The notes beneath the pieces are model-generated. The model had not been told where the DNA came from, searched no databases, and was given only the letters and a program-made list of their open reading frames with translations. From Clostridia bacterium (lineage in GTDB: Bacteria > Bacillota > Clostridia > Oscillospirales > Acutalibacteraceae): a stretch of DNA of 64,000 bases. The position numbers and the translations under genes were made by a program. Below are positions 1-64,000 of the stretch, piece after piece; the stretch's first letter is position 1, and each line of letters starts with the position of its first letter. The DNA lies in NCBI GenBank assembly GCA_017521925.1, contig JAFXBG010000018.1, positions 62,001-126,000 on the forward strand. Reading direction: 5' to 3'.

Positions 1-292
1 CTGTTACCAGAATCTGGGTATCAGGGTTATATGTAAGAGTATATTTTCTTTTAAGGAAATCTGCAATTTCGGTACGTAAGGTTTTGTAACCTCTGTTAGG
101 AGTATACCAGGTCTTGCCTGATTTCAAGGACTCTATACCTGCTTGTCTGACGTGCCATGGAGTTCTGAAATCCGGCTCACCTACAGACAAGGATATAACA
201 TCATCCATTTCGTTAACAATATCAAAAAACTTCCGAATTCCTGAAGGTTTGACAGAAGAAATTGTATTGTTTAAAAATCTTGTGTAATCCAT
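1..292 (-). CDS. Class I/II aminotransferase (N-terminal part, cut by window edge)
   Basis: PLP-dependent aminotransferase of the aspartate/aromatic type; only about the first 97 residues are visible because the gene runs off the left end. The start ATG (292-290) shares one base with the TGA of the upstream Lrp gene. The N-terminus reads MDYTRFLNNT and then SVGEPDF near residues 36-42, the usual substrate-loop motif of fold-type I aminotransferases, followed by a W-H-x-R-Q-A-G-I-E-S segment and a Y-T-P-N-R-G motif typical of PatA/AspB relatives. Translational coupling to an Lrp regulator suggests amino-acid metabolism. The substrate cannot be told from this fragment, and the catalytic lysine lies outside the window. 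Confidence 0.85.
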   Translation of the reverse strand, partial: MDYTRFLNNTISSVKPSGIRKFFDIVNEMDDVISLSVGEPDFRTPWHVRQAGIESLKSGKTWYTPNRGYKTLRTEIADFLKRKYTLTYNPDTQILVT

Positions 293-771
293 CAATAATT
301 CATACACCTTTCGTCGCTTATGTCCTCATCCTCTAAAACAACGCCGTCATCCTTATAACGTTTTAAGATAAAGTGAGTAGCAGTAGATAAAATTCCGTCT
401 AATGCTGAAAGTTTACGGGAAACAAAAGCGGAAACCTCCTGGATTGTTTCACCCTTAACGATAATAGAAAGGTCGTAAGCACCTGCCATAAGATACACAC
501 TTTCGACTTCATCAAAAGCCATAATACGCTTAGCAATTTCATCAAAACCGCTCTTTTTCTGAGGAGTAACCTTCAGCTCAATATAAGCGGTAACACCTGC
601 ATCCTGAACTTTTTCATAGTTAACAAGGGCACGGTAACCTTTGATAATGCCGTCATCCTCGTACTTCTTAATACGTGCACGCACATAATCCTCGGGCTCG
701 CCAAGCATTAATGCAAGCTCGGAAACTGAATACTCACTGTTGCGGGATAAAAGCTTTAAAAGTTTATCCAT
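292..771 (-). CDS. Lrp/AsnC family transcriptional regulator
   Basis: A 159-residue DNA-binding regulator, the normal length for Lrp/AsnC proteins. Residues 1-60 form the winged helix-turn-helix (S-V-S-E-L-A-L-M-L-G-E and V-R-A-R-I-K-K-Y-E-D-D-G-I-I-K-G-Y), and the rest is the RAM ligand-binding/oligomerisation fold, with a G-A-Y-D-L-S-I-I-V-K-G core near residue 97. A GGAGG site precedes the ATG. It is coupled by a one-base overlap to the downstream aminotransferase, so it probably controls that gene in response to an amino acid. The acidic C-terminal tail is longer than in E. coli Lrp. The effector is unknown. Confidence 0.9.
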   Translation of the reverse strand: MDKLLKLLSRNSEYSVSELALMLGEPEDYVRARIKKYEDDGIIKGYRALVNYEKVQDAGVTAYIELKVTPQKKSGFDEIAKRIMAFDEVESVYLMAGAYDLSIIVKGETIQEVSAFVSRKLSALDGILSTATHFILKRYKDDGVVLEDEDISDERCMNY

Positions 772-793
772 AATATTTCCTCCAATATATTAG

Positions 794-1282
794 TTATGCT
801 CTGCAAGCTGCCGCAGAGTCCGAAAAGCTTATAAGGTCAGCACAGATTGAAATTGCAAGAAGGCTGAGAATCTGTGCATCATCGTAAATCTCAAGGGTAT
901 AGCGTCCGCTTTTGCCTGCCTCAGGCTTATGAAAAGCTAAAACCTTTGAGGACACATCGGTTATTTCAAAGGTACGGGTGAAAAGATTGCCTCTGAAAAA
1001 CAGTTTGACACCATGAACTTTAAGATATAATTCTGATGATTTATGTTTGACGGTTACCGCAAAGGCAGTGTCAACGGTTATAACATTATAGCCAATTGTA
1101 CCGCCAATTTCAGGAGTTGCAGAAATTTTAAAAGCACATCTGCCCTCTTCGGTAAATGCTTTAATCTTTCTGACTCCGCGGTTAGAGTTCCCCTCAATGG
1201 TAAAAAGCTTTTTTTCACGTTCATCATAAACTATAAAACGCGAACTCAAGCTGCTTGTGTCCCTTGTTAAAAGAAGCTTCAT
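794..1282 (-). CDS. LURP-one-related / Tubby-C-like protein
   Basis: A 162-residue protein with no signal peptide or membrane segment. Its alternating beta-strand pattern (F-I-V-Y-D-E, L-F-T-I-E-G, F-K-I-S, L-Y-L-K-V-H, L-F-F-R-G, F-E-I-T-D, Y-T-L-E-I-Y-D-D) resembles the LURP-one-related family (YxjI-like), a 12-stranded Tubby-like barrel whose bacterial role is not settled; phospholipid binding has been suggested. The C-terminal hydrophobic helix (I-L-S-L-L-A-I-S-I-C-A-D-L-I) fits the buried central helix of that fold. It sits in an operon-like run between an O-antigen-ligase-like gene and the Lrp gene. The family call is from pattern only, and no function should be inferred from it. Confidence 0.55.
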   Translation of the reverse strand: MKLLLTRDTSSLSSRFIVYDEREKKLFTIEGNSNRGVRKIKAFTEEGRCAFKISATPEIGGTIGYNVITVDTAFAVTVKHKSSELYLKVHGVKLFFRGNLFTRTFEITDVSSKVLAFHKPEAGKSGRYTLEIYDDAQILSLLAISICADLISFSDSAAACRA

Positions 1283-1298
1283 TCAATCACCGTTATAC

Positions 1299-2726
1299 TC
1301 AGAATAATCTCTTGGGAACCTTAAGACCTGAAACCTCTACAGTTCCTCTGATAGTATATCCCAAATCTGTGGCATAACACGACATATAACCCAGAATTGC
1401 CCAGAAACTTGTAACAATAAAAGAAAGGTCAAATAAAATTGTACGTTCTATAAAGGCATAAACAAGATATGCCGCAAACAAACCAATCATACAAGGATAA
1501 ATAGAATAGGTCATAATACGACGCTGAACAAACCAAACCGGAAGTGTCATATTTAAGAAACGATACATAAACATTGCAAAAAGACCGAATCCGATTATTC
1601 CTGAAATAACCAAAACACCGATATAGCCGTTATGCATATCTGCAATAAAAACATTAGTAAGGTAATCGTCAGTAAAATAACTGCGTTTGCCGATTTCATC
1701 TACTATATGATTATAAAGGTCTCCCTTACCTACACCAAAAAGAGGATTTAGAAGCAATGATTTAAAACCTGCTCCCCATAAATCCAGACGGCTGTTAAGC
1801 CCGGAATCAGTAACAACATTAAAGAACGATCCCTTTGTAAGAGCATTAATATCAGCTTTGGAAAGCTCGCCATCGGGGCTTGAAAAAATAGCAACAACAA
1901 TTTTAAATGCTGCTCTTAATGCCATAAGCAGGCAAATAAGAAGAAAGCCTACCAATAAAAGTGCGAAAACACGCACAAGAATGCTTTTGAATGTCAGTTT
2001 TTCAGCAAGAGCAAGAAGTCTGAAAAGCACCATAAAAGCTAAATATATGCCAAGAAAAAGCAAACTTCCGTTTGAATTTGAAAGCACAAGTGCAACAACA
2101 TTAAGAAGCACACAAGCTGTAAGCCATATTCGGCTGATTCGCTTTTGTCTTGCCTGGGCAAGAAAGTCAGGCTTTGTCATAAAATGACAGAAAATAATTG
2201 CCAAAGCAGAAACATAGCCCTGATAGTTAGGGTTAAAAAACACACCTGTATATGTATTACCGTAAAAAACAAGATCAACACCGAAAAGAAGTAATGCCAG
2301 TCCTATAAAAGCAGTAACTGTAGCTGCATAAATAAAGAAACGGCTGAGAAGATACATTTCCCAACGATACATTGTACCGCTATGAATATGCATACCATAA
2401 AATATTATAAAACATATAGAAGTATGAACTATAAGGATAAAATTATAGCTTACGGCAATAAAATCAAAACTAAGATTTGAAAGCAAAGTCAGGGTTAAGG
2501 ATATCAGAAAAGCACCTAACCAGAAACCGTAGAAGATTTTTAGATATGCCTTATTGACAATCAAGCTTCTGACAGCAATAACAATTCCCCAGGCAGAAGT
2601 CAGACCTATAAGAACTATAGAAGCTGTGCTGAGGTAGCTGATCATATATAAGAAAAAAGAAGCTAAATAACACAACCTGAACAAAGACTCATCAAAAAGA
2701 ACAAGAGTAAGTTTGCTTGCCTTCAT
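1299..2726 (-). CDS. O-antigen ligase / Wzy polymerase-like membrane protein
   Basis: A 475-residue integral membrane protein with roughly ten to twelve hydrophobic segments and one large extracytoplasmic loop (about residues 280-370) carrying S-R-L-D-L-W-G-A-G and N-P-L-F-G-V-G-K-G-D. That arrangement is typical of the Wzy_C/O-antigen ligase superfamily, which polymerises or transfers undecaprenyl-linked glycans. The start was set at M-K-A-S (2726) because AGAGG lies just upstream; a longer in-frame version would overlap the preceding gene by 32 bases. The sugar-phosphate transferase directly upstream makes a small surface-polysaccharide unit. No glycosyltransferases are visible nearby, so the glycan cannot be named. 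Confidence 0.8.
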   Translation of the reverse strand: MKASKLTLVLFDESLFRLCYLASFFLYMISYLSTASIVLIGLTSAWGIVIAVRSLIVNKAYLKIFYGFWLGAFLISLTLTLLSNLSFDFIAVSYNFILIVHTSICFIIFYGMHIHSGTMYRWEMYLLSRFFIYAATVTAFIGLALLLFGVDLVFYGNTYTGVFFNPNYQGYVSALAIIFCHFMTKPDFLAQARQKRISRIWLTACVLLNVVALVLSNSNGSLLFLGIYLAFMVLFRLLALAEKLTFKSILVRVFALLLVGFLLICLLMALRAAFKIVVAIFSSPDGELSKADINALTKGSFFNVVTDSGLNSRLDLWGAGFKSLLLNPLFGVGKGDLYNHIVDEIGKRSYFTDDYLTNVFIADMHNGYIGVLVISGIIGFGLFAMFMYRFLNMTLPVWFVQRRIMTYSIYPCMIGLFAAYLVYAFIERTILFDLSFIVTSFWAILGYMSCYATDLGYTIRGTVEVSGLKVPKRLF

Positions 2727-2727
2727 A

Positions 2728-3426
2728 TTAATCGCCTCTTGAGGTAAAAACCTCAGCAACTGTTTTAAAAATAAGTTTTATGTCACCGATAAATGAAAAT
2801 TTCTCAATATATTCAAGATTATATTTCATTTTTTCGGGAAGAATCTGCTCTATATAAGCTTTATCAACATCGTCTGAATTTGCAAGAAGTTTTGCCTCAT
2901 CTTTGAATTTTATGCTTGCAAGAGAAGTTACACCTGCGGGCAAAAGCAAGGTAGCAAGCATCTCGTTTGTATATTTATCGGTAAACTTAGGGACCTCAGG
3001 ACGGGTGCCTACAATAGTCATTTTGCCGGAAAGCACGTGAAAAATCTGAGGAAGCTCGTCTAGTCTGAATTTTCTTATAAATTTACCAACTTTAGTAATG
3101 CGGTCATCCTCACCTACTGTAAGAAGCTCGCCTTTTGCATCAGCATCGGTACGCATACTTCTGAACTTGAAGATTTTAAACTTTTTGCCGAAGGTTGTAA
3201 CACGAACCTGCTTGTAAATTACAGGGCCCTTTGAAGTACACTTGATAAGAATTGCAATAACTGCCATAGGAACAGACAGGAAGATTATAAAGAAGATTGC
3301 AACTAAAACATCAAAAATCCTTTTTAAAACTAAGGCTTTGGTTTTTGCTTTAAGCAGATCGTAGTAACGTTTCACCTCGTCACACTGAAGCTCTTTGGGA
3401 AGCTTTTCGTATTCAGGCATTTTCAT
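2728..3426 (-). CDS. Undecaprenyl-phosphate sugar-phosphate transferase
   Basis: A 232-residue initiating glycosyl-phosphate transferase of the bacterial sugar transferase family (monotopic, PglC-like core). One hydrophobic re-entrant segment lies near residues 36-60, preceded by K-R-I-F-D-V. It is followed by the family signature: G-P-V-I-Y-K-Q-V-R, F-K-I-F-K-F-R-S-M-R-T-D-A, F-I-R-K-F-R-L-D-E-L-P-Q and V-G-T-R-P-E. It loads the first sugar phosphate onto undecaprenyl phosphate at the inner face of the membrane. It is the first gene of the leftward operon, with GGAGG before its start and a good sigma-A promoter at 3469-3497. The sugar donor is not deducible. Confidence 0.9.
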   Translation of the reverse strand: MKMPEYEKLPKELQCDEVKRYYDLLKAKTKALVLKRIFDVLVAIFFIIFLSVPMAVIAILIKCTSKGPVIYKQVRVTTFGKKFKIFKFRSMRTDADAKGELLTVGEDDRITKVGKFIRKFRLDELPQIFHVLSGKMTIVGTRPEVPKFTDKYTNEMLATLLLPAGVTSLASIKFKDEAKLLANSDDVDKAYIEQILPEKMKYNLEYIEKFSFIGDIKLIFKTVAEVFTSRGD

Positions 3427-3468
3427 AAACTTACCTCCACAGAAAAACGCACATATATATTCTATGAT

Positions 3469-3497
3469 ATTATACTACTAAAACTTAAGTTTTTCAA
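3469..3497 (-). promoter_or_regulatory. Sigma-A promoter of the polysaccharide operon
   Basis: On the minus strand a -35 TTGAAA (3497-3492) and a perfect -10 TATAAT (3474-3469) are separated by exactly 17 bases. They lie about 45 bases upstream of the sugar transferase start. Confidence 0.75.
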
Positions 3498-3556
3498 CTA
3501 TTTACCTGAATAATAAATTATTAAAGTAAAGTTGACAAGTTTTTCCTTTCTTTTGC

Positions 3557-3585
3557 TTGACTAAAGACAGATATACGGGTAAAAT
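3557..3585 (+). promoter_or_regulatory. Sigma-A promoter of the DUF1292 gene
   Basis: A -35 TTGACT (3557-3562) and a -10 TAAAAT (3580-3585) stand 17 bases apart, about 30 bases before the DUF1292 start codon. The promoter diverges from that of the polysaccharide operon; 72 bases lie between the two -35/-10 pairs. Confidence 0.7.
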
Positions 3586-3614
3586 TATATAAGAAAATTT
3601 TAGGAGCTGAAAAT

Positions 3615-3911
3615 ATGAGCAACGAATATTCACCAGACCTTATCACACTGGTTGATGATGAGGGTACCGAACATAACTTTGAAATTCTTGATACTTTAGA
3701 GTATGAAGATACTCTTTACTACGCTCTTATTCCTGTTTTTGATGACCCAACAGATACACTTGCTGACAGCGGCGAGTACTATATTATGGAAGTTATCGAG
3801 GAAGACGGAGAGCAGGAGCTTGCTGAAGTTGAGGACGATGAACTTATTGACAAGCTTGCAGATATTTTTGAAGACAGATTCAATGATATTTTCGCAGAAG
3901 ACGAAGATTAA
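3615..3911 (+). CDS. DUF1292 protein (YrzB-like)
   Basis: A 98-residue, very acidic small protein of the DUF1292 family. The family hallmark is the opening I-T-L-V-D-D-E-G-T-E-H-N-F-E-I-L-D-T followed by E-Y-E-D-T-L-Y-Y-A-L-I-P and a second strand Y-Y-I-M-E-V-I-E-E-D-G. Function is unknown; homologues often sit next to the Holliday-junction resolvase yqgF, which is absent here. It is the first of three plus-strand genes and is followed within 15 bases by the presumed 6S RNA. There are no membrane segments and no recognisable catalytic residues. Confidence 0.85.
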   Translation: MSNEYSPDLITLVDDEGTEHNFEILDTLEYEDTLYYALIPVFDDPTDTLADSGEYYIMEVIEEDGEQELAEVEDDELIDKLADIFEDRFNDIFAEDED

Positions 3912-3922
3912 TTAACTTATAT

Positions 3923-4111
3923 TTCCTGCCTGATACGCCTATGGTGCAAAAATAACCCTACAACCTTTAAATCGGGAGCTTAACTCCGGTGGCGGTGTGC
4001 AGACCTCCCTGCTATGCAGGAAGAAGGGAGCCTGAAGCCAACGGGTGGGCACCCACCTGCTAACTTCGTAGGCAGGTTATAATGCGCACCTTACGGTCAG
4101 GCGGGTTTTTT
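3923..4111 (+). ncRNA. ssrS: Probable 6S RNA (SsrS)
   Basis: A roughly 185-base transcript that folds as 6S RNA does. The closing stem pairs 3925-3934 with 4096-4105 (ten pairs, two of them G-U), then GGTGC (3943-3947) pairs with GCACC (4086-4090). A large central bubble follows, whose 3' side holds its own hairpin (CCTGC...GCAGG, about 4056-4076). The apical arm carries GGTGG/CCACC and the small CCTGC-TAT-GCAGG hairpin. The closing stem runs straight into six T residues, so it also acts as terminator. 6S RNA binds sigma-A RNA polymerase by mimicking an open promoter. The call rests on fold and on resemblance to clostridial 6S sequences as remembered. Confidence 0.75.
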
Positions 4112-4144
4112 ACATTTTAGCAAATAAGAATTGGAGATTTACAT

Positions 4145-5119
4145 ATGAAGGTATCTGTACTTGGATGCGGCCGTTGGGGCAGTTGCATTGCATGGTATTT
4201 AGATAAAATCGGCCATGAAGTATTGTCAGGAGGTCTGCCTGACGCACCTGAATTTAAACAGCTTAAAACACAGATGCACAACGATTACCTTGAGTATCCT
4301 GACTCAATTGAGGTAAGCAGTGACCTTGAATACTCTGTTAAGCGTGCTGAGGTTATAGTTATTTCTATCTCCGCACAGCATTTAAGAGAATATATGGCAG
4401 ATATTGCAAAGTATGACCTTAAGGGTAAAACCATTGTGCTTTGTATGAAGGGTGTTGAGGTTACTACAGGTAAGAGACTTACCGAAGTTGTAGGAGAATT
4501 TATTAATAAAGACGAAACCAATGTTGCTGTCTGGGTTGGCCCCGGCCATCCTCAGGATTATGTTAAGGGTGTACCTAACTGTATGGTTATTGACAGTAAC
4601 AATGATGCTACCAAAGAAATGCTTGTTAACGAGTTTTCCAGTTCTCTTATCAGAATGTACATAGGTACTGACCTGATTGGCAGTGAAATAGGTGCTGCTG
4701 CAAAAAATGTTATAGGAATTGTTGCAGGCATGCTTGACGGTCTTGGATATCAGTCACTTAAGGGTGCGTTGATGGCAAGAGGTGCTCATGAAATTTCAAG
4801 GCTTATCGGAAAGCTGGGCGGTAATCCCTTATCAGCATATGGTCTTTGTCATTTAGGTGATTATGAAGCTACTCTGTTCTCTAAATGGAGTCACAACAGA
4901 ATGTATGGCGAAGCTTATGTTAATGGAAACAAGTTTGAAAAACTTGCTGAGGGTGTTATGACCACCAAGGCACTTGTTAAGCTTTCAGAAGAAAAGAATG
5001 TTGATATGCCTATTGTTAAAGCTTGTTACAACGTATTATTTGAAGATAAAAAGGTTGAAGATGCTATTGATGAGCTTTTTGACCGCAAGGTAAAGAGAGA
5101 ATTTAAAATTAAAAAGTAA
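4145..5119 (+). CDS. gpsA: NAD(P)-dependent glycerol-3-phosphate dehydrogenase
   Basis: Makes sn-glycerol 3-phosphate from dihydroxyacetone phosphate for phospholipid synthesis, in the cytoplasm. At 324 residues it is of normal length. Residues 7-12 (G-C-G-R-W-G) form the Rossmann nucleotide loop, Lys102 in the C-M-K-G-V-E motif lies in the active site, and the catalytic lysine is Lys187 in G-A-A-A-K-N-V-I-G-I. An oddity is V-W-V-G-P-G-H-P where most GpsA proteins have a G-P-S-F/N-type motif; it therefore belongs to a divergent branch. It follows the presumed 6S RNA and ends at a strong bidirectional terminator. Confidence 0.88.
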   Translation: MKVSVLGCGRWGSCIAWYLDKIGHEVLSGGLPDAPEFKQLKTQMHNDYLEYPDSIEVSSDLEYSVKRAEVIVISISAQHLREYMADIAKYDLKGKTIVLCMKGVEVTTGKRLTEVVGEFINKDETNVAVWVGPGHPQDYVKGVPNCMVIDSNNDATKEMLVNEFSSSLIRMYIGTDLIGSEIGAAAKNVIGIVAGMLDGLGYQSLKGALMARGAHEISRLIGKLGGNPLSAYGLCHLGDYEATLFSKWSHNRMYGEAYVNGNKFEKLAEGVMTTKALVKLSEEKNVDMPIVKACYNVLFEDKKVEDAIDELFDRKVKREFKIKK

Positions 5120-5124
5120 CAGAA

Positions 5125-5160
5125 AAAGAGGTTGATTCATACTGATGAATCAACCTCTTT
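5125..5160. terminator. Bidirectional terminator between gpsA and the C39-like protease
   Basis: A perfect 16-base inverted repeat, 5125-5140 against 5145-5160, with a four-base loop. It is flanked by an A-run on one side and a T-rich stretch on the other. It lies between the two convergent genes and can stop transcription from both. Confidence 0.9.
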
Positions 5161-5164
5161 ATTA

Positions 5165-6091
5165 TTAACTGACTGTGCAAACCCAAGGTATTTCAATCTG
5201 GTCTTTGATGTCCTCAAAATTCCATAGTTTTTTTGAATTAATAACGCTGTTAGGGTCATTAATTTTAATCTGACCGTTGACATAATCGGTAAGTACTATG
5301 AAGTGTCCGCCGTAGGTAAAATCGCCCGGACCTACAAGACATATTATGGGGTTACCTGCTTCGAGATTATTTACAATAACATCTTCATCACAATCAACTT
5401 CATACACATCTAAGCCTAAGAGTTCTCCGCCTTCGTAGATAAGCGACCATTTGCTTCCGAATCCCGGCTCACAATATCCGTAATCTTCGCTGAAGCGAGC
5501 AATAGCTTTGGGATTAAGCGAGGGGTCTTTAAGAAGATGTGTGGCAACCATTGAAAGGCATGTAGGACCGCAACCTGCATTTGCAATCATATCATCGCCA
5601 TAAGGTGTATAACCCCAACGCTTGTCCCACTGCAAAAACAGCGGTACAGAGTTGACATAATCCGTATAAGAGTTATCAATTTTGAACGTCTGGTCTTTAA
5701 AATAAGGGTAATTAAGAACAAACTCAACTGTTTCCGGGTATTGGTTAAGCATATCAATAAGTTCTTGAGGCCAGTTTTCAAGAGGCAGGTCGTTTTTATA
5801 AGCAAATCTGCATATAGCCGCAGGTATGTCCTCTGCATTTTCAAAATACTTTTTATATTCCTCATCATCAATATCCGATTTTTCAGATGCGTCGGCAACA
5901 TCTTCATCAGATATATCGTCCACTGCGGTTTCTGAAATTTCATCAGATTCATTGTCAGCAGTACTGAGAGCACTTTGTTTTTCAGCTGCTTTGATACCAA
6001 ACGACACAGCCGCAACAGTTATACCGCTTATGATAATTGCCATAACCACAACTATAGCTATTACCATACATATCCTTCTTCCCTTTCTCAT
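5165..6091 (-). CDS. Membrane-anchored C39-like cysteine peptidase
   Basis: A 308-residue protein with an N-terminal membrane anchor (residues 8-31), an acidic low-complexity linker (about 45-80) and a C-terminal papain-like peptidase C39-type domain outside the cell. The nucleophile is probably Cys174 in N-A-G-C-G-P-T-C, preceded by Q-W-D-K-R-W-G-Y. His263 lies in G-G-H-F-I-V-L-T-D-Y, and the third residue is Asp279 in K-I-N-D-P. The start at 6091 was chosen because GGAGGG lies six bases before it; the upstream in-frame ATG overlaps that ribosome site. Such proteins cleave peptides or the cell wall, but the substrate is unknown. It stands alone, with no transporter beside it. Confidence 0.82.
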   Translation of the reverse strand: MRKGRRICMVIAIVVVMAIIISGITVAAVSFGIKAAEKQSALSTADNESDEISETAVDDISDEDVADASEKSDIDDEEYKKYFENAEDIPAAICRFAYKNDLPLENWPQELIDMLNQYPETVEFVLNYPYFKDQTFKIDNSYTDYVNSVPLFLQWDKRWGYTPYGDDMIANAGCGPTCLSMVATHLLKDPSLNPKAIARFSEDYGYCEPGFGSKWSLIYEGGELLGLDVYEVDCDEDVIVNNLEAGNPIICLVGPGDFTYGGHFIVLTDYVNGQIKINDPNSVINSKKLWNFEDIKDQIEIPWVCTVS

Positions 6092-6193
6092 AATCACCCT
6101 CCGCATATTGTATACATTAATTATAGTAATAATATAACATCCGACTATATTAAAATCAATATCTTGGGGATAAAAGCTTTATGTTTGGGATAG

Positions 6194-6228
6194 AAAAAGC
6201 TGTCACACAATATACAGTGTAACAGCTT
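6194..6228 (-). terminator. Terminator of the arginine operon
   Basis: On the minus strand, just after argF, a 12-base stem with one mismatch pairs 6228-6217 with 6209-6198 and runs into five T residues. It marks the end of the seven-gene arg operon. Confidence 0.85.
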
Positions 6229-6236
6229 GAATTAAC

Positions 6237-7229
6237 TTAAATATCTGCAAGAGTAGCGGCAATTACAGCCTTGATAGTATGCATACGATTTTCAGCCTCT
6301 TTGAAAACTATTGACTTTTCGCTTTCAAACACGGAGTCAGTAACCTCAAGAGCATCAAGTCCGAACTTCTCGCCTACTTCCTTACCTACTGTTGTTTCAA
6401 GATTATGGAATGCAGGCAGGCAATGCATAAATACAGTTGTATCCTTTGCATTTGACATAAGCTCGTCATTTACCTGATAAGGAAGAAGCTCGTCAATACG
6501 CTCTTTCCAAACATCTGTAGGTTCACCCATAGAAACCCATACATCGGTATAGATAACATCGGCGTTTTCTACAGCCTTTTTGGGGTCTGTTTCAAACTTA
6601 AGAGTTGCACCTGTTTCTTTAGCGATAGCTTCGCACTCAGCGATTAAAGCTTTGTCAGGAAAATATTTTTCGGGAGCGCAGGCTGTAAAGTTAAGTCCCA
6701 TTTTAGCACAGCCTACCATAAGAGAATTACCCATATTAAAGCGAGCGTCACCCATATAAACAAAGTTGATACCTTTAAGATAGCCAAACTGCTCTTTAAT
6801 GGTTAAGAAATCTGCAAGAATCTGCGTAGGATGGAACTCATCGGTAAGGCCGTTGTATACAGGGACACCTGCGTACTTACCCAGAGCCTCAACAGTTTCC
6901 TGGCCAAAACCACGGTACTCGATAGCATCGTAAATGCCGCCAAGTACACGTGCTGTATCGGCAATAGATTCTTTCTTGCCCATCTGTGAACCTGTAGGGT
7001 CAAGATATGTAACATTCATACCTAAATCGTAAGCGGCAACCTCGAAGCTACAGCGTGTACGGGTACTTGTTTTTTCGAAGATAAGAGCAATATTTTTGCC
7101 CTCGCAAAGTCTGTGCTTTGTGCCACTCTTTTTCTCAGCTTTAAGCTTTGCGGCTAAATCTATAAGATAATTAATTTCTTCGGGAGTAAAATCAAGAAGC
7201 TTTAAGAAGCTTTTACCTTTAAGGTTCAT
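6237..7229 (-). CDS. argF: Ornithine carbamoyltransferase
   Basis: Joins ornithine and carbamoyl phosphate to give citrulline, step six of arginine synthesis, in the cytoplasm. At 330 residues it is full length. Residues 55-59 (S-T-R-T-R) bind carbamoyl phosphate and residues 269-273 (H-C-L-P-A) bind ornithine; D-V-W-V-S-M-G-E near residue 230 is the SMG loop that closes on ornithine. It is the last gene of the arg operon, three bases after argD, and is followed by a terminator. Being coded with argGHCJBD argues for biosynthesis rather than the catabolic arginine deiminase route. Confidence 0.95.
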
Positions 7230-7232
7230 TAT

Positions 7233-8408
7233 TTACACACCTTTCGCTATATTTGTTTTAATAATTTCAACTGCCTTTTTGAGGTCTTCCATAGGAATAT
7301 TAAGAGCAGGCAGAAGTCTGACTTTGTTCTTTGCTTTAATTACAAGAACACCGTCATTCATACAGTCAGCAATAATATCGGAAGCATCACGCTCAGTTTC
7401 AATACCGAGCATAAGACCCATACCGCTGATGCTTTTAACACCTTTTGCACCTTTGAGCTCATTAATAATATAATCTGATTTTATACGAACTTCTGAGAGA
7501 AGTTTGTCGTCAATTCGCTCAAGGATATTTAAAGCACCTGCCGAGGCTACCGGGTTTCCGCCAAAGGTAGAGCCGTGATCGCCTGATTTCATTGCTTCAG
7601 CTACCTTTTCAGAAAATACAGTGGCACCTATAGGAAGACCGCCGCCAAGACCTTTGGCAGTTGTGAAAATATCAGGAGTGAAGCCGTAGTTCATAAATGA
7701 GTAAAGCTCGCCCGTTCTGCCGTTGCCTGTCTGGACTTCGTCACAGATTATAAGGAAGCCGTACTCCTTTGAAAGCTCAACGATTTTGTCAATAAACTCT
7801 TTATCAAGAGGAAGCACTCCGCCTTCACCCTGGACACACTCAAACATTACAGCAAAGGGTTTAAGCTCTTTTACGTTATTTTCAAGTGCTTTGATATCGT
7901 TAGCGGGTGTATGTTCGAAGCCTTCTACAAGAGGTTTGAAATCCTTATGAAAAACATCCTGCCCTGTAGCAGAAATTGTAGCAATAGTTCTGCCGTGGAA
8001 AGAATTTACCAAAGTAAGCATAACTGAGTTAAGCTGAGGTAAATTTTCTGCCGCATATTTTCTGGCGGCTTTTATTGCACACTCGTTAGCTTCTGCACCT
8101 GAGTTTGAGAAGAAAACCTTGCTCATACTTGTTCTTTCGCAAAGAGCTTTTGCAAGCTTTGCACAAGGCTCAGAGTAATAAAGGTTTGATGTGTGCTGTA
8201 AAGTATTAAGCTGAGCTGTTACAGCATTCGCCCACTCTTCGTCGGCAATACCAAAAATATTAACTGCTATACCTGAGCCCAAGTCGATATATTCCTTACC
8301 CTCATCGTCGTAAACCTTGGAGCCTTTGCCCTTTGTGAGAGTAAGAGGAAACCGTGAGTATGTTCCCATAATATACTCACGGTCTAAAGCTTTAACATTC
8401 ATAGTCAT
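7233..8408 (-). CDS. argD: Acetylornithine aminotransferase
   Basis: PLP enzyme that transfers an amino group from glutamate to N-acetylglutamate semialdehyde, making N-acetylornithine. It is 391 residues of class III aminotransferase. Lys252 in T-A-K-G-L-G-G-G-L-P binds PLP, I-C-D-E-V-Q-T-G-N-G-R-T-G carries the cofactor Asp, and G-S-T-F-G-G-N-P lies in the substrate-entry region. It overlaps the end of argB by 17 bases if translation begins at the first ATG (8408); a second ATG two codons on (8402) is equally reachable from the GGAGG site, so the exact start is open. Cytoplasmic. Confidence 0.94.
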   Translation of the reverse strand: MTMNVKALDREYIMGTYSRFPLTLTKGKGSKVYDDEGKEYIDLGSGIAVNIFGIADEEWANAVTAQLNTLQHTSNLYYSEPCAKLAKALCERTSMSKVFFSNSGAEANECAIKAARKYAAENLPQLNSVMLTLVNSFHGRTIATISATGQDVFHKDFKPLVEGFEHTPANDIKALENNVKELKPFAVMFECVQGEGGVLPLDKEFIDKIVELSKEYGFLIICDEVQTGNGRTGELYSFMNYGFTPDIFTTAKGLGGGLPIGATVFSEKVAEAMKSGDHGSTFGGNPVASAGALNILERIDDKLLSEVRIKSDYIINELKGAKGVKSISGMGLMLGIETERDASDIIADCMNDGVLVIKAKNKVRLLPALNIPMEDLKKAVEIIKTNIAKGV

Positions 8409-9276
8409 AATTAAAATCCTCCGCTACCATTGTACCTGCACCTTCGTCAGTGAGAGTTTCGATAAGAAGAGAATGTTCTACCCTACCGTCCATAATAATA
8501 ACCCTGTTGACGCCCATGTCGATTGCTTCTAAACAGCACTGAACCTTAGGAATCATACCGTCGGAGATTGTACCGTCTTCAATAAGCTTGCGGATACCTA
8601 CTGTGTCGATGTGTGAGATAAGAGATGAGGGGTCATTCTTATCCATTAAGATACCAGCAATATCGGTCATGGTAATAAGACGCTCGGCATTAAGCTTACC
8701 TGCAATAAATGCGGCAGCAGTGTCGGCATTGATATTATAAACATTGCCCTGATTGTCACAGCCAACTGTGGAAACAACAGGGATATAGCCTTTTTCCAAT
8801 AAGTCTTCAATTGGTTCTACATTTACATCGGTGATTCTGCCTACAAAACCAAGTCTTTCGTCCTTTACCTCGGCTTTAATCATCTGGCCGTCTATACCTG
8901 AGATACCCATTGCCTTGCCGCCTTTTGTCTGGAGAAGGTTTACAAGGCTTTTGTTAATTTTACCGGCAAGCACCATTTGCACGATTTCGGCAGTTTCTTT
9001 ATCTGTTACTCTTAGGCCGTCTACCCACTGGGTTTCCTTGCCTACAGCCTTTAAGGTATCGGTAATTTCAGGGCCGCCGCCGTGAACGAGGACAACCTTG
9101 ATACCGATAAGCCAAAGAAGAACTAAATCCTGCATAACCTGCTGTTTAAGTTCTTCGCTTACCATTGCATTGCCGCCGTATTTTATAACGATAATCTTAC
9201 CGTTATACATTCTTATGTAGGGTAAAGACTGAATTAAAACTTCAGCTCTTAGAGCATTTGAAATTTCCATAGACAT
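8392..9276 (-). CDS. argB: Acetylglutamate kinase
   Basis: Phosphorylates N-acetylglutamate, the second step of arginine synthesis. It is 294 residues of the amino-acid kinase fold. The phosphate-binding K-Y-G-G-N-A-M lies near residue 30, V-H-G-G-G-P-E near residue 61, and the N-I-N-A-D-T-A-A-A ATP/substrate segment near residue 178. The ATG at 9276 was chosen because an AGGTGA site lies five bases before it; the GTG at 9285 is part of that site. This enzyme is often feedback-inhibited by arginine; the N-terminal helix used for that (L-R-A-E-V-L-I-Q-S-L-P-Y) is present, so feedback control is likely but not shown. Confidence 0.94.
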   Translation of the reverse strand: MSMEISNALRAEVLIQSLPYIRMYNGKIIVIKYGGNAMVSEELKQQVMQDLVLLWLIGIKVVLVHGGGPEITDTLKAVGKETQWVDGLRVTDKETAEIVQMVLAGKINKSLVNLLQTKGGKAMGISGIDGQMIKAEVKDERLGFVGRITDVNVEPIEDLLEKGYIPVVSTVGCDNQGNVYNINADTAAAFIAGKLNAERLITMTDIAGILMDKNDPSSLISHIDTVGIRKLIEDGTISDGMIPKVQCCLEAIDMGVNRVIIMDGRVEHSLLIETLTDEGAGTMVAEDFNYDYEC

Positions 9277-9303
9277 TTTAATCACCTGAAATTTATATGT
9301 AAA

Positions 9304-10518
9304 TTAAGTTCTGTAGTCGCCGTTGATTTTTACGTAATCGTAGGTTAAGTCACAACCCCACGCAGTGGATGAAAACTCACCGTTATTTAGATTAATAAGG
9401 ATGTCGATTTCATCCTCCAGAAGAACTTCCTTAGCTTTTTCCTCGCTGAAAGGAATACCTGCTCCGTTTTTGCAAACGTCAACCTGACCCTTTGCTGATT
9501 TAAAGCTTACGTCAACCTTGTTAACGTCAACATCAGTTGTACCGTAGCCGATAGCACAAAGAACTCTTCCCCAGTTAGCATCGGCACCGAACATTGCGGC
9601 TTTAAGAAGTGAAGAGCAGATAACTGCCTTTGCTGCAGACTTTGCAGTAGAAAGTGACTGAGCACCCTCTACTTTACATTCAAGAAGCTTTGTGGCACCT
9701 TCACCGTCTGCGGCAATTGAGCGACAGAAATGAACAGTTACTGTATTAAGTGCTTTCATAAAGTTGCTGAAAGCTTCGCCCTCAGCAGTAATTTCTGCGT
9801 TACCTGCCATACCGTTGGCAAGGACAGTAACCATATCATTGGTTGATGTGTCACCGTCAACACTAATCATATTGAAAGTCTCTGTGATATCACTTGAAAG
9901 TGCCTTCTGAAGCATTTCGGCAGAAATTGCACAGTCAGTTGTGATGAACACAAGCATTGTTGCCATATTGGGGTGAATCATACCGCTACCTTTAGCGATA
10001 CCGCCGATTTTGCACTCTACTCCGTCAATTTCAAAGCTTACTGCAATGGACTTTACCTTTGTGTCGGTTGTCATAATTGCCTCGGCGGCGGCAAGATTGC
10101 CGTCAACAGAAACACTTTCTGCAAGAGAAGCCATACCGTTTTTGATAGGCTCAATAGAAAGAGGCTCACCGATTACACCGGTGGATGCTACCACAACGTC
10201 CTTTGCATCTATGTTAATAGCACTTGCTACTAAATTACACATATCGGTAGCAATTTCAATACCATTTGCGTTGCAGGTGTTGGCATTACCTGAGTTGCAG
10301 ATAACAGCCTGAGCAAAGCCGTCAGAAATATTTGACTTTGTAACAGTTAAGGGAGCACCCTTAACAAGGTTTGTGGTATATACAGCGGCGGCTGTAGCCT
10401 TTTTGTCAGACAAAATGAGAGCAAGGTCACGCTTGGAGCGGTTTTTGCGGATACCGCAGTGGATACCGCCTGATTTAAAACCCTGAGCAGCACATACGCC
10501 ACCTTCGATTATTTTCAT
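9304..10518 (-). CDS. argJ: Glutamate N-acetyltransferase / ornithine acetyltransferase
   Basis: Moves the acetyl group from N-acetylornithine back to glutamate, giving the recycling form of the pathway. It may also start it with acetyl-CoA, since no argA is seen here. The precursor is 404 residues. Residues 176-189 contain K-G-S-G-M-I-H-P-N-M-A-T-M-L, the autocleavage signature, with the predicted cut between Ala186 and the nucleophile Thr187 that makes alpha and beta chains. Near the C-terminus G-E-F-S-S-T-A-W-G-C-D-L matches the conserved family end. It lies between argC and argB. Confidence 0.95.
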   Translation of the reverse strand: MKIIEGGVCAAQGFKSGGIHCGIRKNRSKRDLALILSDKKATAAAVYTTNLVKGAPLTVTKSNISDGFAQAVICNSGNANTCNANGIEIATDMCNLVASAINIDAKDVVVASTGVIGEPLSIEPIKNGMASLAESVSVDGNLAAAEAIMTTDTKVKSIAVSFEIDGVECKIGGIAKGSGMIHPNMATMLVFITTDCAISAEMLQKALSSDITETFNMISVDGDTSTNDMVTVLANGMAGNAEITAEGEAFSNFMKALNTVTVHFCRSIAADGEGATKLLECKVEGAQSLSTAKSAAKAVICSSLLKAAMFGADANWGRVLCAIGYGTTDVDVNKVDVSFKSAKGQVDVCKNGAGIPFSEEKAKEVLLEDEIDILINLNNGEFSSTAWGCDLTYDYVKINGDYRT

Positions 10519-10520
10519 AA

Positions 10521-11462
10521 TTACACTTCCTTAATGTCAAGACCCTCGGTTGGGTCAAGACCAAGAGATATATTCATACATTCAATAGCGGCACCTGATG
10601 CACCTTTACCTAAGTTATCGTAAAGAGCAACAAGGATGATTCTGTCATCGTTGCCGTATACTGTAACAGCCATATTGTCATATCCTGACAAAAGATTAGA
10701 AGCAATAAATCCGCCATTATCAAGAGAATCAACATACTTTACCATAGAGGTAGTATAAAGCTCTTTATAGATATTTTTGATATCCTCTACAGTTGTGCCT
10801 TCTTTAAGTTCTTTGATATTAAAAGGAACAGTTACCTGCATACCTGAATAAAAGTCAGCAACAACGGGAGAAAACACAGGGGTAATATTAAGACCAGTGT
10901 ACTTAACCATTTCAGGTAAGTGCTTGTGGCACTGAGCTATACCATACTGACGGGGAGAACTTAAAGCCTCTGCCCTATCTTCACCTTCATAATCAGCAAT
11001 CATCTGCTTGCCGCCGCCTGAATAACCTGTTACTGAAAATGCAGACACAAATGAATCCGCACTTAAAACTCCAGCCTTTACAAGAGGATACACAAGAGCA
11101 ATAAAACCAGAAGCGTGACAACCGGGAACGGCGATACGCTTGGAAGTTTTGAGTTTTTCTGAAAACTCCTCAGAAAGCTCTGCAAAACCGTAAGCAAAAT
11201 CTTCATTTGTACGGTGAGCTGTGGAGGTGTCGATTATAACTGTATTATCATTTTCTACCAAAGATACAGACTCCTTAGCAGCCGCATCGGGAAGGCACAG
11301 GAAAGCAATGTCTGCACTATTGATGGCATTTTTACGAGCAATCGGGTCCTTTCTTACATCATCAGAAAGGGTAATAAGCTCAATATCCTTACGGGTACTG
11401 AGCCTGTCGAAAATACGAAGGCCGGTGGTACCGGCACTTCCGTCTATAAATACTTTAGTCAT
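10521..11462 (-). CDS. argC: N-acetyl-gamma-glutamyl-phosphate reductase (short type)
   Basis: NADPH-dependent reduction of N-acetylglutamyl phosphate to the semialdehyde, step three of arginine synthesis. At 313 residues it belongs to the shorter form of ArgC rather than the usual 340-350 residue form. The nucleotide loop is G-S-A-G-T-T-G near residue 8, the catalytic cysteine is Cys115 in A-V-P-G-C-H-A-S-G-F, and a conserved histidine lies in C-H-K-H-L-P-E. It overlaps the end of argH by eight bases and is two bases from argJ, so the three are translated as a coupled series. Confidence 0.93.
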   Translation of the reverse strand: MTKVFIDGSAGTTGLRIFDRLSTRKDIELITLSDDVRKDPIARKNAINSADIAFLCLPDAAAKESVSLVENDNTVIIDTSTAHRTNEDFAYGFAELSEEFSEKLKTSKRIAVPGCHASGFIALVYPLVKAGVLSADSFVSAFSVTGYSGGGKQMIADYEGEDRAEALSSPRQYGIAQCHKHLPEMVKYTGLNITPVFSPVVADFYSGMQVTVPFNIKELKEGTTVEDIKNIYKELYTTSMVKYVDSLDNGGFIASNLLSGYDNMAVTVYGNDDRIILVALYDNLGKGASGAAIECMNISLGLDPTEGLDIKEV

Positions 11463-12834
11463 TAGCTAAAAACTCCGTAACATACTTAATTTGTGCCTCA
11501 ACGGACTCTACAGATGTACCGCCCTTGGAAATTCGCTTATTAACGCAGGTTTCAAGAGAGATTTCTTCATAAACATCCTCTTCGAAAAGGTCTGAAAGTT
11601 CTTTGTAGCTTTCAAAAGGAAGCTTTTCAAGAACTGTGTTCTTTTCGATACAGTAAGCTACTGTCTGTCCAACAAGTTTGTAGGCACTTCTGAAAGGCAT
11701 ACCCTTCTTAACCAGGTAGTCTGCCAAATCAGTAGCATTTATAAAGCCTTTTGAGGCGGCGTTTATCATATTGTCGCGAAGAACTGTCATAGTGGCAATC
11801 ATAGGAGCAGCAACGCTTAAGCACATTTTAACTGTTTCCAAAGCGTCAAAAATGCATTCCTTGTCCTCCTGCATATCTTTGTTATATGCAAGAGGTAAGC
11901 CTTTCATAACGGTAAGTAAGGTTATAAGGTCACCATAAACCCTGCCTGTCTTACCGCGGATAAGCTCTGCCATATCGGGGTTCTTCTTCTGAGGCATAAT
12001 GGATGAGCCTGTTGAGTAGGCATCAGAAAGTTCAACAAACTTAAACTCCCAGCTTGACCAAAGAACAACCTCTTCGCTTAAGCGGGAGAGGTGCATCATC
12101 AATGTCGCATAAGCTGAAAGAAGCTCAAGGGCGAAATCTCTGTCGGAAACACCGTCAAGGGAATTAAGTGTTACTGAGTCAAACCCTAAAAGACTTGCCT
12201 CTAAGTCTCTGTCGGTATCATATGTAGTACCAGCTAAAGCACAAGAGCCTATGGGAGACTGGTTCATACGTTTTACGGCATCATTGATTCTGCCTAAATC
12301 GCGGATAAACATCATAGCATATGCCATAAGATGATGTCCGAAAGTAATGGGCTGAGCACGCTGGAGGTGAGTATAACCGGGCATAATGGCGTCTTTATTA
12401 TCCTCTGCCTGAGTCTTTAAGGCTTCGATAAGATTCTTAACAAGAGCTATTACCTCTTTGTTTTCGTCTCTTAAATAAAGACGTAAATCAAGTGCTACCT
12501 GGTCGTTACGGCTTCTTGCTGTATGAAGTCGTTTGCCGCACTCTCCTATTCTGTTTGTGAGCTCAGACTCTATAAACATATGGATATCTTCGGCGTTCAT
12601 ATCAAACTGAAGTGCACCTGATTCGATATCGGAAAGGATACAACCGAGACCCTCAATAATGGTCTCGGCATCCTCTTTAGAGATAATACCCTTAGATGCA
12701 AGCATAGTAGCATGAGCTACTGAGCCTTTTATATCCTGCTTGTACATTTTACTGTCAAAGCTGATGGAAGAGTTGAAGTCGTCTGCAGTTTTATCCAAAG
12801 CAGTTAAAAATCTGCCTGCCCAAAGTTTATCCAT
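11455..12834 (-). CDS. argH: Argininosuccinate lyase
   Basis: Splits argininosuccinate into arginine and fumarate, the final step. It is 459 residues of the fumarase/aspartase superfamily. The signature G-S-S-I-M-P-Q-K-K-N-P-D spans residues 276-287 and carries the catalytic serine loop; H-T-A-R-S-R-N-D-Q and T-H-L-Q-R-A-Q-P are the other two conserved regions. AGAGGA precedes the ATG. It is the second gene of the operon, 32 bases after argG, and its 3' end overlaps argC. Active as a cytoplasmic tetramer in known cases. Confidence 0.96.
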   Translation of the reverse strand: MDKLWAGRFLTALDKTADDFNSSISFDSKMYKQDIKGSVAHATMLASKGIISKEDAETIIEGLGCILSDIESGALQFDMNAEDIHMFIESELTNRIGECGKRLHTARSRNDQVALDLRLYLRDENKEVIALVKNLIEALKTQAEDNKDAIMPGYTHLQRAQPITFGHHLMAYAMMFIRDLGRINDAVKRMNQSPIGSCALAGTTYDTDRDLEASLLGFDSVTLNSLDGVSDRDFALELLSAYATLMMHLSRLSEEVVLWSSWEFKFVELSDAYSTGSSIMPQKKNPDMAELIRGKTGRVYGDLITLLTVMKGLPLAYNKDMQEDKECIFDALETVKMCLSVAAPMIATMTVLRDNMINAASKGFINATDLADYLVKKGMPFRSAYKLVGQTVAYCIEKNTVLEKLPFESYKELSDLFEEDVYEEISLETCVNKRISKGGTSVESVEAQIKYVTEFLAND

Positions 12835-12866
12835 AGTAGAAAATCCTCTGATTTCTGGTATTTTAA

Positions 12867-14099
12867 TTATTTAATGCCGTTCTTAGCCTTCATCTGAGCA
12901 TAAACCTTTGTGGGAAGACCATAAAGGTTGATGAAACCTGTTGCATCGCTCTGATCGTAAACTTCATCCTCATCGAAGGTTGCGATTTCGGGATCATAAA
13001 GGCTGTAGGGAGATGTGATAGATGCGTTAATCATATTGCCCTTATAGAGCTTAAGCTTAACATCACCTGTAACTGTACGCTGAGTTGTCTTAACAAAAGA
13101 AAGAATAGCCTCAGTAAGAGGTGTAAACCACTGAGCATTGTAGCAAAGCTCGGCAAGCTTCTGAGCAACCAAAGACTTATAGTGAGCTGTTTCTTTGTCA
13201 AGGCAAAGCATTTCAAGAGCGGAATGAGCCTTGTAAAGAATTGCACCGCCGGGTGTTTCGTAAACGCCACGGCACTTCATACCAACAAGACGGTTTTCAA
13301 CAATATCAAGAAGGCCGATACCATTTGCACCACCAATTTTATTCAGAGTAGAAACAAGCTCAGTTGCGTTCATTTCTACACCGTCAACAGCGGTAGGAAC
13401 ACCCTGCTCAAAATGAATTGTAACGTATGTGGGAACATCGGGAGCCTGCTCAGGAGAAACGCCCATCTCAAGGAAGCCGGGCTTGTTGTACTGAGGCTCG
13501 TTTGCGGGATCCTCAAGATCTAAGCCCTCGTGAGAAAGATGCCAGATGTTCTTATCTTTGGAATAGTTTGTTTCACGGTTGATTTTAAGGGGAACATTGT
13601 GTGCCTCAGCATACTCGATTTCCTCTTCACGGGATTTGATATCCCACTCACGCCAGGGAGCGATAATAGGCATATCAGGAGCGAAAGCTTTGATAGCAAG
13701 CTCAAAACGAACCTGGTCGTTACCCTTACCTGTGCAACCATGGCAAATAGCGTCTGCACCTTCAGCAATTGCGATTTCAGCAATTCTCTTAGCAATAGGA
13801 GGACGAGCAAAAGCTGTGCCTAACATATAATCTTCATAAAGTGCACCAGCCTGTACACAGGGGAATACGTAATCTGTAAGAAATTCTTCTGTAAGGTCTT
13901 CTACATAAAGCTTTGAAGCACCTGTTTTAAGTGCCTTCTCCTCTAAGCCCTCAAGTTCGTCAGCCTGACCAACGTTACCTGAAACAGCAATGATTTCAGG
14001 GTTGTTGTAGTTCTCCTTAAGCCAGGGAATGATGATAGAAGTATCAAGACCGCCGGAATATGCGAGTACGACCTTTTTGAATTCTTTTTTGTTATTCAT
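12867..14099 (-). CDS. argG: Argininosuccinate synthase
   Basis: Condenses citrulline and aspartate with ATP to form argininosuccinate. It is 410 residues from the ATG at 14099, chosen because GGAGG lies eight bases upstream; an open frame extends 15 codons further but lacks a site of its own. The ATP pyrophosphatase loop A-Y-S-G-G-L-D-T-S is at residues 13-21, and [13 protein letters not shown] near residue 116 is the citrulline/aspartate region. It is the first gene of the arg operon, right after a promoter overlapped by two ArgR-like boxes, so repression by arginine is expected. Confidence 0.96.
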
Positions 14100-14127
14100 A
14101 ATAATGCCTCCGTAATTTTCTTTGGTA

Positions 14128-14162
14128 TGCATAAATATTAGCACAATATGTATATTTATGCA
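14128..14162 (-). promoter_or_regulatory. Tandem ArgR-like boxes over the argG promoter
   Basis: A good 5-4-5 palindrome TGTAT-ATTT-ATGCA (14149-14162) and a weaker one, TGCAT-AAAT-ATTAG (14128-14141), have centres exactly 21 bases apart, the spacing known for paired ARG boxes. Candidate minus-strand promoter elements overlap them, for example TTGCAT and an extended -10 TGCTAATAT 17 bases apart. ArgR itself is encoded at 33815-34261. The role as operator is inferred. Confidence 0.65.
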
Positions 14163-14260
14163 AGCTTTTTATGTAAATATTTTTAAAATCGTACGTTTGA
14201 CCTATATTGACGATTTTAGTACTTATGTTTTGTGTATTATTACAATAAACTACAGTATTT

Positions 14261-14309
14261 ATCCCCTCGCACACCTTATCAGGTTAATTGAAAGGTAAGC
14301 CAAGGGGAT
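14261..14309. other. Interrupted inverted repeat in the argG leader
   Basis: ATCCCCT (14261-14267) pairs with AGGGGAT (14303-14309), and ACCTT/AAGGT pairs inside, giving a two-part hairpin with a large loop. There is no T-run on the argG strand, so it is not a plain terminator for the lipoprotein gene. It may be a leader structure of argG or a weak terminator; I do not recognise a riboswitch. Confidence 0.4.
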
Positions 14310-14336
14310 TTGTTTATAATTTTGATTTAATAATTT

Positions 14337-14363
14337 ATGCATTTTTATGCATACAATATGCAT
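14337..14363. promoter_or_regulatory. Three phased ATGCAT sites (ArgR-like?)
   Basis: ATGCAT occurs at 14337-14342, 14347-14352 and 14358-14363, spaced 10 and 11 bases, that is about one helical turn each. The first two make TGCAT-TTTT-ATGCA (14338-14351), a perfect palindrome of the same 5-4-5 form as the argG box. They begin at the stop codon of the lipoprotein gene and lie about 240 bases upstream of argG. The function is inferred. Confidence 0.45.
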
Positions 14364-15022
14364 CACTTACGAGTGTACTCGGCTGTACCGTCTACAATAA
14401 GTGTATCACCATTTATTTCATAAGTACTTACAGTTTCTTTTGAACCGGTACCATCATCATAGGTAAAATATATTGAGCCGTCTTTTTCATTATAATTATA
14501 CTCGATACCCGAAACATAAGAAAGCTCAGCTAAATCCATTTTGTATTCAGCAGTTCCATCTGAATTAAATGTATATGTGTCGTTATACTCATCATTGTAC
14601 CAGGTACCAACGAGCGGATTCTTGGAATTGAAGTCTGCATAAGAATCAAGGACCGGTGCTTTATAATCGGCTTTTTCAAGAACCATTACATTACCCTCAC
14701 CATCATCAAATGTAGCTTTTTCGTCAGCAATTGTATATGTGAGTTCACCATTCATATAGTAAAAGTCAGAAGTATATTTGCGGCTTCCGTCGGAATTTGC
14801 TTCAAAAACTGCATCGCCTTCAAAATATACAGAACCACGTACTATACGAACCTTACCATCATCCTTGAAAATATAGTATTCCATCTGATTTTCATCCGCT
14901 ACTTGCCATGTTCCTACTAAATCTTTATCGGCATTATTATTGTTTACGTCAACATTATTATTACAACCGAAAAGAAGCATTGAAACAAAGATAGCTACAA
15001 TAAACAAAGATAATTTTTTCAT
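14363..15022 (-). CDS. Lipoprotein with two lipocalin-like L-V-G-T-W repeats
   Basis: A 219-residue secreted lipoprotein. The signal peptide M-K-K-L-S-L-F-I-V ends in the lipobox L-F-G-C (Cys20), followed by an Asn-rich spacer. Two similar beta domains each start with L-V-G-T-W (about residues 36 and 137) and continue with Y-x-F-x-x-D-G-x-x, the pattern of lipocalin-like/DUF5640 extracytoplasmic domains. The start at 15022 follows a GGTGGTG site; the frame extends five codons upstream through that site. Function is unknown; such domains are thought to bind small ligands. It stands alone between the groESL terminator and the arg leader. Confidence 0.75.
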   Translation of the reverse strand: MKKLSLFIVAIFVSMLLFGCNNNVDVNNNNADKDLVGTWQVADENQMEYYIFKDDGKVRIVRGSVYFEGDAVFEANSDGSRKYTSDFYYMNGELTYTIADEKATFDDGEGNVMVLEKADYKAPVLDSYADFNSKNPLVGTWYNDEYNDTYTFNSDGTAEYKMDLAELSYVSGIEYNYNEKDGSIYFTYDDGTGSKETVSTYEINGDTLIVDGTAEYTRK

Positions 15023-15082
15023 AATATTCACCACCATAAAAATTCAGAATAATTATACCTTTTTTAGCAATAAAAGTCAACA

Positions 15083-15118
15083 AAACAAAAGACGGATATT
15101 TATATAACATCCGTCTTT
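15083..15118 (-). terminator. Terminator of groESL
   Basis: On the minus strand, 16 bases after the groEL stop, a ten-base stem (AAGACGGAT arms, 15118-15109 with 15097-15088) runs into TTTTGTTTTG. Confidence 0.85.
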
Positions 15119-15134
15119 AAAACAAGTTATTTAA

Positions 15135-16778
<1,644 letters not shown>

Positions 16779-17063
16779 TTATTCTACAACAGCCAGAATA
16801 TCAGACTGTCTTACGATTGTGTACTCTTCACCGTCAAGCTTAACTTCGGTGCCTGAATACTTGGATGTGATGACCTTATCACCAACTTTTACGTACATTG
16901 TTACTTCTTTGCCGTCAACTACACCACCGGGACCAACAGCAATAACATTTGCAAACTGAGGTTTCTCCTGAGCAGCAGAAGAAAGCACGATACCGCTTGC
17001 GGTAGTCTGCTCGGCATTGTCCACTTTGAGGACAACTCTGTCAAGTAAAGGTTTAATAGTCAT
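16779..17063 (-). CDS. groES: Co-chaperonin GroES (10 kDa)
   Basis: The heptameric lid of the GroEL chamber. It is 94 residues from the ATG at 17063 (M-T-I-K-P-L-L-D-R-V-V), with GGAGG seven bases before it; the open frame extends 13 codons further upstream but that part is not GroES-like. The mobile loop that contacts GroEL (E-Q-T-T-A-S-G-I-V-L) lies at residues 16-25, and G-T-E-V-K-L-D-G-E-E-Y follows near the end. It is the first gene of the heat-shock operon. Confidence 0.97.
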   Translation of the reverse strand: MTIKPLLDRVVLKVDNAEQTTASGIVLSSAAQEKPQFANVIAVGPGGVVDGKEVTMYVKVGDKVITSKYSGTEVKLDGEEYTIVRQSDILAVVE

Positions 17064-17095
17064 ATATATCCTCCATTTCTTATAAAACAAAATAA

Positions 17096-17127
17096 TTAGC
17101 ACTCTACACTTAAGAGTGCTAATTATA
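17096..17127 (-). promoter_or_regulatory. CIRCE operator and -10 of groESL
   Basis: A perfect CIRCE element: TTAGCACTC (17096-17104), nine bases, then GAGTGCTAA (17114-17122). It is the binding site of the heat-shock repressor HrcA. A minus-strand -10 TATAAT (17127-17122) touches it, with a TTTACA about 15 bases further upstream. hrcA itself is not in the window. Confidence 0.96.
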
Positions 17128-17202
17128 TTTTAAACCATAATTTGTAAAAAATCAAGTATATTTTGAAAGCTTAGTAAAAACTTTTAATTAACAAACTGTG
17201 AA

Positions 17203-18207
17203 TCAGGATGTTTTTACAAACAACGCTGTGTCTTCAATATCATCAGGAAGAGTTAATTTTAAGCTCTTCTGAGTTTTTGAATTAACAACAACCGTACAGT
17301 CTGTAGCATATTCCACAGGTATATCGGATACAGGTTTTATAGAGCGAAGAAGAATAGCCCCAAGCTCGCCTGCACTATAGCCTATATGCTCATAATCTGT
17401 TATACAGGTTGCAAGACAGCCTGACTCAACAAGCTCTGTACTCTCGGCAAAAACAGGAACCTTCTTTTTCTTTGCTGATTTTAAAGTTTCCTCCAACCCT
17501 GACTTTACCAGCGCATCATCAGTAATATAAAGAACATCACATTTTTCAAGTGCTTTATCAAGCTCATCCGAATAATCACTTTCAGTAAGAGCAGAATAGA
17601 GCGTAAACTTTATCCCTCTGTTCACAGCTTCAGCATTTGCAAGATTAGCTGAGAATATTGAGTCTTCATCAGCACCGTTATAAAGACAACCGATTCGCTT
17701 AGCATCAGGATAAAGAGTATCTATCAGCTCAATCTGTTCAAAAACAGGAGAATAATCGCTGACACCTGTAACATTCGCTTCAGGCTTTTCACAAGACTTG
17801 ACAAGCTTTGAACCAACGGGGTCATTTACGCAGGAAAACACAACAGGAACTGTTGAGGTTGCTTTTTTTGCGGCTTTGGCGGCATCCGTGCCTATTGCGT
17901 AAATAAGTGCAGGCTCTTCTTCAACAATGGCATCAGCAGCTTTGTCAAGTTCTTTTTTTGCTTTGCACTCTTTATGCACAAGAGTATAGTTGTCATTTTC
18001 GGTATAACCATTGGAAGAAAGCGCTGTCAAGAACCCATCGTAGGCACTCTGTGTATTTTCATCAAGTTCAAGACTTAAAACAGCCACAGTTGGCAATGGT
18101 GCAACTGTTGTTGTTTCTGTAGGCTCTGTATTTTCATCTGAACTACAGGCAAAAAGAGACAGGGACATTAATAATACAAGAAATATCAGTAAAGCTTTCT
18201 TAATCAT
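17203..18207 (-). CDS. ABC transporter substrate-binding lipoprotein (ABC_sub_bind family)
   Basis: A 334-residue secreted lipoprotein: the signal peptide ends in L-F-A-C (about Cys21) followed by S-S-D-E and an acidic/Thr-rich linker. The body has the two-lobed periplasmic-binding fold of the ABC_sub_bind (TrpX-like) family: A-V-L-S-L-E-L near residue 42, I-Y-A-I-G-T-D-A-A-K, V-P-V-V-F-S-C-V-N-D-P-V-G-S and A-R-I-G-C-L-Y-N. Members take up aromatic amino acids and related compounds. No permease or ATPase is beside it. The start at 18207 gives a clean signal peptide; a GTG at 18219 is possible and would overlap the methyltransferase stop. Confidence 0.8.
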   Translation of the reverse strand: MIKKALLIFLVLLMSLSLFACSSDENTEPTETTTVAPLPTVAVLSLELDENTQSAYDGFLTALSSNGYTENDNYTLVHKECKAKKELDKAADAIVEEEPALIYAIGTDAAKAAKKATSTVPVVFSCVNDPVGSKLVKSCEKPEANVTGVSDYSPVFEQIELIDTLYPDAKRIGCLYNGADEDSIFSANLANAEAVNRGIKFTLYSALTESDYSDELDKALEKCDVLYITDDALVKSGLEETLKSAKKKKVPVFAESTELVESGCLATCITDYEHIGYSAGELGAILLRSIKPVSDIPVEYATDCTVVVNSKTQKSLKLTLPDDIEDTALFVKTS

Positions 18208-18215
18208 ATAATCAC

Positions 18216-19340
18216 TCACTCTGTTTTAAAATACATATAAAGCTGACATTTAAGCATTCCGTTATAAAGCTTACGGCGTTTGTCGGCTTCTCTGCCAAAG
18301 CATTTTTCAAAGTCATCATCAGGGGTAATGACAGCATAACTCCAACCTTGCTTTTTCTTGAAACGTTTACCCATTGTGAAGTACAGCTGTTCGGCTTCAT
18401 TAATAGATAACATTCGCTCGCCGTAAGGCGGGTTGGTTATAAGGGTACCTCTCTCCTCAGAGGGGATAAAATCCTTTACGTCCTGCTGAATGAAAGTAAT
18501 TCTATCGGCTACACCCGCTTTAGTGGCATTTGACTTTGCAATTCTTAAGGACTCTGCATCAATATCAAAGCCAGTTGCTTTAAAGTTGCAATCAGTAATA
18601 CGCATTGCTCTGGCATCAGCTCGCTCTTTCTGCCAAAGCTCTTTTGGGATACAAGCCCAATTTTCTGCAGCGAAATTACGTTCAGCACCTGGAAAAATCT
18701 TCATTGCAGCCAAAGCTGCTTCGATAAGAATTGTTCCGCTTCCGCACATAGGGTCAACCACAAAATGGTCTTTTCTTACCTTTGAGAGGTCTACCATAGC
18801 GGCAGCAAGAGTTTCCTTAATAGGTGCATCATTGGACTCGGCACGATAGCCGCGTTTGTAAAGACCTGTACCCGTAGTATCAAGCATAATGCTGGCTCTG
18901 TCTTTGCGGATAAGGAATTTTATCTGATGCACTCCCCCGCTTTCATCAAGCCAATCAGTTTTACGAATTCTTGAAAGTCTTTTTGCCACAGCTTTTTTGA
19001 TAATCTTCTGGCAATCCGGTATGCTGTAGAGCTTACTGTCAAGAGTCTGCCCTGATACAGGGAAAGCTTCGTTTTCCAGAATAAAGTTTTCAAACGGAAG
19101 CTTTTCAACACCGTTAAAGAGCTCCTCAAAACTACGGGCGGTAAACTCACCTAAAAGTATCACAATTCGCTCAGCAAAACGCGAACGTATATTGGCACGG
19201 ATTAAAATATCGTAACCACCGTTGAATAGTACCCTGCCGTTTTGAGCCTGTACATCTTCGGCACCCATAAACTTAAGTTCATTTGCTACAAGCTTTTCTA
19301 ATCCGAAAAGGCAAGGAGCACACATTAAGAATTTCTGCAT
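18216..19340 (-). CDS. THUMP-domain 23S rRNA (guanine-N2)-methyltransferase, YpsC/RlmL-like
   Basis: A 374-residue SAM-dependent RNA methyltransferase. The N-terminal third holds the ferredoxin-like/THUMP RNA-binding region (F-L-M-C-A-P-C-L-F-G-L-E and Q-N-G-R-V-L-F). A Rossmann-type methyltransferase follows with D-P-M-C-G-S-G-T-I-L-I-E-A (SAM motif I, about residue 193) and the catalytic T-N-P-P-Y-G-E-R motif that marks N2-guanine or N6-adenine methylation. It corresponds to Bacillus YpsC and the first half of E. coli RlmL. The ATG at 19340 follows GGAG; an upstream TTG would overlap that site. Cytoplasmic; probably modifies 23S rRNA. Confidence 0.88.
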   Translation of the reverse strand: MQKFLMCAPCLFGLEKLVANELKFMGAEDVQAQNGRVLFNGGYDILIRANIRSRFAERIVILLGEFTARSFEELFNGVEKLPFENFILENEAFPVSGQTLDSKLYSIPDCQKIIKKAVAKRLSRIRKTDWLDESGGVHQIKFLIRKDRASIMLDTTGTGLYKRGYRAESNDAPIKETLAAAMVDLSKVRKDHFVVDPMCGSGTILIEAALAAMKIFPGAERNFAAENWACIPKELWQKERADARAMRITDCNFKATGFDIDAESLRIAKSNATKAGVADRITFIQQDVKDFIPSEERGTLITNPPYGERMLSINEAEQLYFTMGKRFKKKQGWSYAVITPDDDFEKCFGREADKRRKLYNGMLKCQLYMYFKTE

Positions 19341-19370
19341 AAACAACTCCGATTATAAAAAGTAGAAAGA

Positions 19371-19480
19371 TAAGCCGCCCTTTCAGGCAATCCCCGCCTG
19401 CCCAAAGCTTCATAACATAACCCCGCAGTGATAAACGGCGGGGTTAAAAGCTTCATTTATGTGGCAGGAATCTCCCACCT
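19371..19480 (-). other. Structured intergenic region between hpf and the rRNA methyltransferase
   Basis: Three hairpins are packed into 110 bases. The first is GTGG/CCAC (19461-19464, 19475-19478). The second is a strong nine-base stem of TAACCCCGC and GCGGGGTTA (19418-19426, 19438-19446), extended by AAGCTT arms at 19405-19410 and 19448-19453. The third is CAGGC/GCCTG (19384-19388, 19396-19400). No stem ends in a T-run, so this is not a simple terminator. It could be the 3' end of the hpf transcript, a leader of the methyltransferase gene or a small RNA; no known family was recognised. Confidence 0.45.
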
Positions 19481-19495
19481 TAATTAAATTAAAAA

Positions 19496-20038
19496 TCAAT
19501 CGTCAGAAGGCTCAATCAAACCATAGGAGCCATCTTTTCTGATATATACTACGTTGATAAGGTTTGTATCCGCATTTAAGAACATATAGAACTGATGTCC
19601 TACCATTTCCATCTGAAGAACAGCCTCTTCAACAGAGACAGGCTTAAGCGAAACCTGCTTACGGCGAACTATATCAAGCTCGTCAGCATCTTCCATATCA
19701 ACTTCTTCCTCAGCGGGGGCTACAAAAAGATCGTCAATAGAGCCTGTCTTAATACGCTTTGAAAGCCTTGTTTTATGCTTTCTGAGCTGGCCGGAAATGA
19801 GGTCGGTTACTTTATCAAGAGCATCGTTCATTTCACTCATAGTTGACTCGGCACGGAAAACCATAGAATTATCCTTGATGGTAATTTCAACAGTCTGACG
19901 GTTTTTCTCCAGGGTTACCACAACAGCAGCCTCGGCATTATCAGAGAAAACTTTTGCGAATTTTTTAAGCTTCTGCTCAACTCTTTCCTTAAAGTTGTCT
20001 CTCAGCGTTACCTTTCGTGCTACATAAGTAATCTTCAT
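19496..20038 (-). CDS. hpf: Ribosome hibernation promoting factor, long form
   Basis: A 180-residue long HPF (YvyD type) that pairs 70S ribosomes into inactive 100S dimers in stationary phase. Residues 1-100 form the S30AE ribosome-binding domain (I-T-Y-V-A-R-K-V-T-L-R-D and V-E-I-T-I-K-D-N), then comes an acidic linker (E-E-E-V-D-M-E-D-A-D-E). The C-terminal 55 residues (I-V-R-R-K-Q-V-S-L-K-P-V-S-V-E-E-A, H-Q-F-Y-M-F-L-N-A-D-T) are the dimerisation domain that marks the long form. A GGAGG site precedes the ATG. It follows yabR by 26 bases. Confidence 0.96.
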   Translation of the reverse strand: MKITYVARKVTLRDNFKERVEQKLKKFAKVFSDNAEAAVVVTLEKNRQTVEITIKDNSMVFRAESTMSEMNDALDKVTDLISGQLRKHKTRLSKRIKTGSIDDLFVAPAEEEVDMEDADELDIVRRKQVSLKPVSVEEAVLQMEMVGHQFYMFLNADTNLINVVYIRKDGSYGLIEPSDD

Positions 20039-20064
20039 AGATTTAGCCTCCTTTTAGGAATATT

Positions 20065-20565
20065 TTATTTTCTGCCGCCGTGGCCTCTTCGGCTGTAACC
20101 GCGGCTTTCACCGCCTCGTTTGAGGTCGGAAAATTTGTCTTGGCTGGATTTTTTGAACTTGTTCATCATATCCTCAAAGCCCTGGTTTGTAGAGATAGTC
20201 TCTTCCCAATATTCCTCAGGAGGAACGTTGGGGTTGAACTGAGGCTTCTGCTCAGACTTCTTGGGTGTGAACTTACGTTCAGTATTCTGAGGTCTGGGTC
20301 TTGGATTCTGTTGCTGAGGCTTCTCTTCCCTGGGCTGAGCCTGCTTGATAGAAAGAGCAACCTTGCCATTCTCAGCGATTGAAACGACCTTTACCTTAAC
20401 GGTTTGTCCTACTGTAAACAGCTCGTTAATGTCTTTTACAAATCCGTTTGAAACTTCTGAAATATGCACGAGGCCGTCAGGGCCGTCAGGCAGACTTACA
20501 AAAGCTCCGAAATTTGTAATACTTGTAATTTTTCCTTCGTAAATGCTTCCCTTTTCCGGTTTCAT
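20065..20565 (-). CDS. yabR: S1 RNA-binding domain protein (YabR-like)
   Basis: A 166-residue protein with one S1 (OB-fold) domain at residues 1-75: G-S-I-Y-E-G-K-I-T-S-I-T-N-F-G-A-F-V, then G-L-V-H-I-S-E-V and V-K-V-K-V-V-S-I. The rest is a basic, Gln/Pro/Arg-rich disordered tail ending in a Gly-Arg-rich stretch. The start at 20565 was chosen because AAAGGA lies just before it. In Bacillus yabR directly follows divIC and the same order holds here. It is thought to bind RNA or ribosomes; its exact role is not known. Confidence 0.88.
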   Translation of the reverse strand: MKPEKGSIYEGKITSITNFGAFVSLPDGPDGLVHISEVSNGFVKDINELFTVGQTVKVKVVSIAENGKVALSIKQAQPREEKPQQQNPRPRPQNTERKFTPKKSEQKPQFNPNVPPEEYWEETISTNQGFEDMMNKFKKSSQDKFSDLKRGGESRGYSRRGHGGRK

Positions 20566-20601
20566 ACTTTTCCTTTCGATTTTTTCAGCTGACAAGAAAT
20601 A

Positions 20602-20913
20602 TCAGTCACCTGAAGAATTTATAAAAACACGCTCGCCGCTTTTAACATAGTCGTTATCCCTGGCAACTTTTGTAGCATATTTTAAGTACTCTACATCAGA
20701 ATAAACAACCGCTTCAAGCTCAGCGTTTTTCATTTCCTGAATTTCAATCTCGTGCTGAAGAGCAGCAAGCTCTGTACGTTTTTCAGCTCGTTCGGAATAT
20801 ATACCTGAAACAGTATAAACAAACACACCGAGAAAAACCACCACTACAAGACTGAACACAATATAAAGAAGAGGATTACGCTTTTTATGTGATTTTAAAA
20901 CTTTAAGTTCCAT
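20602..20913 (-). CDS. divIC: Septum formation initiator, DivIC/FtsB family
   Basis: A 103-residue single-pass membrane division protein: a short basic cytoplasmic N-terminus (K-S-H-K-K-R-N), one transmembrane helix (about residues 16-36) and an extracytoplasmic coiled coil (A-E-K-R-T-E-L-A-A-L-Q-H-E-I-E-I-Q). It ends with Y-L-K-Y-A-T-K-V-A-R-D-N-D-Y-V-K-S-G-E-R-V-F, the family signature. It works with FtsL and DivIB at the septum. Its place after yabP-yabQ and before yabR is that of divIC in Bacillus, which supports the name; the sequence alone would allow FtsB/FtsL-like. Confidence 0.88.
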   Translation of the reverse strand: MELKVLKSHKKRNPLLYIVFSLVVVVFLGVFVYTVSGIYSERAEKRTELAALQHEIEIQEMKNAELEAVVYSDVEYLKYATKVARDNDYVKSGERVFINSSGD

Positions 20914-20932
20914 TTAAACGTACTCCTTTCTG

Positions 20933-21364
20933 TTAATTTGCAGACTTTGCCTTTTTACTAACTTTATTATACAACATCTTGTGCCAAGCTTTCAATAGTT
21001 TTTTGAGAAATACTGAGATATTTTTTTGAATAAACCGATTAATTCTGCTGATAAGCTTAAATATAAGCTCATAAAGCTTATAAACAACAACCCCCAGTGT
21101 AAGTTTGAACACAAAAAGTCCTGCTATCTCCCCTGCCACTACATAATAACGAACGAATCCGTCGGTAAATCCGATACTGAAAAGACAAGTAATAACAGTA
21201 AAAAACAGCATAAATAAAACATCACAAACAACTGTTGGTATCTTACGGTTACCCCAGGAAGTTCTAAGGCACTTAAATAATATATACACCGCACCTAACA
21301 AAACACCGCTTAACAATGAGCAAAGAAAGGTACGGGTCTGGTCCGTCAGCTTTACATCAATCAT
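20933..21364 (-). CDS. yabQ: Spore cortex biosynthesis protein YabQ
   Basis: A 143-residue membrane protein with about four hydrophobic segments in residues 10-110 and a basic C-terminal tail (K-K-L-L-K-A-W-H-K-M-L-Y-N-K). The opening T-D-Q-T-R-T-F-L-C-S-L-L-S-G-V-L-L-G-A-V-Y matches the YabQ family. In Bacillus it is made in the mother cell and is needed for cortex formation. The start codon overlaps the yabP stop by one base (TAATG), so the two are translationally coupled. Confidence 0.9.
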   Translation of the reverse strand: MIDVKLTDQTRTFLCSLLSGVLLGAVYILFKCLRTSWGNRKIPTVVCDVLFMLFFTVITCLFSIGFTDGFVRYYVVAGEIAGLFVFKLTLGVVVYKLYELIFKLISRINRFIQKNISVFLKKLLKAWHKMLYNKVSKKAKSAN

Positions 21365-21636
21365 TACTTGAAAATCCTTGCCATCAGACCTTTTTTCTCA
21401 CTTCCTGCCAGATAATGCATAGACGAGATTTCCCCGTCTATTACTACTTCAGATGTTTCAAGAGAAAGCTTGCTGATATGAAGAGATGTACCTTTAATTA
21501 TAAGTACACCAAGTGTTGTAACAACATTAACTGTTTCTTCGTCAAAGCCTTGAACATCCAAAACTCCGCTAAGACTGAGAATACGACGATTATCAAGAGT
21601 AAGGGCATGTGGACGATTTGCTGTGCTTTCATTCAT
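21364..21636 (-). CDS. yabP: Sporulation protein YabP
   Basis: A 90-residue YabP/YqfC-family protein, mostly beta: L-D-N-R-R-I-L-S-L-S-G-V-L-D-V-Q-G-F-D-E-E-T-V, then T-T-L-G-V-L-I-I-K-G-T-S-L-H-I and V-V-I-D-G-E-I-S-S-M-H-Y. That is the standard family pattern, including the final G-E-I motif. It is expressed in the mother cell in Bacillus; its exact function is unclear. The ATG at 21636 follows a GGAGG that is buried in the 3' arm of a terminator-like hairpin (21641-21679), so expression may need its own promoter or an opened hairpin. Confidence 0.9.
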   Translation of the reverse strand: MNESTANRPHALTLDNRRILSLSGVLDVQGFDEETVNVVTTLGVLIIKGTSLHISKLSLETSEVVIDGEISSMHYLAGSEKKGLMARIFK

Positions 21637-21640
21637 ATAC

Positions 21641-21679
21641 AAAAAACCTCCGTATAAATATAATAATTTATACGAAGGC
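21641..21679 (-). terminator. Terminator whose 3' arm holds the yabP ribosome site
   Basis: On the minus strand a 12-base stem (21679-21668 with 21658-21647, one G-U pair) ends in six T residues (21646-21641). The last bases of the stem are GGAGG, the only ribosome site for yabP. The element thus stops transcription from the rqcP side and hides the site in any read-through transcript. Confidence 0.75.
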
Positions 21680-21707
21680 TAAGGTGTATTTATTACTAAG
21701 TTAAAAG

Positions 21708-21950
21708 CTACTTGAGTGCACTGTACATTGCAGCAGCATCATCTTTCTTTGCGTATTCGTTAATAGATTCTACCTTAACAGCTATCTTTCGCTCACCAAA
21801 TGTAATTTCAATAATATCGCCTACCGAAACATTATAGGAAGCCTTTGCAACCTTGCCGTTTACAGTAATTTTTCCACCGTCGCAGGCATCGTTTGCTACA
21901 GTACGGCGTTTGATAAGACGGGAAACCTTAAGATATTTATCAAGTCTCAT
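21708..21950 (-). CDS. rqcP: S4-domain ribosome quality control protein RqcP (YabO/HslR-like)
   Basis: An 80-residue protein made of a single S4 RNA-binding domain: [19 protein letters not shown], then [14 protein letters not shown] and [10 protein letters not shown]. In Bacillus this protein (YabO, RqcP) works with RqcH to add alanine tails to stalled nascent chains on the 50S subunit. It lies between hup and yabP, as yabO does in Bacillus. A strong AGGAGG precedes the ATG. Confidence 0.92.
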
Positions 21951-21967
21951 ATATCCTCCTGAAAAGC

Positions 21968-21999
21968 TAAACAGTGAGCAGACTCAGCCTGCTCACTGT
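21968..21999 (-). terminator. Terminator of hup
   Basis: On the minus strand, just after hup, a perfect 11-base stem pairs 21999-21989 with 21981-21971 and is followed by the loose T-rich tract TTTAGCTTTTC. It separates the abundant hup message from rqcP. Confidence 0.75.
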
Positions 22000-22009
22000 A
22001 AGGTACAAA

Positions 22010-22285
22010 TTACTTATTAACAGCGTCCTTGAAAGCTTTACCAGCCTTGAAAGCAGGAACCTTGCAAGCTGCGATTTCGATCTTCTCGTTTGTCTTGGGG
22101 TTGCAACCTGTACGAGCGCCTCTTTCTCTCTGCTCAAAAGTACCGAAACCTACGAGCTGAACCTTCTCGCCAGCTGTGATGGACTCGATGATTACGTCGA
22201 TAGCAGCGTTAACTGCCTTCTCAGCGTCCGCCTTTTTGATGTCAGCCTTTGCTGCAACTGCAGCAACTAATTCTGTTTTGTTCAT
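22010..22285 (-). CDS. hup: DNA-binding protein HU
   Basis: A 91-residue histone-like protein that bends and compacts DNA as a dimer. The N-terminal helices carry M-N-K-T-E-L-V-A-A-V-A and A-V-N-A-A-I-D-V-I, and the beta arm carries the family signature G-F-G-T-F-E-Q-R-E-R-G-A-R-T-G-C-N-P. The usual N-P of the arm tip that intercalates in DNA is present (C-N-P-K-T). GGAGG precedes the ATG and an intrinsic terminator follows. An HU gene between mazG and rqcP is common in Clostridia. Confidence 0.97.
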   Translation of the reverse strand: MNKTELVAAVAAKADIKKADAEKAVNAAIDVIIESITAGEKVQLVGFGTFEQRERGARTGCNPKTNEKIEIAACKVPAFKAGKAFKDAVNK

Positions 22286-22347
22286 AGTGTGAAACCTCCG
22301 ATTATTTTTTGAATATATAATTACGGCAAACGCCGCTCTTAAACAAA

Positions 22348-23145
22348 TTAATTTGAAGCCTTAACTTCTTCCCAAAGTTTATCAAGTTCAGTCAATGATA
22401 AAGAGTTGATATCAATATCTCTCTCATTACAAAGTTTTTCAATGCCCTCAAAGCGAGAAATAAAACGTTCTGAAGTATCAGAAAGTGCTTTTTCAGAGTC
22501 TATTTTCAAAAGCCTTCCAACGTTGACGGCTGAAAAAAGAACATCGCCGAGTTCAGATTCTATTTCATACTTATTGCCGTTTTGCATTGCAGACTTAAGC
22601 TCTGCAATTTCTTCGGAAAGTTTATCCAAGGCGGCATTTGCATCAGGAAAATCAAAACCAATTTTCTTAGCTTTGCCCTGAATCTTATCAGCTCTGATTA
22701 AAGCAGGAAGTGCAGGTGAAACACTGTGCATAACCTCGGAATGAGTTTTCTGAGATTTTGTCTGCATTTTGATGGCGTCCCAATTTTTGAGAACTGTTTC
22801 GCTGTCTTCAGCACTAACATCACCAAAAACGTGAGGATGACGGATAATAAGCTTCTGACAAATATCATTGCAAACATCGTCTGCAGTAAAACCATTTACT
22901 TCAGCTTCAATCTGCGCGTGAAAAACCACCTGCAGGAGAACATCGCCAAGTTCCTCACGGAGAAGCTCACGATCATCTGTATCGATAGCTTCGATAGCCT
23001 CATAACACTCTTCAAGAAAATCACGGCGGATTGACTTGTGGGTCTGTTCCCTGTCCCAAGGACAACCATCAGGTGAACGGAGAATTGACATAATATTTAC
23101 AAGGTCGTAAAAATTATATACGGATTTGAATTCAAAATCAACCAT
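22348..23145 (-). CDS. mazG: Nucleoside triphosphate pyrophosphohydrolase MazG
   Basis: A 265-residue, two-domain NTP pyrophosphatase (all-alpha NTP-PPase fold). The first domain has C-P-W-D-R-E-Q-T-H followed by E-E-C-Y-E-A-I-E and E-E-L-G-D-V-L-L-Q-V-V-F-H, which hold the E-x-x-E-12-28-E-x-x-D metal motif. The second half has S-E-L-G-D-V-L-F-S-A-V-N with the same motif. It cleans up non-canonical NTPs and may lower (p)ppGpp. The ATG at 23145 was chosen because GGAGG lies six bases before it; the upstream ATG overlaps that site. It matches Bacillus yabN in position. Confidence 0.94.
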   Translation of the reverse strand: MVDFEFKSVYNFYDLVNIMSILRSPDGCPWDREQTHKSIRRDFLEECYEAIEAIDTDDRELLREELGDVLLQVVFHAQIEAEVNGFTADDVCNDICQKLIIRHPHVFGDVSAEDSETVLKNWDAIKMQTKSQKTHSEVMHSVSPALPALIRADKIQGKAKKIGFDFPDANAALDKLSEEIAELKSAMQNGNKYEIESELGDVLFSAVNVGRLLKIDSEKALSDTSERFISRFEGIEKLCNERDIDINSLSLTELDKLWEEVKASN

Positions 23146-23191
23146 AGCATCCTCCATAAGAACCGCACAGTTCCCTTTCTAAACATATATT

Positions 23192-24955
23192 CTAAACTAT
23201 AAGATGCAGTTTTTCAAGTATTATTACAATTTTTTTACAATTTAAAACCATTTTTATTTCATCTTTTGAAAAAGTATGCAACATAAACAAAATTACGAAA
23301 TATATTATGGCAGAAATCACCACAGAAATCAACACATTCAAATCAAACTGATAATAACAAAGATAAGCAAATCCGCCACAAACTGCTGAAGCTATGAAAG
23401 GTTTTATGATAACAGAAATAAAATCAAGCCATACCTTGGTAAATTTTATCAGCAAAACCGATGCAACAATACACATTAAAAAATTTGAAACAAGCGATCC
23501 GATAGCGGTACCTGATATATTCACGTTTATATTACGTGCAAACAAATATGACACAATAACCTTAATAATTGTGCCAAAAACATAAATAAACATAGTTACT
23601 TTTGCTTTGCCTACACCCTGCAGCATAGCACATACGGGAGTACATATTCCTATAAAAACAGACGCTATACCCATGATCTGCAACACCGGAGCACCATAAG
23701 CAGGTATATTGGGATTTGAAAAATACACTAAAGAAAGAATCGGTTCTGCCAGTACTGCCAGACCTATTCCGCAAGGCAATGAAAAAACAGCCGAAAGCCG
23801 GATAACCGTTTCTATTGATTTTTTCAGTTCTTGCTTGTCACCCTTAGTGTAGGCATTGGTAACATTGGGCATTGCACTTGTACCGAAAACCTGAGTAATT
23901 GCTGATACAATTGAAAGAATTGTAAGACAAGAACTATAATAACCCCATATACAGGTATGGGCAGTATTTGAAACATAAATCTCTTTTTGAAGTTCAGGAT
24001 ATCTTAACACAAGCTCATCAGGAGAATCGGTAGCCATACCTTTTAGTACACGGTTGAGAATTGTAGCATCAAGCGAATTTGCAAAACTCATTACAAGTGC
24101 TCCTACTCCAACAGGCATAGCTACCTTCAGCATATTTCTGAAAATCTCTGATTTTGAAACAGCTTCAGGGGAATTCAGAAGCAAAATTTCCGGAATATCG
24201 CCCTTTCCTTTTGAAAACCTGATTTTCATATACAGGAATGAAATAAAACTGCCCATGGTAATTCCAAAAATCGAAGCAGCAACCGAAAAAGACAGCAAAG
24301 TGCAGTAAGCCTCATCTTCGCTTTGAAAGGATAAACCAAAAACAGTACCGTTTAAACTATATTCTGTAACACCTTTGTTGATAACCAGATACGACGCAGC
24401 TACACCGATTGCGATTTTTGACAAAGCCTCTATAATTTCAGACAGAGCGGTGGGACGCATATTTCTGAGACCTTCAAAATATCCGCGGTATACAGAAACA
24501 AGGCAACCAAAAAATATGGTAGGTGCAAGCATAAGAATACCGTACAAAGAATAAGGCGAATCTATATATCTGACATATATAAATCCGCCTGCAACCATTA
24601 ACAAAAAGCAAACCGCACCCATAATAACAAACATCGGCATTGCAACTTTGTAAACACGCACAACATCCTTATACCGCCCTTTAGCATTAGCCTCTGAAAC
24701 CATACGCGATATTGCAACAGGAAAACCGATTGTAGCAAGAGTAAAAAGCGGTACATAAAGTTCATACGCATTGGCAAAAAGACCTGAACCGAACTCGCCA
24801 TAGCTTTCACCCATTATGCTGTAAAGGTTGGTAAGCAAAACTTTTTGCAAAAGTCCGCAGGCTTTTACAAGAAGCATACTTACAGTAAGCACCAAAGCAC
24901 CTTTAAGAAAGGACTGGGATGTAGTTTTATTAAATTTTGATGTCTTTAAAGACAT
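23192..24955 (-). CDS. SpoVB/MurJ-like polysaccharide flippase (MOP superfamily)
   Basis: A 587-residue membrane protein with about fourteen transmembrane segments, of the polysaccharide-biosynthesis/MATE-like superfamily. It has the conserved start F-L-K-G-A-L-V-L-T-V-S and the motifs A-T-I-G-F-P-V-A-I-S-R-M-V-S-E and G-Y-F-E-G-L-R-N-M-R-P-T-A-L-S-E-I-I-E-A. The G-Y-F-E/Q-G motif is typical of SpoVB and its Bacillus relative YabM, which also stands just before mazG/yabN. The protein probably flips a lipid-linked wall or cortex precursor. SpoVB, YabM and MurJ-type roles cannot be separated by reading alone, so no symbol is given. Confidence 0.87.
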   Translation of the reverse strand: MSLKTSKFNKTTSQSFLKGALVLTVSMLLVKACGLLQKVLLTNLYSIMGESYGEFGSGLFANAYELYVPLFTLATIGFPVAISRMVSEANAKGRYKDVVRVYKVAMPMFVIMGAVCFLLMVAGGFIYVRYIDSPYSLYGILMLAPTIFFGCLVSVYRGYFEGLRNMRPTALSEIIEALSKIAIGVAASYLVINKGVTEYSLNGTVFGLSFQSEDEAYCTLLSFSVAASIFGITMGSFISFLYMKIRFSKGKGDIPEILLLNSPEAVSKSEIFRNMLKVAMPVGVGALVMSFANSLDATILNRVLKGMATDSPDELVLRYPELQKEIYVSNTAHTCIWGYYSSCLTILSIVSAITQVFGTSAMPNVTNAYTKGDKQELKKSIETVIRLSAVFSLPCGIGLAVLAEPILSLVYFSNPNIPAYGAPVLQIMGIASVFIGICTPVCAMLQGVGKAKVTMFIYVFGTIIKVIVSYLFARNINVNISGTAIGSLVSNFLMCIVASVLLIKFTKVWLDFISVIIKPFIASAVCGGFAYLCYYQFDLNVLISVVISAIIYFVILFMLHTFSKDEIKMVLNCKKIVIILEKLHLIV

Positions 24956-24987
24956 TTATCTCACCGAAACTATAAAGGATACTTTTA

Positions 24988-25311
24988 TCATTCCTGTGAT
25001 TCATCAGTTTTATCAGATGAGGAGCTGAACTCTGATTTTTTCAGCTCGTTTATCTGTGTACGGATCGTTTTGAGTCTGTCGTACATATCGCGGATGAGTT
25101 CAACATCAGTTCCTACTTCAAGAGCCGAATCATTAATACTATAAGCTTTGTACACCTTTGCTCCAAGAAGCTTAAGACTTTTAGAAATCTCACGACTCAG
25201 GCGGCTTTCTGTAAGCTTAAGACGTGAAATCTCAACTGCAGCATCTGCCTTACGTGAAACTTTGCCTGCGTAAGTTCTGGCATTAACAGAAAAATCATCA
25301 AACAAACTCAT
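24988..25311 (-). CDS. Small helical protein of unknown function
   Basis: A 107-residue protein I do not recognise. It starts M-S-L-F-D-D-F-S-V-N-A-R-T-Y-A-G-K-V-S-R-K-A-D-A-A, a heptad-like helical region rich in Lys, Arg and Glu. A middle segment resembles proteins with zinc-ribbon tails (L-G-A-K-V-Y-K-A-Y), then comes another coiled coil (L-I-R-D-M-Y-D-R-L-K-T-I-R-T-Q-I-N-E-L-K-K) and a Ser/Asp/Glu tail. No signal peptide or membrane helix. The ATG at 25311 follows GGAGG; the longer GTG start overlaps that site. It is the link between hemZ and the spoVB-like gene. Confidence 0.7.
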   Translation of the reverse strand: MSLFDDFSVNARTYAGKVSRKADAAVEISRLKLTESRLSREISKSLKLLGAKVYKAYSINDSALEVGTDVELIRDMYDRLKTIRTQINELKKSEFSSSSDKTDESQE

Positions 25312-25335
25312 AAATTCCTCCACAACTGAAATACA

Positions 25336-26781
25336 CTAAAAATATTTATTATAGAAATCATAGACAGCCTGTTTTCTTAAGCTAAGCTCGGAATATCTGT
25401 CTGTATATTCATATGGATATTTGAAATTAAATATACGTTCCAAGTGTTCTGAACCGTATGCTTTAAGCTTTGTAACAGCACCGGCACCACAAGCAAGTAT
25501 TGTGTGGGTTTCATCCATTATATAGACGTTATAAAGGCAATCGTAGCCTTCTTTTGCCCAGCCAGTGTTCTCTAAATTACCCAGCATCTTACTCTGTCGA
25601 TACAGATAATAAGGACGCAGATTATAAGAACTAAGTTTTTCATAAGCATAAGAAAGCATATCAGAAACAGATGTGTTCTCATTTTCTGTGATAAGCTTAT
25701 TGCCTGCAGTTATGAACGAACTGCGTTTCATAGAAAGAGTGTGTATGGTAACACTTTCAGGAGAAAGTGCAATAATTCCATCAATAGTCTTTTTAAACGA
25801 CTCTACGGTGTCTGTATCAAGTCCTGCAATAAGGTCAGTATTTATATGTTTGAAACCAAGTTTGCGGGCAAGATTGAACGCCGATACAAATTCTTCTGTT
25901 GTGTGTCTTCTTCCGATAGCGGTTAAAACAGAATCGTTAAGAGTCTGAGGATTTATACTGAGTCGGTCACAACCCGAATCAAGAATAGCCCTTAGCTTTT
26001 CCTCGGTTATAGTATCAGGTCTGCCTGCTTCTACAGTAAACTCACGGACAGAGGACATATCAAAGCTTTGTCTTATCGTGTTAAGAACACGGCTTAAATC
26101 TTCGGCAGAAAGGGTTGTAGGAGTGCCGCCGCCAATATAAACAGTTTCAAGCCTTAAGTTTAAATCCTTAGCAATTTTTGCAGTCTCTTCAATTTCTTTA
26201 AGAAGAATATCCACATAAGGTTTAATAAGGTGCTTTGCTTTTTCTACAGACTGAGAAACAAAGGAGCAATAATTACAACGGCTGGGACAAAAAGGGATTG
26301 AAACATAAAGGCTGAAAGAGTCCCTTTCCGACAAGTCCAGAATTTTACGCTCATTCGCCTCTGTTATCTTTGCAAGATTTAGTTTTTCGTCACTTACAAG
26401 CAAGGTATTCTTAAAGTACTTCTCGGCGCTCTCCCTGCCCTCTTTGTCAGCAAGCTTTCTGAAAAGCTTAATAGGGCGAACACCTGTAAGTAACCCCCAG
26501 GGCAGTGTACGGCTAGTAATTTTAACAAAGCTATTATAAAGAAGCGTAGCAAGGATAAGCTCTTTGTCGTCAGTTTCTTTTGCCTTAGTATGCTCTGATT
26601 CGGTTTTGCTGTCAACAGATACTTTTACCGTTAAGTTATCATCCGATACTTCAGTATACACATATGGCTCTTCCAAGTCTGTGATTTCTGTAATTACGCG
26701 GATTTTTTCGTTAGGAAAGAAAGCACGTGTTAAATTTTCAAGCTCATAAGCAAAAGTATGGTTAATTATATATAGGTTCAT
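25336..26781 (-). CDS. hemZ: Oxygen-independent coproporphyrinogen III oxidase-like radical SAM protein HemZ
   Basis: A 481-residue radical SAM enzyme. The [4Fe-4S] cluster is bound by Cys165, Cys169 and Cys172 in F-C-P-S-R-C-N-Y-C-S-F, which carries the C-x-x-x-C-x-x-C spacing. V-Y-I-G-G-G-T-P-T-T-L-S binds SAM, and N-T-D-L-I-A-G-L-D is the downstream family motif. The 150-residue N-terminal extension marks HemZ rather than HemN/HemW. HemZ converts coproporphyrinogen III anaerobically in Bacillus, but no other haem genes are here and the role may differ. The start overlaps the metallo-hydrolase gene by four bases. Confidence 0.9.
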   Translation of the reverse strand: MNLYIINHTFAYELENLTRAFFPNEKIRVITEITDLEEPYVYTEVSDDNLTVKVSVDSKTESEHTKAKETDDKELILATLLYNSFVKITSRTLPWGLLTGVRPIKLFRKLADKEGRESAEKYFKNTLLVSDEKLNLAKITEANERKILDLSERDSFSLYVSIPFCPSRCNYCSFVSQSVEKAKHLIKPYVDILLKEIEETAKIAKDLNLRLETVYIGGGTPTTLSAEDLSRVLNTIRQSFDMSSVREFTVEAGRPDTITEEKLRAILDSGCDRLSINPQTLNDSVLTAIGRRHTTEEFVSAFNLARKLGFKHINTDLIAGLDTDTVESFKKTIDGIIALSPESVTIHTLSMKRSSFITAGNKLITENENTSVSDMLSYAYEKLSSYNLRPYYLYRQSKMLGNLENTGWAKEGYDCLYNVYIMDETHTILACGAGAVTKLKAYGSEHLERIFNFKYPYEYTDRYSELSLRKQAVYDFYNKYF

Positions 26782-27416
26782 TTTTCACTCACATATGGAT
26801 TATTTTTACGTTCAAACTCAAGGGTAGTTACTTCGTTATGACCGGGATAAACCAGAAAATCTCCCTTAAGGCTTGCAAGTTTTTTAAGAGAACTGTCAAG
26901 TTCCAGTGCATCACCTGTAACAAAATCGGTTCTGCCCATTGAAAGCCTGAACAAAGTATCTCCCGAAAAAATAACATTGTCCTTAAAAGAAATAAAGCAA
27001 CTGCTTCCAACTGTATGTCCCGGAGTACTGAGCAAAGTAAACTCAGTTTCGCCAAGCATAATTTTGTCATTATTATCCAGCACAATATCAGCAGAAAGCA
27101 AAGGAAAATTTCTGATGTTGAAAGTAGAAGTAAGATTAAGACTGCTATCAGAAAGAAACGGTGCATCGCCTTTTGAAATTACCACCTTTGCACCTGTTAA
27201 TGCACGGATTTCTTCTGTATACCAGATATGGTCAAAATGACCGTGGGTAAGCAGAATATAATCAAAAGTATCGACACCTAATTCCTGAATTCTTTTTACA
27301 AGTTGGGGACTTTTGTAACCGGGGTCAATTACCGCACGACGTTTTGTACTTTCATCTGTTACTATATAGCAATTGGTACCTAAAAAACCAACCTGAAATG
27401 TTTCTACATTAATCAT
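26778..27416 (-). CDS. MBL-fold metallo-hydrolase, glyoxalase II-like
   Basis: A 212-residue metallo-beta-lactamase-fold hydrolase of the glyoxalase II/YcbL-like branch. Metal ligands are visible in T-H-G-H-F-D-H (about residues 59-65), in S-T-P-G-H-T-V-G-S (His near 134), in F-S-G-D-T-L-F (Asp near 153) and in Y-P-G-H-N-E-V-T-T (His near 195). It lacks the C-terminal substrate domain of true glyoxalase II. The gene sits between dtd and hemZ with four-base overlaps on both sides, so it is co-translated with them; the substrate is not known. Confidence 0.9.
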   Translation of the reverse strand: MINVETFQVGFLGTNCYIVTDESTKRRAVIDPGYKSPQLVKRIQELGVDTFDYILLTHGHFDHIWYTEEIRALTGAKVVISKGDAPFLSDSSLNLTSTFNIRNFPLLSADIVLDNNDKIMLGETEFTLLSTPGHTVGSSCFISFKDNVIFSGDTLFRLSMGRTDFVTGDALELDSSLKKLASLKGDFLVYPGHNEVTTLEFERKNNPYVSEK

Positions 27417-27868
27417 TTTGCAAGCTCCAATGAATCGATAATTATGGTGACAGGACCGTCATTTAAGAGTTCGACCTTCATATCAGCACCAAAGATGCCT
27501 TTTGCAACCTTTTTCACACCTGCATCTTCAAGCTTTTTACAGAAATATTCGTAAAGGCGGTTAGCAGTCTCTCCTCTTGCGGCACCCTCAAAATTAGGAC
27601 GCCTGCCCTTTCGGCAATCAGCACAAAGTGTAAAATTGGACACAACCAGAACCTCACCCTCTACATCGCTGAGAGAAAGGTTCATTTTATCATTTTCGTC
27701 TGTAAAAATACGAAGTCCTGAAATTTTTCTGGCAAGAGCTTCTGCTTCCTTTTCATTATCAGAGGACTCTACACCCAGAAGAATAAGAAACCCCTGATTT
27801 ATGGAAGATATCAGCTCAGCTGACACTGTGACACTTGCCTTTGATACACGCTGTAATACAGCTTTCAT
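27413..27868 (-). CDS. dtd: D-aminoacyl-tRNA deacylase
   Basis: A 151-residue proofreading enzyme that removes D-amino acids (and glycine from tRNA-Ala) after mischarging. It shows M-K-A-V-L-Q-R-V-S-K-A-S-V-T-V, then L-V-V-S-N-F-T-L-C-A-D-C-R-K-G-R-R-P, where the family has S-Q-F-T-L. The Gly-cisPro motif N-D-G-P-V-T-I lies near the C-terminus. The change of Gln to Asn in the S-Q-F-T-L motif is a mild oddity seen by eye. It lies five bases after rel, the usual clostridial neighbour. Confidence 0.94.
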   Translation of the reverse strand: MKAVLQRVSKASVTVSAELISSINQGFLILLGVESSDNEKEAEALARKISGLRIFTDENDKMNLSLSDVEGEVLVVSNFTLCADCRKGRRPNFEGAARGETANRLYEYFCKKLEDAGVKKVAKGIFGADMKVELLNDGPVTIIIDSLELAK

Positions 27869-27872
27869 TTTA

Positions 27873-30071
27873 TCATTCCCTTGTAATTGAAATTATGCCG
27901 TTAATTGTACCCAGACGTGCCATTACTGACCTGAGGTGGTCAAGACCTGAAACATCAAGCGTTACATTGATAATCGCCTTGTTGTCAGGAAGCTCACGGC
28001 AATTAAGGGCACGGATCATAATGTGCATCGCACTGAGCTGTGAGCTGACATCAGCAAGCAAACCTGCTCGGTCGTTGCCGAGGATCTGAAGGTTACTCTG
28101 GAAATTATCCTTAACACTTGAAAGCCAGTAAGCATTGACCCATCGTTCAGGATTCTCAGCTTTAGAGATATCCACAGGAACATTGGTACAATCGCGTTTA
28201 TGAATAGAAACACCATATCCTCGGGTTACAAAGCCAATAATATCGTCTCCCGGCAAAGGATTACAACAACGTGAAAGTTTTGTAAGAACGTCATCGATAC
28301 CCTCAACACAAACACCGGAACCGACCTTGATTTTGGGTTTTGGTTCGTTGATAACAATGGGTGGTTCTTCAACTGCTTTGAGGTAATACTTCTGATAAAC
28401 ATCGCGGATTCTCTGGTTAAGCTTCCAGAGTTGGATACCGCCGTAACCAATGGCAGCATAAAAATCGTCCACGTCTTTTATTTCAATTTTCAGATTGATT
28501 TTTGAAAGGAACTCGAAAACATCCTTTTCCTTAAGCTGAATTCCCATTTTCTTAAGCTCACGCTCAAACTCAGCCTTACCTTCGATAATGTTTTCTTCTC
28601 GTTTCTCTTTTTTGAACCAGGAACGGATTTTTGCTCTGGCTTCAGAAGTTTTAACGATTTTGAGCCAGTCTCTTTTAGGGCCCTGTGTTTCTTTCTGAGT
28701 AAGAATTTCTACAATTTCGCCTGTTTTTACCTGATAATCTATGGGAACAATTCGCCTGTCAACCTTAGCACCTACCATTCGGTTGCCAACAGCCGAGTGA
28801 ATTGCGTAAGCCATATCGATTACAGTTGAACCCTGAGGCAGGGTTATAACGTCGCCTTTAGGAGTAAACACAAAAACTTCGTTTGGATTAAGGTCGGTTT
28901 TTATGCTTGATACAAGGTCAGTTGAATCAAGAGCTTCACTCTGGGTTTCAAGCATTTTACGAATCCAGGTAAGACGCTCTTCGAGAGACTGATCCTTACC
29001 GCCTTTATCAGTAACGCCCGCCTTATACTTCCAGTGTGCGGCGATACCATACTCAGCAGTATGATGCATATCCCAGGTGCGAATCTGAACCTCAAAAGGA
29101 ATACCGCGATGGCTGATAACGGTTGTATGCAAGGACTGATACATATTAGCCTTAGGGGTGGAAATATAGTCCTTGAAACGATTGGGAATAGGCTTGTAGA
29201 TATCGTGAATAATACCCAGAACATTGTAACAATCAGTAACGGTATGAACAATAATTCGTACTGCAAAGATATCGTAAATCTGGTCAATAGTTTTGCCCTG
29301 GGTGTAGGTCTTATGATAGATGCTGTTGATACTTTTTACGCGGCCGCTTATATAAAGCTCATCGATAGCTGATTTGCTACGCTCCAGAATTTCGGTTTTT
29401 AGGTCATAAATAAAAGCTTCACGGTCATTTGCAGTAAGCAAAAGCTCATTTTCGATTTCTTCATATCCCACAGGGTCAAGGTATCTGAGTGATAAATCTT
29501 CAAGCTCTTCTTTTACAGCTTTCATACCCAGTCTGTGAGCAATAGGAGCATATACTTCCATATTCTCTCTTGCTTTATCACGGCGTTTCTGCTCGTGCAT
29601 ACAATCAATTGTACGCATATTATGCACTCGGTCAGCCAGCTTGATAATAATAACCCTGATGTCATTAGACATAGCAATAAGCATTTTACGGATGCTTTCC
29701 GCCTGCTGTTCCTCACGGTTTGCAAAAGCAATTTTTGAGATTTTGGTAAGTCCGTCAATAAGCAGAGCAATTTCGCTGCCGAATTCCCCGGTAATTTCCT
29801 CAAGGGTTTTATCTGTATCTTCTACAACATCATGAAGAAGTGCAGCAATTATGGAGTCAGTATCCATACCAAGACCTACAAGAATACATGCAACAGATGT
29901 AGGATGCAGAATATACGGTATACCCGATACTCTGCGCTGGTCGCCGTGTGCTTCCTTGGCATAGTTATAGGCTTTATCAATTTTTTCCAAGTCATAGCTT
30001 TGTCCGCTGCTTTTCAAAAGCTCGACAAGCTCGTGATAATCCCTGTAGTGGGCAGTATTTACTTTTGACAT
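27873..30071 (-). CDS. rel: Bifunctional (p)ppGpp synthetase/hydrolase Rel
   Basis: A 732-residue stringent-response enzyme. The domains are: HD hydrolase with His80-Asp81 in A-L-L-H-D-V-V-E-D (active); synthetase near residues 240-350 with R-F-K-D (298-301), the basic motif of bifunctional Gram-positive Rel, and Y-Q-S-L-H-T-T; TGS (V-F-V-F-T-P-K-G-D-V-I-T-L-P near residue 405); a conserved-Cys region with L-S-R-C-C-N-P-L-P-G-D; and a C-terminal ACT domain. All domains are intact. It overlaps recJ by 13 bases. The apt gene that often stands between them is absent. Confidence 0.96.
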   Translation of the reverse strand: MSKVNTAHYRDYHELVELLKSSGQSYDLEKIDKAYNYAKEAHGDQRRVSGIPYILHPTSVACILVGLGMDTDSIIAALLHDVVEDTDKTLEEITGEFGSEIALLIDGLTKISKIAFANREEQQAESIRKMLIAMSNDIRVIIIKLADRVHNMRTIDCMHEQKRRDKARENMEVYAPIAHRLGMKAVKEELEDLSLRYLDPVGYEEIENELLLTANDREAFIYDLKTEILERSKSAIDELYISGRVKSINSIYHKTYTQGKTIDQIYDIFAVRIIVHTVTDCYNVLGIIHDIYKPIPNRFKDYISTPKANMYQSLHTTVISHRGIPFEVQIRTWDMHHTAEYGIAAHWKYKAGVTDKGGKDQSLEERLTWIRKMLETQSEALDSTDLVSSIKTDLNPNEVFVFTPKGDVITLPQGSTVIDMAYAIHSAVGNRMVGAKVDRRIVPIDYQVKTGEIVEILTQKETQGPKRDWLKIVKTSEARAKIRSWFKKEKREENIIEGKAEFERELKKMGIQLKEKDVFEFLSKINLKIEIKDVDDFYAAIGYGGIQLWKLNQRIRDVYQKYYLKAVEEPPIVINEPKPKIKVGSGVCVEGIDDVLTKLSRCCNPLPGDDIIGFVTRGYGVSIHKRDCTNVPVDISKAENPERWVNAYWLSSVKDNFQSNLQILGNDRAGLLADVSSQLSAMHIMIRALNCRELPDNKAIINVTLDVSGLDHLRSVMARLGTINGIISITRE

Positions 30072-32119
30072 TTTTCTGCCTCCCTGAGTTTCATAAGTAT
30101 AGGAGCACTTTCGATGTCTACTTTCCGAGTTACATCAAGCACAGTAATTTTTAAGGTTTTGGGACCTTCAAAAAACGAAATAAGTGAAAGCTCTGCCATT
30201 GCATCAAGACACGTTCTCAGCTTTCCGCAAGGCATTGAGCCTAAACGATAAGATAAAGTTTCTAAACTGATTTCAACATTACCGACTGACTTAAGATATC
30301 TGTAAACAACAGCAAAATCCTCACGCTCCGGAATAAGCATCGGGAAATACTTTGCATATTTCTGAGGAAGATCTCTGTCTAAAACAAACCTGTCATAAAG
30401 ACGCATTGATTTGAGATGTCTTTCTGTATCATAGCCGGAATAGCGGATATCCCTTGCAATAATGGAAAGATAGATGTTATTTTTATAAAAGTTTTTATCA
30501 AGTGAAACTGCCAGATCAACAGTATCACCCTTAGTATACGGGAAAATATCGCTGGGCATACCAAAGCACATAACTGTATGTACAGCACCGCCACGGGTAA
30601 CTGTAAGACGCTGATGCTTACCGTTTGAAAGTGCTTTGACATCAGTAATTTGCATATTGTAAAGGCCGAATAAAGGCGATGGATTACCTGCACCGAAAGG
30701 TTCAAGCACAGACAAAGAGTCAACAAGCTCAAGATTCAGAAGCGCTGGGTTAAGCTTACAGTCAATTTTCACTGTAGGTAAAAACAGAGTATCCTGAGAG
30801 TCATAATAAGCGAAAAGAGCCTGTTTAAACGCATGGATGTTTTCGGTTTTAAGTGAAAAGCCTACAGCCATAGCATGACCGCCAAAATGCTCAAGGTATT
30901 CACTACAAGCAAATATAGCATCATTCAGTGCGAAGCCTTCAATACTTCTGCCTGAAGCACGGGCTATTTCGCCTTCCTTTGAAATAATAATACAGGCTTT
31001 ACCAAAAAGGCTCTTGATTTTAGCGGCTATTATACCAATAACACCCTGATGCCAGTTTTCACCGTCAATAATAATGATGGGATTACGTATAAGATCAGGG
31101 TTTTCACGGATTTTAAAGTCAATTTCCTTTAATATATCCTGTTCGATTTTCTGACGTTCGGCATTATCTTCAGACAGATTTGAAGCTATGCTTAAGGCAT
31201 AATCTTCGTTATCCGTAAGCAGAAGTTCTACTGATTTTGACGAAAGTCCCAATCTTCCTCCTGCATTGATACGTGGAACAACAGAAAAAGAAATATCGGT
31301 AGAGGTAAGCTCTTTTTCATAGCAACCGCTTGCCTTAAGTAAAGCGATTACACCTGCTCTGTCAGAGTCATTAATTTTACGGATACCGTGTTTGGCTATA
31401 GTCCGGTTTTCGTCAGTAAGGCTTACAATATCACCTATTGTACCTATAGCGGCAATGTCAGCATACTCTTCCACAAGCATATCAACGTCAGCATAGTCAC
31501 CTTCCATAGCTATAACAAGCTTGAACACAACTCCAACGCCGGAAAGTTCCTTAAACTTGCTCTTACAATCAGGGCGGTGAGGGTTAACAACGGCAACTGC
31601 ATTGGGAATAACCTCGGGGACTGTATGATGGTCTGTTATTACAACGTCTACACCAAGTGAATTGCAAAGTTCAACTTCATTATATGCAGATATGCCGTTA
31701 TCAACTGTTATCAAAAGTTCAACGCCGTTATCTGCAAGGGTATTTACTGCTTCAATATTAAGACCGTAACCTTCGTCTGCACGGGAAGGAATATAGAAGC
31801 TTACATCTGCACCAATGGTTTCAAGGTACTGCATAAGAAGTGCTGTAGCACTTACTCCGTCAGCATCGTAATCACCGTATATACAGATTTTCTCACCATT
31901 TTCTACTGCTGATAAAATACGATTGACAGCCTTATCCATATCCTTGATTTCAAAAGGGTTATCAAAGCTTACATCGCTGCTTAAAAATTTTTCAACGGCT
32001 TCATAAGTATTGATACCACGCACATCTAACAATGCGGCACAAATCATAGGAATTCCAAATTGTTCTGAGAGTTTGAGTGCTCTATCTTTATTTAACTGTG
32101 CAACAGACCAGACCTTCAT
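30059..32119 (-). CDS. recJ: Single-stranded-DNA-specific exonuclease RecJ
   Basis: A 686-residue 5'-3' exonuclease for recombination and mismatch repair. The DHH phosphoesterase motifs are C-I-Y-G-D-Y-D-A-D-G-V-S-A-T (near residue 85), T-V-D-N-G-I-S-A and V-I-T-D-H-H-T-V-P-E. The DHHA1 part has G-G-H-A-M-A-V-G-F-S near residue 410, and an OB-fold follows. About 100 further C-terminal residues form a helical domain like that of Firmicute RecJ proteins. GGAGG precedes the ATG. It follows recN by 16 bases and overlaps rel. Confidence 0.94.
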   Translation of the reverse strand: MKVWSVAQLNKDRALKLSEQFGIPMICAALLDVRGINTYEAVEKFLSSDVSFDNPFEIKDMDKAVNRILSAVENGEKICIYGDYDADGVSATALLMQYLETIGADVSFYIPSRADEGYGLNIEAVNTLADNGVELLITVDNGISAYNEVELCNSLGVDVVITDHHTVPEVIPNAVAVVNPHRPDCKSKFKELSGVGVVFKLVIAMEGDYADVDMLVEEYADIAAIGTIGDIVSLTDENRTIAKHGIRKINDSDRAGVIALLKASGCYEKELTSTDISFSVVPRINAGGRLGLSSKSVELLLTDNEDYALSIASNLSEDNAERQKIEQDILKEIDFKIRENPDLIRNPIIIIDGENWHQGVIGIIAAKIKSLFGKACIIISKEGEIARASGRSIEGFALNDAIFACSEYLEHFGGHAMAVGFSLKTENIHAFKQALFAYYDSQDTLFLPTVKIDCKLNPALLNLELVDSLSVLEPFGAGNPSPLFGLYNMQITDVKALSNGKHQRLTVTRGGAVHTVMCFGMPSDIFPYTKGDTVDLAVSLDKNFYKNNIYLSIIARDIRYSGYDTERHLKSMRLYDRFVLDRDLPQKYAKYFPMLIPEREDFAVVYRYLKSVGNVEISLETLSYRLGSMPCGKLRTCLDAMAELSLISFFEGPKTLKITVLDVTRKVDIESAPILMKLREAEKCQK

Positions 32120-32134
32120 TGTTGCCTCCGGAAT

Positions 32135-33799
32135 TTATTTGAATTTATTAATCAGCTCTCGGGCATAGTCCCTGGCTGAATCGGTGACAGTTACGCCACC
32201 CATTATACGTGCAAGCTCCTCTACCCTGCCATCATCGCTAAGGATATCAACAGAGGTAAAAGTCCTGTAGTCTTGAGTTCTTTTTGTAATTTTATAATGA
32301 TTTTCTGCCTGAGCGGCAATCTGGGGTAAGTGAGTTACACACAGGACCTGTGTGGATTTGCTTACCTCTTTCAATTTCATACCGATTCTTTCAGCAGCTG
32401 AACCTGAAACACCTGAATCCACTTCGTCAAAAATAAGGGTATCGGTGGGATCCGCCTCTGAAAGTACAGTTTTTATAGCAAGCATCATTCGGGAAAGCTC
32501 ACCGCCTGATGCGATTTTGGCAACAGGTTTGGGCGGTTCACCCACGTTTGCAGAAATGAGAAATTCAATGGTATCTGCACCTAACTCGTAAAGTTCGGTA
32601 GTGTTCTGCTCTACAGCAAGAACTGCGTTAGGCATATCAAGAAAATGCATCTCTTCAGAAACACTCTTACAAAACAGCGCCGAGGTTTCGCGACGTCTTG
32701 CAGAAAGCTTTTCTGCAAGTTCTGTAGCTTTTTCAAATGCTTTGTCACAATTTATCTGAAGTTTTTCAAAATGTTCTTCAAAGTTAAGAAGTGTATTAAG
32801 CTCTTCTTGGGCATCTGATAAAAACGCAAGCATCTCCTCTTCTGTAGAGCCGTATTTTTTTGACAGAGTACCAAGTAAATCAAGGCGTGACTCAATTGTA
32901 TCAAGGAGCTCAGGATCACTGTCCAGGTCGTTTAATATACTGTCACATTCAGCATAAATGTCTTTTAGTTCGTATGTAAGGTTAGAAAGACGCTCTGAAA
33001 GATTTTCAATATCCTGATTAAATCTCGAAACAGAAGACAAGTCGGATGAAGCATCGTCAAGAAGGCTCAAAGCAGGAGATGTATCCGTCATATCACCGCC
33101 AAGCTTATAAACTGCGGCATAAAGACCTTCACGGATTCGCTCGACATTGGAAAGAGCGGTACGTTGAGCTATAAGCTCGTCACGTTCGCCTACTGTTATG
33201 TCAGCACTTTGCAATTCATCAATCTGAAAACGGAGAATATCGATTCTTCGGGTTCTTTCCTGCTCATCAGAACGGCGCTTTTTAAGTTGTGAAAGAAGCT
33301 CTTTGTACTCATCATAGGCTTCTTTATACTCTTGCAGAAGAGCATCTGAATTTCCCAAAGCATCAATGTATCTGATATGCAAATCCGGTGACATAAGCTC
33401 GTAGCTTTCATGCTGACCATGGATATTGATAAGAAGTTTTCCTAAGTCTTTTAGCATTGCAACGGTACACACTTTTCCGTTAATACGGCAGTTATTCTTG
33501 CCAGAAAGTGTAAGCTCGCGGGAAACCAGAATTTCACCGTCACATTCAATGCCTATATCGGCAAGGGTCTGCTTTGCTTTTTCACTTACGTCTGTAAAAA
33601 GTGCGGTAACAAGGGCTTTTTCTGCACCTGTGCGGATAAGCTCACGAGAAGTACGAAAACCAAGCACTGCACCTATAGAGTCGATAACAATACTTTTACC
33701 TGCACCGGTTTCACCTGTAAGGGCGTTTAATCCTTCTGAGAAACTGATATTTGATTTTTCGATAACAGCTATATTTTCTATATAAAGTTCTGACAGCAT
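32135..33799 (-). CDS. recN: DNA repair protein RecN
   Basis: A 554-residue SMC-like ATPase that gathers double-strand breaks. Walker A G-E-T-G-A-G-K-S is at residues 29-36. Long coiled coils occupy about residues 150-370 (E-Q-E-R-T-R-R-I-D-I-L-R-F-Q-I-D-E-L-Q). The C-terminal half holds the signature A-S-G-G-E-L-S-R-M-M-L-A-I and Walker B D-T-L-I-F-D-E-V-D-S-G-V-S-G. H-G-Q-H-E-S-Y-E-L is the RecN-specific motif after Walker A. It lies directly after argR, the order known from most Firmicutes. Confidence 0.96.
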   Translation of the reverse strand: MLSELYIENIAVIEKSNISFSEGLNALTGETGAGKSIVIDSIGAVLGFRTSRELIRTGAEKALVTALFTDVSEKAKQTLADIGIECDGEILVSRELTLSGKNNCRINGKVCTVAMLKDLGKLLINIHGQHESYELMSPDLHIRYIDALGNSDALLQEYKEAYDEYKELLSQLKKRRSDEQERTRRIDILRFQIDELQSADITVGERDELIAQRTALSNVERIREGLYAAVYKLGGDMTDTSPALSLLDDASSDLSSVSRFNQDIENLSERLSNLTYELKDIYAECDSILNDLDSDPELLDTIESRLDLLGTLSKKYGSTEEEMLAFLSDAQEELNTLLNFEEHFEKLQINCDKAFEKATELAEKLSARRRETSALFCKSVSEEMHFLDMPNAVLAVEQNTTELYELGADTIEFLISANVGEPPKPVAKIASGGELSRMMLAIKTVLSEADPTDTLIFDEVDSGVSGSAAERIGMKLKEVSKSTQVLCVTHLPQIAAQAENHYKITKRTQDYRTFTSVDILSDDGRVEELARIMGGVTVTDSARDYARELINKFK

Positions 33800-33814
33800 A
33801 AAAATCTACCTGAA

Positions 33815-34261
33815 TTATAAAAGTTTGTTGAGTTGAAGTACAAAATCTTTTGCAGAATCATTGTCTTTACAGGCTATAAAGATTGTATCGTCACCGGCAA
33901 GAGAACCTACTACACCTGCAAAATCAATTGAATCTATAGCAGCACAAGCGGCGCCTGCCATACCGCTGTAGGTTTTGACAACAACAAGGTTAACGGCTGC
34001 TTCAGCAGATACTACAGAACTTGTAAGTATGCCTGAAAAGCCGGATTTTTTTTCACTTTGTTTCCCTTCAGGGGCAATATAACGGTAATTGCCATCGCCT
34101 AAAAGAGCTTTCTGAAGTCTTAAAGATTTTATATCTCTGGAAACTGTAGACTGAGTGACAGTGTACCCCTCTGCCCTGAGTTTCAATAGAAGCTCTTCCT
34201 GAGTATTTATGGGATAAAGCTTTATAAGCTCCAAAATTTTCTGATGTCTGTTAAGCTTCAT
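33815..34261 (-). CDS. argR: Arginine repressor ArgR
   Basis: A 148-residue arginine-sensing repressor. The N-terminal winged helix includes R-H-Q-K-I-L-E-L-I, T-Q-E-E-L-L-L-K-L and the recognition helix V-T-Q-S-T-V-S-R-D-I-K-S-L. The C-terminal hexamerisation/arginine domain includes G-M-A-G-A-A-C-A-A-I-D and G-S-L-A-G-D-D-T-I-F-I-A, with the two aspartates that bind arginine. The likely targets are the palindromes before argG at 14128-14162. It overlaps nadK by 11 bases and precedes recN, as in Bacillus (ahrC-recN). Confidence 0.96.
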   Translation of the reverse strand: MKLNRHQKILELIKLYPINTQEELLLKLRAEGYTVTQSTVSRDIKSLRLQKALLGDGNYRYIAPEGKQSEKKSGFSGILTSSVVSAEAAVNLVVVKTYSGMAGAACAAIDSIDFAGVVGSLAGDDTIFIACKDNDSAKDFVLQLNKLL

Positions 34262-35114
34262 TTACATTCACCTCACGTAATTTTTCGCCGGCTAATTTAA
34301 AGAAGTTTCGTTTTTTTAGTAATATCATATTTAAAGTCTGTTCTGAGCTTTTAACCTCTACAATGTCATTCTCAGACAGTTCAACGGAAATCTGACCGTC
34401 GATGGTAAGGTAGCTTTTGCCGTCCGGAGAATTTGCTTTAATCTCTACCGTAGAATCGGCTGAAAGCATAACACATCTTGCAGAAAGTGCGTGAGAACAT
34501 ATAGGTACAAGCTCAAAACATTTAAGGTTGGGAGCAATAATGGGACCGCCTGCCGAAAGTGCATAAGCGGTAGAGCCTGTGGGAGTTGCAATTAAAACGC
34601 CGTCGGCACGATATGACGAAGCAGGTGAACCGTCAATTTTTACATCAAGGTCAATAATTCTTGAAAGCACACCTCGAGATATAACTGCATCATTTATCGC
34701 TGTGTAGCACTCGGAACACCCGTCCTCCCTGTTGACGATTACAGAAAGAATAAGTCTGTTTTCAAGGCTATATTCGCCATTTAGCAAAGATTTAAGCATA
34801 TCTATTTCGTCAGCTTCAAGCTCAGCTACATAGCCTAGTCTGCCTGTATTAATTCCCAATATAGGTTTAGAGTAAGCGGCGGCATGCTTGGCACAATGGA
34901 TGATAGTACCGTCACCGCCAACGGTAAGGAGCACGTCACAGGCTGATACAAGCTCTGAATGAGTGTCAAACTCTTGGGTACTATGTAATATATGAGAAAA
35001 ACCACTTTTAAGGGTATAGACTTCAGCTCCCTCTTCAATAAGAAGGCGGGTTATTTCTGAAGCGGTTAAAACCGCACCCTTTTTATCAAAGTTGACAATA
35101 ACAGCAATTTTCAT
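34251..35114 (-). CDS. nadK: NAD kinase
   Basis: Makes NADP from NAD and ATP (or polyphosphate) in the cytoplasm. It is 287 residues. The G-G-D-G-T motif is at residues 66-70, N-T-G-R-L-G-Y near residue 88 binds the diphosphate, and S-Y-R-A-D-G-V-L-I-A-T-P-T-G-S-T-A-Y-A-L-S-A-G-G is the long C-terminal family signature. It lies between tlyA and argR with an 11-base overlap to argR. Nothing unusual. Confidence 0.96.
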   Translation of the reverse strand: MKIAVIVNFDKKGAVLTASEITRLLIEEGAEVYTLKSGFSHILHSTQEFDTHSELVSACDVLLTVGGDGTIIHCAKHAAAYSKPILGINTGRLGYVAELEADEIDMLKSLLNGEYSLENRLILSVIVNREDGCSECYTAINDAVISRGVLSRIIDLDVKIDGSPASSYRADGVLIATPTGSTAYALSAGGPIIAPNLKCFELVPICSHALSARCVMLSADSTVEIKANSPDGKSYLTIDGQISVELSENDIVEVKSSEQTLNMILLKKRNFFKLAGEKLREVNVNEA

Positions 35115-35127
35115 TTAAAATCATTCC

Positions 35128-35931
35128 TTATTTATCAAGCTCTGAGTGAGAGAGTTCAGAAAGCTCATCGGCACTGATTTGTGCAAAATTCTGTGGATTA
35201 TCGCTGATTTTAACGTACATAAGGTATTCTATATTGCCTTCGGGGCCCTTTACAGGAGAAAAATCAAGACCTAAGACATCAAACCCGTTATCCAAAGCAA
35301 AATTCACAATAGTTTCGATTACCTCTGCGTGAACCTTTTTGTCTCTTACTACACCCTTTTTACCTACCTTATCTCTGCCTGCTTCAAACTGAGGTTTAAT
35401 AAGACATACACCTTTGCCCTTTTTGCTTAAAAGATTACGGGCAACCGGAAGGATTATTTTAAGAGAAATAAAGGATACGTCAACAGAGAAAAAGTCGATA
35501 TCTTCCGGAATTTCCTCCTTGGTAACATTGCGAAAATTGGTGCGTTCCATATTAACAACACGTTCATCGGTTCTTAATTTCCAGGCGAGCTGGCCGTAGC
35601 CTACATCGACAGAATATACTTTTTTAGCACCATTCTGAAGCATACAGTCGGTAAAACCGCCTGTTGATGCACCGATATCAAGAGATGTAGCTCCCTCAAG
35701 GTTAAGGTTAAAACTCTGCATAGCTTTCTCAAGCTTAAGTCCGCCTCGGCTTACATACTTAAGACCCGTTGAGCGAACCTCCAGATGAGCTTCCTCGTCG
35801 TACTGAGTACCGGGTTTGTCTGCCTTCTGGTTGTTAACATATACATTTCCGGACATTATTATGGCTTTTGCACGTTCGCGGGAATCAGCAAAGCCTTTTT
35901 CGAAAACCAAAACATCTAATCGTTTCTTCAT
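35128..35931 (-). CDS. tlyA: TlyA-family rRNA (cytidine-2'-O)-methyltransferase
   Basis: A 267-residue protein with an S4 RNA-binding domain (residues 1-60: R-L-D-V-L-V-F-E-K-G-F-A-D-S-R-E-R-A-K) joined to an FtsJ-like SAM methyltransferase. The latter shows Y-V-S-R-G-G-L-K-L-E-K-A, then D-I-G-A-S-T-G-G-F-T-D-C (SAM motif I) and the catalytic K-residue regions S-V-D-V-S-F-I-S-L and L-I-K-P-Q-F-E. Relatives 2'-O-methylate 16S and/or 23S rRNA; many are still labelled haemolysin. It is three bases after dxs. Confidence 0.93.
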   Translation of the reverse strand: MKKRLDVLVFEKGFADSRERAKAIIMSGNVYVNNQKADKPGTQYDEEAHLEVRSTGLKYVSRGGLKLEKAMQSFNLNLEGATSLDIGASTGGFTDCMLQNGAKKVYSVDVGYGQLAWKLRTDERVVNMERTNFRNVTKEEIPEDIDFFSVDVSFISLKIILPVARNLLSKKGKGVCLIKPQFEAGRDKVGKKGVVRDKKVHAEVIETIVNFALDNGFDVLGLDFSPVKGPEGNIEYLMYVKISDNPQNFAQISADELSELSHSELDK

Positions 35932-35933
35932 AA

Positions 35934-37799
35934 TTACCTTCTCATTATGTCATAGATACCTAAGGCGTTAAGTCTTAAGTTCTGCATTGATTCTTTAACG
36001 GATGCATGAGGTACAAATTTGTCCTCAACTGCTGTAATTCCGTAGTTTCCCTTAAAGCCGAGCTTGTCCATACCATAGCCGAAAGTTTCGCCTATGCCGC
36101 CGGTATGCATTCCTTCTTCGAAGAAATGAACCTTGGAAAATTTTGAGGCAAACTTAACAGCTTCTTCGTCAATGGGCTTTATGCGGCAAAGCTTTAAGAT
36201 ACATGCCTCGATACCGATTTTAGAAAGCTCACGTTTTGCAATACATGCATCGGCAAAAAGTCTGCCGTAAGTAACAATAAGTCGGCTTGCGTCAGGATTG
36301 CCATATACTGCATAATTAATGTTACACTCTGTAAAATCTTCGGGACGGTAGGGTTCGCTTCCACGGGGATAACGAACGGCAACAAGGTTTTTGTCACGGA
36401 TAATGCCTTGTTCCAAAGAACTTGCAAGTTCGTCAAAATAACAAGGCGAATAACAGGTAGTATTAGGAATGGAATTAAGCATAGACACATCAAACACACC
36501 CTGGTGGGTTTCGCCGTCCTCGCCTACAATGCCAGCTCTGTCCACGCCTAAAACGAGATGAAGCTTCTGCAGAGATACGTCGTGTATAAGCTGGTCGTAG
36601 GCTCTTTGCAGGAATGTGGAATAAACTGCGAATATAGGTATCATATCCTGGCTTGCAAGACCTGCACCAAAGGTAACTGCGTGCTCTTCAGCTATACCAA
36701 CATCAAAAAATCTTTCTTTGAATTTATGAGAAAATTCGGTTAAACCTGTACCCATTGTCATTGCGGCAGTTATTGCACAGATATTTTTATTGCGTGCACC
36801 AAGATGACAAAGGCATTTGCCAAAAATATCACTATATGATGTAGAGTGAGATAAAGGCTCACCGGAATCAACGTCAAACTTACCTATGCCGTGGTAGTTT
36901 TTAGGGTCTTTTTCAGCATAGCCGTATCCCTTGCCCTTGACTGTTACTGCGTGAATAAACACAGGTCTGGTTACTTTTTTGGCTGCCTGGAAAGTTTTGA
37001 TTAGCTCTTCAAGGTCATGGCCGTCTACAGGACCATAGTAGAAAAAGCCGAAATTTTCAAAAAGGTTGTTTCCTTTGATAGCTTTTTTCTTAAAGCTGTT
37101 CTTCAAACTTGTAAGCAGATTTACTAAAGGTTTGCCCACAAGGGGAATTTTATTGAGGACACGTTCAAGCCCCCACTTAGCTTTTAAATACCAGGGATTA
37201 ACACGGATACCTGTAAGGTACCTTGCAACTGCACCAACATTTTGAGAAATCGACATTTTATTGTCGTTAAGGACAACAATAAAATTCTTTTTAAATCTGC
37301 CTGCGTTGTTCATACCCTCAAAGGCAAGTCCGCCTGTGAAGGAGCCGTCGCCTATAACTGCAACAGTGTGGCTGTTGTCACCCTTTATAGCTTTTGCCTT
37401 TGCAATGCCGTATGCCGCAGAAATAGACGTACTGCTATGACCTGCACCAAAAGCATCGCAGTCGCTTTCGTCCCTTCTTGGAAAACCTGAAAGACCGTCT
37501 TTTTTACGTATTGTGGAAAGTCTTTCTTTTCTTCCTGAAAGGATTTTATGCGTATAGCACTGATGCCCTACATCAAAAACAAAGCTGTCAGCAGGCAAAT
37601 CAAAGACATAATGCATAGCAACAGTAAGCTCTACCACCCCTAAATTAGAAGCAAGGTGGCCACCGTTTTCAGAAACCGTACTTATGATAAAAGCACGGAT
37701 TTCCTCACATAAAAGGCTGAGTTCTTCAATGCTTAGCTTTTTAATATCTGCAGGATGTTCAATTTTATCAAGAAGCTTTGAATTTAGCTTGTTTTCCAT
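35934..37799 (-). CDS. dxs: 1-Deoxy-D-xylulose-5-phosphate synthase
   Basis: TPP enzyme that joins pyruvate and glyceraldehyde 3-phosphate, the first step of the MEP isoprenoid route. It is 621 residues. Motifs are D-V-G-H-Q-C-Y-T-H-K-I-L-S-G-R, G-A-G-H-S-S-T-S-I-S-A, the TPP motif G-D-G-S-F-T-G-G-L-A-F-E-G-M-N-N, F-D-V-G-I-A-E-E-H-A-V-T and D-R-A-G-I-V-G-E-D-G-E-T-H-Q-G. The ATG at 37799 is preferred over an in-frame GTG three codons upstream. It follows ispA by nine bases, so both isoprenoid genes share an operon. Confidence 0.96.
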   Translation of the reverse strand: MENKLNSKLLDKIEHPADIKKLSIEELSLLCEEIRAFIISTVSENGGHLASNLGVVELTVAMHYVFDLPADSFVFDVGHQCYTHKILSGRKERLSTIRKKDGLSGFPRRDESDCDAFGAGHSSTSISAAYGIAKAKAIKGDNSHTVAVIGDGSFTGGLAFEGMNNAGRFKKNFIVVLNDNKMSISQNVGAVARYLTGIRVNPWYLKAKWGLERVLNKIPLVGKPLVNLLTSLKNSFKKKAIKGNNLFENFGFFYYGPVDGHDLEELIKTFQAAKKVTRPVFIHAVTVKGKGYGYAEKDPKNYHGIGKFDVDSGEPLSHSTSYSDIFGKCLCHLGARNKNICAITAAMTMGTGLTEFSHKFKERFFDVGIAEEHAVTFGAGLASQDMIPIFAVYSTFLQRAYDQLIHDVSLQKLHLVLGVDRAGIVGEDGETHQGVFDVSMLNSIPNTTCYSPCYFDELASSLEQGIIRDKNLVAVRYPRGSEPYRPEDFTECNINYAVYGNPDASRLIVTYGRLFADACIAKRELSKIGIEACILKLCRIKPIDEEAVKFASKFSKVHFFEEGMHTGGIGETFGYGMDKLGFKGNYGITAVEDKFVPHASVKESMQNLRLNALGIYDIMRR

Positions 37800-37808
37800 A
37801 AAAATCAC

Positions 37809-38693
37809 TCATTTGTTTCTGTTAAGAAGTTCTAAGGCAAAATCACCAAGAGGTTTTGTATCTCCTTCAAAGACACTTAAAGCATTGATTGCTTTGTCAG
37901 TAAGTTCTTTTGCCAGGATTCTGCATTTTTCGATACCAAGAAGAGAAACCATATTTGATTTGTTATTATCTATATCCGAGTTAACAGGTTTGCCTAGTAC
38001 ATCGGTTGTTGAAACAACATCAAGAATATCATCAACAATCTGAAACTGCAGACCTATACACTCAGCATATTCTGCGGCAGCTTTAATCTGCATATCTGAG
38101 GCACCGGCGGCCACGCAGCCCATTGTACAGGCAGCTTTAATAAGAGCGGCAGTTTTGAGAGAATGCATCAATGTAACAGTTTCAACGTTGCCTTCTGTCT
38201 TTTCTAAGGCAAGGTCAACTACCTGACCGCCTACCATACCGTCTTTGCCGCAAAGTTTTGCAAGTGTAAGGGCACATTTTGCGGCAGCTTCGTAACCTAT
38301 CAATTCAACACTTTCGTTGCAAAGTATTGCCTCAAAAGCAAGGCTTTGCAGTGCGTCACCAGCAAGCAAAGCTGTATCTTCACCAAAAGCTATGTGGTTT
38401 GAAGGCTTACCGCGACGCATATCGTCATTATCCATACAAGGCAAATCATCGTGAATAAGAGAATAGGTATGGATAAATTCAACTCCGCAGGCAGGATAAA
38501 GTGCTTTTTCGGGACATTCACCGCACAGCAAGCAGAAAGCCATAGAAAGCATAGGTCTTACACGTTTACCGCCGGCAGAAACGGAATAAAGCATAGAATC
38601 GGCTAATTCTTTATACTCTTCTCTGCCACCTGTTATAAGATTTCTGAGAGTATCATCTACAAGTTTTATGTATTTATCTGAACCTTCAAACAT
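37809..38693 (-). CDS. ispA: Polyprenyl (farnesyl/geranyl) diphosphate synthase
   Basis: A 294-residue trans-prenyltransferase that builds C15 (or C10-C20) diphosphates from IPP and DMAPP. The first aspartate-rich motif is in L-I-H-D-D-L-P-C-M-D-N-D-D-M-R-R-G and the second is Q-I-V-D-D-I-L-D-V. G-G-K-R-V-R-P-M-L lies near residue 37. The two extra residues between the aspartates of the first motif are typical of bacterial farnesyl diphosphate synthases. It sits between xseB and dxs. The exact chain length is inferred from family and context. Confidence 0.93.
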   Translation of the reverse strand: MFEGSDKYIKLVDDTLRNLITGGREEYKELADSMLYSVSAGGKRVRPMLSMAFCLLCGECPEKALYPACGVEFIHTYSLIHDDLPCMDNDDMRRGKPSNHIAFGEDTALLAGDALQSLAFEAILCNESVELIGYEAAAKCALTLAKLCGKDGMVGGQVVDLALEKTEGNVETVTLMHSLKTAALIKAACTMGCVAAGASDMQIKAAAEYAECIGLQFQIVDDILDVVSTTDVLGKPVNSDIDNNKSNMVSLLGIEKCRILAKELTDKAINALSVFEGDTKPLGDFALELLNRNK

Positions 38694-38696
38694 AGC

Positions 38697-38927
38697 TTAA
38701 TCCTCCAAAAAAGGTGAAACCTGAGACATTTTTGCGTTCATTTCTTTAATCTTCTCACCTGCTGTTTTAAGATAGTCACTACAGAAGGTGTAATACTCAA
38801 AAGCTTCCTTATAGGCTGTCAGAGTATCGTCAAAGCTTAAAGTTCCGCTTTCAAGGTCTGATATAAGAGAAGAAAGCTTATTAAGGGCTGTTTCGTAGTC
38901 CATATTTTTAAATTTATCGTTGCTCAT
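38697..38927 (-). CDS. xseB: Exodeoxyribonuclease VII small subunit
   Basis: A 76-residue helical protein that partners XseA to degrade single-stranded DNA. The family pattern is clear: Y-E-T-A-L-N-K-L-S-S-L-I-S-D-L-E-S-G-T-L-S-F-D-D-T-L-T-A-Y followed by a helix ending in C-S-D-Y-L-K-T-A. It overlaps whiA by 14 bases and precedes ispA, the usual order. The large subunit gene xseA, normally just upstream, is missing and its place is taken by whiA. Confidence 0.92.
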   Translation of the reverse strand: MSNDKFKNMDYETALNKLSSLISDLESGTLSFDDTLTAYKEAFEYYTFCSDYLKTAGEKIKEMNAKMSQVSPFLED

Positions 38928-39864
38928 TTAATTCTCCTGATTCTCGTCTGATTTCGTCAGCAAGCTCAATAAGTTTATTGAGTCTGTGGTTTACTCCGCT
39001 TCGGCTTATTGGTGGGTCTAAAAGATTGCCTAAAGACGAAAGGGAGAGTTCGGGGTTATCTCGTTTAAGCTCTGCAACAATTCGAAGATTGTCAGGCAGT
39101 GAGCTTATTCCGCGGTCAGTATCAATTACATCAATTGCACTTAGAATCTTTGCACCGGCTTCAGCAGTACGGGATATATTGGCAAGCTCGGAATTTATAC
39201 GGCGATTGGTGATATTACGCATCTGCTTGTATGCTTTGGCGCTCATTATATCCATAGCACAGTTTGGAGCTCCCATATATGTAAGCAGGTCTGTTATCTG
39301 CTCGCTGTCTTTTAAATATACAATGTGTGTACCATTACGCACTGTGGTTCTGGGAGTAAGATTACATTCCTCCACCTCCCCCATAATGGTGCAAAGGTCG
39401 TTACAAAGATTTTTATAAGGTACACAAAATTCAAGGTGGTAGTTCTTCTGTGGGTCATTTACCGAACCGCAGGCTAAAAACGCTCCTCTTAAAAAAGCGG
39501 AAACGCACTGTTCATCCTCAATATTAGCCCTATTGATTCTTAAGGTCAACGCATCGGGAATATGTCCGAAGGAGGTAAATATCCTCTGGCAATCACTTTG
39601 AAGAAGAACCTTGATACTATGAAGATTTATATCTTCTTTAGTAGCACGAAGGGTTGACTTTTTTTCAACAATTGCACCGAAAAGGGTGCTTATATGTTCA
39701 GAAAACCGCTCAGCTACACACATTGACTCGGTTTTGAGCTTTATCTCCTCTTTAGAAAAACGACGGGAGTAAAGCAGAAGTCCGTAGCATTCCGAAAGTC
39801 TTCTGGCATTAATACTTATATCGGCTTTAGAAAGCTCTTTTTTTACTTCGCCTGCAAAGGACAT
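38914..39864 (-). CDS. whiA: DNA-binding protein WhiA
   Basis: A 316-residue protein with an N-terminal homing-endonuclease-like (LAGLIDADG) fold without nuclease residues and a C-terminal helix-turn-helix. It starts S-F-A-G-E-V-K-K-E-L-S, has F-L-R-G-A-F-L-A-C-G-S-V-N-D-P near residue 125, and ends with N-P-E-L-S-L-S-S-L-G-N-L-L and P-P-I-S-R-S-G-V-N-H-R-L-N-K-L, the HTH. In Actinobacteria it controls sporulation; in Firmicutes it affects cell division and chromosome segregation. It follows rapZ as in Bacillus (yvcJ-yvcK-yvcL), but yvcK is absent. Confidence 0.95.
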   Translation of the reverse strand: MSFAGEVKKELSKADISINARRLSECYGLLLYSRRFSKEEIKLKTESMCVAERFSEHISTLFGAIVEKKSTLRATKEDINLHSIKVLLQSDCQRIFTSFGHIPDALTLRINRANIEDEQCVSAFLRGAFLACGSVNDPQKNYHLEFCVPYKNLCNDLCTIMGEVEECNLTPRTTVRNGTHIVYLKDSEQITDLLTYMGAPNCAMDIMSAKAYKQMRNITNRRINSELANISRTAEAGAKILSAIDVIDTDRGISSLPDNLRIVAELKRDNPELSLSSLGNLLDPPISRSGVNHRLNKLIELADEIRRESGELNEQR

Positions 39865-39881
39865 TTTGTGCCTCCCTGAAC

Positions 39882-40745
39882 TTATGCTTTCCAGATATCT
39901 CTGTGGTGAATTGTGGACTTTTGTCCATTTTCAATAAAATGGCTGTTTAGAAGTCTTGCTAAGGTTACAGAGCGGTGCTTACCGCCTGTGCAGCCTACGG
40001 CAATTACAAGCTCGCTTTTGCCTTCTGCTCTGTAAAGCGGAACGGAATAATCAAGAAGGCTTAAAAGCCGCTCGATATACTGTTGGGTTTCGTCAAACTT
40101 AAGCACATATTCCCTGACCGCTTCGTCAAGTCCTGTAAGGGGCTTAAGCTCTTTTACGTAGTAAGGATTTGGCAGACATCTTACGTCAAAAAGCAAATCT
40201 GCCTCAAGAGGAATACCATATTTGAAACCGAAAGACATACAGGTCACAATAAGACTGTCCCCTGCATTTTCAGCAAAAAGAGTAGTTACACGTTCTTTAA
40301 GCTGTTTTATAGCCATATAGGTAGTATCTATTACAAAATCAGCGTGTGCCTTGACAGGCTTTAAAAGCTCACGTTCCAGCTTAACCGCATCGTCCGTAGA
40401 AACACTTATACCATCGGCAAGGGGATGCTTACGGCGGGTTTCTTTATATCGGATAAGAAGGGTATCGCTTTTAGCATCAAGAAAAAGAATTTTATAGCGT
40501 TTACCTGATTCATCAAAAGTTTTAAGCTGGTCAAAAAGGTTATCGAAAACTTCTCCTCCGCGGATATCTACAACAACGGCAACCTTTTGCATACGGCTGT
40601 CATTGGAAGTTTCACAAAGAGTATACAAAGTAGCAAGCAGCATTGGCGGAATATTATCCACACAATAGTAACCGATATCTTCCAGGGCATGAAGTGCGTT
40701 TGATTTACCTGCACCAGAAAGGCCTGTAATAATAATAAATTCCAT
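39882..40745 (-). CDS. rapZ: RNase adapter protein RapZ (YvcJ)
   Basis: A 287-residue P-loop nucleotide-binding protein. Walker A G-L-S-G-A-G-K-S is at residues 8-15, and V-V-V-D-I-R-G-G-E and D-A-K-S-D-T-L-L-I-R-Y-K-E-T-R-R-K-H-P-L near residue 80 are RapZ-specific. The C-terminal domain has C-M-S-F-G-F-K-Y-G-I-P, D-V-R-C-L-P-N-P-Y and G-C-T-G-G-K-H-R-S-V. In E. coli it senses glucosamine 6-phosphate and guides RNase E; in Bacillus YvcJ is a GTPase linked to competence. Cell-wall metabolism context (murB next door) fits an amino-sugar role. Confidence 0.95.
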   Translation of the reverse strand: MEFIIITGLSGAGKSNALHALEDIGYYCVDNIPPMLLATLYTLCETSNDSRMQKVAVVVDIRGGEVFDNLFDQLKTFDESGKRYKILFLDAKSDTLLIRYKETRRKHPLADGISVSTDDAVKLERELLKPVKAHADFVIDTTYMAIKQLKERVTTLFAENAGDSLIVTCMSFGFKYGIPLEADLLFDVRCLPNPYYVKELKPLTGLDEAVREYVLKFDETQQYIERLLSLLDYSVPLYRAEGKSELVIAVGCTGGKHRSVTLARLLNSHFIENGQKSTIHHRDIWKA

Positions 40746-40759
40746 TTTGCTGCCTCCTT

Positions 40760-41656
40760 TCAGATAAAGATTATTTCACGCTTTAATTCGTAACCTGTTT
40801 TTTCTTTTACTTCATCCTGAACAATTTTGACAAGGTCAAGGACATCCTGACAGGTAGCTCCGCCTTTATTTACAATAAAGCCTGAGTGCTTTTCGCTTAC
40901 CTGAGCTCCTCCCACACTTCTGCCTTTTAATCCGCATTCTTCGATTAAAGCAGCAGCAAAAGCACCTTCAGGGCGTTTGAATACAGAACCTGCACTTGGA
41001 TACTCAAGAGGTTGCTTATCCATACGTTTAGCCATAAGCTCATCCATACGTGATTTGATAAGAGAACCGTCGCCTTTTGCAAGCTTAAGATTTACGGAAA
41101 GAATGATATACTCATCTTTCATATATGCACTGTGGCGGTATGAGAGGTCTAAATCCTCAAGGCTAAATGTACCTACATTAAGCTCTTTATCAAGGTGAGT
41201 ACAGGAAACTATAACATCCTTCATCTCACCGCCGTAGGCACCTGCATTCATATAAACCGCACCACCTACAGAGCCGGGAATTCCGTAACCGAATTCAAGA
41301 CCTGTAAGGGAGGCTTTGTAAGCATCCAGACAAAGTTTTGTAAGGGATGCACCGGCTCCTGCGGTAATTTCATCGTCGTTTATGATGATATTCTTGAAAT
41401 CTCCATCAAGACGGATAACCGCACCTTTGATACCCCGGTCATTTATTAGAAGATTAGAACCGTTACCAATAAGCATATAAGGCACATTATTTTCCCTGCA
41501 AAGAGAGATTACCGCTTTAAGCTCACAGAGATTCTTGACCATAACCAAAAACTCGGCGTTACCTCCGATTTTAAAGGAGGTATGTTCCTTCATAGGTACA
41601 TTTTCAGAATATTCAATATTAAGTTTATCTAATTCTTGTGAAAACAGATTATACAT
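40760..41656 (-). CDS. murB: UDP-N-acetylenolpyruvoylglucosamine reductase
   Basis: FAD/NADPH enzyme that makes UDP-N-acetylmuramate for peptidoglycan. It is 298 residues, the short Gram-positive (type II) form. It shows P-M-K-E-H-T-S-F-K-I-G-G-N-A-E-F, then L-I-G-N-G-S-N-L-L-I-N-D-R-G, F-G-Y-G-I-P-G-S-V-G-G-A-V-Y-M-N-A-G-A-Y and Y-P-S-A-G-S-V-F-K-R-P, which holds the proton-donor serine. A-A-L-I-E-E-C-G-L-K-G carries the conserved Glu region. GGAG precedes the ATG. Confidence 0.96.
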   Translation of the reverse strand: MYNLFSQELDKLNIEYSENVPMKEHTSFKIGGNAEFLVMVKNLCELKAVISLCRENNVPYMLIGNGSNLLINDRGIKGAVIRLDGDFKNIIINDDEITAGAGASLTKLCLDAYKASLTGLEFGYGIPGSVGGAVYMNAGAYGGEMKDVIVSCTHLDKELNVGTFSLEDLDLSYRHSAYMKDEYIILSVNLKLAKGDGSLIKSRMDELMAKRMDKQPLEYPSAGSVFKRPEGAFAAALIEECGLKGRSVGGAQVSEKHSGFIVNKGGATCQDVLDLVKIVQDEVKEKTGYELKREIIFI

Positions 41657-41665
41657 ATAATCTCC

Positions 41666-42388
41666 TTAGTTAATGGGGATATTGTTCTCTTTAAGATATG
41701 CATTAAAGTTATCAATACTGGAATTTACAACAAGTGACTCGGGGAAATCAATGTCTGAAAGCATTTTTAGGGCTTCTTCTGCCCTGCCAAGCTGAGTAAT
41801 AAAGTGAGCATCTGTATCAACAGAAACACGGCACTTGTGCTTTTTGCAAAGCTTTGCAATCTCAACACAGTTGGGAACAAAATCAGCTTTATGCTTTATG
41901 GATGAATTGTTTATTTCAATAAGCTTGCCGCATTTTGCAAACTCTTTGATAACCTTTTCATAGTCGTATTTATAGTAGGGCGAACCTGAATGGGCAATCA
42001 TATTGATATAAGGATTTTCTGCCATTTTAAGGTATGCCTCTGTACATTTTTCAACGTCGGGCTCACCGTGTAAGGTTGGCATATGCATAGATGCTATGCA
42101 GAAATCCAGATTTCGGAGAGCTTCTTCAGGAACATCAAGATTGCCCGAAAAATCGGAAATATTTGCCTCAACACCTTTTAAAACTCTTACATCGTTAAAA
42201 ACTCGGGGGATTGCGTGAAGGTTCATAAAATAATAAAAATGCGGAAAGTTTTGCATACTTTCACCATGGTCTGTAATTGCCATAGCATAAAGTCCGATAC
42301 GCTGAGCTTCATTAATCATTTCAAGGGCGGTGCAATAGGCGTGAACAGACATAATGGTGTGGGTGTGTAAATCAGCGACTATTTTCAT
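41666..42388 (-). CDS. PHP-domain phosphoesterase (YcdX-like)
   Basis: A 240-residue PHP-fold hydrolase of the YcdX type. Metal ligands are seen in D-L-H-T-H-T (residues 6-11), I-T-D-H-G-E (near 39), K-G-V-E-A-N-I (Glu near 74), S-M-H-M-P (near 100), A-H-S-G-S-P near 132, and D-T-D-A-H near 192. This is the full trinuclear set of the family. The substrate is unknown; phosphatase activity has been shown for relatives. The start overlaps the hprK stop by four bases (ATGA), so expression is coupled. Confidence 0.9.
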   Translation of the reverse strand: MKIVADLHTHTIMSVHAYCTALEMINEAQRIGLYAMAITDHGESMQNFPHFYYFMNLHAIPRVFNDVRVLKGVEANISDFSGNLDVPEEALRNLDFCIASMHMPTLHGEPDVEKCTEAYLKMAENPYINMIAHSGSPYYKYDYEKVIKEFAKCGKLIEINNSSIKHKADFVPNCVEIAKLCKKHKCRVSVDTDAHFITQLGRAEEALKMLSDIDFPESLVVNSSIDNFNAYLKENNIPIN

Positions 42389-43359
42389 TCTTCACCCCAG
42401 CCTGTATCAACCTTATGGCTCTGGATATCTTCTGCTCCGATTTCCATGCCAAGGCTCTGTAAAAGCTCCTGAGCGGCATTGTAGCCCATTTTCTTCTGTC
42501 TGTTATTCATAGCGGCAACCTCGATAATAATAGCAAGGTTTCTGCCGGGTTTAACAGGGATTGTCATAATAGGAACCTGAATACCCATAATCTCGGTATA
42601 CTGATTATCCATACCGATTCTGTCGTATACCTTTTCGGTATTCCACTGCTCCATATTGATAACCATATCGATTTTTTCGGTAAGCTTAACAGCACCCATA
42701 CCAAAAATGCGACGTGCATTTATAATGCCGATACCACGAAGCTCAATAAAATGGCGGATATTTTCAGGTGATGTACCAACGAGAGTACGGTTTGAAACAC
42801 GGCGGATTTCAACGGCATCGTCAGCAATAAGGCGGTGACCTCGTTTAATAAGCTCAATAGCTGTTTCGGATTTACCTACACCGCTGTCACCGATTAAAAG
42901 GATACCTTCGCCGTATACTTCTACCAATACACCATGGCGGGTAATGCGGGGTGCCAGTTCGGCATTAAGGAAGGTAATGAGAGATGCTGACATAGAGGAT
43001 GTAGCGTCGGGTGAGATAAGAATAGGAACTTCGAATTCTTTGGTAGCTTTTATAATAGCTTCTGTAGGCTGATGATTTCTTGCAATGATAATTGCAGGAG
43101 GCTTCTGACAAAACATACGGGATAAAATCTCATACTGCTTATCATTGGCAAACTGCTCAAGATAAGAATACTCAGTATTACCGAAAATAATAATACGGTC
43201 TTTATCAAAGTAATCCATATAGCCTGTAAGTTCAAGACCGGGGCGGTTGATTTCCATAGAAGAAACCATAAGCTCCTCAGGGTCTGCAGGCATATAAAAT
43301 TCCTTAAGACCTGTTTCTTTGATAATTTTAGCCAGTGTAACTGAAAAATCTGTATTCAT
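42385..43359 (-). CDS. hprK: HPr kinase/phosphorylase
   Basis: Phosphorylates Ser46 of HPr and of Crh-like proteins, the signal for carbon catabolite repression in Firmicutes. It is 324 residues. Walker A G-D-S-G-V-G-K-S is at residues 157-164, His142 in R-H-G-V-L-V-E-V-Y-G-E-G is the catalytic region, and the family signature I-M-G-I-Q-V-P and P-V-K-P-G-R-N-L follows, with N-N-R-Q-K-K-M-G near the end. The ATG at 43359 follows GAGGTG; the longer GTG start lies in that site. No HPr (ptsH) gene is in the window. Confidence 0.96.
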   Translation of the reverse strand: MNTDFSVTLAKIIKETGLKEFYMPADPEELMVSSMEINRPGLELTGYMDYFDKDRIIIFGNTEYSYLEQFANDKQYEILSRMFCQKPPAIIIARNHQPTEAIIKATKEFEVPILISPDATSSMSASLITFLNAELAPRITRHGVLVEVYGEGILLIGDSGVGKSETAIELIKRGHRLIADDAVEIRRVSNRTLVGTSPENIRHFIELRGIGIINARRIFGMGAVKLTEKIDMVINMEQWNTEKVYDRIGMDNQYTEIMGIQVPIMTIPVKPGRNLAIIIEVAAMNNRQKKMGYNAAQELLQSLGMEIGAEDIQSHKVDTGWGEE

Positions 43360-43586
43360 AACGCACCTCACATTTAGGAATAGTTTATATAAAAATTCTC
43401 TTGAAAAAATATGTACTCTTATACATATATATGCTCCATTGTATTATAACCTAAAACCTAAAAAAAAGAAAGGGGTTTTAAGAAAATAATATGCATAATT
43501 TATGCAAGATTTGCAAGTTTTTATCCCAATAACCGTACTGATGCATATTTTGCTTTTTAAGTCAAAAACTTACATCAGGTGATTTT
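43360..43586. promoter_or_regulatory. Divergent promoter region with a TGCAT-N5-ATGCA palindrome
   Basis: This 227-base A+T-rich gap lies between hprK (minus) and the DUF421 gene (plus). It holds the palindrome TGCAT-AATTT-ATGCA at 43492-43506 and another ATGCAT at 43541-43546. The palindrome resembles the boxes before argG but has a five-base rather than a four-base centre. TGCATA also resembles the -35 of forespore sigma factors, but no matching -10 was found. Nothing else was seen. Confidence 0.4.
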
Positions 43587-44258
43587 ATGTTTATACTCAT
43601 TATCAGAACTGTTCTACTGTACTTCTTTGTTATTATGGCCGTCAGAATCATGGGAAAAAGACAATTAAGCGAAATGCAGACCACAGAACTTGTAATTACT
43701 TTGATTATTGCTGATATTGCATCTATTCCTATGCAAAACACATCTCAGCCTTTGCTTACGGGAATTATACCCATTCTCATACTCATTTGTGCAGAAATCA
43801 TTATAAGCATAATTATGATGAAATCTTCTAAAATACGTAACCTTATCTGCGGTAAACCTGAGGTGCTGATTAACGACGGCGATCTTTGTCAGAAAACTCT
43901 TAGGGATTTAAGGATGACTACAGAGGATTTGTGCGTTCAGTTAAGGCAGTTAGGTATATACAATATAGGTGATATTCAGTATTGTATTATTGAGCCTAAC
44001 GGTAAGCTGAGTGTTCAGCTTAAGCCACAGAAGCGTTCTCCTAACTGTGATCAGTTGCAGATAGCTGTACAGGATTCAGGTATTGAAGCAGTTGTTATAA
44101 GTGACGGTGAGTTCCTTAAGAACTCTATGAAGCTTTGCGGTGTTGATAAAAAGTGGATTATGGATATTCTTAAAGAAGAGGGACTTAATAAGGACCAGGT
44201 TATGATAATGACTGCAAACAGACTTAAAGAATACAATATAATAAGAAAGGTGATTTGA
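43587..44258 (+). CDS. DUF421 membrane protein (YetF-like)
   Basis: A 223-residue protein with three transmembrane segments in residues 1-85 and a cytoplasmic C-terminal part of two small alpha/beta units. The family motifs are present: R-I-M-G-K-R-Q-L-S-E-M-Q-T-T-E-L-V-I-T-L-I-I-A-D near residue 20, G-K-P-E-V-L-I-N-D-G near residue 90, and L-R-Q-L-G-I-Y-N-I-G-D-I-Q-Y-C-I-I-E-P-N-G-K-L-S-V. DUF421 proteins are common in spore-formers; some are made in the forespore. AGGTGA precedes the ATG. It is coupled to the DUF4363 gene by a TGATG overlap. Confidence 0.9.
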   Translation: MFILIIRTVLLYFFVIMAVRIMGKRQLSEMQTTELVITLIIADIASIPMQNTSQPLLTGIIPILILICAEIIISIIMMKSSKIRNLICGKPEVLINDGDLCQKTLRDLRMTTEDLCVQLRQLGIYNIGDIQYCIIEPNGKLSVQLKPQKRSPNCDQLQIAVQDSGIEAVVISDGEFLKNSMKLCGVDKKWIMDILKEEGLNKDQVMIMTANRLKEYNIIRKVI

Positions 44259-44638
44259 TGAATCGAATAGGAATTGGAATTGTTATGTTTATTATCGCAG
44301 GAATAATATGCGGTTGTGAGATTATTACCGTCAGCAACAGTTATAGGAATTTCTCAAATGAGCTTGAAAACATCAGCAGATTGATGAGCGAAGAAAACTT
44401 TGAGCGTGCAGGCAAATTATCATATGAGGTTTTTGAAAACTGGAAAAAAACAGCTAAGCATCTTGATAAATACTTGTATCATGATTATATAGACAATATT
44501 TCTGCTGATATGGCTACTCTGCCCGTATATGCTGATAACAAAGATAAAATAGCAGTAACAGCCCAGATTGAAGACATAAAAATACAGCTCACTTCCCTTA
44601 AAGAAAGTGAGCTGCCTTATCTGCACAATATATTATAA
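44258..44638 (+). CDS. DUF4363 protein
   Basis: A 126-residue protein with one N-terminal membrane helix (residues 4-22; a Cys in I-I-C-G-C could be lipidated but a proper lipobox is uncertain) and an all-helical outer part: F-S-N-E-L-E-N-I-S-R-L-M, W-K-K-T-A-K-H-L-D-K-Y-L and A-Q-I-E-D-I-K-I-Q-L. The W-x-x-x-x-x-x-L-x-x-Y/F-x-x-H/D-x-x-x-x pattern and pairing with DUF421 identify DUF4363. Function is unknown. Its stop codon abuts the stop of the convergent permease gene with no gap, and a ten-base inverted repeat lies inside its last codons. Confidence 0.82.
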   Translation: MNRIGIGIVMFIIAGIICGCEIITVSNSYRNFSNELENISRLMSEENFERAGKLSYEVFENWKKTAKHLDKYLYHDYIDNISADMATLPVYADNKDKIAVTAQIEDIKIQLTSLKESELPYLHNIL

Positions 44639-45460
44639 TTACTTTTTCTTTGAAAATTTCGCTATAAAAGATAAACAAGTGAAAAGCAAAAAAATCGCAA
44701 GGTTATATATTACTATTGTAGCACCAACGGGAACATCATCAAAATAAAAGGATGTAAAAAGACCTGCAATTACGCAAAAGACTGACACTATAACTGAAGA
44801 AATAACTACTGTTATGAAACGTTTACAAAGACGCATAGATGTCAGTGCAGGAAAAATTATCAGAGCTGAAATCAGTAAGGTTCCCAGCATACGCATACCA
44901 ACAACAATAGTAACAGCTGTAAGCACAGATACCGCAATATTATAAACTGAGGTATGTATTCCTGTAGCTCTGGCAAAGCCTTCGTCAAAAGTTACGGCAA
45001 AAATCTTGTTGTAGAAAAGAATATATACCGCAAGCACAAGCACAGTCAGAACCACACTTATAATTATATCGTTCTGCCCTACTGCAAGAATACTGCCGAA
45101 CATATACTGCTGCAAATCGATATTTGTTCCGTTTATGCTGGCAACAAAAACACCTATAGCAAGTGCTGAGCTTGATATAAGAGCTATTGCTGCATCAGCG
45201 TTTACCCTTCCCTTTTCGGTTATACGCAGCAGAAAATATGCCGCCAGCATAACTACGGGAAGAGCAATATAAAGAGGTGTGGAGAAATTCAACACTGCCG
45301 CTACAGATAATGCCCCGAAACCAACGTGAGACAATCCATCGCCAATCATAGAATACCGCTTAAGAACCAATACAACACCTAAAAGTGCACAACAAACTGC
45401 AATAAGCACACCTACGATAAAAGCATTGACCATAAAGGAGTAGCTGAAAATATCAAGCAT
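44639..45460 (-). CDS. Zinc/manganese ABC transporter permease (ZnuB/MntB-like)
   Basis: A 273-residue membrane protein with about eight transmembrane segments, of the ABC-3 family. It shows R-Y-S-M-I-G-D-G-L-S-H-V-G-F-G-A-L, where D-G-L-S-H is the family motif near residue 38, then D-A-A-I-A-L-I-S-S-S and A-R-A-T-G-I-H in the cytoplasmic loop that contacts the ATPase. It imports Zn2+ or Mn2+ together with the ATPase it overlaps by eight bases. The metal-binding lipoprotein and the Zur/MntR regulator are not nearby. Confidence 0.92.
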   Translation of the reverse strand: MLDIFSYSFMVNAFIVGVLIAVCCALLGVVLVLKRYSMIGDGLSHVGFGALSVAAVLNFSTPLYIALPVVMLAAYFLLRITEKGRVNADAAIALISSSALAIGVFVASINGTNIDLQQYMFGSILAVGQNDIIISVVLTVLVLAVYILFYNKIFAVTFDEGFARATGIHTSVYNIAVSVLTAVTIVVGMRMLGTLLISALIIFPALTSMRLCKRFITVVISSVIVSVFCVIAGLFTSFYFDDVPVGATIVIYNLAIFLLFTCLSFIAKFSKKK

Positions 45461-46202
45461 TTTGCTTTACCTCCTTTTCTTTATGGGCACAACTGTCACA
45501 AGGGCATCCCTGAAGCATTATATCCTTGCCTACATTTGAATGCAGATACTGGTGGGTTGATCCGAAGAAACTCTCAGTTTTGCCGAGATAAAAGATGTGG
45601 GAGCTCATTTTGATGGCACCTGTTACGTCATGTGATACCATAATTACGGTAACGCCTTCTTTGTTGAGTTCACTAAGCAAAGAGTAAAATTCAGATGTAG
45701 CTATCGGGTCAAGTCCTGTTGTTGGCTCGTCCAGAAGAATCAGCTTGGTGGTTGCACATAGAGCACGACACAACAATACCCTTTGCTGCTGACCGCCTGA
45801 AAGTTCTGAAAAAGTTCTGTTTCTGAGCTTTGTAATTCCCACACGTTCCATTAATGCTGTAGCTTCTTGCTTCTGCTTCTTTGTGTAAAAAAGTCCGAAG
45901 CGTTTTGAATTAAGAAAGCCCGACATCACAATTTCATATACCGAAGCAGGAAAATCTTTGCTGACAAGGTTTTTCTGTCCCAGATAGCCAATATGGCTCT
46001 GGCTTACACCTTCTGAAAGTCTTATTTCTCCTGAATGTTTTGAAACAAGACCCAGAAGTCCTTTTACCAATGTGGTTTTTCCTGTGCCGTTTTCACCAAT
46101 TATGCTGAGAAAATCTCCTTCATTGACGGTAAACGAAATATCACTGACAATAACTTTTCCCTCATAACCTAAAGAAAGGTTTTGTACTTTTAAAAGCGAC
46201 AA
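45453..46202 (-). CDS. Zinc/manganese ABC transporter ATP-binding protein (ZnuC-like)
   Basis: A 249-residue ABC ATPase. Walker A G-E-N-G-T-G-K-T is at residues 36-43, the signature L-S-G-G-Q-Q-Q-R near 137, and Walker B L-I-L-L-D-E-P-T-T-G-L-D near 157, followed by the H-loop V-S-H-D. It starts with TTG at 46202; no ATG fits, and AGAGGTG lies about nine bases upstream. The C-terminus carries C-P-C-D-S-C-A-H-K-E, a Cys/His cluster that may bind metal, a trait of zinc-linked proteins. It pairs with the overlapping permease. Confidence 0.92.
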   Translation of the reverse strand: MSLLKVQNLSLGYEGKVIVSDISFTVNEGDFLSIIGENGTGKTTLVKGLLGLVSKHSGEIRLSEGVSQSHIGYLGQKNLVSKDFPASVYEIVMSGFLNSKRFGLFYTKKQKQEATALMERVGITKLRNRTFSELSGGQQQRVLLCRALCATTKLILLDEPTTGLDPIATSEFYSLLSELNKEGVTVIMVSHDVTGAIKMSSHIFYLGKTESFFGSTHQYLHSNVGKDIMLQGCPCDSCAHKEKEVKQNA

Positions 46203-46222
46203 AATCCGTCACACCTCTAATC

Positions 46223-46250
46223 AACAAATCGGGCGGTAAATCCGCCCGAC
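46223..46250 (-). terminator. Terminator of the secD/secF-like pair
   Basis: On the minus strand, 12 bases after the secF-like stop, a perfect seven-base GC stem (CGGGCGG/CCGCCCG, 46248-46242 with 46236-46230) is followed by GATTTGTTGATT. The T-run is weak. Confidence 0.65.
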
Positions 46251-46260
46251 TTGAATTATT

Positions 46261-46893
46261 TTAGTTTTTGAAAAGCTTTCCGCAAGCACTGAATGTAAAG
46301 ATTGAAGAAAATACAACTGTTACACATGCGGGAAAAGCATAAAATGTTAAAAGTGTTGCATCCATAAGAAGAGCAGCAATAAAAGCAACAAACAAAATAA
46401 CAAGAATTACAAACAAGAAAAGAAGAAGTCTTCTGAAACCTCTTGCTGAAGGGCTTGTATCTTCCTCTTTGTTGCCCTTTTTGCGGGATGCACCATTTAA
46501 GAAATCAAAGTGAACCACAGAACACATAAATGAAATGCAGATTGCAAGTAAAATTACAGAAAATACATAACCGCAAAGAGGTGCTCTGAAAATAACGCAG
46601 ATAAAAAATGAAGTAAGCGCGGACACACAAGCAGAAAGCGAGGCAATAAGACCTGCTTTGAATCCATGCTTCTTACGGAATCTCAAGCCGAAATAAAGTG
46701 TGACAAGCACGCAAGAAAGAATAACTGTGATTAATGCCTTCAGATAGAAAACAAAACCAAGATTGCCGTCACGATATGCAATAAATGTATCGCCGCCTAA
46801 AATAACAAGTAACAAGGCTCCGATAACTGTAATAGCCAAAGCTGCCAAAGCTACAAGCTTGAAAAGCTTTGCGAAATCAAAAGATTTAGTCAT
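46261..46893 (-). CDS. Reduced SecF-like protein
   Basis: A 210-residue membrane protein with about six hydrophobic segments, in the position of SecF after a SecD-like gene. Start set at 46893 (M-T-K-S-F-D-F-A-K-L-F-K-L), after GGAGG that lies inside the end of secD; the two overlap by eight bases. After the first membrane helix there is only a short loop (G-G-D-T-F-I-A-Y-R-D-G-N), whereas normal SecF has a periplasmic domain of about 100 residues there, and the total is about 90 residues shorter than usual. The F-R-K-K-H-G-F-K-A-G-L-I-A stretch recalls the SecF core. Function is uncertain. Confidence 0.55.
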   Translation of the reverse strand: MTKSFDFAKLFKLVALAALAITVIGALLLVILGGDTFIAYRDGNLGFVFYLKALITVILSCVLVTLYFGLRFRKKHGFKAGLIASLSACVSALTSFFICVIFRAPLCGYVFSVILLAICISFMCSVVHFDFLNGASRKKGNKEEDTSPSARGFRRLLLFLFVILVILFVAFIAALLMDATLLTFYAFPACVTVVFSSIFTFSACGKLFKN

Positions 46894-48307
46894 TGTTTTT
46901 ACCTCCGTACCAAGAAGGTTTGCTGAAAATCTTAAAACTGATAAGACTTCTGAGCATAAGTTCGGGGAAAAGATAACCCATAAAGAAGTTGACAACAGCG
47001 CCAAAGAATAATACATAGCAGAAGTTGTAGATACTGCTCATTGCAAGTCCGCCGAAAATTGCAGTGGTAAGACCTGCTGAACCGAACATAAGCATACCCA
47101 TAAGAGCAATAAAAATGAGAACCATATTGATATCAAAGATATTCTTACGGCTAGATTTGATAGCTTCTTCTGCAGCTGTACGCAAGTGCATATCTGCATC
47201 AAGATTTTCTTTAAGTGTATGAGCCATCAGTGAAACAGAAATTACCGAAAGCACTACGCAAAGTGCCATTGCACAGGCACCTGAAATATCCATAAGGAAG
47301 GTTCTGCCCGGAATACAGAAACCGGAAATAATTGCAACAAGAACGGCAACCTGACCAACCACAGATATAAGTGCGATACCGCCAAATACACGGTAACGTA
47401 AAATCATAAGTAAGGTAATAAGTAAAGTTGCTGCAATACCAACAACAAGGAAGATATCAGATACACTGTAACCAGCAACAGGATCTACAAACTCTACACT
47501 TGCGATGCTCATATCGTAAGGCATCTGTCCTGCGGCGATAATCGAAGAATAAAGCTTAGCCTTACTCTCAGTCATTTCAACACCTGAAACAGAAAGCTGA
47601 CCATCAATCATTTCTTCAGAAACTGTTGGGTTAGCAATCATAAGTTCATCAAGCCATACAGAAATAACCTGATTATAAAGCTGACCGCTCATAGAATTTG
47701 TAAGTGTATAAAGCGCATCGGCACCCTGCTGGTTGAATGCAATATTTACATAATGATATTTTTCATTACCCTCGGGAGCATAGCTGAAATAAGACGCAGT
47801 GGAAATTGTAGCACTATCAAGAAGAACCGTCTTTGCTGTCTCCCCTGCCGGAGTTATAAATGCTCCTGAGTTTGATTCGTCAAGAATCATTTCAGTATAC
47901 TCATCTGAAGGTCGGACAGACACGTAGCCTTTGCTTGCAATAAGCTGTGCAAAGCCTCTTGAGGAATAATCACAATCAATGGTCTGAGGCACCACAACTA
48001 CGATTTCATCAGTATCATCTACAAAATAAACCTCATAGTCATTAAGACCGTAATTTGCCAGACGATTTCTGATAACCTTTGTGTTTGCCTTAAGGTTATC
48101 TGCTGTCATTTCATCATCAGTAGCACTTTTAAGTACAAGCTTAGTAGCACCTGTAGTGTCAATGCCCCAGTCAATATCACCGAAACCCTTGATTACTGTT
48201 GTTTTGTTATCACCCACATAATAACTTATGCCAAAAAGTGAGAAAAAAGAAAACGCCAGTATAAGAATCGCAATGATAAAGGACACAGGTTTTGCAATCC
48301 TTTTCAT
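46886..48307 (-). CDS. Divergent SecD-like protein-export subunit
   Basis: A 473-residue membrane protein: one N-terminal helix (residues 8-28), a long extracytoplasmic domain and about five C-terminal membrane segments, the plan of SecD, which helps pull preproteins through SecYEG. The SecD-type features are G-I-D-T-T-G-A-T-K-L-V-L (family: D-L-x-G-G), the V-I-R-N-R-L-A-N-Y-G-L repeat and L-R-Y-R-V-F-G-G-I-A-L-I in TM2-3. The proton-pathway aspartate expected in the V-D-A-N-V motif is not there: the aligned stretch reads S-V-I-S-V-S-L-M-A-H. The start at 48307 follows GGAGG. Confidence 0.75.
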   Translation of the reverse strand: MKRIAKPVSFIIAILILAFSFFSLFGISYYVGDNKTTVIKGFGDIDWGIDTTGATKLVLKSATDDEMTADNLKANTKVIRNRLANYGLNDYEVYFVDDTDEIVVVVPQTIDCDYSSRGFAQLIASKGYVSVRPSDEYTEMILDESNSGAFITPAGETAKTVLLDSATISTASYFSYAPEGNEKYHYVNIAFNQQGADALYTLTNSMSGQLYNQVISVWLDELMIANPTVSEEMIDGQLSVSGVEMTESKAKLYSSIIAAGQMPYDMSIASVEFVDPVAGYSVSDIFLVVGIAATLLITLLMILRYRVFGGIALISVVGQVAVLVAIISGFCIPGRTFLMDISGACAMALCVVLSVISVSLMAHTLKENLDADMHLRTAAEEAIKSSRKNIFDINMVLIFIALMGMLMFGSAGLTTAIFGGLAMSSIYNFCYVLFFGAVVNFFMGYLFPELMLRSLISFKIFSKPSWYGGKNND

Positions 48308-48444
48308 TTTACTGTACCTCCGTACAAAAAATAACTCTGCTATATACAGAGACATAACAGAGTAATTATAAGTTTATTTTAATAAAAAGTCAATTAAAAG
48401 ATAGAATAATAAAGGATTTTCAGCTAATTTTCAGATATTTCATA

Positions 48445-49731
48445 TTACTGAGCCTTGGCTAAAAGCGCCTCAACAGCTGCAAGACGTGCACACACACAGA
48501 ATACATCCATAGCAACTTCAAGCTCTGATACAGGCGGGAACGAAGGAGCAATACGAATGTTGGAATCTTTGGGGTCATTACCGTTAGGATATGTTGCACC
48601 TGCAGAAGTGAGTACGAGACCTGCATTTTTACACATTCTTACAACATTGGAAGCAGTACCTTCCATAACATCAACGCTTACAAAGTAACCGCCCTTGGGG
48701 TTGCACCACTTAGCAATACCTTTGTCTGCAATCTTAGCATCAAGCTTTTTAAGAACTATATCAAAACGAGGCTTAAGAATCTCTTTATGCTTCTGCATAT
48801 GTGCCTTAACGCCGTCAAGGTCCTTGAAGAAAAGCATATGACGAAGCATATTGATTTTATCATAACCTATGGTCTGTCTCTGAAAACGACGGTGAATAAC
48901 AGCCATTGTCTTCTCACCTGCTGCCATTGCAGCCACACCGGAGCCGGGGAATGTGATTTTAGAAGTTGAACAGAAAATGATTGGAAGTTCTGTGTTACCG
49001 GTTTTACGACACTCATCCATAAGGCTTATTAGTGTGTCACCTTCGTCTGCAATATCGTGGATACAATATGCATCATCCCAGAATATACGGAAATCCTCAG
49101 CCTTAGGCTTTAATGCTGCAAATCGCTTAACTGTTTCTTCAGAATAAGTATAACCCTGGGGATTGGAATACTTGGGAACACACCAGATACCCTTGATTGT
49201 ATCGTCAGCTTCTACCAAAGACTCAATCATATCCATATCGGGACCTGACTCTGACATAGGAACAGGAATCATCTCAAACCCAAAATACTCGGTAATACCA
49301 AAATGTCTGTCATAACCGGGTACAGGACATAAGAATTTTCTCTTCTCTTCAAAAAGCCAGGGCTTACTACCCTCACAAACAGGTGTATTCATAAATGTAG
49401 CAATTGTATCAAACATCAAATTAAGGCTGGAGTTACCGCCAATCATAACCTCTTCAGGTTTTACCTGCATTAATTTAGAGAAAAGCTCACGACAAGAAGG
49501 AAGACCCTCTAAAAGGCCGTAATTACGGCAATCAAGTCCTGTTTTGGATTTACAGTCATGCTCTGAATTTACAATATCAAGCATATGAACAGAAATGTCA
49601 AGCTGTTCGGAAGATGGTTTACCTCGGGACATATCAAGACGGAGTCCCATATCAAGGTACTTCTTATAAGTTGCTTTAAGGCTTTCCTGCTCTGCCAAAA
49701 GCTGTTCTTTAGAATATTCTGAATAATACAT
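48445..49731 (-). CDS. Aspartate aminotransferase-like PLP enzyme (subfamily Ic type)
   Basis: A 428-residue aminotransferase of the branch typified by the Asp_aminotransf/Aminotran_MocR family, not linked to a DNA-binding domain. It has the N-terminal L-D-M-S-R-G-K-P-S-S-E-Q-L-D, then N-Y-G-L-L-E-G-L-P, Y-S-N-P-Q-G, F-W-D-D-A-Y (PLP Asp/Tyr) and the PLP lysine in S-T-S-K-I-T-F-P-G-S-G near residue 258. R-I-A-P-S-F-P-P near the C-terminus holds the carboxylate-binding arginine. Probably interconverts aspartate and oxaloacetate. It stands alone, between secD and the capsule genes' terminator. Confidence 0.88.
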   Translation of the reverse strand: MYYSEYSKEQLLAEQESLKATYKKYLDMGLRLDMSRGKPSSEQLDISVHMLDIVNSEHDCKSKTGLDCRNYGLLEGLPSCRELFSKLMQVKPEEVMIGGNSSLNLMFDTIATFMNTPVCEGSKPWLFEEKRKFLCPVPGYDRHFGITEYFGFEMIPVPMSESGPDMDMIESLVEADDTIKGIWCVPKYSNPQGYTYSEETVKRFAALKPKAEDFRIFWDDAYCIHDIADEGDTLISLMDECRKTGNTELPIIFCSTSKITFPGSGVAAMAAGEKTMAVIHRRFQRQTIGYDKINMLRHMLFFKDLDGVKAHMQKHKEILKPRFDIVLKKLDAKIADKGIAKWCNPKGGYFVSVDVMEGTASNVVRMCKNAGLVLTSAGATYPNGNDPKDSNIRIAPSFPPVSELEVAMDVFCVCARLAAVEALLAKAQ

Positions 49732-49831
49732 TATTGCTCACGCTCCACAGTCAATAATTCATTTCAATAACATTTTATCACATATACTACACGATTTTGC
49801 AAGATTTGTCAACTAATCCTGCAATTTTTCT

Positions 49832-49862
49832 TAAAAAACAACCCACCAAAAATGGCGGGTTG
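49832..49862 (-). terminator. Terminator after the tyrosine kinase gene
   Basis: On the minus strand CAACCCGCC (49862-49854) pairs with the complementary arm at 49847-49839, with a loop ATTTTT and a tail of six T residues (49838-49833). Confidence 0.88.
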
Positions 49863-49869
49863 TGGAAAA

Positions 49870-50589
49870 TCAATAATATTTGTAGTAGCCGTAGTAGCCT
49901 TTGTAGTGCTTTTTCTCATGAACAGAGCAACCAACCTTAAGAAAGCCTAAAATTTTGCTGTCGGCAAGACGGATACTCTGAATAGTTTTCTCGATGTCAC
50001 CGTGAGTGGTAACCTTTTCTCTTACAACAACCACATAACCGCCGATATAATCCTTTAAAAGAAGAGTATCGGTAACAACACCTACAGGAGGTGAGTCAAT
50101 AATAATATATTCATAATCATTACGGATGGTGTTAATTAATGCATCAAAGCTGGTGGAAGCAAGAAGTTCAGAGGGGTTGGGAGGAATTGAGCCTGATGTC
50201 AGAACATCCAGACAAGGAAGAACATCCGAATGGACTGCTTCCTTAAAAGTCTTAAACTTACCTACAACCTCTGAAAGTCCAACAGTGTTGTCGAGTTTTA
50301 AAAGGTTATGAACATTGGGTCGACGAAGGTCACAGTCAATAAGAAGAACTTTTTTGCCCATTTTTGAAAAAGAAATGGCAAGGTTTGAGGTAGCAGTTGA
50401 CTTACCTTCACCTTTTGACCAGCTGGTTACAACAGCAATGTTATTCTCAGCAGCAGAAAGGGAAAAAACAAGGTTTGTTCTAGCAATTTTATAACCCTCA
50501 ACAATAGCAAACTTGCTGTTGTTATTGATTACATTTTTGGATTTGTCGTTAAACCTAATCCTTTTGGATTTGATACCTAATTTTTTCAT
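49870..50589 (-). CDS. Bacterial tyrosine kinase of the CpsD/CapB (YwqD) type
   Basis: A 239-residue cytoplasmic BY-kinase that controls polysaccharide length and export. Walker A S-K-G-E-G-K-S-T is at about residues 57-65, Walker A' V-L-L-I-D-C-D-L-R-R-P and Walker B I-I-I-D-S-P-P-V. The C-terminus is a tyrosine cluster (H-Y-K-G-Y-Y-G-Y-Y-K-Y-Y), where autophosphorylation takes place. It overlaps its membrane activator by four bases (ATGA) and ends at a good terminator. The target operon is not next to it; the glycan genes at 1-3.4 kb are possible partners. Confidence 0.93.
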   Translation of the reverse strand: MKKLGIKSKRIRFNDKSKNVINNNSKFAIVEGYKIARTNLVFSLSAAENNIAVVTSWSKGEGKSTATSNLAISFSKMGKKVLLIDCDLRRPNVHNLLKLDNTVGLSEVVGKFKTFKEAVHSDVLPCLDVLTSGSIPPNPSELLASTSFDALINTIRNDYEYIIIDSPPVGVVTDTLLLKDYIGGYVVVVREKVTTHGDIEKTIQSIRLADSKILGFLKVGCSVHEKKHYKGYYGYYKYY

Positions 50590-51272
50590 TTCTTCTTGGC
50601 ACCGCCTTCCGGATCGAAGTCAACGATTTCTGCAAAAACTGGAATCTCATACATTTTGTAGAGATCGTCAGAAGCTTTGATTGTAGTGTCGATAACTTCA
50701 AGAATAATGGAAATAAGCACAGAAACAACCAAGCCGATAATCAAACCAAGCATCGCATAGCGGGTTGAGTTTGGTGAAGAATGAGTAGAGGGAGCAACGG
50801 CAGGGTCACCGAAAGGAATAGCCTCGCCGCCCTTATAGTACTTTTCTACAACCTCAGGAGCGGTATTACGGACTGCGTTGGCAGTATCGGCACAAACCTG
50901 ACTGTTAGCGCCTGATACTGTTATCTGCATAAAGTTAGACTCCTGAACCTGCTTAACGGTAACAGAGTAGCCTGCGGGCTTGATAGCTCTGATTTCACTG
51001 GCTCCGGCAAACATAATAGAAATATTTTCAGCAAGGTTCTGGGATTTACTGATATCGTTAGAGGACATTCTGCCATCCTCATCAATTTCAGAATCCACAA
51101 CAGTAGTACTGTTTGTCATAATACAAATCATTGTGCTTGCAGAATATGTTTTCTGAATAAAGTTGTCTGAATAAATATACGCACCAAGTGCAAGAACAAC
51201 AGACAGAATAATAATGAGTTTGATGTGAGCAAGCAACATTTTTATTATGTCGTTAATAGTTATGTCTCTCAC
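50586..51272 (-). CDS. Polysaccharide chain-length / kinase activator protein (YveK/CapA, Wzz family)
   Basis: A 228-residue membrane protein with two transmembrane helices (about residues 17-37 and 170-190) and an outer domain between them. The N-terminus has the Wzz pattern (T-I-N-D-I-I-K-M-L-L-A-H) and the second helix is preceded by P-S-T-H-S-S-P-N-S-T-R-Y-A. The cytoplasmic tail D-T-T-I-K-A-S-D-D-L-Y-K-M-Y-E-I-P-V-F docks the kinase. The start is GTG at 51272, after AAAGGAG. It is co-transcribed with the kinase. Only a 51-base gap separates it from OadB upstream. Confidence 0.9.
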   Translation of the reverse strand: MRDITINDIIKMLLAHIKLIIILSVVLALGAYIYSDNFIQKTYSASTMICIMTNSTTVVDSEIDEDGRMSSNDISKSQNLAENISIMFAGASEIRAIKPAGYSVTVKQVQESNFMQITVSGANSQVCADTANAVRNTAPEVVEKYYKGGEAIPFGDPAVAPSTHSSPNSTRYAMLGLIIGLVVSVLISIILEVIDTTIKASDDLYKMYEIPVFAEIVDFDPEGGAKKK

Positions 51273-51323
51273 TTTACCAACTCCTTTAGCTTAAAGTTTT
51301 AGTTATGAATGGTTTTCAAATAC

Positions 51324-52592
51324 TTAACCGAGGATACTGAGAAGCACACCTGCGGCAACTGCAGAGCCGATAACACCTGCAACATTGGGGCCCATAGCGT
51401 GCATAAGAAGGAAGTTTGCGGGATTTTCCTGCTGACCAACCTTATTGGAAACACGGGCTGCCATAGGAACAGCAGATACACCTGCAGAACCGATAAGGGG
51501 GTTAACCTTACCGCCTGTAACAACATACATAAGCTTACCGAAGAGAATACCGCAAGCAGTACCCATACAGAAAGCAATAAGACCAAGAGCAATAATGCCT
51601 AAAGTCTGAGGTTTTAAGAAGTTCTGACCGGTAGCAGTTGCACCAACAGTAACGCCAAGGAAGATTGTTACGATATTCATAAGCTCGTTCTGAGCAGTCT
51701 TGAAGATTCTGTCTACAACACCGCTTTCCTTGAAGAGGTTACCAAGCATAAGCATGCCCACAAGAGGAGCCGCATCAGGTAAGATAAGAGCGATAACGAT
51801 TGTTACGATAATGGGGAACAAAATCTTTTCAAGCTTAGAAACCGGACGTGTAACCTCCATTACAACAGAACGCTCTTTCTTAGTTGTAAGAGCCTTCATA
51901 ATTGGAGGCTGGATAATGGGAACAAGGGCCATATAGGAATAAGCCGCAACAGCAATAGGGCCTAAAAGCTCGGGAGCAAGCTTTGTTGCAACATAAATTG
52001 CTGTGGGACCGTCAGCACCACCGATAATACCGATAGCACCTGCCTGTGCGGGAGTAAACATACCGGGGAAAAATACATTAAGGGCAATCGCACCGATAAA
52101 GGTGATAAAGATACCAACCTGTGCTGCAGCACCAAGGATAAAGCTCTTGGGGTTTGCAATAAGGGGGCCAAAGTCGGTCATGGCACCGATACCAAGGAAG
52201 ATAAGAGGAGGATAAATGCCTAACTTAACACCCTGATAGAGGTAGTAGAAAAGACCGCCGTTATGAGGGTAATTAACGTACTGTATTCCCTCAAGTGTCG
52301 TAACAGGGTAACCTATAGTAGCCTCAGTTACATCAGGATGTGAGGCTAAATATTCGGTTAAAGGAATCATTTCCGTAGAGGGTGCACCCATAATTGCAGG
52401 GAAAAGGTTTACTATGAGCATACCGAAAGCGATAGGCAGAAGGAGCAAAGGCTCGTACTGCTTCTTAATCGCCAAGAAAAGAAGAACACAAGCAATACCA
52501 ACCATAACGTAGTTCTGCCAGGTAAGAGTTGCCAGACCTGAGGTATTGAAAAGATAAACAATGGAATCTAAAAAACCTTGTAAAATACTCAT
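51324..52592 (-). CDS. oadB: Na+-translocating decarboxylase beta subunit (OadB-like)
   Basis: A 422-residue membrane protein with about nine transmembrane segments that couples decarboxylation of a biotin-bound carboxylate to Na+ export. The essential Asp is in G-G-A-D-G-P-T-A-I-Y near residue 193; the second conserved region G-S-A-G-V-S-A-V-P-M-A-A-R-V lies near residue 375. A-P-L-V-G-M-L-M-L-G-N-L also matches. The ATG at 52592 overlaps the OadG stop (ATGA) and follows GGGGG. No alpha (carboxyltransferase) or biotin-carrier gene is in the window, so the acid cannot be named. Confidence 0.93.
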   Translation of the reverse strand: MSILQGFLDSIVYLFNTSGLATLTWQNYVMVGIACVLLFLAIKKQYEPLLLLPIAFGMLIVNLFPAIMGAPSTEMIPLTEYLASHPDVTEATIGYPVTTLEGIQYVNYPHNGGLFYYLYQGVKLGIYPPLIFLGIGAMTDFGPLIANPKSFILGAAAQVGIFITFIGAIALNVFFPGMFTPAQAGAIGIIGGADGPTAIYVATKLAPELLGPIAVAAYSYMALVPIIQPPIMKALTTKKERSVVMEVTRPVSKLEKILFPIIVTIVIALILPDAAPLVGMLMLGNLFKESGVVDRIFKTAQNELMNIVTIFLGVTVGATATGQNFLKPQTLGIIALGLIAFCMGTACGILFGKLMYVVTGGKVNPLIGSAGVSAVPMAARVSNKVGQQENPANFLLMHAMGPNVAGVIGSAVAAGVLLSILG

Positions 52593-53017
52593 TTCCAATC
52601 CCCCATTCTGAAAGGCTGAATGTTCTCTCTGAGAGCGGCATCAGACCATTCGCTTCTAGAAGTTCTTTTGCGGATACCTGTAACACGGATGTTAGAGTTA
52701 CCCATACAAGCCACTGCAGCTGCCGTAATAACAGCAATAAGCTCGTCAGTTAAACCCTGAGGCTGAACTACTGCTAAAGCACCGTTGTTATCCATAACAG
52801 TTGCCTGTGCTACGTTGCCATCGCCATTTCCGCCCTTAGGTGCTTTGGGAGCACGGTTCTGAGCTTTATAAACGATTGTGGAATACAGCTTAATAAGTAT
52901 AATAAGCAGTAAAAGTACCGCAAAAACAACTACGATACCTGTAATAAGAACATTAAGGGATAATTCCCAAACATTTCCATTACTTTCGGCTGTTTTTGCC
53001 AATGTGGAAAGAAACAT
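52589..53017 (-). CDS. oadG: Na+ pump decarboxylase gamma subunit (OadG-like)
   Basis: A 142-residue assembly subunit: one membrane helix at about residues 20-42, a Pro/Ala/Gly-rich linker (A-P-K-A-P-K-G-G-N-G) and a C-terminal domain with E-L-I-A-V-I-T-A-A-A-V-A-C-M, which is the OadG/OAD_gamma family pattern, then S-N-I-R-V-T-G-I-R-K. The tail ends with P-F-R-M-G-D-W. The ATG at 53017 follows GGAGG; a longer frame exists but has no such site. It is coupled to OadB. Confidence 0.85.
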   Translation of the reverse strand: MFLSTLAKTAESNGNVWELSLNVLITGIVVVFAVLLLLIILIKLYSTIVYKAQNRAPKAPKGGNGDGNVAQATVMDNNGALAVVQPQGLTDELIAVITAAAVACMGNSNIRVTGIRKRTSRSEWSDAALRENIQPFRMGDWK

Positions 53018-53141
53018 AGCGACCTCCGTTAAACACAATTTTACCTATACATTATATATTTTTTTAAAAAATATTTCAATAGTAATTACAAAAATGTTTA
53101 TAAAATATGAATTTTGTTTTTATTTGTCGCATAAACACGTC

Positions 53142-53180
53142 AAAAACCTCCCTTTGCAACGCAAAAGGAGGTTTATTTTT
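53142..53180. terminator. Bidirectional-looking terminator after spoIVA
   Basis: Arms 53144-53157 and 53161-53174 form a stem of about 13 pairs with a three-base loop. The minus strand, leaving spoIVA, reads into TTTTTG. The plus strand also ends in TTTATTTTTTC. Confidence 0.85.
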
Positions 53181-53184
53181 TCTG

Positions 53185-54663
53185 TTATAGAATTATACAA
53201 ATAAGACCATTACATCCGTCGTTGATAATTTTCTCGACAGTTTCTGAAAGCTTCCGACGGGCATCCTGAGGCATTCGGTAAAGCTTATTGTTTAGGCCCT
53301 CGCTTACAAGCTGATGAACAGATTTTCCGAAAATATCGGATTGCCAGATTCTTACGGGGTCTTCCTCAAATTCTGAGAGCAGGAATTTGACAAGTTCCTC
53401 AGACTGTTGCTCACTACCTACAATGGGAGTAACCTCGGCAGCGGTTTCTATCCGCATAAGATGCACAGAAGGTGCCGTTGCCTTGAGCTTTACGCCGTAT
53501 TTACCGCTTTGTTTTATTATTTTGGGTTCTTCTAAAGTGAGCTCTTCCATTGTTGGCATAACAATACCGTAGCCTGATTCAAGAACTTCGTCATAAGCCT
53601 TTGCAATCCGCTCAAATTTCTGCTGTTTGCGGCTCATTTCTGAAAAACGAGCTAAAAGTGCCCGTTCATCAGGCAAATCAAGGCCTGTTTGCTCTGAAAG
53701 AACCTTAAAGAATAGTTCTGAACTGATGCCGATTTTCAGCTTTGCCTCTCCCCTGCCCAAATCAAGACCTGCAAGCTCAGCTGATGAAATATACTCGTTA
53801 TTAATCAGAACATCGCAGATTTCATGGACCTGTCTGATTTTTTCGATTTTTCCCGCAGTTTCTTTGATTGAAGAAAACACACTTTGCTTTATGGGATGAT
53901 TGTGTTCAAGAGATACTACCCATGTAGGAATATCCACCTTGATTTCACGGATAGGAAACTCAAACAGTATCTGTGCCAGAATACGTTTGATTTCGGTTTC
54001 GTCAAGGTCTTCGCAGGATGTAGGAATTACGGGCACCTGATATTCTGAAGACATTTCTGAGGAAAGATTCTGTACGGATTCATCTGAAGGGTCTATAGTA
54101 TTAAGAAGAATTATAAAAGGCTTGCCTAAAGCCTTAAGTTCTTCTATCACACGTTTTTCGGCATCTATATATTCCGTACGGCTTATATCGGTAACCGAGC
54201 CATCTGTAGTAATTACAAGACCTATGGTACTATGGTCTTCGATAACCTTACGGGTGCCGAATTCGGCGGCTTTGTCAAAAGGCACCTCTGTATCAAACCA
54301 AGGGGTTTTTACCATACGAGGAGCCTCGTCCTCCATATACCCCAGTGCCTCGTTAACAATGTAGCCAACACAATCTATAAGGCGAACCTTTAAACTAACA
54401 TTATCTGCAAGGGAAATTTCAGCCGCCTGTTCAGGGATGAATTTCGGCTCTGTTGTCATTATAGTTCTGCCGCCTGCTGACTGCGGAAGCTCATCCTGAG
54501 CCCGTTCGCGTTTATATTCATCGGCTATATTGGGGATAACCAGATTATCCATAAACCGCTTTGTAAAAGTAGATTTACCTGTTCTGACAGGACCTACCAC
54601 ACCAATGTAGATATCGCCACCTGTACGCTCAGCAATATCTTTATATATATTTCTTTGTTGCAC
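53185..54663 (-). CDS. spoIVA: Stage IV sporulation protein A (coat morphogenetic ATPase)
   Basis: A 492-residue ATPase that polymerises on the mother-cell side of the outer forespore membrane and forms the base of the spore coat. Walker A G-P-V-R-T-G-K-S-T-F is at about residues 24-33, with I-D-C-V-G-Y-I-V-N as the Walker B/switch-like motif near residue 116. The middle and C-terminal domains are complete, ending N-D-G-C-N-G-L-I-C-I-I-L, close to the usual membrane-anchoring end. The start is GTG at 54663 after GGAGG. It lies next to the SipL-like gene. Confidence 0.97.
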   Translation of the reverse strand: MQQRNIYKDIAERTGGDIYIGVVGPVRTGKSTFTKRFMDNLVIPNIADEYKRERAQDELPQSAGGRTIMTTEPKFIPEQAAEISLADNVSLKVRLIDCVGYIVNEALGYMEDEAPRMVKTPWFDTEVPFDKAAEFGTRKVIEDHSTIGLVITTDGSVTDISRTEYIDAEKRVIEELKALGKPFIILLNTIDPSDESVQNLSSEMSSEYQVPVIPTSCEDLDETEIKRILAQILFEFPIREIKVDIPTWVVSLEHNHPIKQSVFSSIKETAGKIEKIRQVHEICDVLINNEYISSAELAGLDLGRGEAKLKIGISSELFFKVLSEQTGLDLPDERALLARFSEMSRKQQKFERIAKAYDEVLESGYGIVMPTMEELTLEEPKIIKQSGKYGVKLKATAPSVHLMRIETAAEVTPIVGSEQQSEELVKFLLSEFEEDPVRIWQSDIFGKSVHQLVSEGLNNKLYRMPQDARRKLSETVEKIINDGCNGLICIIL

Positions 54664-54691
54664 TTTAGTACCTCCGAATTATACTGTTAGA

Positions 54692-56218
54692 TTACACCTT
54701 TGGAATAAGCAAAAGCATTTTGTCTTTAAGTTCTTTATCTGAAAGCCCGTTTTCAACGCATAAAGCACCTATATCTGTGCGGTAACGCTTGGCAATATCC
54801 CACACGTTTTCGCCATTTTCGGCAAAATAAAGTGTAAGAGCACAATTGGCGTCAGTTGTAAGCTCACCGCAATCTGTTATGTTGGTTACTGCCTGAATAC
54901 TTTCTGTTTTCGTAAGCTTTGTAAGCACAAGTATTTCAGTTCTGAGTTCCATAGTGTTACTATCAGATAATCTGTAACTAAGAGATTTTATCATTGCGGT
55001 AATGTCCTTACAGCTTGTAAACGTGTCACTTAAGGGTTCGGTATTTTCTATCTCAACACTCCGCTCGATATAGGTAAGCTCAGCACTTTCGTCTAAGGCA
55101 AGAATACAGAAGTTTGCCTTACCGCTAAGCTTAAGTTTATCTGAAACATAAGGTTTAACCTGGACATTATCGCAGAAAATATCAATTACCCGTGTAATTT
55201 TAGAATCACCTAAGTTTATGGCGGATTTGCTCATAATGGTTGATATCTTAGGCAGTACTGAAGACTCCAGTGTAACAGGAGAATATTCAAGCTCAGTATC
55301 ACAAGCTGTTGAGTAAGCATCGCTTATGTATGTAACCTCGGTTTCTTTTCGGCAGGAAACACTGACACAAAGTTTTGCTTCTAAAATTACAAGGGGATTT
55401 TCAGATGTCACATCTGATTTTAGCTTTATATCGTGAGAAAGAAGGTTTAAATCAATTTCTCTTACATCGGTATCGCTTACTCCCTGACATTCCATATTAT
55501 GAACAAAAGGAAATACATAAGTAAACTGTTCCGGCAGTTCGCTTGTATGGTCAGTGCAGTAAAGCATACACAGAGTAAGCTCGCCTTTTAAAAGGAGTCG
55601 GTTTCCTACTGCCGATGCATCGGTAATCATTGCTCTTACCTCGCTTCTCAGAACTGTGCTGACAGGAGATTTAGATCCGACTGAAATACTTTCTGCTACA
55701 GAAAAGACCTCGCTCTGCAGAGATATCAGTTCTGAAACTTTGGTTTTTCTCAAATCTGTCTGAAGTTCTTTACATTCAAGCGGTAAGTATAGGTCGGAGG
55801 GCTTCTTTTCGTATGCTCTGATGTTAAGTGAAACTGCACCGTGAATCATCAGCCGACGAGGTGATACAGCCTTGCAGTTTACATATTCGGTTTTAGCTTT
55901 TACAGTAGTTACAAAGTCGGATAAATCCGGACTTAAGTTAAAAGATGCTGAGAAAGGCAATGTCTGCTCGGCACATTTAAGACTTTTTTTATCTGAGGAA
56001 CAATATAACACACGCAGAAGGGATGCACCCTCTACAGTAAGCTGTCCTCCGCTTGCATTTGTGGTGTAAATTTCAGGTGTAACTGTGCATTTAAAGATTT
56101 TTTCTACATCAGCACAATAGTCCGGCAATGTAAAATCCAAATCTACAGGTTGCTCGGATGACAATGACAATGCATCCACCGCAAAATATACAGGCTCGGG
56201 GGTTAGTATAAAATCCAT
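54692..56218 (-). CDS. sipL: SPOCS (DUF3794) and LysM protein, SipL-like
   Basis: A 508-residue protein with repeated DUF3794/SPOCS domains (for example P-V-D-L-D-F-T-L-P-D-Y-C-A-D-V-E-K near residue 27, and a second at about 170-350). It has a C-terminal LysM domain (Y-F-A-E-N-G-E-N-V-W-D-I-A-K-R-Y-R-T and L-S-D-K-E-L-K-D-K-M-L-L-L-I-P-K). In Clostridioides difficile SipL has this architecture and binds SpoIVA to place the coat. Position just upstream of spoIVA supports the same role here; the symbol is by architecture and context. The ATG at 56218 follows AAAGGAG. Confidence 0.8.
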   Translation of the reverse strand: MDFILTPEPVYFAVDALSLSSEQPVDLDFTLPDYCADVEKIFKCTVTPEIYTTNASGGQLTVEGASLLRVLYCSSDKKSLKCAEQTLPFSASFNLSPDLSDFVTTVKAKTEYVNCKAVSPRRLMIHGAVSLNIRAYEKKPSDLYLPLECKELQTDLRKTKVSELISLQSEVFSVAESISVGSKSPVSTVLRSEVRAMITDASAVGNRLLLKGELTLCMLYCTDHTSELPEQFTYVFPFVHNMECQGVSDTDVREIDLNLLSHDIKLKSDVTSENPLVILEAKLCVSVSCRKETEVTYISDAYSTACDTELEYSPVTLESSVLPKISTIMSKSAINLGDSKITRVIDIFCDNVQVKPYVSDKLKLSGKANFCILALDESAELTYIERSVEIENTEPLSDTFTSCKDITAMIKSLSYRLSDSNTMELRTEILVLTKLTKTESIQAVTNITDCGELTTDANCALTLYFAENGENVWDIAKRYRTDIGALCVENGLSDKELKDKMLLLIPKV

Positions 56219-56286
56219 ATTTTTCTCTCCTTTATGCTTATACATCATTATTATTAGGACAAAGGCTCAAATATGAATTTTTACGT

Positions 56287-56320
56287 AAAAAAGCTCTCCT
56301 TAAATTTCAAGGAGAGCTTT
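56287..56320 (-). terminator. Terminator of the sugar transporter operon
   Basis: On the minus strand a perfect 12-base stem (56320-56309 with 56301-56290) ends in six T residues. It lies just after the MacB-like gene. Confidence 0.9.
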
Positions 56321-56327
56321 GGATAAT

Positions 56328-57470
56328 TTATTGGTTTTTGAAAAGCTTATTCAACAGAGATAAAAGCAATATTATGGTTATAGTAAAGAAAACCAGGAAT
56401 ATTGCACCTATCCACAAGCAAGAAGAAAATGTTGATGTATAAAGATTTATGCGGTAGGTATCACCAAACAAAGCAAGAGTATTCATATACTGAGCATCCT
56501 TACAAAGCATTTCAAAATAATAACCGATATCGAAAAGATTATCATAAGGAATGTACTTGGAAACAATAAAGATGCTGAAATCAGACTTAAGGAAAACAAA
56601 CACCAGTATAGCAGGAATGCCTAAAGCCGTAAGAACAAAAGCTACATACTTAAAAGGGATAGACAAAAAGGACTTTGAAAAATAGTTTTTCTTAAGGTTC
56701 TTCCCTATTTCTTTTAAAAGCTTTGAGCAGATTTTATACCAGAGATACATAAGGGCTATGGCAAAAACAACATATATAATAAGATATAAAACATGCTTTA
56801 TTGTTGTTATTACCTTTGCCTTTTCCGAAAGACTTGTAAAATGGTATTGCGGGGTATTCATCTGCTCGATATACCCTGCGCTGGCGGTGGTGGTGTCATA
56901 AACGACAGTATGAACAGGCAAATCTTCAGGCTTTTCAGCTAAAGTATAAGGAATAAAGATACGCTCTTTGCCGTCCTTAGAGAATTTATCTATAAGATTT
57001 TTGCTGTCTTCAAAAACACCTGCGATAATATATTTATCACCGCTGAGCTCTAAAATTCTGCCTGTTACATCGGTATTGAAATAGAGCTTCAAAGCAAGGG
57101 TATCACTGATAACCACCTTTCTCTTAAGGTCATTCTGGTCATTTTCTGTAAAGCTTGACCCCTTAAGAGGCTCATTTAAAATCGTGAAGTAGTCACAGGT
57201 AGTATAGGTTGGAATAACCTCGTTGCCTTTAAGCATCATAGGTTCGGTTTCCGAGGTAAAACTGTAATGCTTGGTACGAACTCTTTTACTGATTTTATCA
57301 AAATAGCTTACATTAATCGGCTCGCTACCCTCAAGAGGATTGAAATTTGCCACACCTGCTTGCGGAAGCTTATTTATAGCATTGTCTGCAAAAAACAAAC
57401 AGCCGGATAATGACGTTGCTGACAATAGCAGAAACACAACTAAAATTATTATATGTTTTTTCAGGGTCAT
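56328..57470 (-). CDS. MacB-like permease (periplasmic core domain plus FtsX-type helices)
   Basis: A 380-residue membrane protein. One helix at residues 5-25, then an outer domain with V-I-S-D-T-L-A-L-K-L-Y-F-N-T-D-V-T-G-R-I-L and Y-I-I-A-G-V-F-E-D, the pattern of the MacB periplasmic core domain, and three C-terminal helices (about 225-250, 275-300, 350-375) as in FtsX-type ABC permeases. A possible lipobox (L-S-G-C) lies in the first helix. The start at 57470 follows GGAGGG. No ATPase is encoded beside it, which is odd for this class. It overlaps into a run of sugar-transport genes. Function unknown. Confidence 0.65.
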   Translation of the reverse strand: MTLKKHIIILVVFLLLSATSLSGCLFFADNAINKLPQAGVANFNPLEGSEPINVSYFDKISKRVRTKHYSFTSETEPMMLKGNEVIPTYTTCDYFTILNEPLKGSSFTENDQNDLKRKVVISDTLALKLYFNTDVTGRILELSGDKYIIAGVFEDSKNLIDKFSKDGKERIFIPYTLAEKPEDLPVHTVVYDTTTASAGYIEQMNTPQYHFTSLSEKAKVITTIKHVLYLIIYVVFAIALMYLWYKICSKLLKEIGKNLKKNYFSKSFLSIPFKYVAFVLTALGIPAILVFVFLKSDFSIFIVSKYIPYDNLFDIGYYFEMLCKDAQYMNTLALFGDTYRINLYTSTFSSCLWIGAIFLVFFTITIILLLSLLNKLFKNQ

Positions 57471-57471
57471 A

Positions 57472-57885
57472 TCAGCCCTCCACCACGTACACACGGTCGC
57501 CGCTTGTAAGAGCCTTTGAAGTGCTGTAAATGATTCGGTTACCGCCGTGAAGTCCTGACGAAAGCACTTCGTAATACATACCGTCGTCGTTTACAATCTG
57601 CACACTGATTTCGTCGGCATAATATTCACCGTTAATCCAATTGATAACAAAAACCGTACCGCTGTCGCCAAATCCTGACACCGCTTTTATAGGCACCAAA
57701 AATCTGTCTTCATGCCCGTATACACCGTGTTCACTGTCAGATTCAACTCTTATAACTTCGGTGGTTTTGACGTTTGGAATAAGCATAGCATCTATTGTGC
57801 TTGAAAAATATGTGAGCAGTAAAATAACAAGAAAGAAAACTACGCCAAGAATAAGGCTTACTTTTTTTACTTTATCTTTTTTCAT
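57472..57885 (-). CDS. Small membrane-anchored HlyD/adaptor-C-terminal-like protein
   Basis: A 137-residue protein: a basic N-terminus, one membrane helix (residues 9-28), then a beta-rich outer domain. The latter shows F-L-V-P-I-K-A-V, G-T-V-F-V-I-N-W-I-N-G, Y-Y-E-V-L-S-S-G-L-H-G-G and L-T-S-G-D-R-V-Y-V-V-E-G, the pattern of the C-terminal (membrane-proximal) domain of efflux adaptor proteins. The hairpin and lipoyl parts of a normal adaptor are absent, so it is a minimal version. It directly precedes the MacB-like gene, and the pair resembles a stripped-down MacA/MacB system. Confidence 0.6.
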   Translation of the reverse strand: MKKDKVKKVSLILGVVFFLVILLLTYFSSTIDAMLIPNVKTTEVIRVESDSEHGVYGHEDRFLVPIKAVSGFGDSGTVFVINWINGEYYADEISVQIVNDDGMYYEVLSSGLHGGNRIIYSTSKALTSGDRVYVVEG

Positions 57886-57894
57886 ACTAACCTC

Positions 57895-58728
57895 CTATTT
57901 ATCCGTGCTGATAAAGGGCGAGTCTATATCTTTCTGACCATAAGCAAAAATAAGCAAAGGCACAACCATAAACATAACTCCGCAGGCAAAAACTATACCA
58001 AAATCACTATTGCCGATATCGCCTAAAGTTACTGAAAGGGGGTACATTCCCTCATCCTCAAAATAGATAAGAGGCTGTTCTACAATGTTCCAGTTATCTA
58101 TGAACGTAAGAAGCACCAAGGTAACTAAACCACCCTTGATCTGAGGCAGAATGATACGTGTAAAAATCCTGAAGTAACCTGCACCGTCAATACGAGCGGC
58201 TTCTATAGAAGAATCAGGAATATACTTTATGCTCTGTCTCAAAAGGCAGATACCAAAAGCAGAAAATGTTCCGGGCAATATAACCGCAAGGAAATTATTG
58301 AGCAGATTTAGGTTTTCAAGAACCATATAATTTGGCACCAAGGTTACCTGCAATGGCAGAATAAGAAGAATTATATAGACAAAGAAAAGCTTATCGCGAA
58401 ACGGAAAGTTAAGTTTGGCAAAAGCAAACGCCGCTAAAGCCGAAACAACCGTCTGCCCTATTACAGTCGGAAAAGTCATAACAACCGAATTCCAGAACTT
58501 CTCTAAATATTCCGGTCTGCGAAAAAACACCTGATAATACTGCTCGCCTGAAGCTTTTTCAGGGATAAGTTCTATGTTTTTGTACTCTTCATTTGTAAAG
58601 TCAAGCATAGTTGTCACCTGACTTTGGGGCATAAATGAGCCCGCCAACATATAGACCATAGGAAACAGAAACACAAGAACTATTAATATTAATAATATAT
58701 ATTTAAAAATCAGTTTAGTCTTTTTCAT
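57895..58728 (-). CDS. Sugar ABC transporter permease, MalG type
   Basis: A 277-residue inner-membrane permease with six transmembrane segments. The EAA loop I-E-A-A-R-I-D-G-A-G-Y-F-R-I-F-T-R-I-I-L-P contacts the ATPase. The ATG at 58728 follows GAGG; a long in-frame extension upstream overlaps the partner permease and has no ribosome site. It works with the adjacent MalF-type permease and the two binding lipoproteins. The ATPase (MsmK/UgpC type) is not in the window, as is common for clostridial CUT1 systems that share one ATPase. Confidence 0.93.
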   Translation of the reverse strand: MKKTKLIFKYILLILIVLVFLFPMVYMLAGSFMPQSQVTTMLDFTNEEYKNIELIPEKASGEQYYQVFFRRPEYLEKFWNSVVMTFPTVIGQTVVSALAAFAFAKLNFPFRDKLFFVYIILLILPLQVTLVPNYMVLENLNLLNNFLAVILPGTFSAFGICLLRQSIKYIPDSSIEAARIDGAGYFRIFTRIILPQIKGGLVTLVLLTFIDNWNIVEQPLIYFEDEGMYPLSVTLGDIGNSDFGIVFACGVMFMVVPLLIFAYGQKDIDSPFISTDK

Positions 58729-58735
58729 ATTAACC

Positions 58736-59587
58736 TCACTGTGTAAAGCTATTCTTACGCTCAAAGAGATAGAAAACAAGCAAAAGCAGAACAATAAACA
58801 AAGAAAGAACAATTGAAGCCGCTGAAAGACGGGGATAATTTAGGTTATAATAATTGTTATTTATAAAATTCTGCAAAAAGTAAACATTTTCATTGGGATA
58901 GTCTCCGAAAATCGCGAACACCTCTCGGAAAATTTTAAACGAATAGATAATCTCCATAAGAAACACAAAAAACGTTGTGGGAGTTATCATTGGCAAAGTC
59001 ACCTTTGTGACCATTTTAAATGATGACGCCCCGTCAAGCCTTGCACTTTCGTAAAGGTGCTGAGGTACACCTGCCAATCCTGCAGTAAAAAGAACAACAC
59101 AAAAGCCACAATACTTCCACACATAAATTATTATTATCATCACCATAGAAAAAGGAGAATTAAAAAATCCCACTGTATCAAATCCAAGGTAATTCAGAAG
59201 ACCATTTACGGCTCCGTAATCATCAAACAGGAGCTGCCATACAGATACAAGGGAGGCTATGGGAACAACTACGGGAATAAGTAACGAACTTCTGAAAAAA
59301 CCTGAGATGCTTTTGAAAGAATTCAGAAACAGTGCAATAAGGAAAGATACAAGCATCAGAAGAGGTATGGCGATTACAGTAAATATACCAGTGTTTTTTA
59401 AAGCAAGGAGAAAGGTTTTGTTTGTAAAAAGTTCTAAGTAGTTATTAAGTCCTACAAAGGTATTGCCGATAAAAAGGCTTTTTACAAAGCATATAATATA
59501 AGGTACAACATAAAACACCGCAATACCTATAAGTGAGGGCAATATAAAAATCAAAGCAGCAAAAGCTTCTTTTCGTTTGTATTTCAA
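58736..59587 (-). CDS. Sugar ABC transporter permease, MalF type
   Basis: A 283-residue permease with six membrane segments and the EAA motif Y-E-S-A-R-L-D-G-A-S-S-F-K-M-V-T-K-V-T-L-P near residue 185. A TTG at 59587 is the best start: AAGGAG lies eight bases before it, whereas the upstream GTG (59596) directly touches that ribosome site. It is 12 bases after the first binding-protein gene. Together with the MalG-type gene it forms the membrane channel for an oligosaccharide or similar solute of unknown identity. Confidence 0.92.
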   Translation of the reverse strand: MKYKRKEAFAALIFILPSLIGIAVFYVVPYIICFVKSLFIGNTFVGLNNYLELFTNKTFLLALKNTGIFTVIAIPLLMLVSFLIALFLNSFKSISGFFRSSLLIPVVVPIASLVSVWQLLFDDYGAVNGLLNYLGFDTVGFFNSPFSMVMIIIIYVWKYCGFCVVLFTAGLAGVPQHLYESARLDGASSFKMVTKVTLPMITPTTFFVFLMEIIYSFKIFREVFAIFGDYPNENVYFLQNFINNNYYNLNYPRLSAASIVLSLFIVLLLLVFYLFERKNSFTQ

Positions 59588-59599
59588 ATTATTCACTCC

Positions 59600-60979
59600 T
59601 TATTCACTCATATAAATGGTAACAGCGGAAGTTAAACGCTGAACGAACTTATTTGTTGTTATTTTATCATTGAGATAATCGTTGATAATGTCCCCTATTA
59701 CATTCTGATAAAGATGGGACTTAAGCTGAGAATTATAGCCGTAAAGATTACAGGAGGATATGTTTTCTATCATAGGCAGATACTCCTCTGTTACGGCTTT
59801 ATTCTTCGCTTCTAAGGTAGCTTCATCAAAGCTGTAACCCCACCAGAAGCGCTCAAAATTAACAGCCTCGTTTACCGCACTGTCAAAAACCGAATTTTTT
59901 ACAGGCAAAGCCAATCCAAAGGAGTTGGTGTCTTCTCTGCCGCCGCCAAAATAACCCTGAGAAGAATCGCTTAATAAATATTCAATAAGCTTTGCCGCCT
60001 TGTCCATTTTTTGGCAGTTGGCATTTATAGCAAAACCTACCTCTATACTTGCAGTGATTTCTCCGTTACGATTATAGTCAGGTATAAGCATTGGGGGGTC
60101 CTGACCATACTCCAAGGCAGAAAGGTAATCAAGAGCATAAGTGGTTAAGGAGCCGCCATAGTAGTTGTTTTCATTGGCTGAAAAAATATATGCTGAACTA
60201 TCTTCAGGTTCACGCCAGTTTTCACTTACTACAGGTTCATAGTTAAGAAGCTCCGCATAACTGTCGCCGTTAAGTATTGCATATTTAAAATCCTCAGCTA
60301 AGTTATAAAACTCCTCACTGTCAAAATCCGCAGTACCCTCATAAAAGTCTATATACTGACGAATAAATGAAAAGAAAAATGTTTCTGCAGAATAGGGGTT
60401 AATAAGATAAGCGTTAATTTTATTATTTTTATAAGCCTCTAAAACAGATTGAAAGGTGAAGTCATCAGGGTCAATCCCAAAACCAGCAAGCTTATCTTTA
60501 GTGGTGTATAGTGCGTTCAGACGATAATACAAAGGTAATATCATACGCTTGCCGTCAACAACTCCGCTATCCATTACATTTTTATTGAAATCGTCAAAAT
60601 CCACGTCGGCATCATAAGTGCTGACAATTTCGTCGATATCGGCAAGAGAATTGTTTCGTACAAGCTTTTCGAAAGGATAGGTTTGAGTAATAGACATAAT
60701 ATCAGGGCCACCGCCTGCCATAAGCTCGGTAGCAAGAGCTGAGTTCATTTCGTTATAGCTTTCAAAAGATATAAACTCAACACTATCTTCAAAATTATCT
60801 TTAACGGCACAGTATTTATTGTATTTTTTTAAAAATTCGTAAAGCTCATCACCACCCTCACCCACACAGTAAAATGTAAGCTTATCGCTGTCGGTAGCTT
60901 GCAACGCATCGCAGGCAGACATGAGCGGACAAATAAAAAGTATTGAAACCAGCAATAAAGAAACTATCTTATTTTTCAT
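59600..60979 (-). CDS. Extracellular sugar-binding lipoprotein (family 1), copy 1
   Basis: A 459-residue solute-binding lipoprotein. The signal peptide ends L-M-S-A-C (Cys23). After it come L-T-F-Y-C-V-G-E-G-G, M-A-G-G-G-P-D-I-M-S-I-T-Q near residue 87 and S-G-V-V-D-G-K-R-M-I-L-P-L-Y-Y, the pattern of family 1 binding proteins of CUT1 transporters, then a P-D-Y-N-R-N-G-E-I-T-A segment. It is a clear paralogue of the next gene: the motifs S-A-C, M-A-G-x-G-P-D, M-D-S-G-V-x-D-G-K-R and G-G-R-E occur in both in the same order. The ligand is unknown. Confidence 0.92.
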   Translation of the reverse strand: MKNKIVSLLLVSILFICPLMSACDALQATDSDKLTFYCVGEGGDELYEFLKKYNKYCAVKDNFEDSVEFISFESYNEMNSALATELMAGGGPDIMSITQTYPFEKLVRNNSLADIDEIVSTYDADVDFDDFNKNVMDSGVVDGKRMILPLYYRLNALYTTKDKLAGFGIDPDDFTFQSVLEAYKNNKINAYLINPYSAETFFFSFIRQYIDFYEGTADFDSEEFYNLAEDFKYAILNGDSYAELLNYEPVVSENWREPEDSSAYIFSANENNYYGGSLTTYALDYLSALEYGQDPPMLIPDYNRNGEITASIEVGFAINANCQKMDKAAKLIEYLLSDSSQGYFGGGREDTNSFGLALPVKNSVFDSAVNEAVNFERFWWGYSFDEATLEAKNKAVTEEYLPMIENISSCNLYGYNSQLKSHLYQNVIGDIINDYLNDKITTNKFVQRLTSAVTIYMSE

Positions 60980-61025
60980 ACAAAGACCTACTTTTCGGGA
61001 TTTAGAGCTTCACGAAAATTTATTA

Positions 61026-62432
61026 TTACTCATTAAGATACATATTAACCGAATTTGTCAGGCGGTTAATAAAAATATCAAGAGTGATCTCGCCTTTGAA
61101 ATAACTGTCTATGGGAGATTTAAGCACATTTTTAGATATATGGGTGCTCGTTATTCCTTCAAAATCATATAAAGAGCACGTTGTAATATCCTCTAACAGC
61201 GGACGGTAGTACTCACTTAAGGCTTGGTTTTTCTTTTCAATAAGCTCATGGGAAACTGTAACCTTTCCTGATTCATTATAATACTCATCCACCTCATATT
61301 CAAGAGCATTTTTGTAGGAAGCTTCGTAAACTTCAAGATTAACAGGAAGCCATGAACCGCCGCTGGTAGATTCAGGGTCACCTTCTCTGCCGCCGCAATA
61401 ATAACTCTGAGAATCAAAGCCTAACATATACTCAATAAGCTTTATTACCTTATCATACTTCTTACAGTTCGAGCTGAACATAAGACCAAACTCGACAGTT
61501 GCCGAAAGCTTATCTTCCCTATTAAAATTCGGATAAAATATTTTTGTGCTATGGGAAGATTTTTCTATACTATCCTCCAATATGTAATTTGAACTTCTGA
61601 GATACGACCTTGCAAAAGCTCCGAAAGAACCTGCATTAAAACCGTTTTCAAAACTATCAAACAGATATTCACGATTTGTTTCGCTTGAAAATTCATAGTC
61701 ATAAAAATCGCTGTAGGAGTCCCCTACCAGAGCCTTACGGAATGCTTCTGCAAGATTTCTGAACTCGTCAGTATCAAATTCAGTGATGCCATTATGTATA
61801 TCAATATACTGATTTACAAAAGAGTAAAAGAAGTTATCACCAAAACCCGGGTGCACAAGGTAGCAATCAAGTTTACCTTGGTTTATATCTTCGCACAAAG
61901 TTTCAAAAGTAACTCCCTCTAAATCTGCACCAAGATAATCAAGGCGTGAGTTGGAGGTGACAAGAAAATCAGGGCTATAGTAGAGAGGCAGAATATAACG
62001 TTTGCCGTCAAAAACTCCACTGTCCATAACCACTTTATTTAAATTATCAAAGCTGAAGTCTGGGTTCAGCGAATTTATAACCTCATTCAAATCAAGGAGA
62101 TTATTATTTTTAATTAGTTTTTCTATGGGAAGATTCTGGCTTAATGCAAGTACATCAGGACCTTTTCCTGCCATAAGCTCTGTACCAAGCTTTGCTTCGT
62201 ATTCTTCATAGGAATCAAAATAAATAAATTCTACAGAATCTTCTTCTCTGTCGTTTACATTACAGTAAGCGTTGTATTTTTTGAGAAAACGAACCAGTAT
62301 ATCATCCTCGTTAATCGCATAAACCGTAAGGCGGTCAGAGCTGCTATCTGAAACCGAATTCGTACAAGCGGACAGTAGTGGGCAAAGCAAAATGATTAAT
62401 GCTAAATTTAATGATAAAACTCTCTTTTTCAT
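61026..62432 (-). CDS. Extracellular sugar-binding lipoprotein (family 1), copy 2
   Basis: A 468-residue paralogue of the preceding protein and the first gene of the operon. Its lipobox is L-L-S-A-C (about Cys22), followed by T-N-S-V-S-D. It shows L-T-V-Y-A-I-N-E-D-D, M-A-G-K-G-P-D-V-L-A-L-S-Q, M-D-S-G-V-F-D-G-K-R-Y-I-L-P-L-Y-Y and P-N-F-N-R-E-D-K-L. GAGGTG precedes the ATG. Two binding proteins serving one permease pair suggests two related ligands. The promoter carries a repeated operator. Confidence 0.92.
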   Translation of the reverse strand: MKKRVLSLNLALIILLCPLLSACTNSVSDSSSDRLTVYAINEDDILVRFLKKYNAYCNVNDREEDSVEFIYFDSYEEYEAKLGTELMAGKGPDVLALSQNLPIEKLIKNNNLLDLNEVINSLNPDFSFDNLNKVVMDSGVFDGKRYILPLYYSPDFLVTSNSRLDYLGADLEGVTFETLCEDINQGKLDCYLVHPGFGDNFFYSFVNQYIDIHNGITEFDTDEFRNLAEAFRKALVGDSYSDFYDYEFSSETNREYLFDSFENGFNAGSFGAFARSYLRSSNYILEDSIEKSSHSTKIFYPNFNREDKLSATVEFGLMFSSNCKKYDKVIKLIEYMLGFDSQSYYCGGREGDPESTSGGSWLPVNLEVYEASYKNALEYEVDEYYNESGKVTVSHELIEKKNQALSEYYRPLLEDITTCSLYDFEGITSTHISKNVLKSPIDSYFKGEITLDIFINRLTNSVNMYLNE

Positions 62433-62463
62433 AAAAACACCTCGTTATTACTAATTTATTTAT

Positions 62464-62516
62464 AGTTTACATTGTGTAGACTTTTATGTCAATGGTTTTG
62501 TTTACATTTTGTAGAC
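62464..62516 (-). promoter_or_regulatory. Promoter with two copies of a 17-base operator
   Basis: Minus strand: -35 TTGACA (62492-62487), a 17-base spacer and -10 TAAACT (62469-62464). The element GTTTACATT-x-TGTAGAC (plus strand) occurs at 62465-62481, filling the spacer, and at 62500-62516, just upstream of the -35; the copies differ at one base and start 35 bases apart. Each is an imperfect inverted repeat with TACA/TGTA cores. This is a typical repressor layout; the TACA-N3-TGTA core recalls BlaI/MecI-type sites, which usually have a two-base centre. Confidence 0.75.
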
Positions 62517-62524
62517 TTGCATAA

Positions 62525-62556
62525 ATAAAAATAACCGCCTGCAAATGCAAGCGGTT
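62525..62556 (-). terminator. Terminator of cotJC
   Basis: On the minus strand, 11 bases after the cotJC stop, a ten-base stem (62556-62547 with 62542-62533, one G-U pair) with loop ATTT is followed by ATTTTTATTT. It is intact although the gene is interrupted. Confidence 0.85.
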
Positions 62557-62567
62557 TAATAGATTTA

Positions 62568-62795
62568 TCAGATTTTTCCTTTATCGAAACACTTTTTGTC
62601 AAAAGCGGGGTTGAAGGCATAAAAGTTTTTGCTGTCGAGCTTATCGGTAAGGATTCTTAAATTCTCGCCGAATCGCTGATAATGCACAACTTCGCGCTCT
62701 CTTAAAAATCGGATGGGGTCAATTACATCAGGGTCGTCACAAAATCTGAGAATATTATCATAGGTGACCCTTGCTTTCTGCTCCCCGTAGACCAC
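62568..62795 (-). pseudogene. cotJC: 3' part of interrupted cotJC (spore-coat manganese catalase)
   Basis: The last 71 or so codons of a CotJC-type manganese catalase. E-Q-K-A-R-V-T-Y-D-N, D-D-P-D-V-I-D-P-I-R-F-L-R-E-R-E-V-V-H and Q-R-F-G-E-N-L-R are the C-terminal family motifs, with metal-ligand Glu and His residues among them; the tail D-S-K-N-F-Y-A-F-N-P-A-F-D is also known from clostridial CotJC. Full-length CotJC is about 190-200 residues. Upstream of Glu the expected A-A-E-Q-K-A-R is replaced by V-Y-G-E-Q-K-A-R, and an in-frame TAG follows three codons before the open GTG. There is no ribosome site. The remnant ends intact, with terminator. Confidence 0.85.
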
Positions 62796-62813
62796 TAAAG
62801 ACTACTTAGCCTG
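62772..62813 (-). other. Predicted attachment-site half at the cotJC/element junction
   Basis: The boundary between cotJC coding sequence and foreign sequence lies close to the codons for G-E-Q-K-A (62786-62772), inferred from where similarity to the family stops. The recombinase stop codon (62816-62814) is only about 30 bases away. A large serine recombinase would recombine within a two-base core of a site spanning this point. The exact core cannot be set without the other end. Confidence 0.5.
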
Positions 62814-64000
62814 CTAAAAATTCCAGTGAATTACTAATATTCTATCATTTTTTGTGCCGCCGATTTCGATGAAATCGATGAGTTTGTCAACGGTAGTTCT
62901 GTCGAGCTTTTTTATGTTTTTTAACTCCCGAATAAGTGCGTCTGCTCTTGTTTCATCATTTAATTTCCTGTCTATCTCACAAATATCTTTTTTGTAAGAT
63001 GATATAAGGGTTTCAAGCTTTTCTTTATCTTTGTTAAACTCAGAAAAAAAGAGCTTGTAATCCTCAGAAGAAATAACACCATCCAGCTTATCCAAATAAA
63101 GCTGTTTAAATTTACTCTGATATGACGCTAACTCCCTCTCGGCTTTTTCAAGGCAACCATACAGATGCTTGCGGGTGTTTTGAAGCCCGTTCGAAACTTT
63201 AATGTTCTTCGAGGCTTCCTTCTCGTTAACAAATTTTTCGAATAGCCCATGGATTCTTTCAAGAACTATTCTTTCTAAAACCGAATGAGAAATATATACT
63301 CCTTGAGAGCAACGGTTTCTTGCAAATTGATTTTTAGTGCAACGATAATATTTCTGATGCTTATTTATCCAGCTTCTCATAGAACCGCCGCAATTTTTAC
63401 ACCTCAATTTATTTGCAAAGACTCCTATCTCCCCCGTTTTATTGCTTCGGGGTTTAGAGGCTTTCAAAGCCTGAACATCATCCCAGAGCTTTGTATCAAT
63501 TATAGGCTCGTGGGTGTTTTCTACAATATCCCATTGGCTCTCAGGCTTCTGACGCTTCTTTTTGGATTTATAGTTTATATTCTCAACCTTACCCTGCACT
63601 GTATGACCGATGTAAACGGGATTAGCAAGAATACCTGAAACAGTTGAGGGAATCCATGTGTCACTGCACTCGCCATGCACACACTGAAAGGATTGACCAT
63701 GCTCCTTCTTATAGGTTGCAGGATTGGGAATATTCTCAGCATTGAGCCTTTGTGCGATACTGTTTATACCTACGCCTTGATGATAAAGCTTATAAATATA
63801 CCTAACGATGTCGGCGGCTTCTTCATCGATTATCAGATGATTCTTGTTGTCTGGGTCTTTTATGTAACCAAAAGGTGCAAAAGCACCAACCCATTGACCC
63901 ATACGCCTTTTTGATGACAGGGTTTTCTTGATGTTTTCAGATAAATCTTCCAGATACCACTGGTCAACCAATGAATTTATCTGTCTTGATTTCTTATTGC
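62787..64000. mobile_element. Left end of a recombinase-bearing element inserted in cotJC
   Basis: Everything right of the junction in cotJC belongs to an inserted element that continues beyond the window. Only its recombinase gene is visible. Its size, type (prophage, integrative element or skin-like element) and other cargo cannot be seen. The orientation puts the recombinase 3' end against the 3' half of cotJC. Confidence 0.75.
62814..64000 (-). CDS. Large serine recombinase (N-terminus outside the window)
   Basis: About 395 C-terminal residues of a large serine (resolvase/invertase-type) recombinase; the catalytic serine domain lies beyond the right edge. Seen are S-R-Q-I-N-S-L-V-D-Q-W-Y-L-E-D-L, the end of the linking helix; the recombinase domain with G-A-F-A-P-F-G-Y and G-I-N-S-I-A-Q-R-L-N-A-E; S-G-I-L-A-N-P-V-Y-I-G; a zinc ribbon C-K-N-C-G-G...C-T-K...C; and a long coiled coil (E-R-E-L-A-S-Y-Q-S-K-F-K-Q) that controls direction in such enzymes. 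It ends with T-K-N-D-R-I-L-V-I-H-W-N-F. The frame stays open to base 64000. Confidence 0.93.
   Translation of the reverse strand, partial: NKKSRQINSLVDQWYLEDLSENIKKTLSSKRRMGQWVGAFAPFGYIKDPDNKNHLIIDEEAADIVRYIYKLYHQGVGINSIAQRLNAENIPNPATYKKEHGQSFQCVHGECSDTWIPSTVSGILANPVYIGHTVQGKVENINYKSKKKRQKPESQWDIVENTHEPIIDTKLWDDVQALKASKPRSNKTGEIGVFANKLRCKNCGGSMRSWINKHQKYYRCTKNQFARNRCSQGVYISHSVLERIVLERIHGLFEKFVNEKEASKNIKVSNGLQNTRKHLYGCLEKAERELASYQSKFKQLYLDKLDGVISSEDYKLFFSEFNKDKEKLETLISSYKKDICEIDRKLNDETRADALIRELKNIKKLDRTTVDKLIDFIEIGGTKNDRILVIHWNF

Follow-up and report, generated by a model that had tools for sequence, protein, structure and literature searches.

A metabolic-gene island with a serine recombinase appears to split the coat gene cotJC of a Clostridia bacterium and may be excised in the mother cell

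In the genome of a gut Clostridia bacterium of the Acutalibacteraceae (GenBank assembly GCA_017521925.1; 1.41 Mb in 22 contigs, 72.6% complete, in the following G000), the coat gene cotJC is divided into two halves, and the 3' half adjoins the gene of a large serine recombinase. The explanation that we regard as probable, with some confidence, is that an integrating island resides in cotJC and would be excised in the mother cell to restore the gene, while the forespore would keep the island. The recombinase of the island would have integrated at the GA of the Glu codon in DLAA/EQKAR (cut at the slash), thereby splitting cotJC into a 5' half on contig C2 and a 3' half with the recombinase gene beside it in the window, by which we mean the whole stretch of 64,000 nucleotides that was analysed (contig JAFXBG010000018.1, here C18, positions 62001-126000). 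If C2 and C18 bound one interval, the at least 39 kb between the halves carry genes for branched-chain amino acids (ilv) and thiamine (thi). Insertion and restorability can be read from the DNA itself. In the mother cell, the recombinase together with a directionality factor would then recombine attL with attR, release the block and restore cotJC; we infer this excision because of the geometry of the locus, because both halves appear to be under selection in two lineage pairs, and because of the promoter layout in a sister clade of recombinases. The relevant features are the following (window positions unless a contig is given):

62568..62783, minus strand: cotJC 3' half, last 71 codons from E-Q-K-A-R to the stop (sequence reading and Pfam)
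62782..62783, minus strand: GA, 2-bp overlap with the 5' junction, predicted crossover core (junction comparison)
62784..62815, minus strand: attR arm on the recombinase side, forming an inverted repeat with the arm after the C2 5' half at 18 of 32 positions
62814..64000 and on to C18:126367, minus strand: large serine recombinase of 517 aa, 3' part in the window (ORF and domains)
about 62522..62556, minus strand: hairpin and T-run 3' of the cotJC stop, terminator-like (by eye)
53185..54663, minus strand: spoIVA-type gene, 492 aa, about 8 kb beyond the cotJC 3' half, sporulation context (ORF comparison and profile search)
C2:33950-34378, minus strand: cotJC 5' half, on another contig of G000

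The right end of the window thus consists, in minus-strand order, of the recombinase, 30 bases, the cotJC 3' half and a terminator-like hairpin, with the stop codon of the recombinase at 62814. The 3' half is part of an open frame of 62568-62795 (minus strand), has its Glu codon GAG at 62783-62781 and matches positions 150-199 of Mn_catalase in Pfam, and the recombinase contains the Pfam domains Resolvase, Recombinase and Zn_ribbon_recom that characterize large serine recombinases. As gene-intervening elements do, the island interrupts the coding region of a sporulation gene and has its own recombinase beside the attachment site. Directly downstream of the 3' half, at 59600-62432 (minus strand), there are two tandem paralogous solute-binding-type lipoproteins and two ABC permease-type ORFs. 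A second serine-recombinase-like ORF of G000 is found outside the interval at C2:60385-61929 (minus strand).

PF05067 has two matches in G000, namely the 3' piece of the window and a 5' piece at C2:33902-34378 (minus strand), and this search found no second intact cotJC in the 72.6% complete genome. Upstream of the C2 5' half, cotJA- and cotJB-type ORFs can be recognised by eye, and in other loci, too, cotJC has a cluster of relatives of these two ORFs next to it. The 5' half ends with ...DPIADLHEDLAA, followed by DE and a stop codon (DLHEDLAA/DE-stop), the 3' half enters at EQKAR, and neither half shows a frameshift or an internal stop. The sole bases that both junctions have in common are GA, with which the Glu codon starts; as judged from sequence, they would constitute a 2-bp core. 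Large serine recombinases use such a 2-bp core. Each of the 24 distinct usable pairs from one genome has GA on its 5' side, the 3' side being anchored on GAR by script (31 pairs were built and 29 parsed, three duplicates and two wrong-motif anchors were dropped, and the same 24 served for the arm test). When the halves are joined at GA in silico, the paired attachment sites restore the gene in frame, and the resulting full-length CotJC covers positions 1-200 of the family HMM with 389 bits, compared to 407-421 bits for the 11 intact genes from which the HMM was built.

The arms pair at 18 of 32 positions, whereas shuffles reach 10.9 +/- 1.8 and only 6 of 4800 shuffles reach 18, and the mean over the 24 pairs is 18.4 for own and 14.9 for crossed arms; the G000 5' arm with the 3' arm of G177 gives 19, slightly above its own 18, which was counted against the main reading. 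Because the arms pair above shuffles, it is most likely that C2 and C18 contain opposite ends of a single element. The G000 halves are situated well inside separate contigs, and their orientation and distance within G000 are not directly visible. An earlier reading of the window, made from its sequence only, had proposed a recombinase-bearing insert in cotJC, and the 5' half and its in-frame joint bear this out. The 71-codon end starting in E-Q-K-A-R, at 30 bases from a same-strand serine recombinase stop, is directly readable, and so is the stop that this reading had assigned to the fragment, while the terminator agrees with a hairpin and T-run recognised by eye. A second intact cotJC, named there as contrary evidence, did not turn up in the genome at its given completeness. 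The reading had further expected the 5' half at the far end of the element with a core of a few bases: this half exists, with the shared GA and a matching arm, but on the other contig, so that the absence of a 5' half from the same contig, which had been named as speaking against the split, is formally the case, yet the half on C2 has a matching attachment arm.

The same split recurs among relatives. Within the genus, a full-length recombinase with at least 46% identity is encoded in 18 of 161 genomes, G000 included, and the next ones reach at most 37%, except for a partial copy in G151 (67% over 202 aa) that has no cotJC piece in its locus. In 17 of these 18, a cotJC piece cut at the same site lies within 180 bases of the recombinase, and in G238 it lies 2 kb away. 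Among named genomes, fetched stretches around the best 80 of at least 554 relatives contain a cotJC piece cut at this site in 76 cases and no such piece in four (L170, L171, L225, L231); since 76 of the 80 are cut at the same place, the split beside the recombinase is not a matter of chance. The hosts of this split (site 135) include MAGs of Oscillospiraceae and Lachnospiraceae as well as isolates, for example Longicatena caecimuris DSM 29481, whose contig displays the split, Roseburia faecis M72 and Anaerotignum lactatifermentans DSM 14214, in both of which the 5' half and the recombinase were recognised, Thomasclavelia cocleata DSM 1551 and Agathobaculum butyriciproducens DSM 100391. Next to other recombinases, there are cotJC pieces cut near codons 30 (n=9), 63 (n=8) and 180 (n=1), and in a further gene, in L031, the cotJC match ends at codon 180 beside a recombinase-like ORF. 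In a recombinase tree of 47 rows, the 23 site-135 rows form one side of a branch with support 99, and the site labels change 6 times, as compared to 22.1 times when shuffled; with several long branches at other sites, we are unsure about the number of origins of cotJC-site use.

In all 33 same-contig pairs (20, 8 and 5 at sites 135, 30 and 63), the halves are in order and on one strand, at a spacing of 2.3-14.4 kb, with wider spans of about 38 and 60 kb in G158 and G127. These two genomes and G244 (L134) have, among the matches listed, a three-piece cotJC on one contig; the split genes compiled for the genus are best matches and define no genus-wide fraction. In L087 (G182 C1:84000-95000), an intact cotJC at 8026-8631 (minus strand) is accompanied about 3 kb downstream by an extra 3' half at 4955-5161 (minus strand), cut at the same codon and perhaps the remnant of an insertion that carried its own 3' end. 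L088 (G167 C97:1-9000) has two cotJC 3' halves with this cut, at 1612-1815 and 6520-6723 (plus strand), about 4.7 kb apart, which suggests tandem insertions.

In two lineage pairs whose DNA aligns through the joint, both halves appear to be under purifying selection, which we count in favour of a restored cotJC. Together, they show 24 synonymous changes over 132.8 sites and, in this small sample, 2 non-synonymous changes over 449.2 sites, where about 81 would be expected without selection. L177 and L194 align over most of the interval and also in the flanks at 93-95%; L185 and L186 are 96% identical over 8.5 kb that begin 0.75 kb ahead of the recombinase, comprise the latter and the 3' half and reach into the flank, and the rest of the interval is not aligned. 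This two-pair total replaced a total of three pairs. Between G000 and the sister species G228, the 3' half differs by 31 synonymous and 1 non-synonymous changes, but with a dS of 0.25 for the recombinase versus 1.2 or saturation for cotJC the recombinase is younger than the host split, and this pair is therefore unusable for the test. Two broader tallies were set aside, as a shared insertion cannot be concluded from a recombinase that predates the split of its hosts: dN/dS over all site-135 3' halves (median 0.063 in 39 usable pairs versus 0.098 in the same part of intact genes), and a looser filter that flagged 30 of 34 pairs as vertical, with 13 independent pairs, 222 synonymous changes over 664 sites and 275 non-synonymous over 2288.

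As regards the control of excision, the sister clade of recombinases is informative. A conserved ORF of 42-61 aa turned up in 78 copies, always at most 400 nt upstream of a serine recombinase and on the same strand, in loci mostly centred on recombinases. It accompanies 77 of the 80 sister-clade recombinases (440-560 bits), and of the three without it two are truncated by the end of their contig, while the third is a piece of the G228 gene itself. The encoded protein is a candidate excision factor. The motif CATANNNT, which is the -10 box of sigmaE/sigmaK, is present upstream of the small ORF in 58 of 65 cases (shuffle 11.5, maximum 21), compared to TATAAT in 4 of 65, while between small ORF and recombinase TATAAT occurs in 30 of 65 (shuffle 5.9) and CATANNNT in 9 of 65, which is background. 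In the cluster representatives of the small ORF, CATANNNT is present in 37 of 43 (shuffle 6.3, maximum 14), and ATA-N17-CATANNNT in 28 of the 43, every other spacing from 12 to 23 being found in at most 3. Upstream of the cotJ operon, CATANNNT is likewise found, in 36 of the 48 loci (shuffle 6.5, maximum 14) whose cotJA could be located among 84 upstream regions. A mother-cell box directly before the recombinases as a whole was considered and rejected: CATANNNT occurs there in 12 of 81 regions and is not enriched (shuffle 13.7), whereas TATAAT is (42 of 81, shuffle 9.1). As far as such boxes indicate promoters, the combination of a vegetative-type promoter for the recombinase and a mother-cell-type promoter for the small ORF supports regulated excision in the sister clade.

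The small ORF is present in none of the 27 loci of the window's subclade, and its HMM has no match in C2, C18 or G228 C30. As for an excision factor of this subclade, no convincing candidate common to the loci emerged when the small ORFs of 24 interval pieces were clustered; G000 and G228 do have in common an ORF of 38 aa (C18:126713-126829) that lies upstream of the recombinase, but it was also dropped and is unmatched by the sister-clade HMM. As the small protein is missing from the window's subclade, we can for G000 only infer excision in sporulation. Upstream of the window recombinase there are a TATAAT and, at a distance of 27 nt from the start codon, an ATA-N18-CATANNNT box. No other box of this kind in C18:124814-131724 is followed by an ORF, and four such boxes are present in the approximately 194 kb scanned; no box of this type precedes the recombinase of G228. 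Near site-63 cotJC pieces, L210, L182, L206 and L230 share a conserved ORF of 61-82 aa, possibly another partner protein. SpoIVA was found in all 11 genomes searched, G000 included; a sigmaK model gave no match over the cut-off in these 11 genomes, nor in the B. subtilis control.

Could the island be a plain parasite, for which cotJC would be nothing but a convenient, dispensable attB that is lost as long as the element resides there, with an ICE- or phage-like excision that serves transfer only? The recombinase does move between species, its dS being 0.02-0.3 in hosts with far more diverged cotJC, and the vegetative-type box upstream of the recombinases as well as the lack of the small ORF in the window's subclade would fit such a life style. 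Relatives of the recombinase reside in ICE-like and phage-like contigs, with ICE-like genes recognised by eye around L168 (Roseburia faecis) and L237 and phage-like genes in L234. However, purifying selection on both halves in the two lineage pairs, the mother-cell-type promoter of the sister-clade small ORF, and the G000 halves without any visible frameshift or stop argue against a mere parasite, and we regard this alternative as possible but rather unlikely. As to mobile elements in general, L168 and L237, the latter a viral-collection contig, have by eye Tn916-like conjugation genes beside the cotJC-targeting recombinase, 6 of 15 loci from the viral collection contain a cotJC piece, and 21 annotated phage records have a match at E <= 1e-40, with identities of 27-39% among the 15 matches listed.

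In G000, the interval comprises 33.9 kb after the 5' half on C2 and 5.4 kb before the recombinase on C18, the sum being a lower limit if the contigs meet. It encodes ilvA, ridA, ilvBHCD, thiFGHE, ABC transporters, lipoproteins, acetyltransferases and an rsgA-type GTPase (PALP/ilvA, ilvC, thiG, rsgA, GNAT and kinase assigned by Pfam, the rest by eye), and in the assembled parts (C2:1-33.9 kb, C18:126.4-131.7 kb) no phage structural genes and thus no prophage-like content were recognised by eye. In G228, whose recombinase is 94% identical, thi, ABC and ilv genes in the same orientation precede the recombinase and the cotJC 3' half on one contig; the interval there also has leu and fab/acc genes, and a kinase and one acetyltransferase are placed differently in the order. 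Orthologs of G000 and G228 (C30 and the first 54 kb of C25; unmatched genes, such as those at C2:22.8-33.5 kb and 0.7-6.1 kb, uncounted) have a dS of 0.15-0.48 inside the interval, apart from one acetyltransferase with 1.04 whose best match is on another contig, whereas outside dS is 0.22-2.27 on C2 (median 1.28) and 0.37 to saturated on C18. A one-sided rank test of 19 of the 21 interval rows (two doubtful overlapping ORFs dropped) against the 16 outside rows, all from C2 and none from C18, gives p = 8e-6. Because dS inside is far below that of the flanking chromosome, the block seems to be a transferred island that was exchanged after the hosts had split. The term skin-like, as used in the sequence-only reading, is appropriate for a position inside a sporulation gene that can be restored in silico, but not for the content, which as far as assembled is a large block of metabolic genes shared horizontally with G228 and not a prophage.

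As for the cargo of other intervals, in G244 the site-135 interval contains panBCD-coaBC and the recombinase, and the site-30 interval contains pnp and rpsO, the latter being the only S15 gene found in that genome (88% complete). A fab/acc operon lies inside the cotJC interval of G228 (C30:43796-51450, L128); fabF, which is present in this interval, was nevertheless rejected as essential cargo, as it was not found in G000, G223 and G216, and fatty-acid synthesis genes may be patchy in the genus. In G216, DNA that is 95% identical to the rsgA/acetyltransferase stretch of the G000 interval lies outside, downstream of the cotJC 3' half (C28:493-3417, L150), and the locus has therefore been rearranged between species.

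That gene order at the locus differs between G000, G228 and G216, and that the G000 halves are on different contigs, both well inside, would also be expected from a decayed or rearranged remnant, i.e. an old insertion whose halves have drifted apart and can no longer be joined, or from a binning or assembly error. Against this stand the open halves with arms that still pair, the orientation of thi and ilv genes relative to the recombinase on one contig of G228, which is as expected if C2 and C18 bound one direct interval, and the same layout on single contigs elsewhere, including the one-contig assemblies G007 and G054. We consider a remnant or an artefact to be improbable. As 15 of 27 distinct 3' halves lack an in-frame start codon and the ribosome-binding sites of the remaining 12 are poor (0-4 nt of match to Shine-Dalgarno versus 4-8 nt at 81 cotJC starts), the 3' half is, judged by these signals, without a usable start, and it is very unlikely that separately translated halves assemble into a working catalase, even though both halves stay open and selection on them would be expected in this case as well.

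With the excisable island as preferred explanation, the recombinase is in principle able to cut out the block and to rejoin cotJC. The case suggests how islands of core metabolism can live in a gene that is needed only by the dying mother cell. In gut Oscillospiraceae, Lachnospiraceae and further groups, among them strains in culture, one coat gene, cotJC, seems to be hit repeatedly, and the candidate excision factor and the promoter layout make mother-cell control directly testable. We are evenly divided on a more general view, according to which cotJC would be a docking gene of gut spore-formers at large that is used by several serine-recombinase lineages, each with its own in-frame site. 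Elements would stack in one copy, as with three pieces on one contig, and the cargo would not have to be mobile DNA but could consist of normal chromosomal genes, such as the S15 gene of which no second copy was found in one genome, as excision would be confined to the dying mother cell; the sister clade would employ a new, small, mother-cell-expressed excision factor.

How does this compare to known systems? Programmed excision during sporulation is described, in the portions of the literature on which we draw, for sigK, spsM, spoVFB, spoVR, gerE and yabG, and sporulation sigma factors control the RDFs of both SP-beta and the skin element of C. difficile (PMC5595907, PMC4191935). Among the matches listed from the PMC literature, none describes cotJC as a gene that is interrupted and later restored, and Durrant et al. 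name no cotJ target in the parts of their main text considered here (PMC10083194). The nearest precedent that we came across is phi027 of C. difficile, an integrated prophage whose attR is immediately followed by a CotJC-like gene, but in the passages concerned this gene is described as a 678-bp ORF beside attR and not as a split gene (PMC11222575, PMC12122855). SP-beta in spsM of B. subtilis, with SprA and SprB, is similar in that a serine recombinase and att sites split a mother-cell gene, and its layout is that of the sister clade, where the small protein, but not the neighbouring recombinase, has a promoter of mother-cell type; it differs in the target gene, no phage genes were recognised in the assembled G000 interval, and excision from cotJC is so far only what we propose (PMC4191935). 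The sigK skin elements of B. subtilis and C. difficile resemble the cotJC case by a recombinase beside the broken gene and an expected in-frame restoration, whereas cotJC encodes a coat enzyme and not a sigma factor, the cargo is large and metabolic, and several sites are used in one gene (PMC4191935, PMC5025042). Like the cotJC island, yin in yabG of C. botulinum is a serine-recombinase element in a sporulation gene of a member of the Clostridia, but it is a prophage and its excision has been observed, and in both respects the cotJC island differs (PMC10747680). Finally, gin in gerE of B. cereus, with GirC and GirX, is comparable to the cotJC island in its size of tens of kb, its non-phage nature, its serine recombinase and its position in a mother-cell gene; gin has three recombinase genes and a tested RDF, while G000 has one recombinase at the joint and no RDF identified, and the published account of gin, as far as drawn on here, shows that prophage-like content is not required for a sporulation gene-intervening element (PMC5595907).
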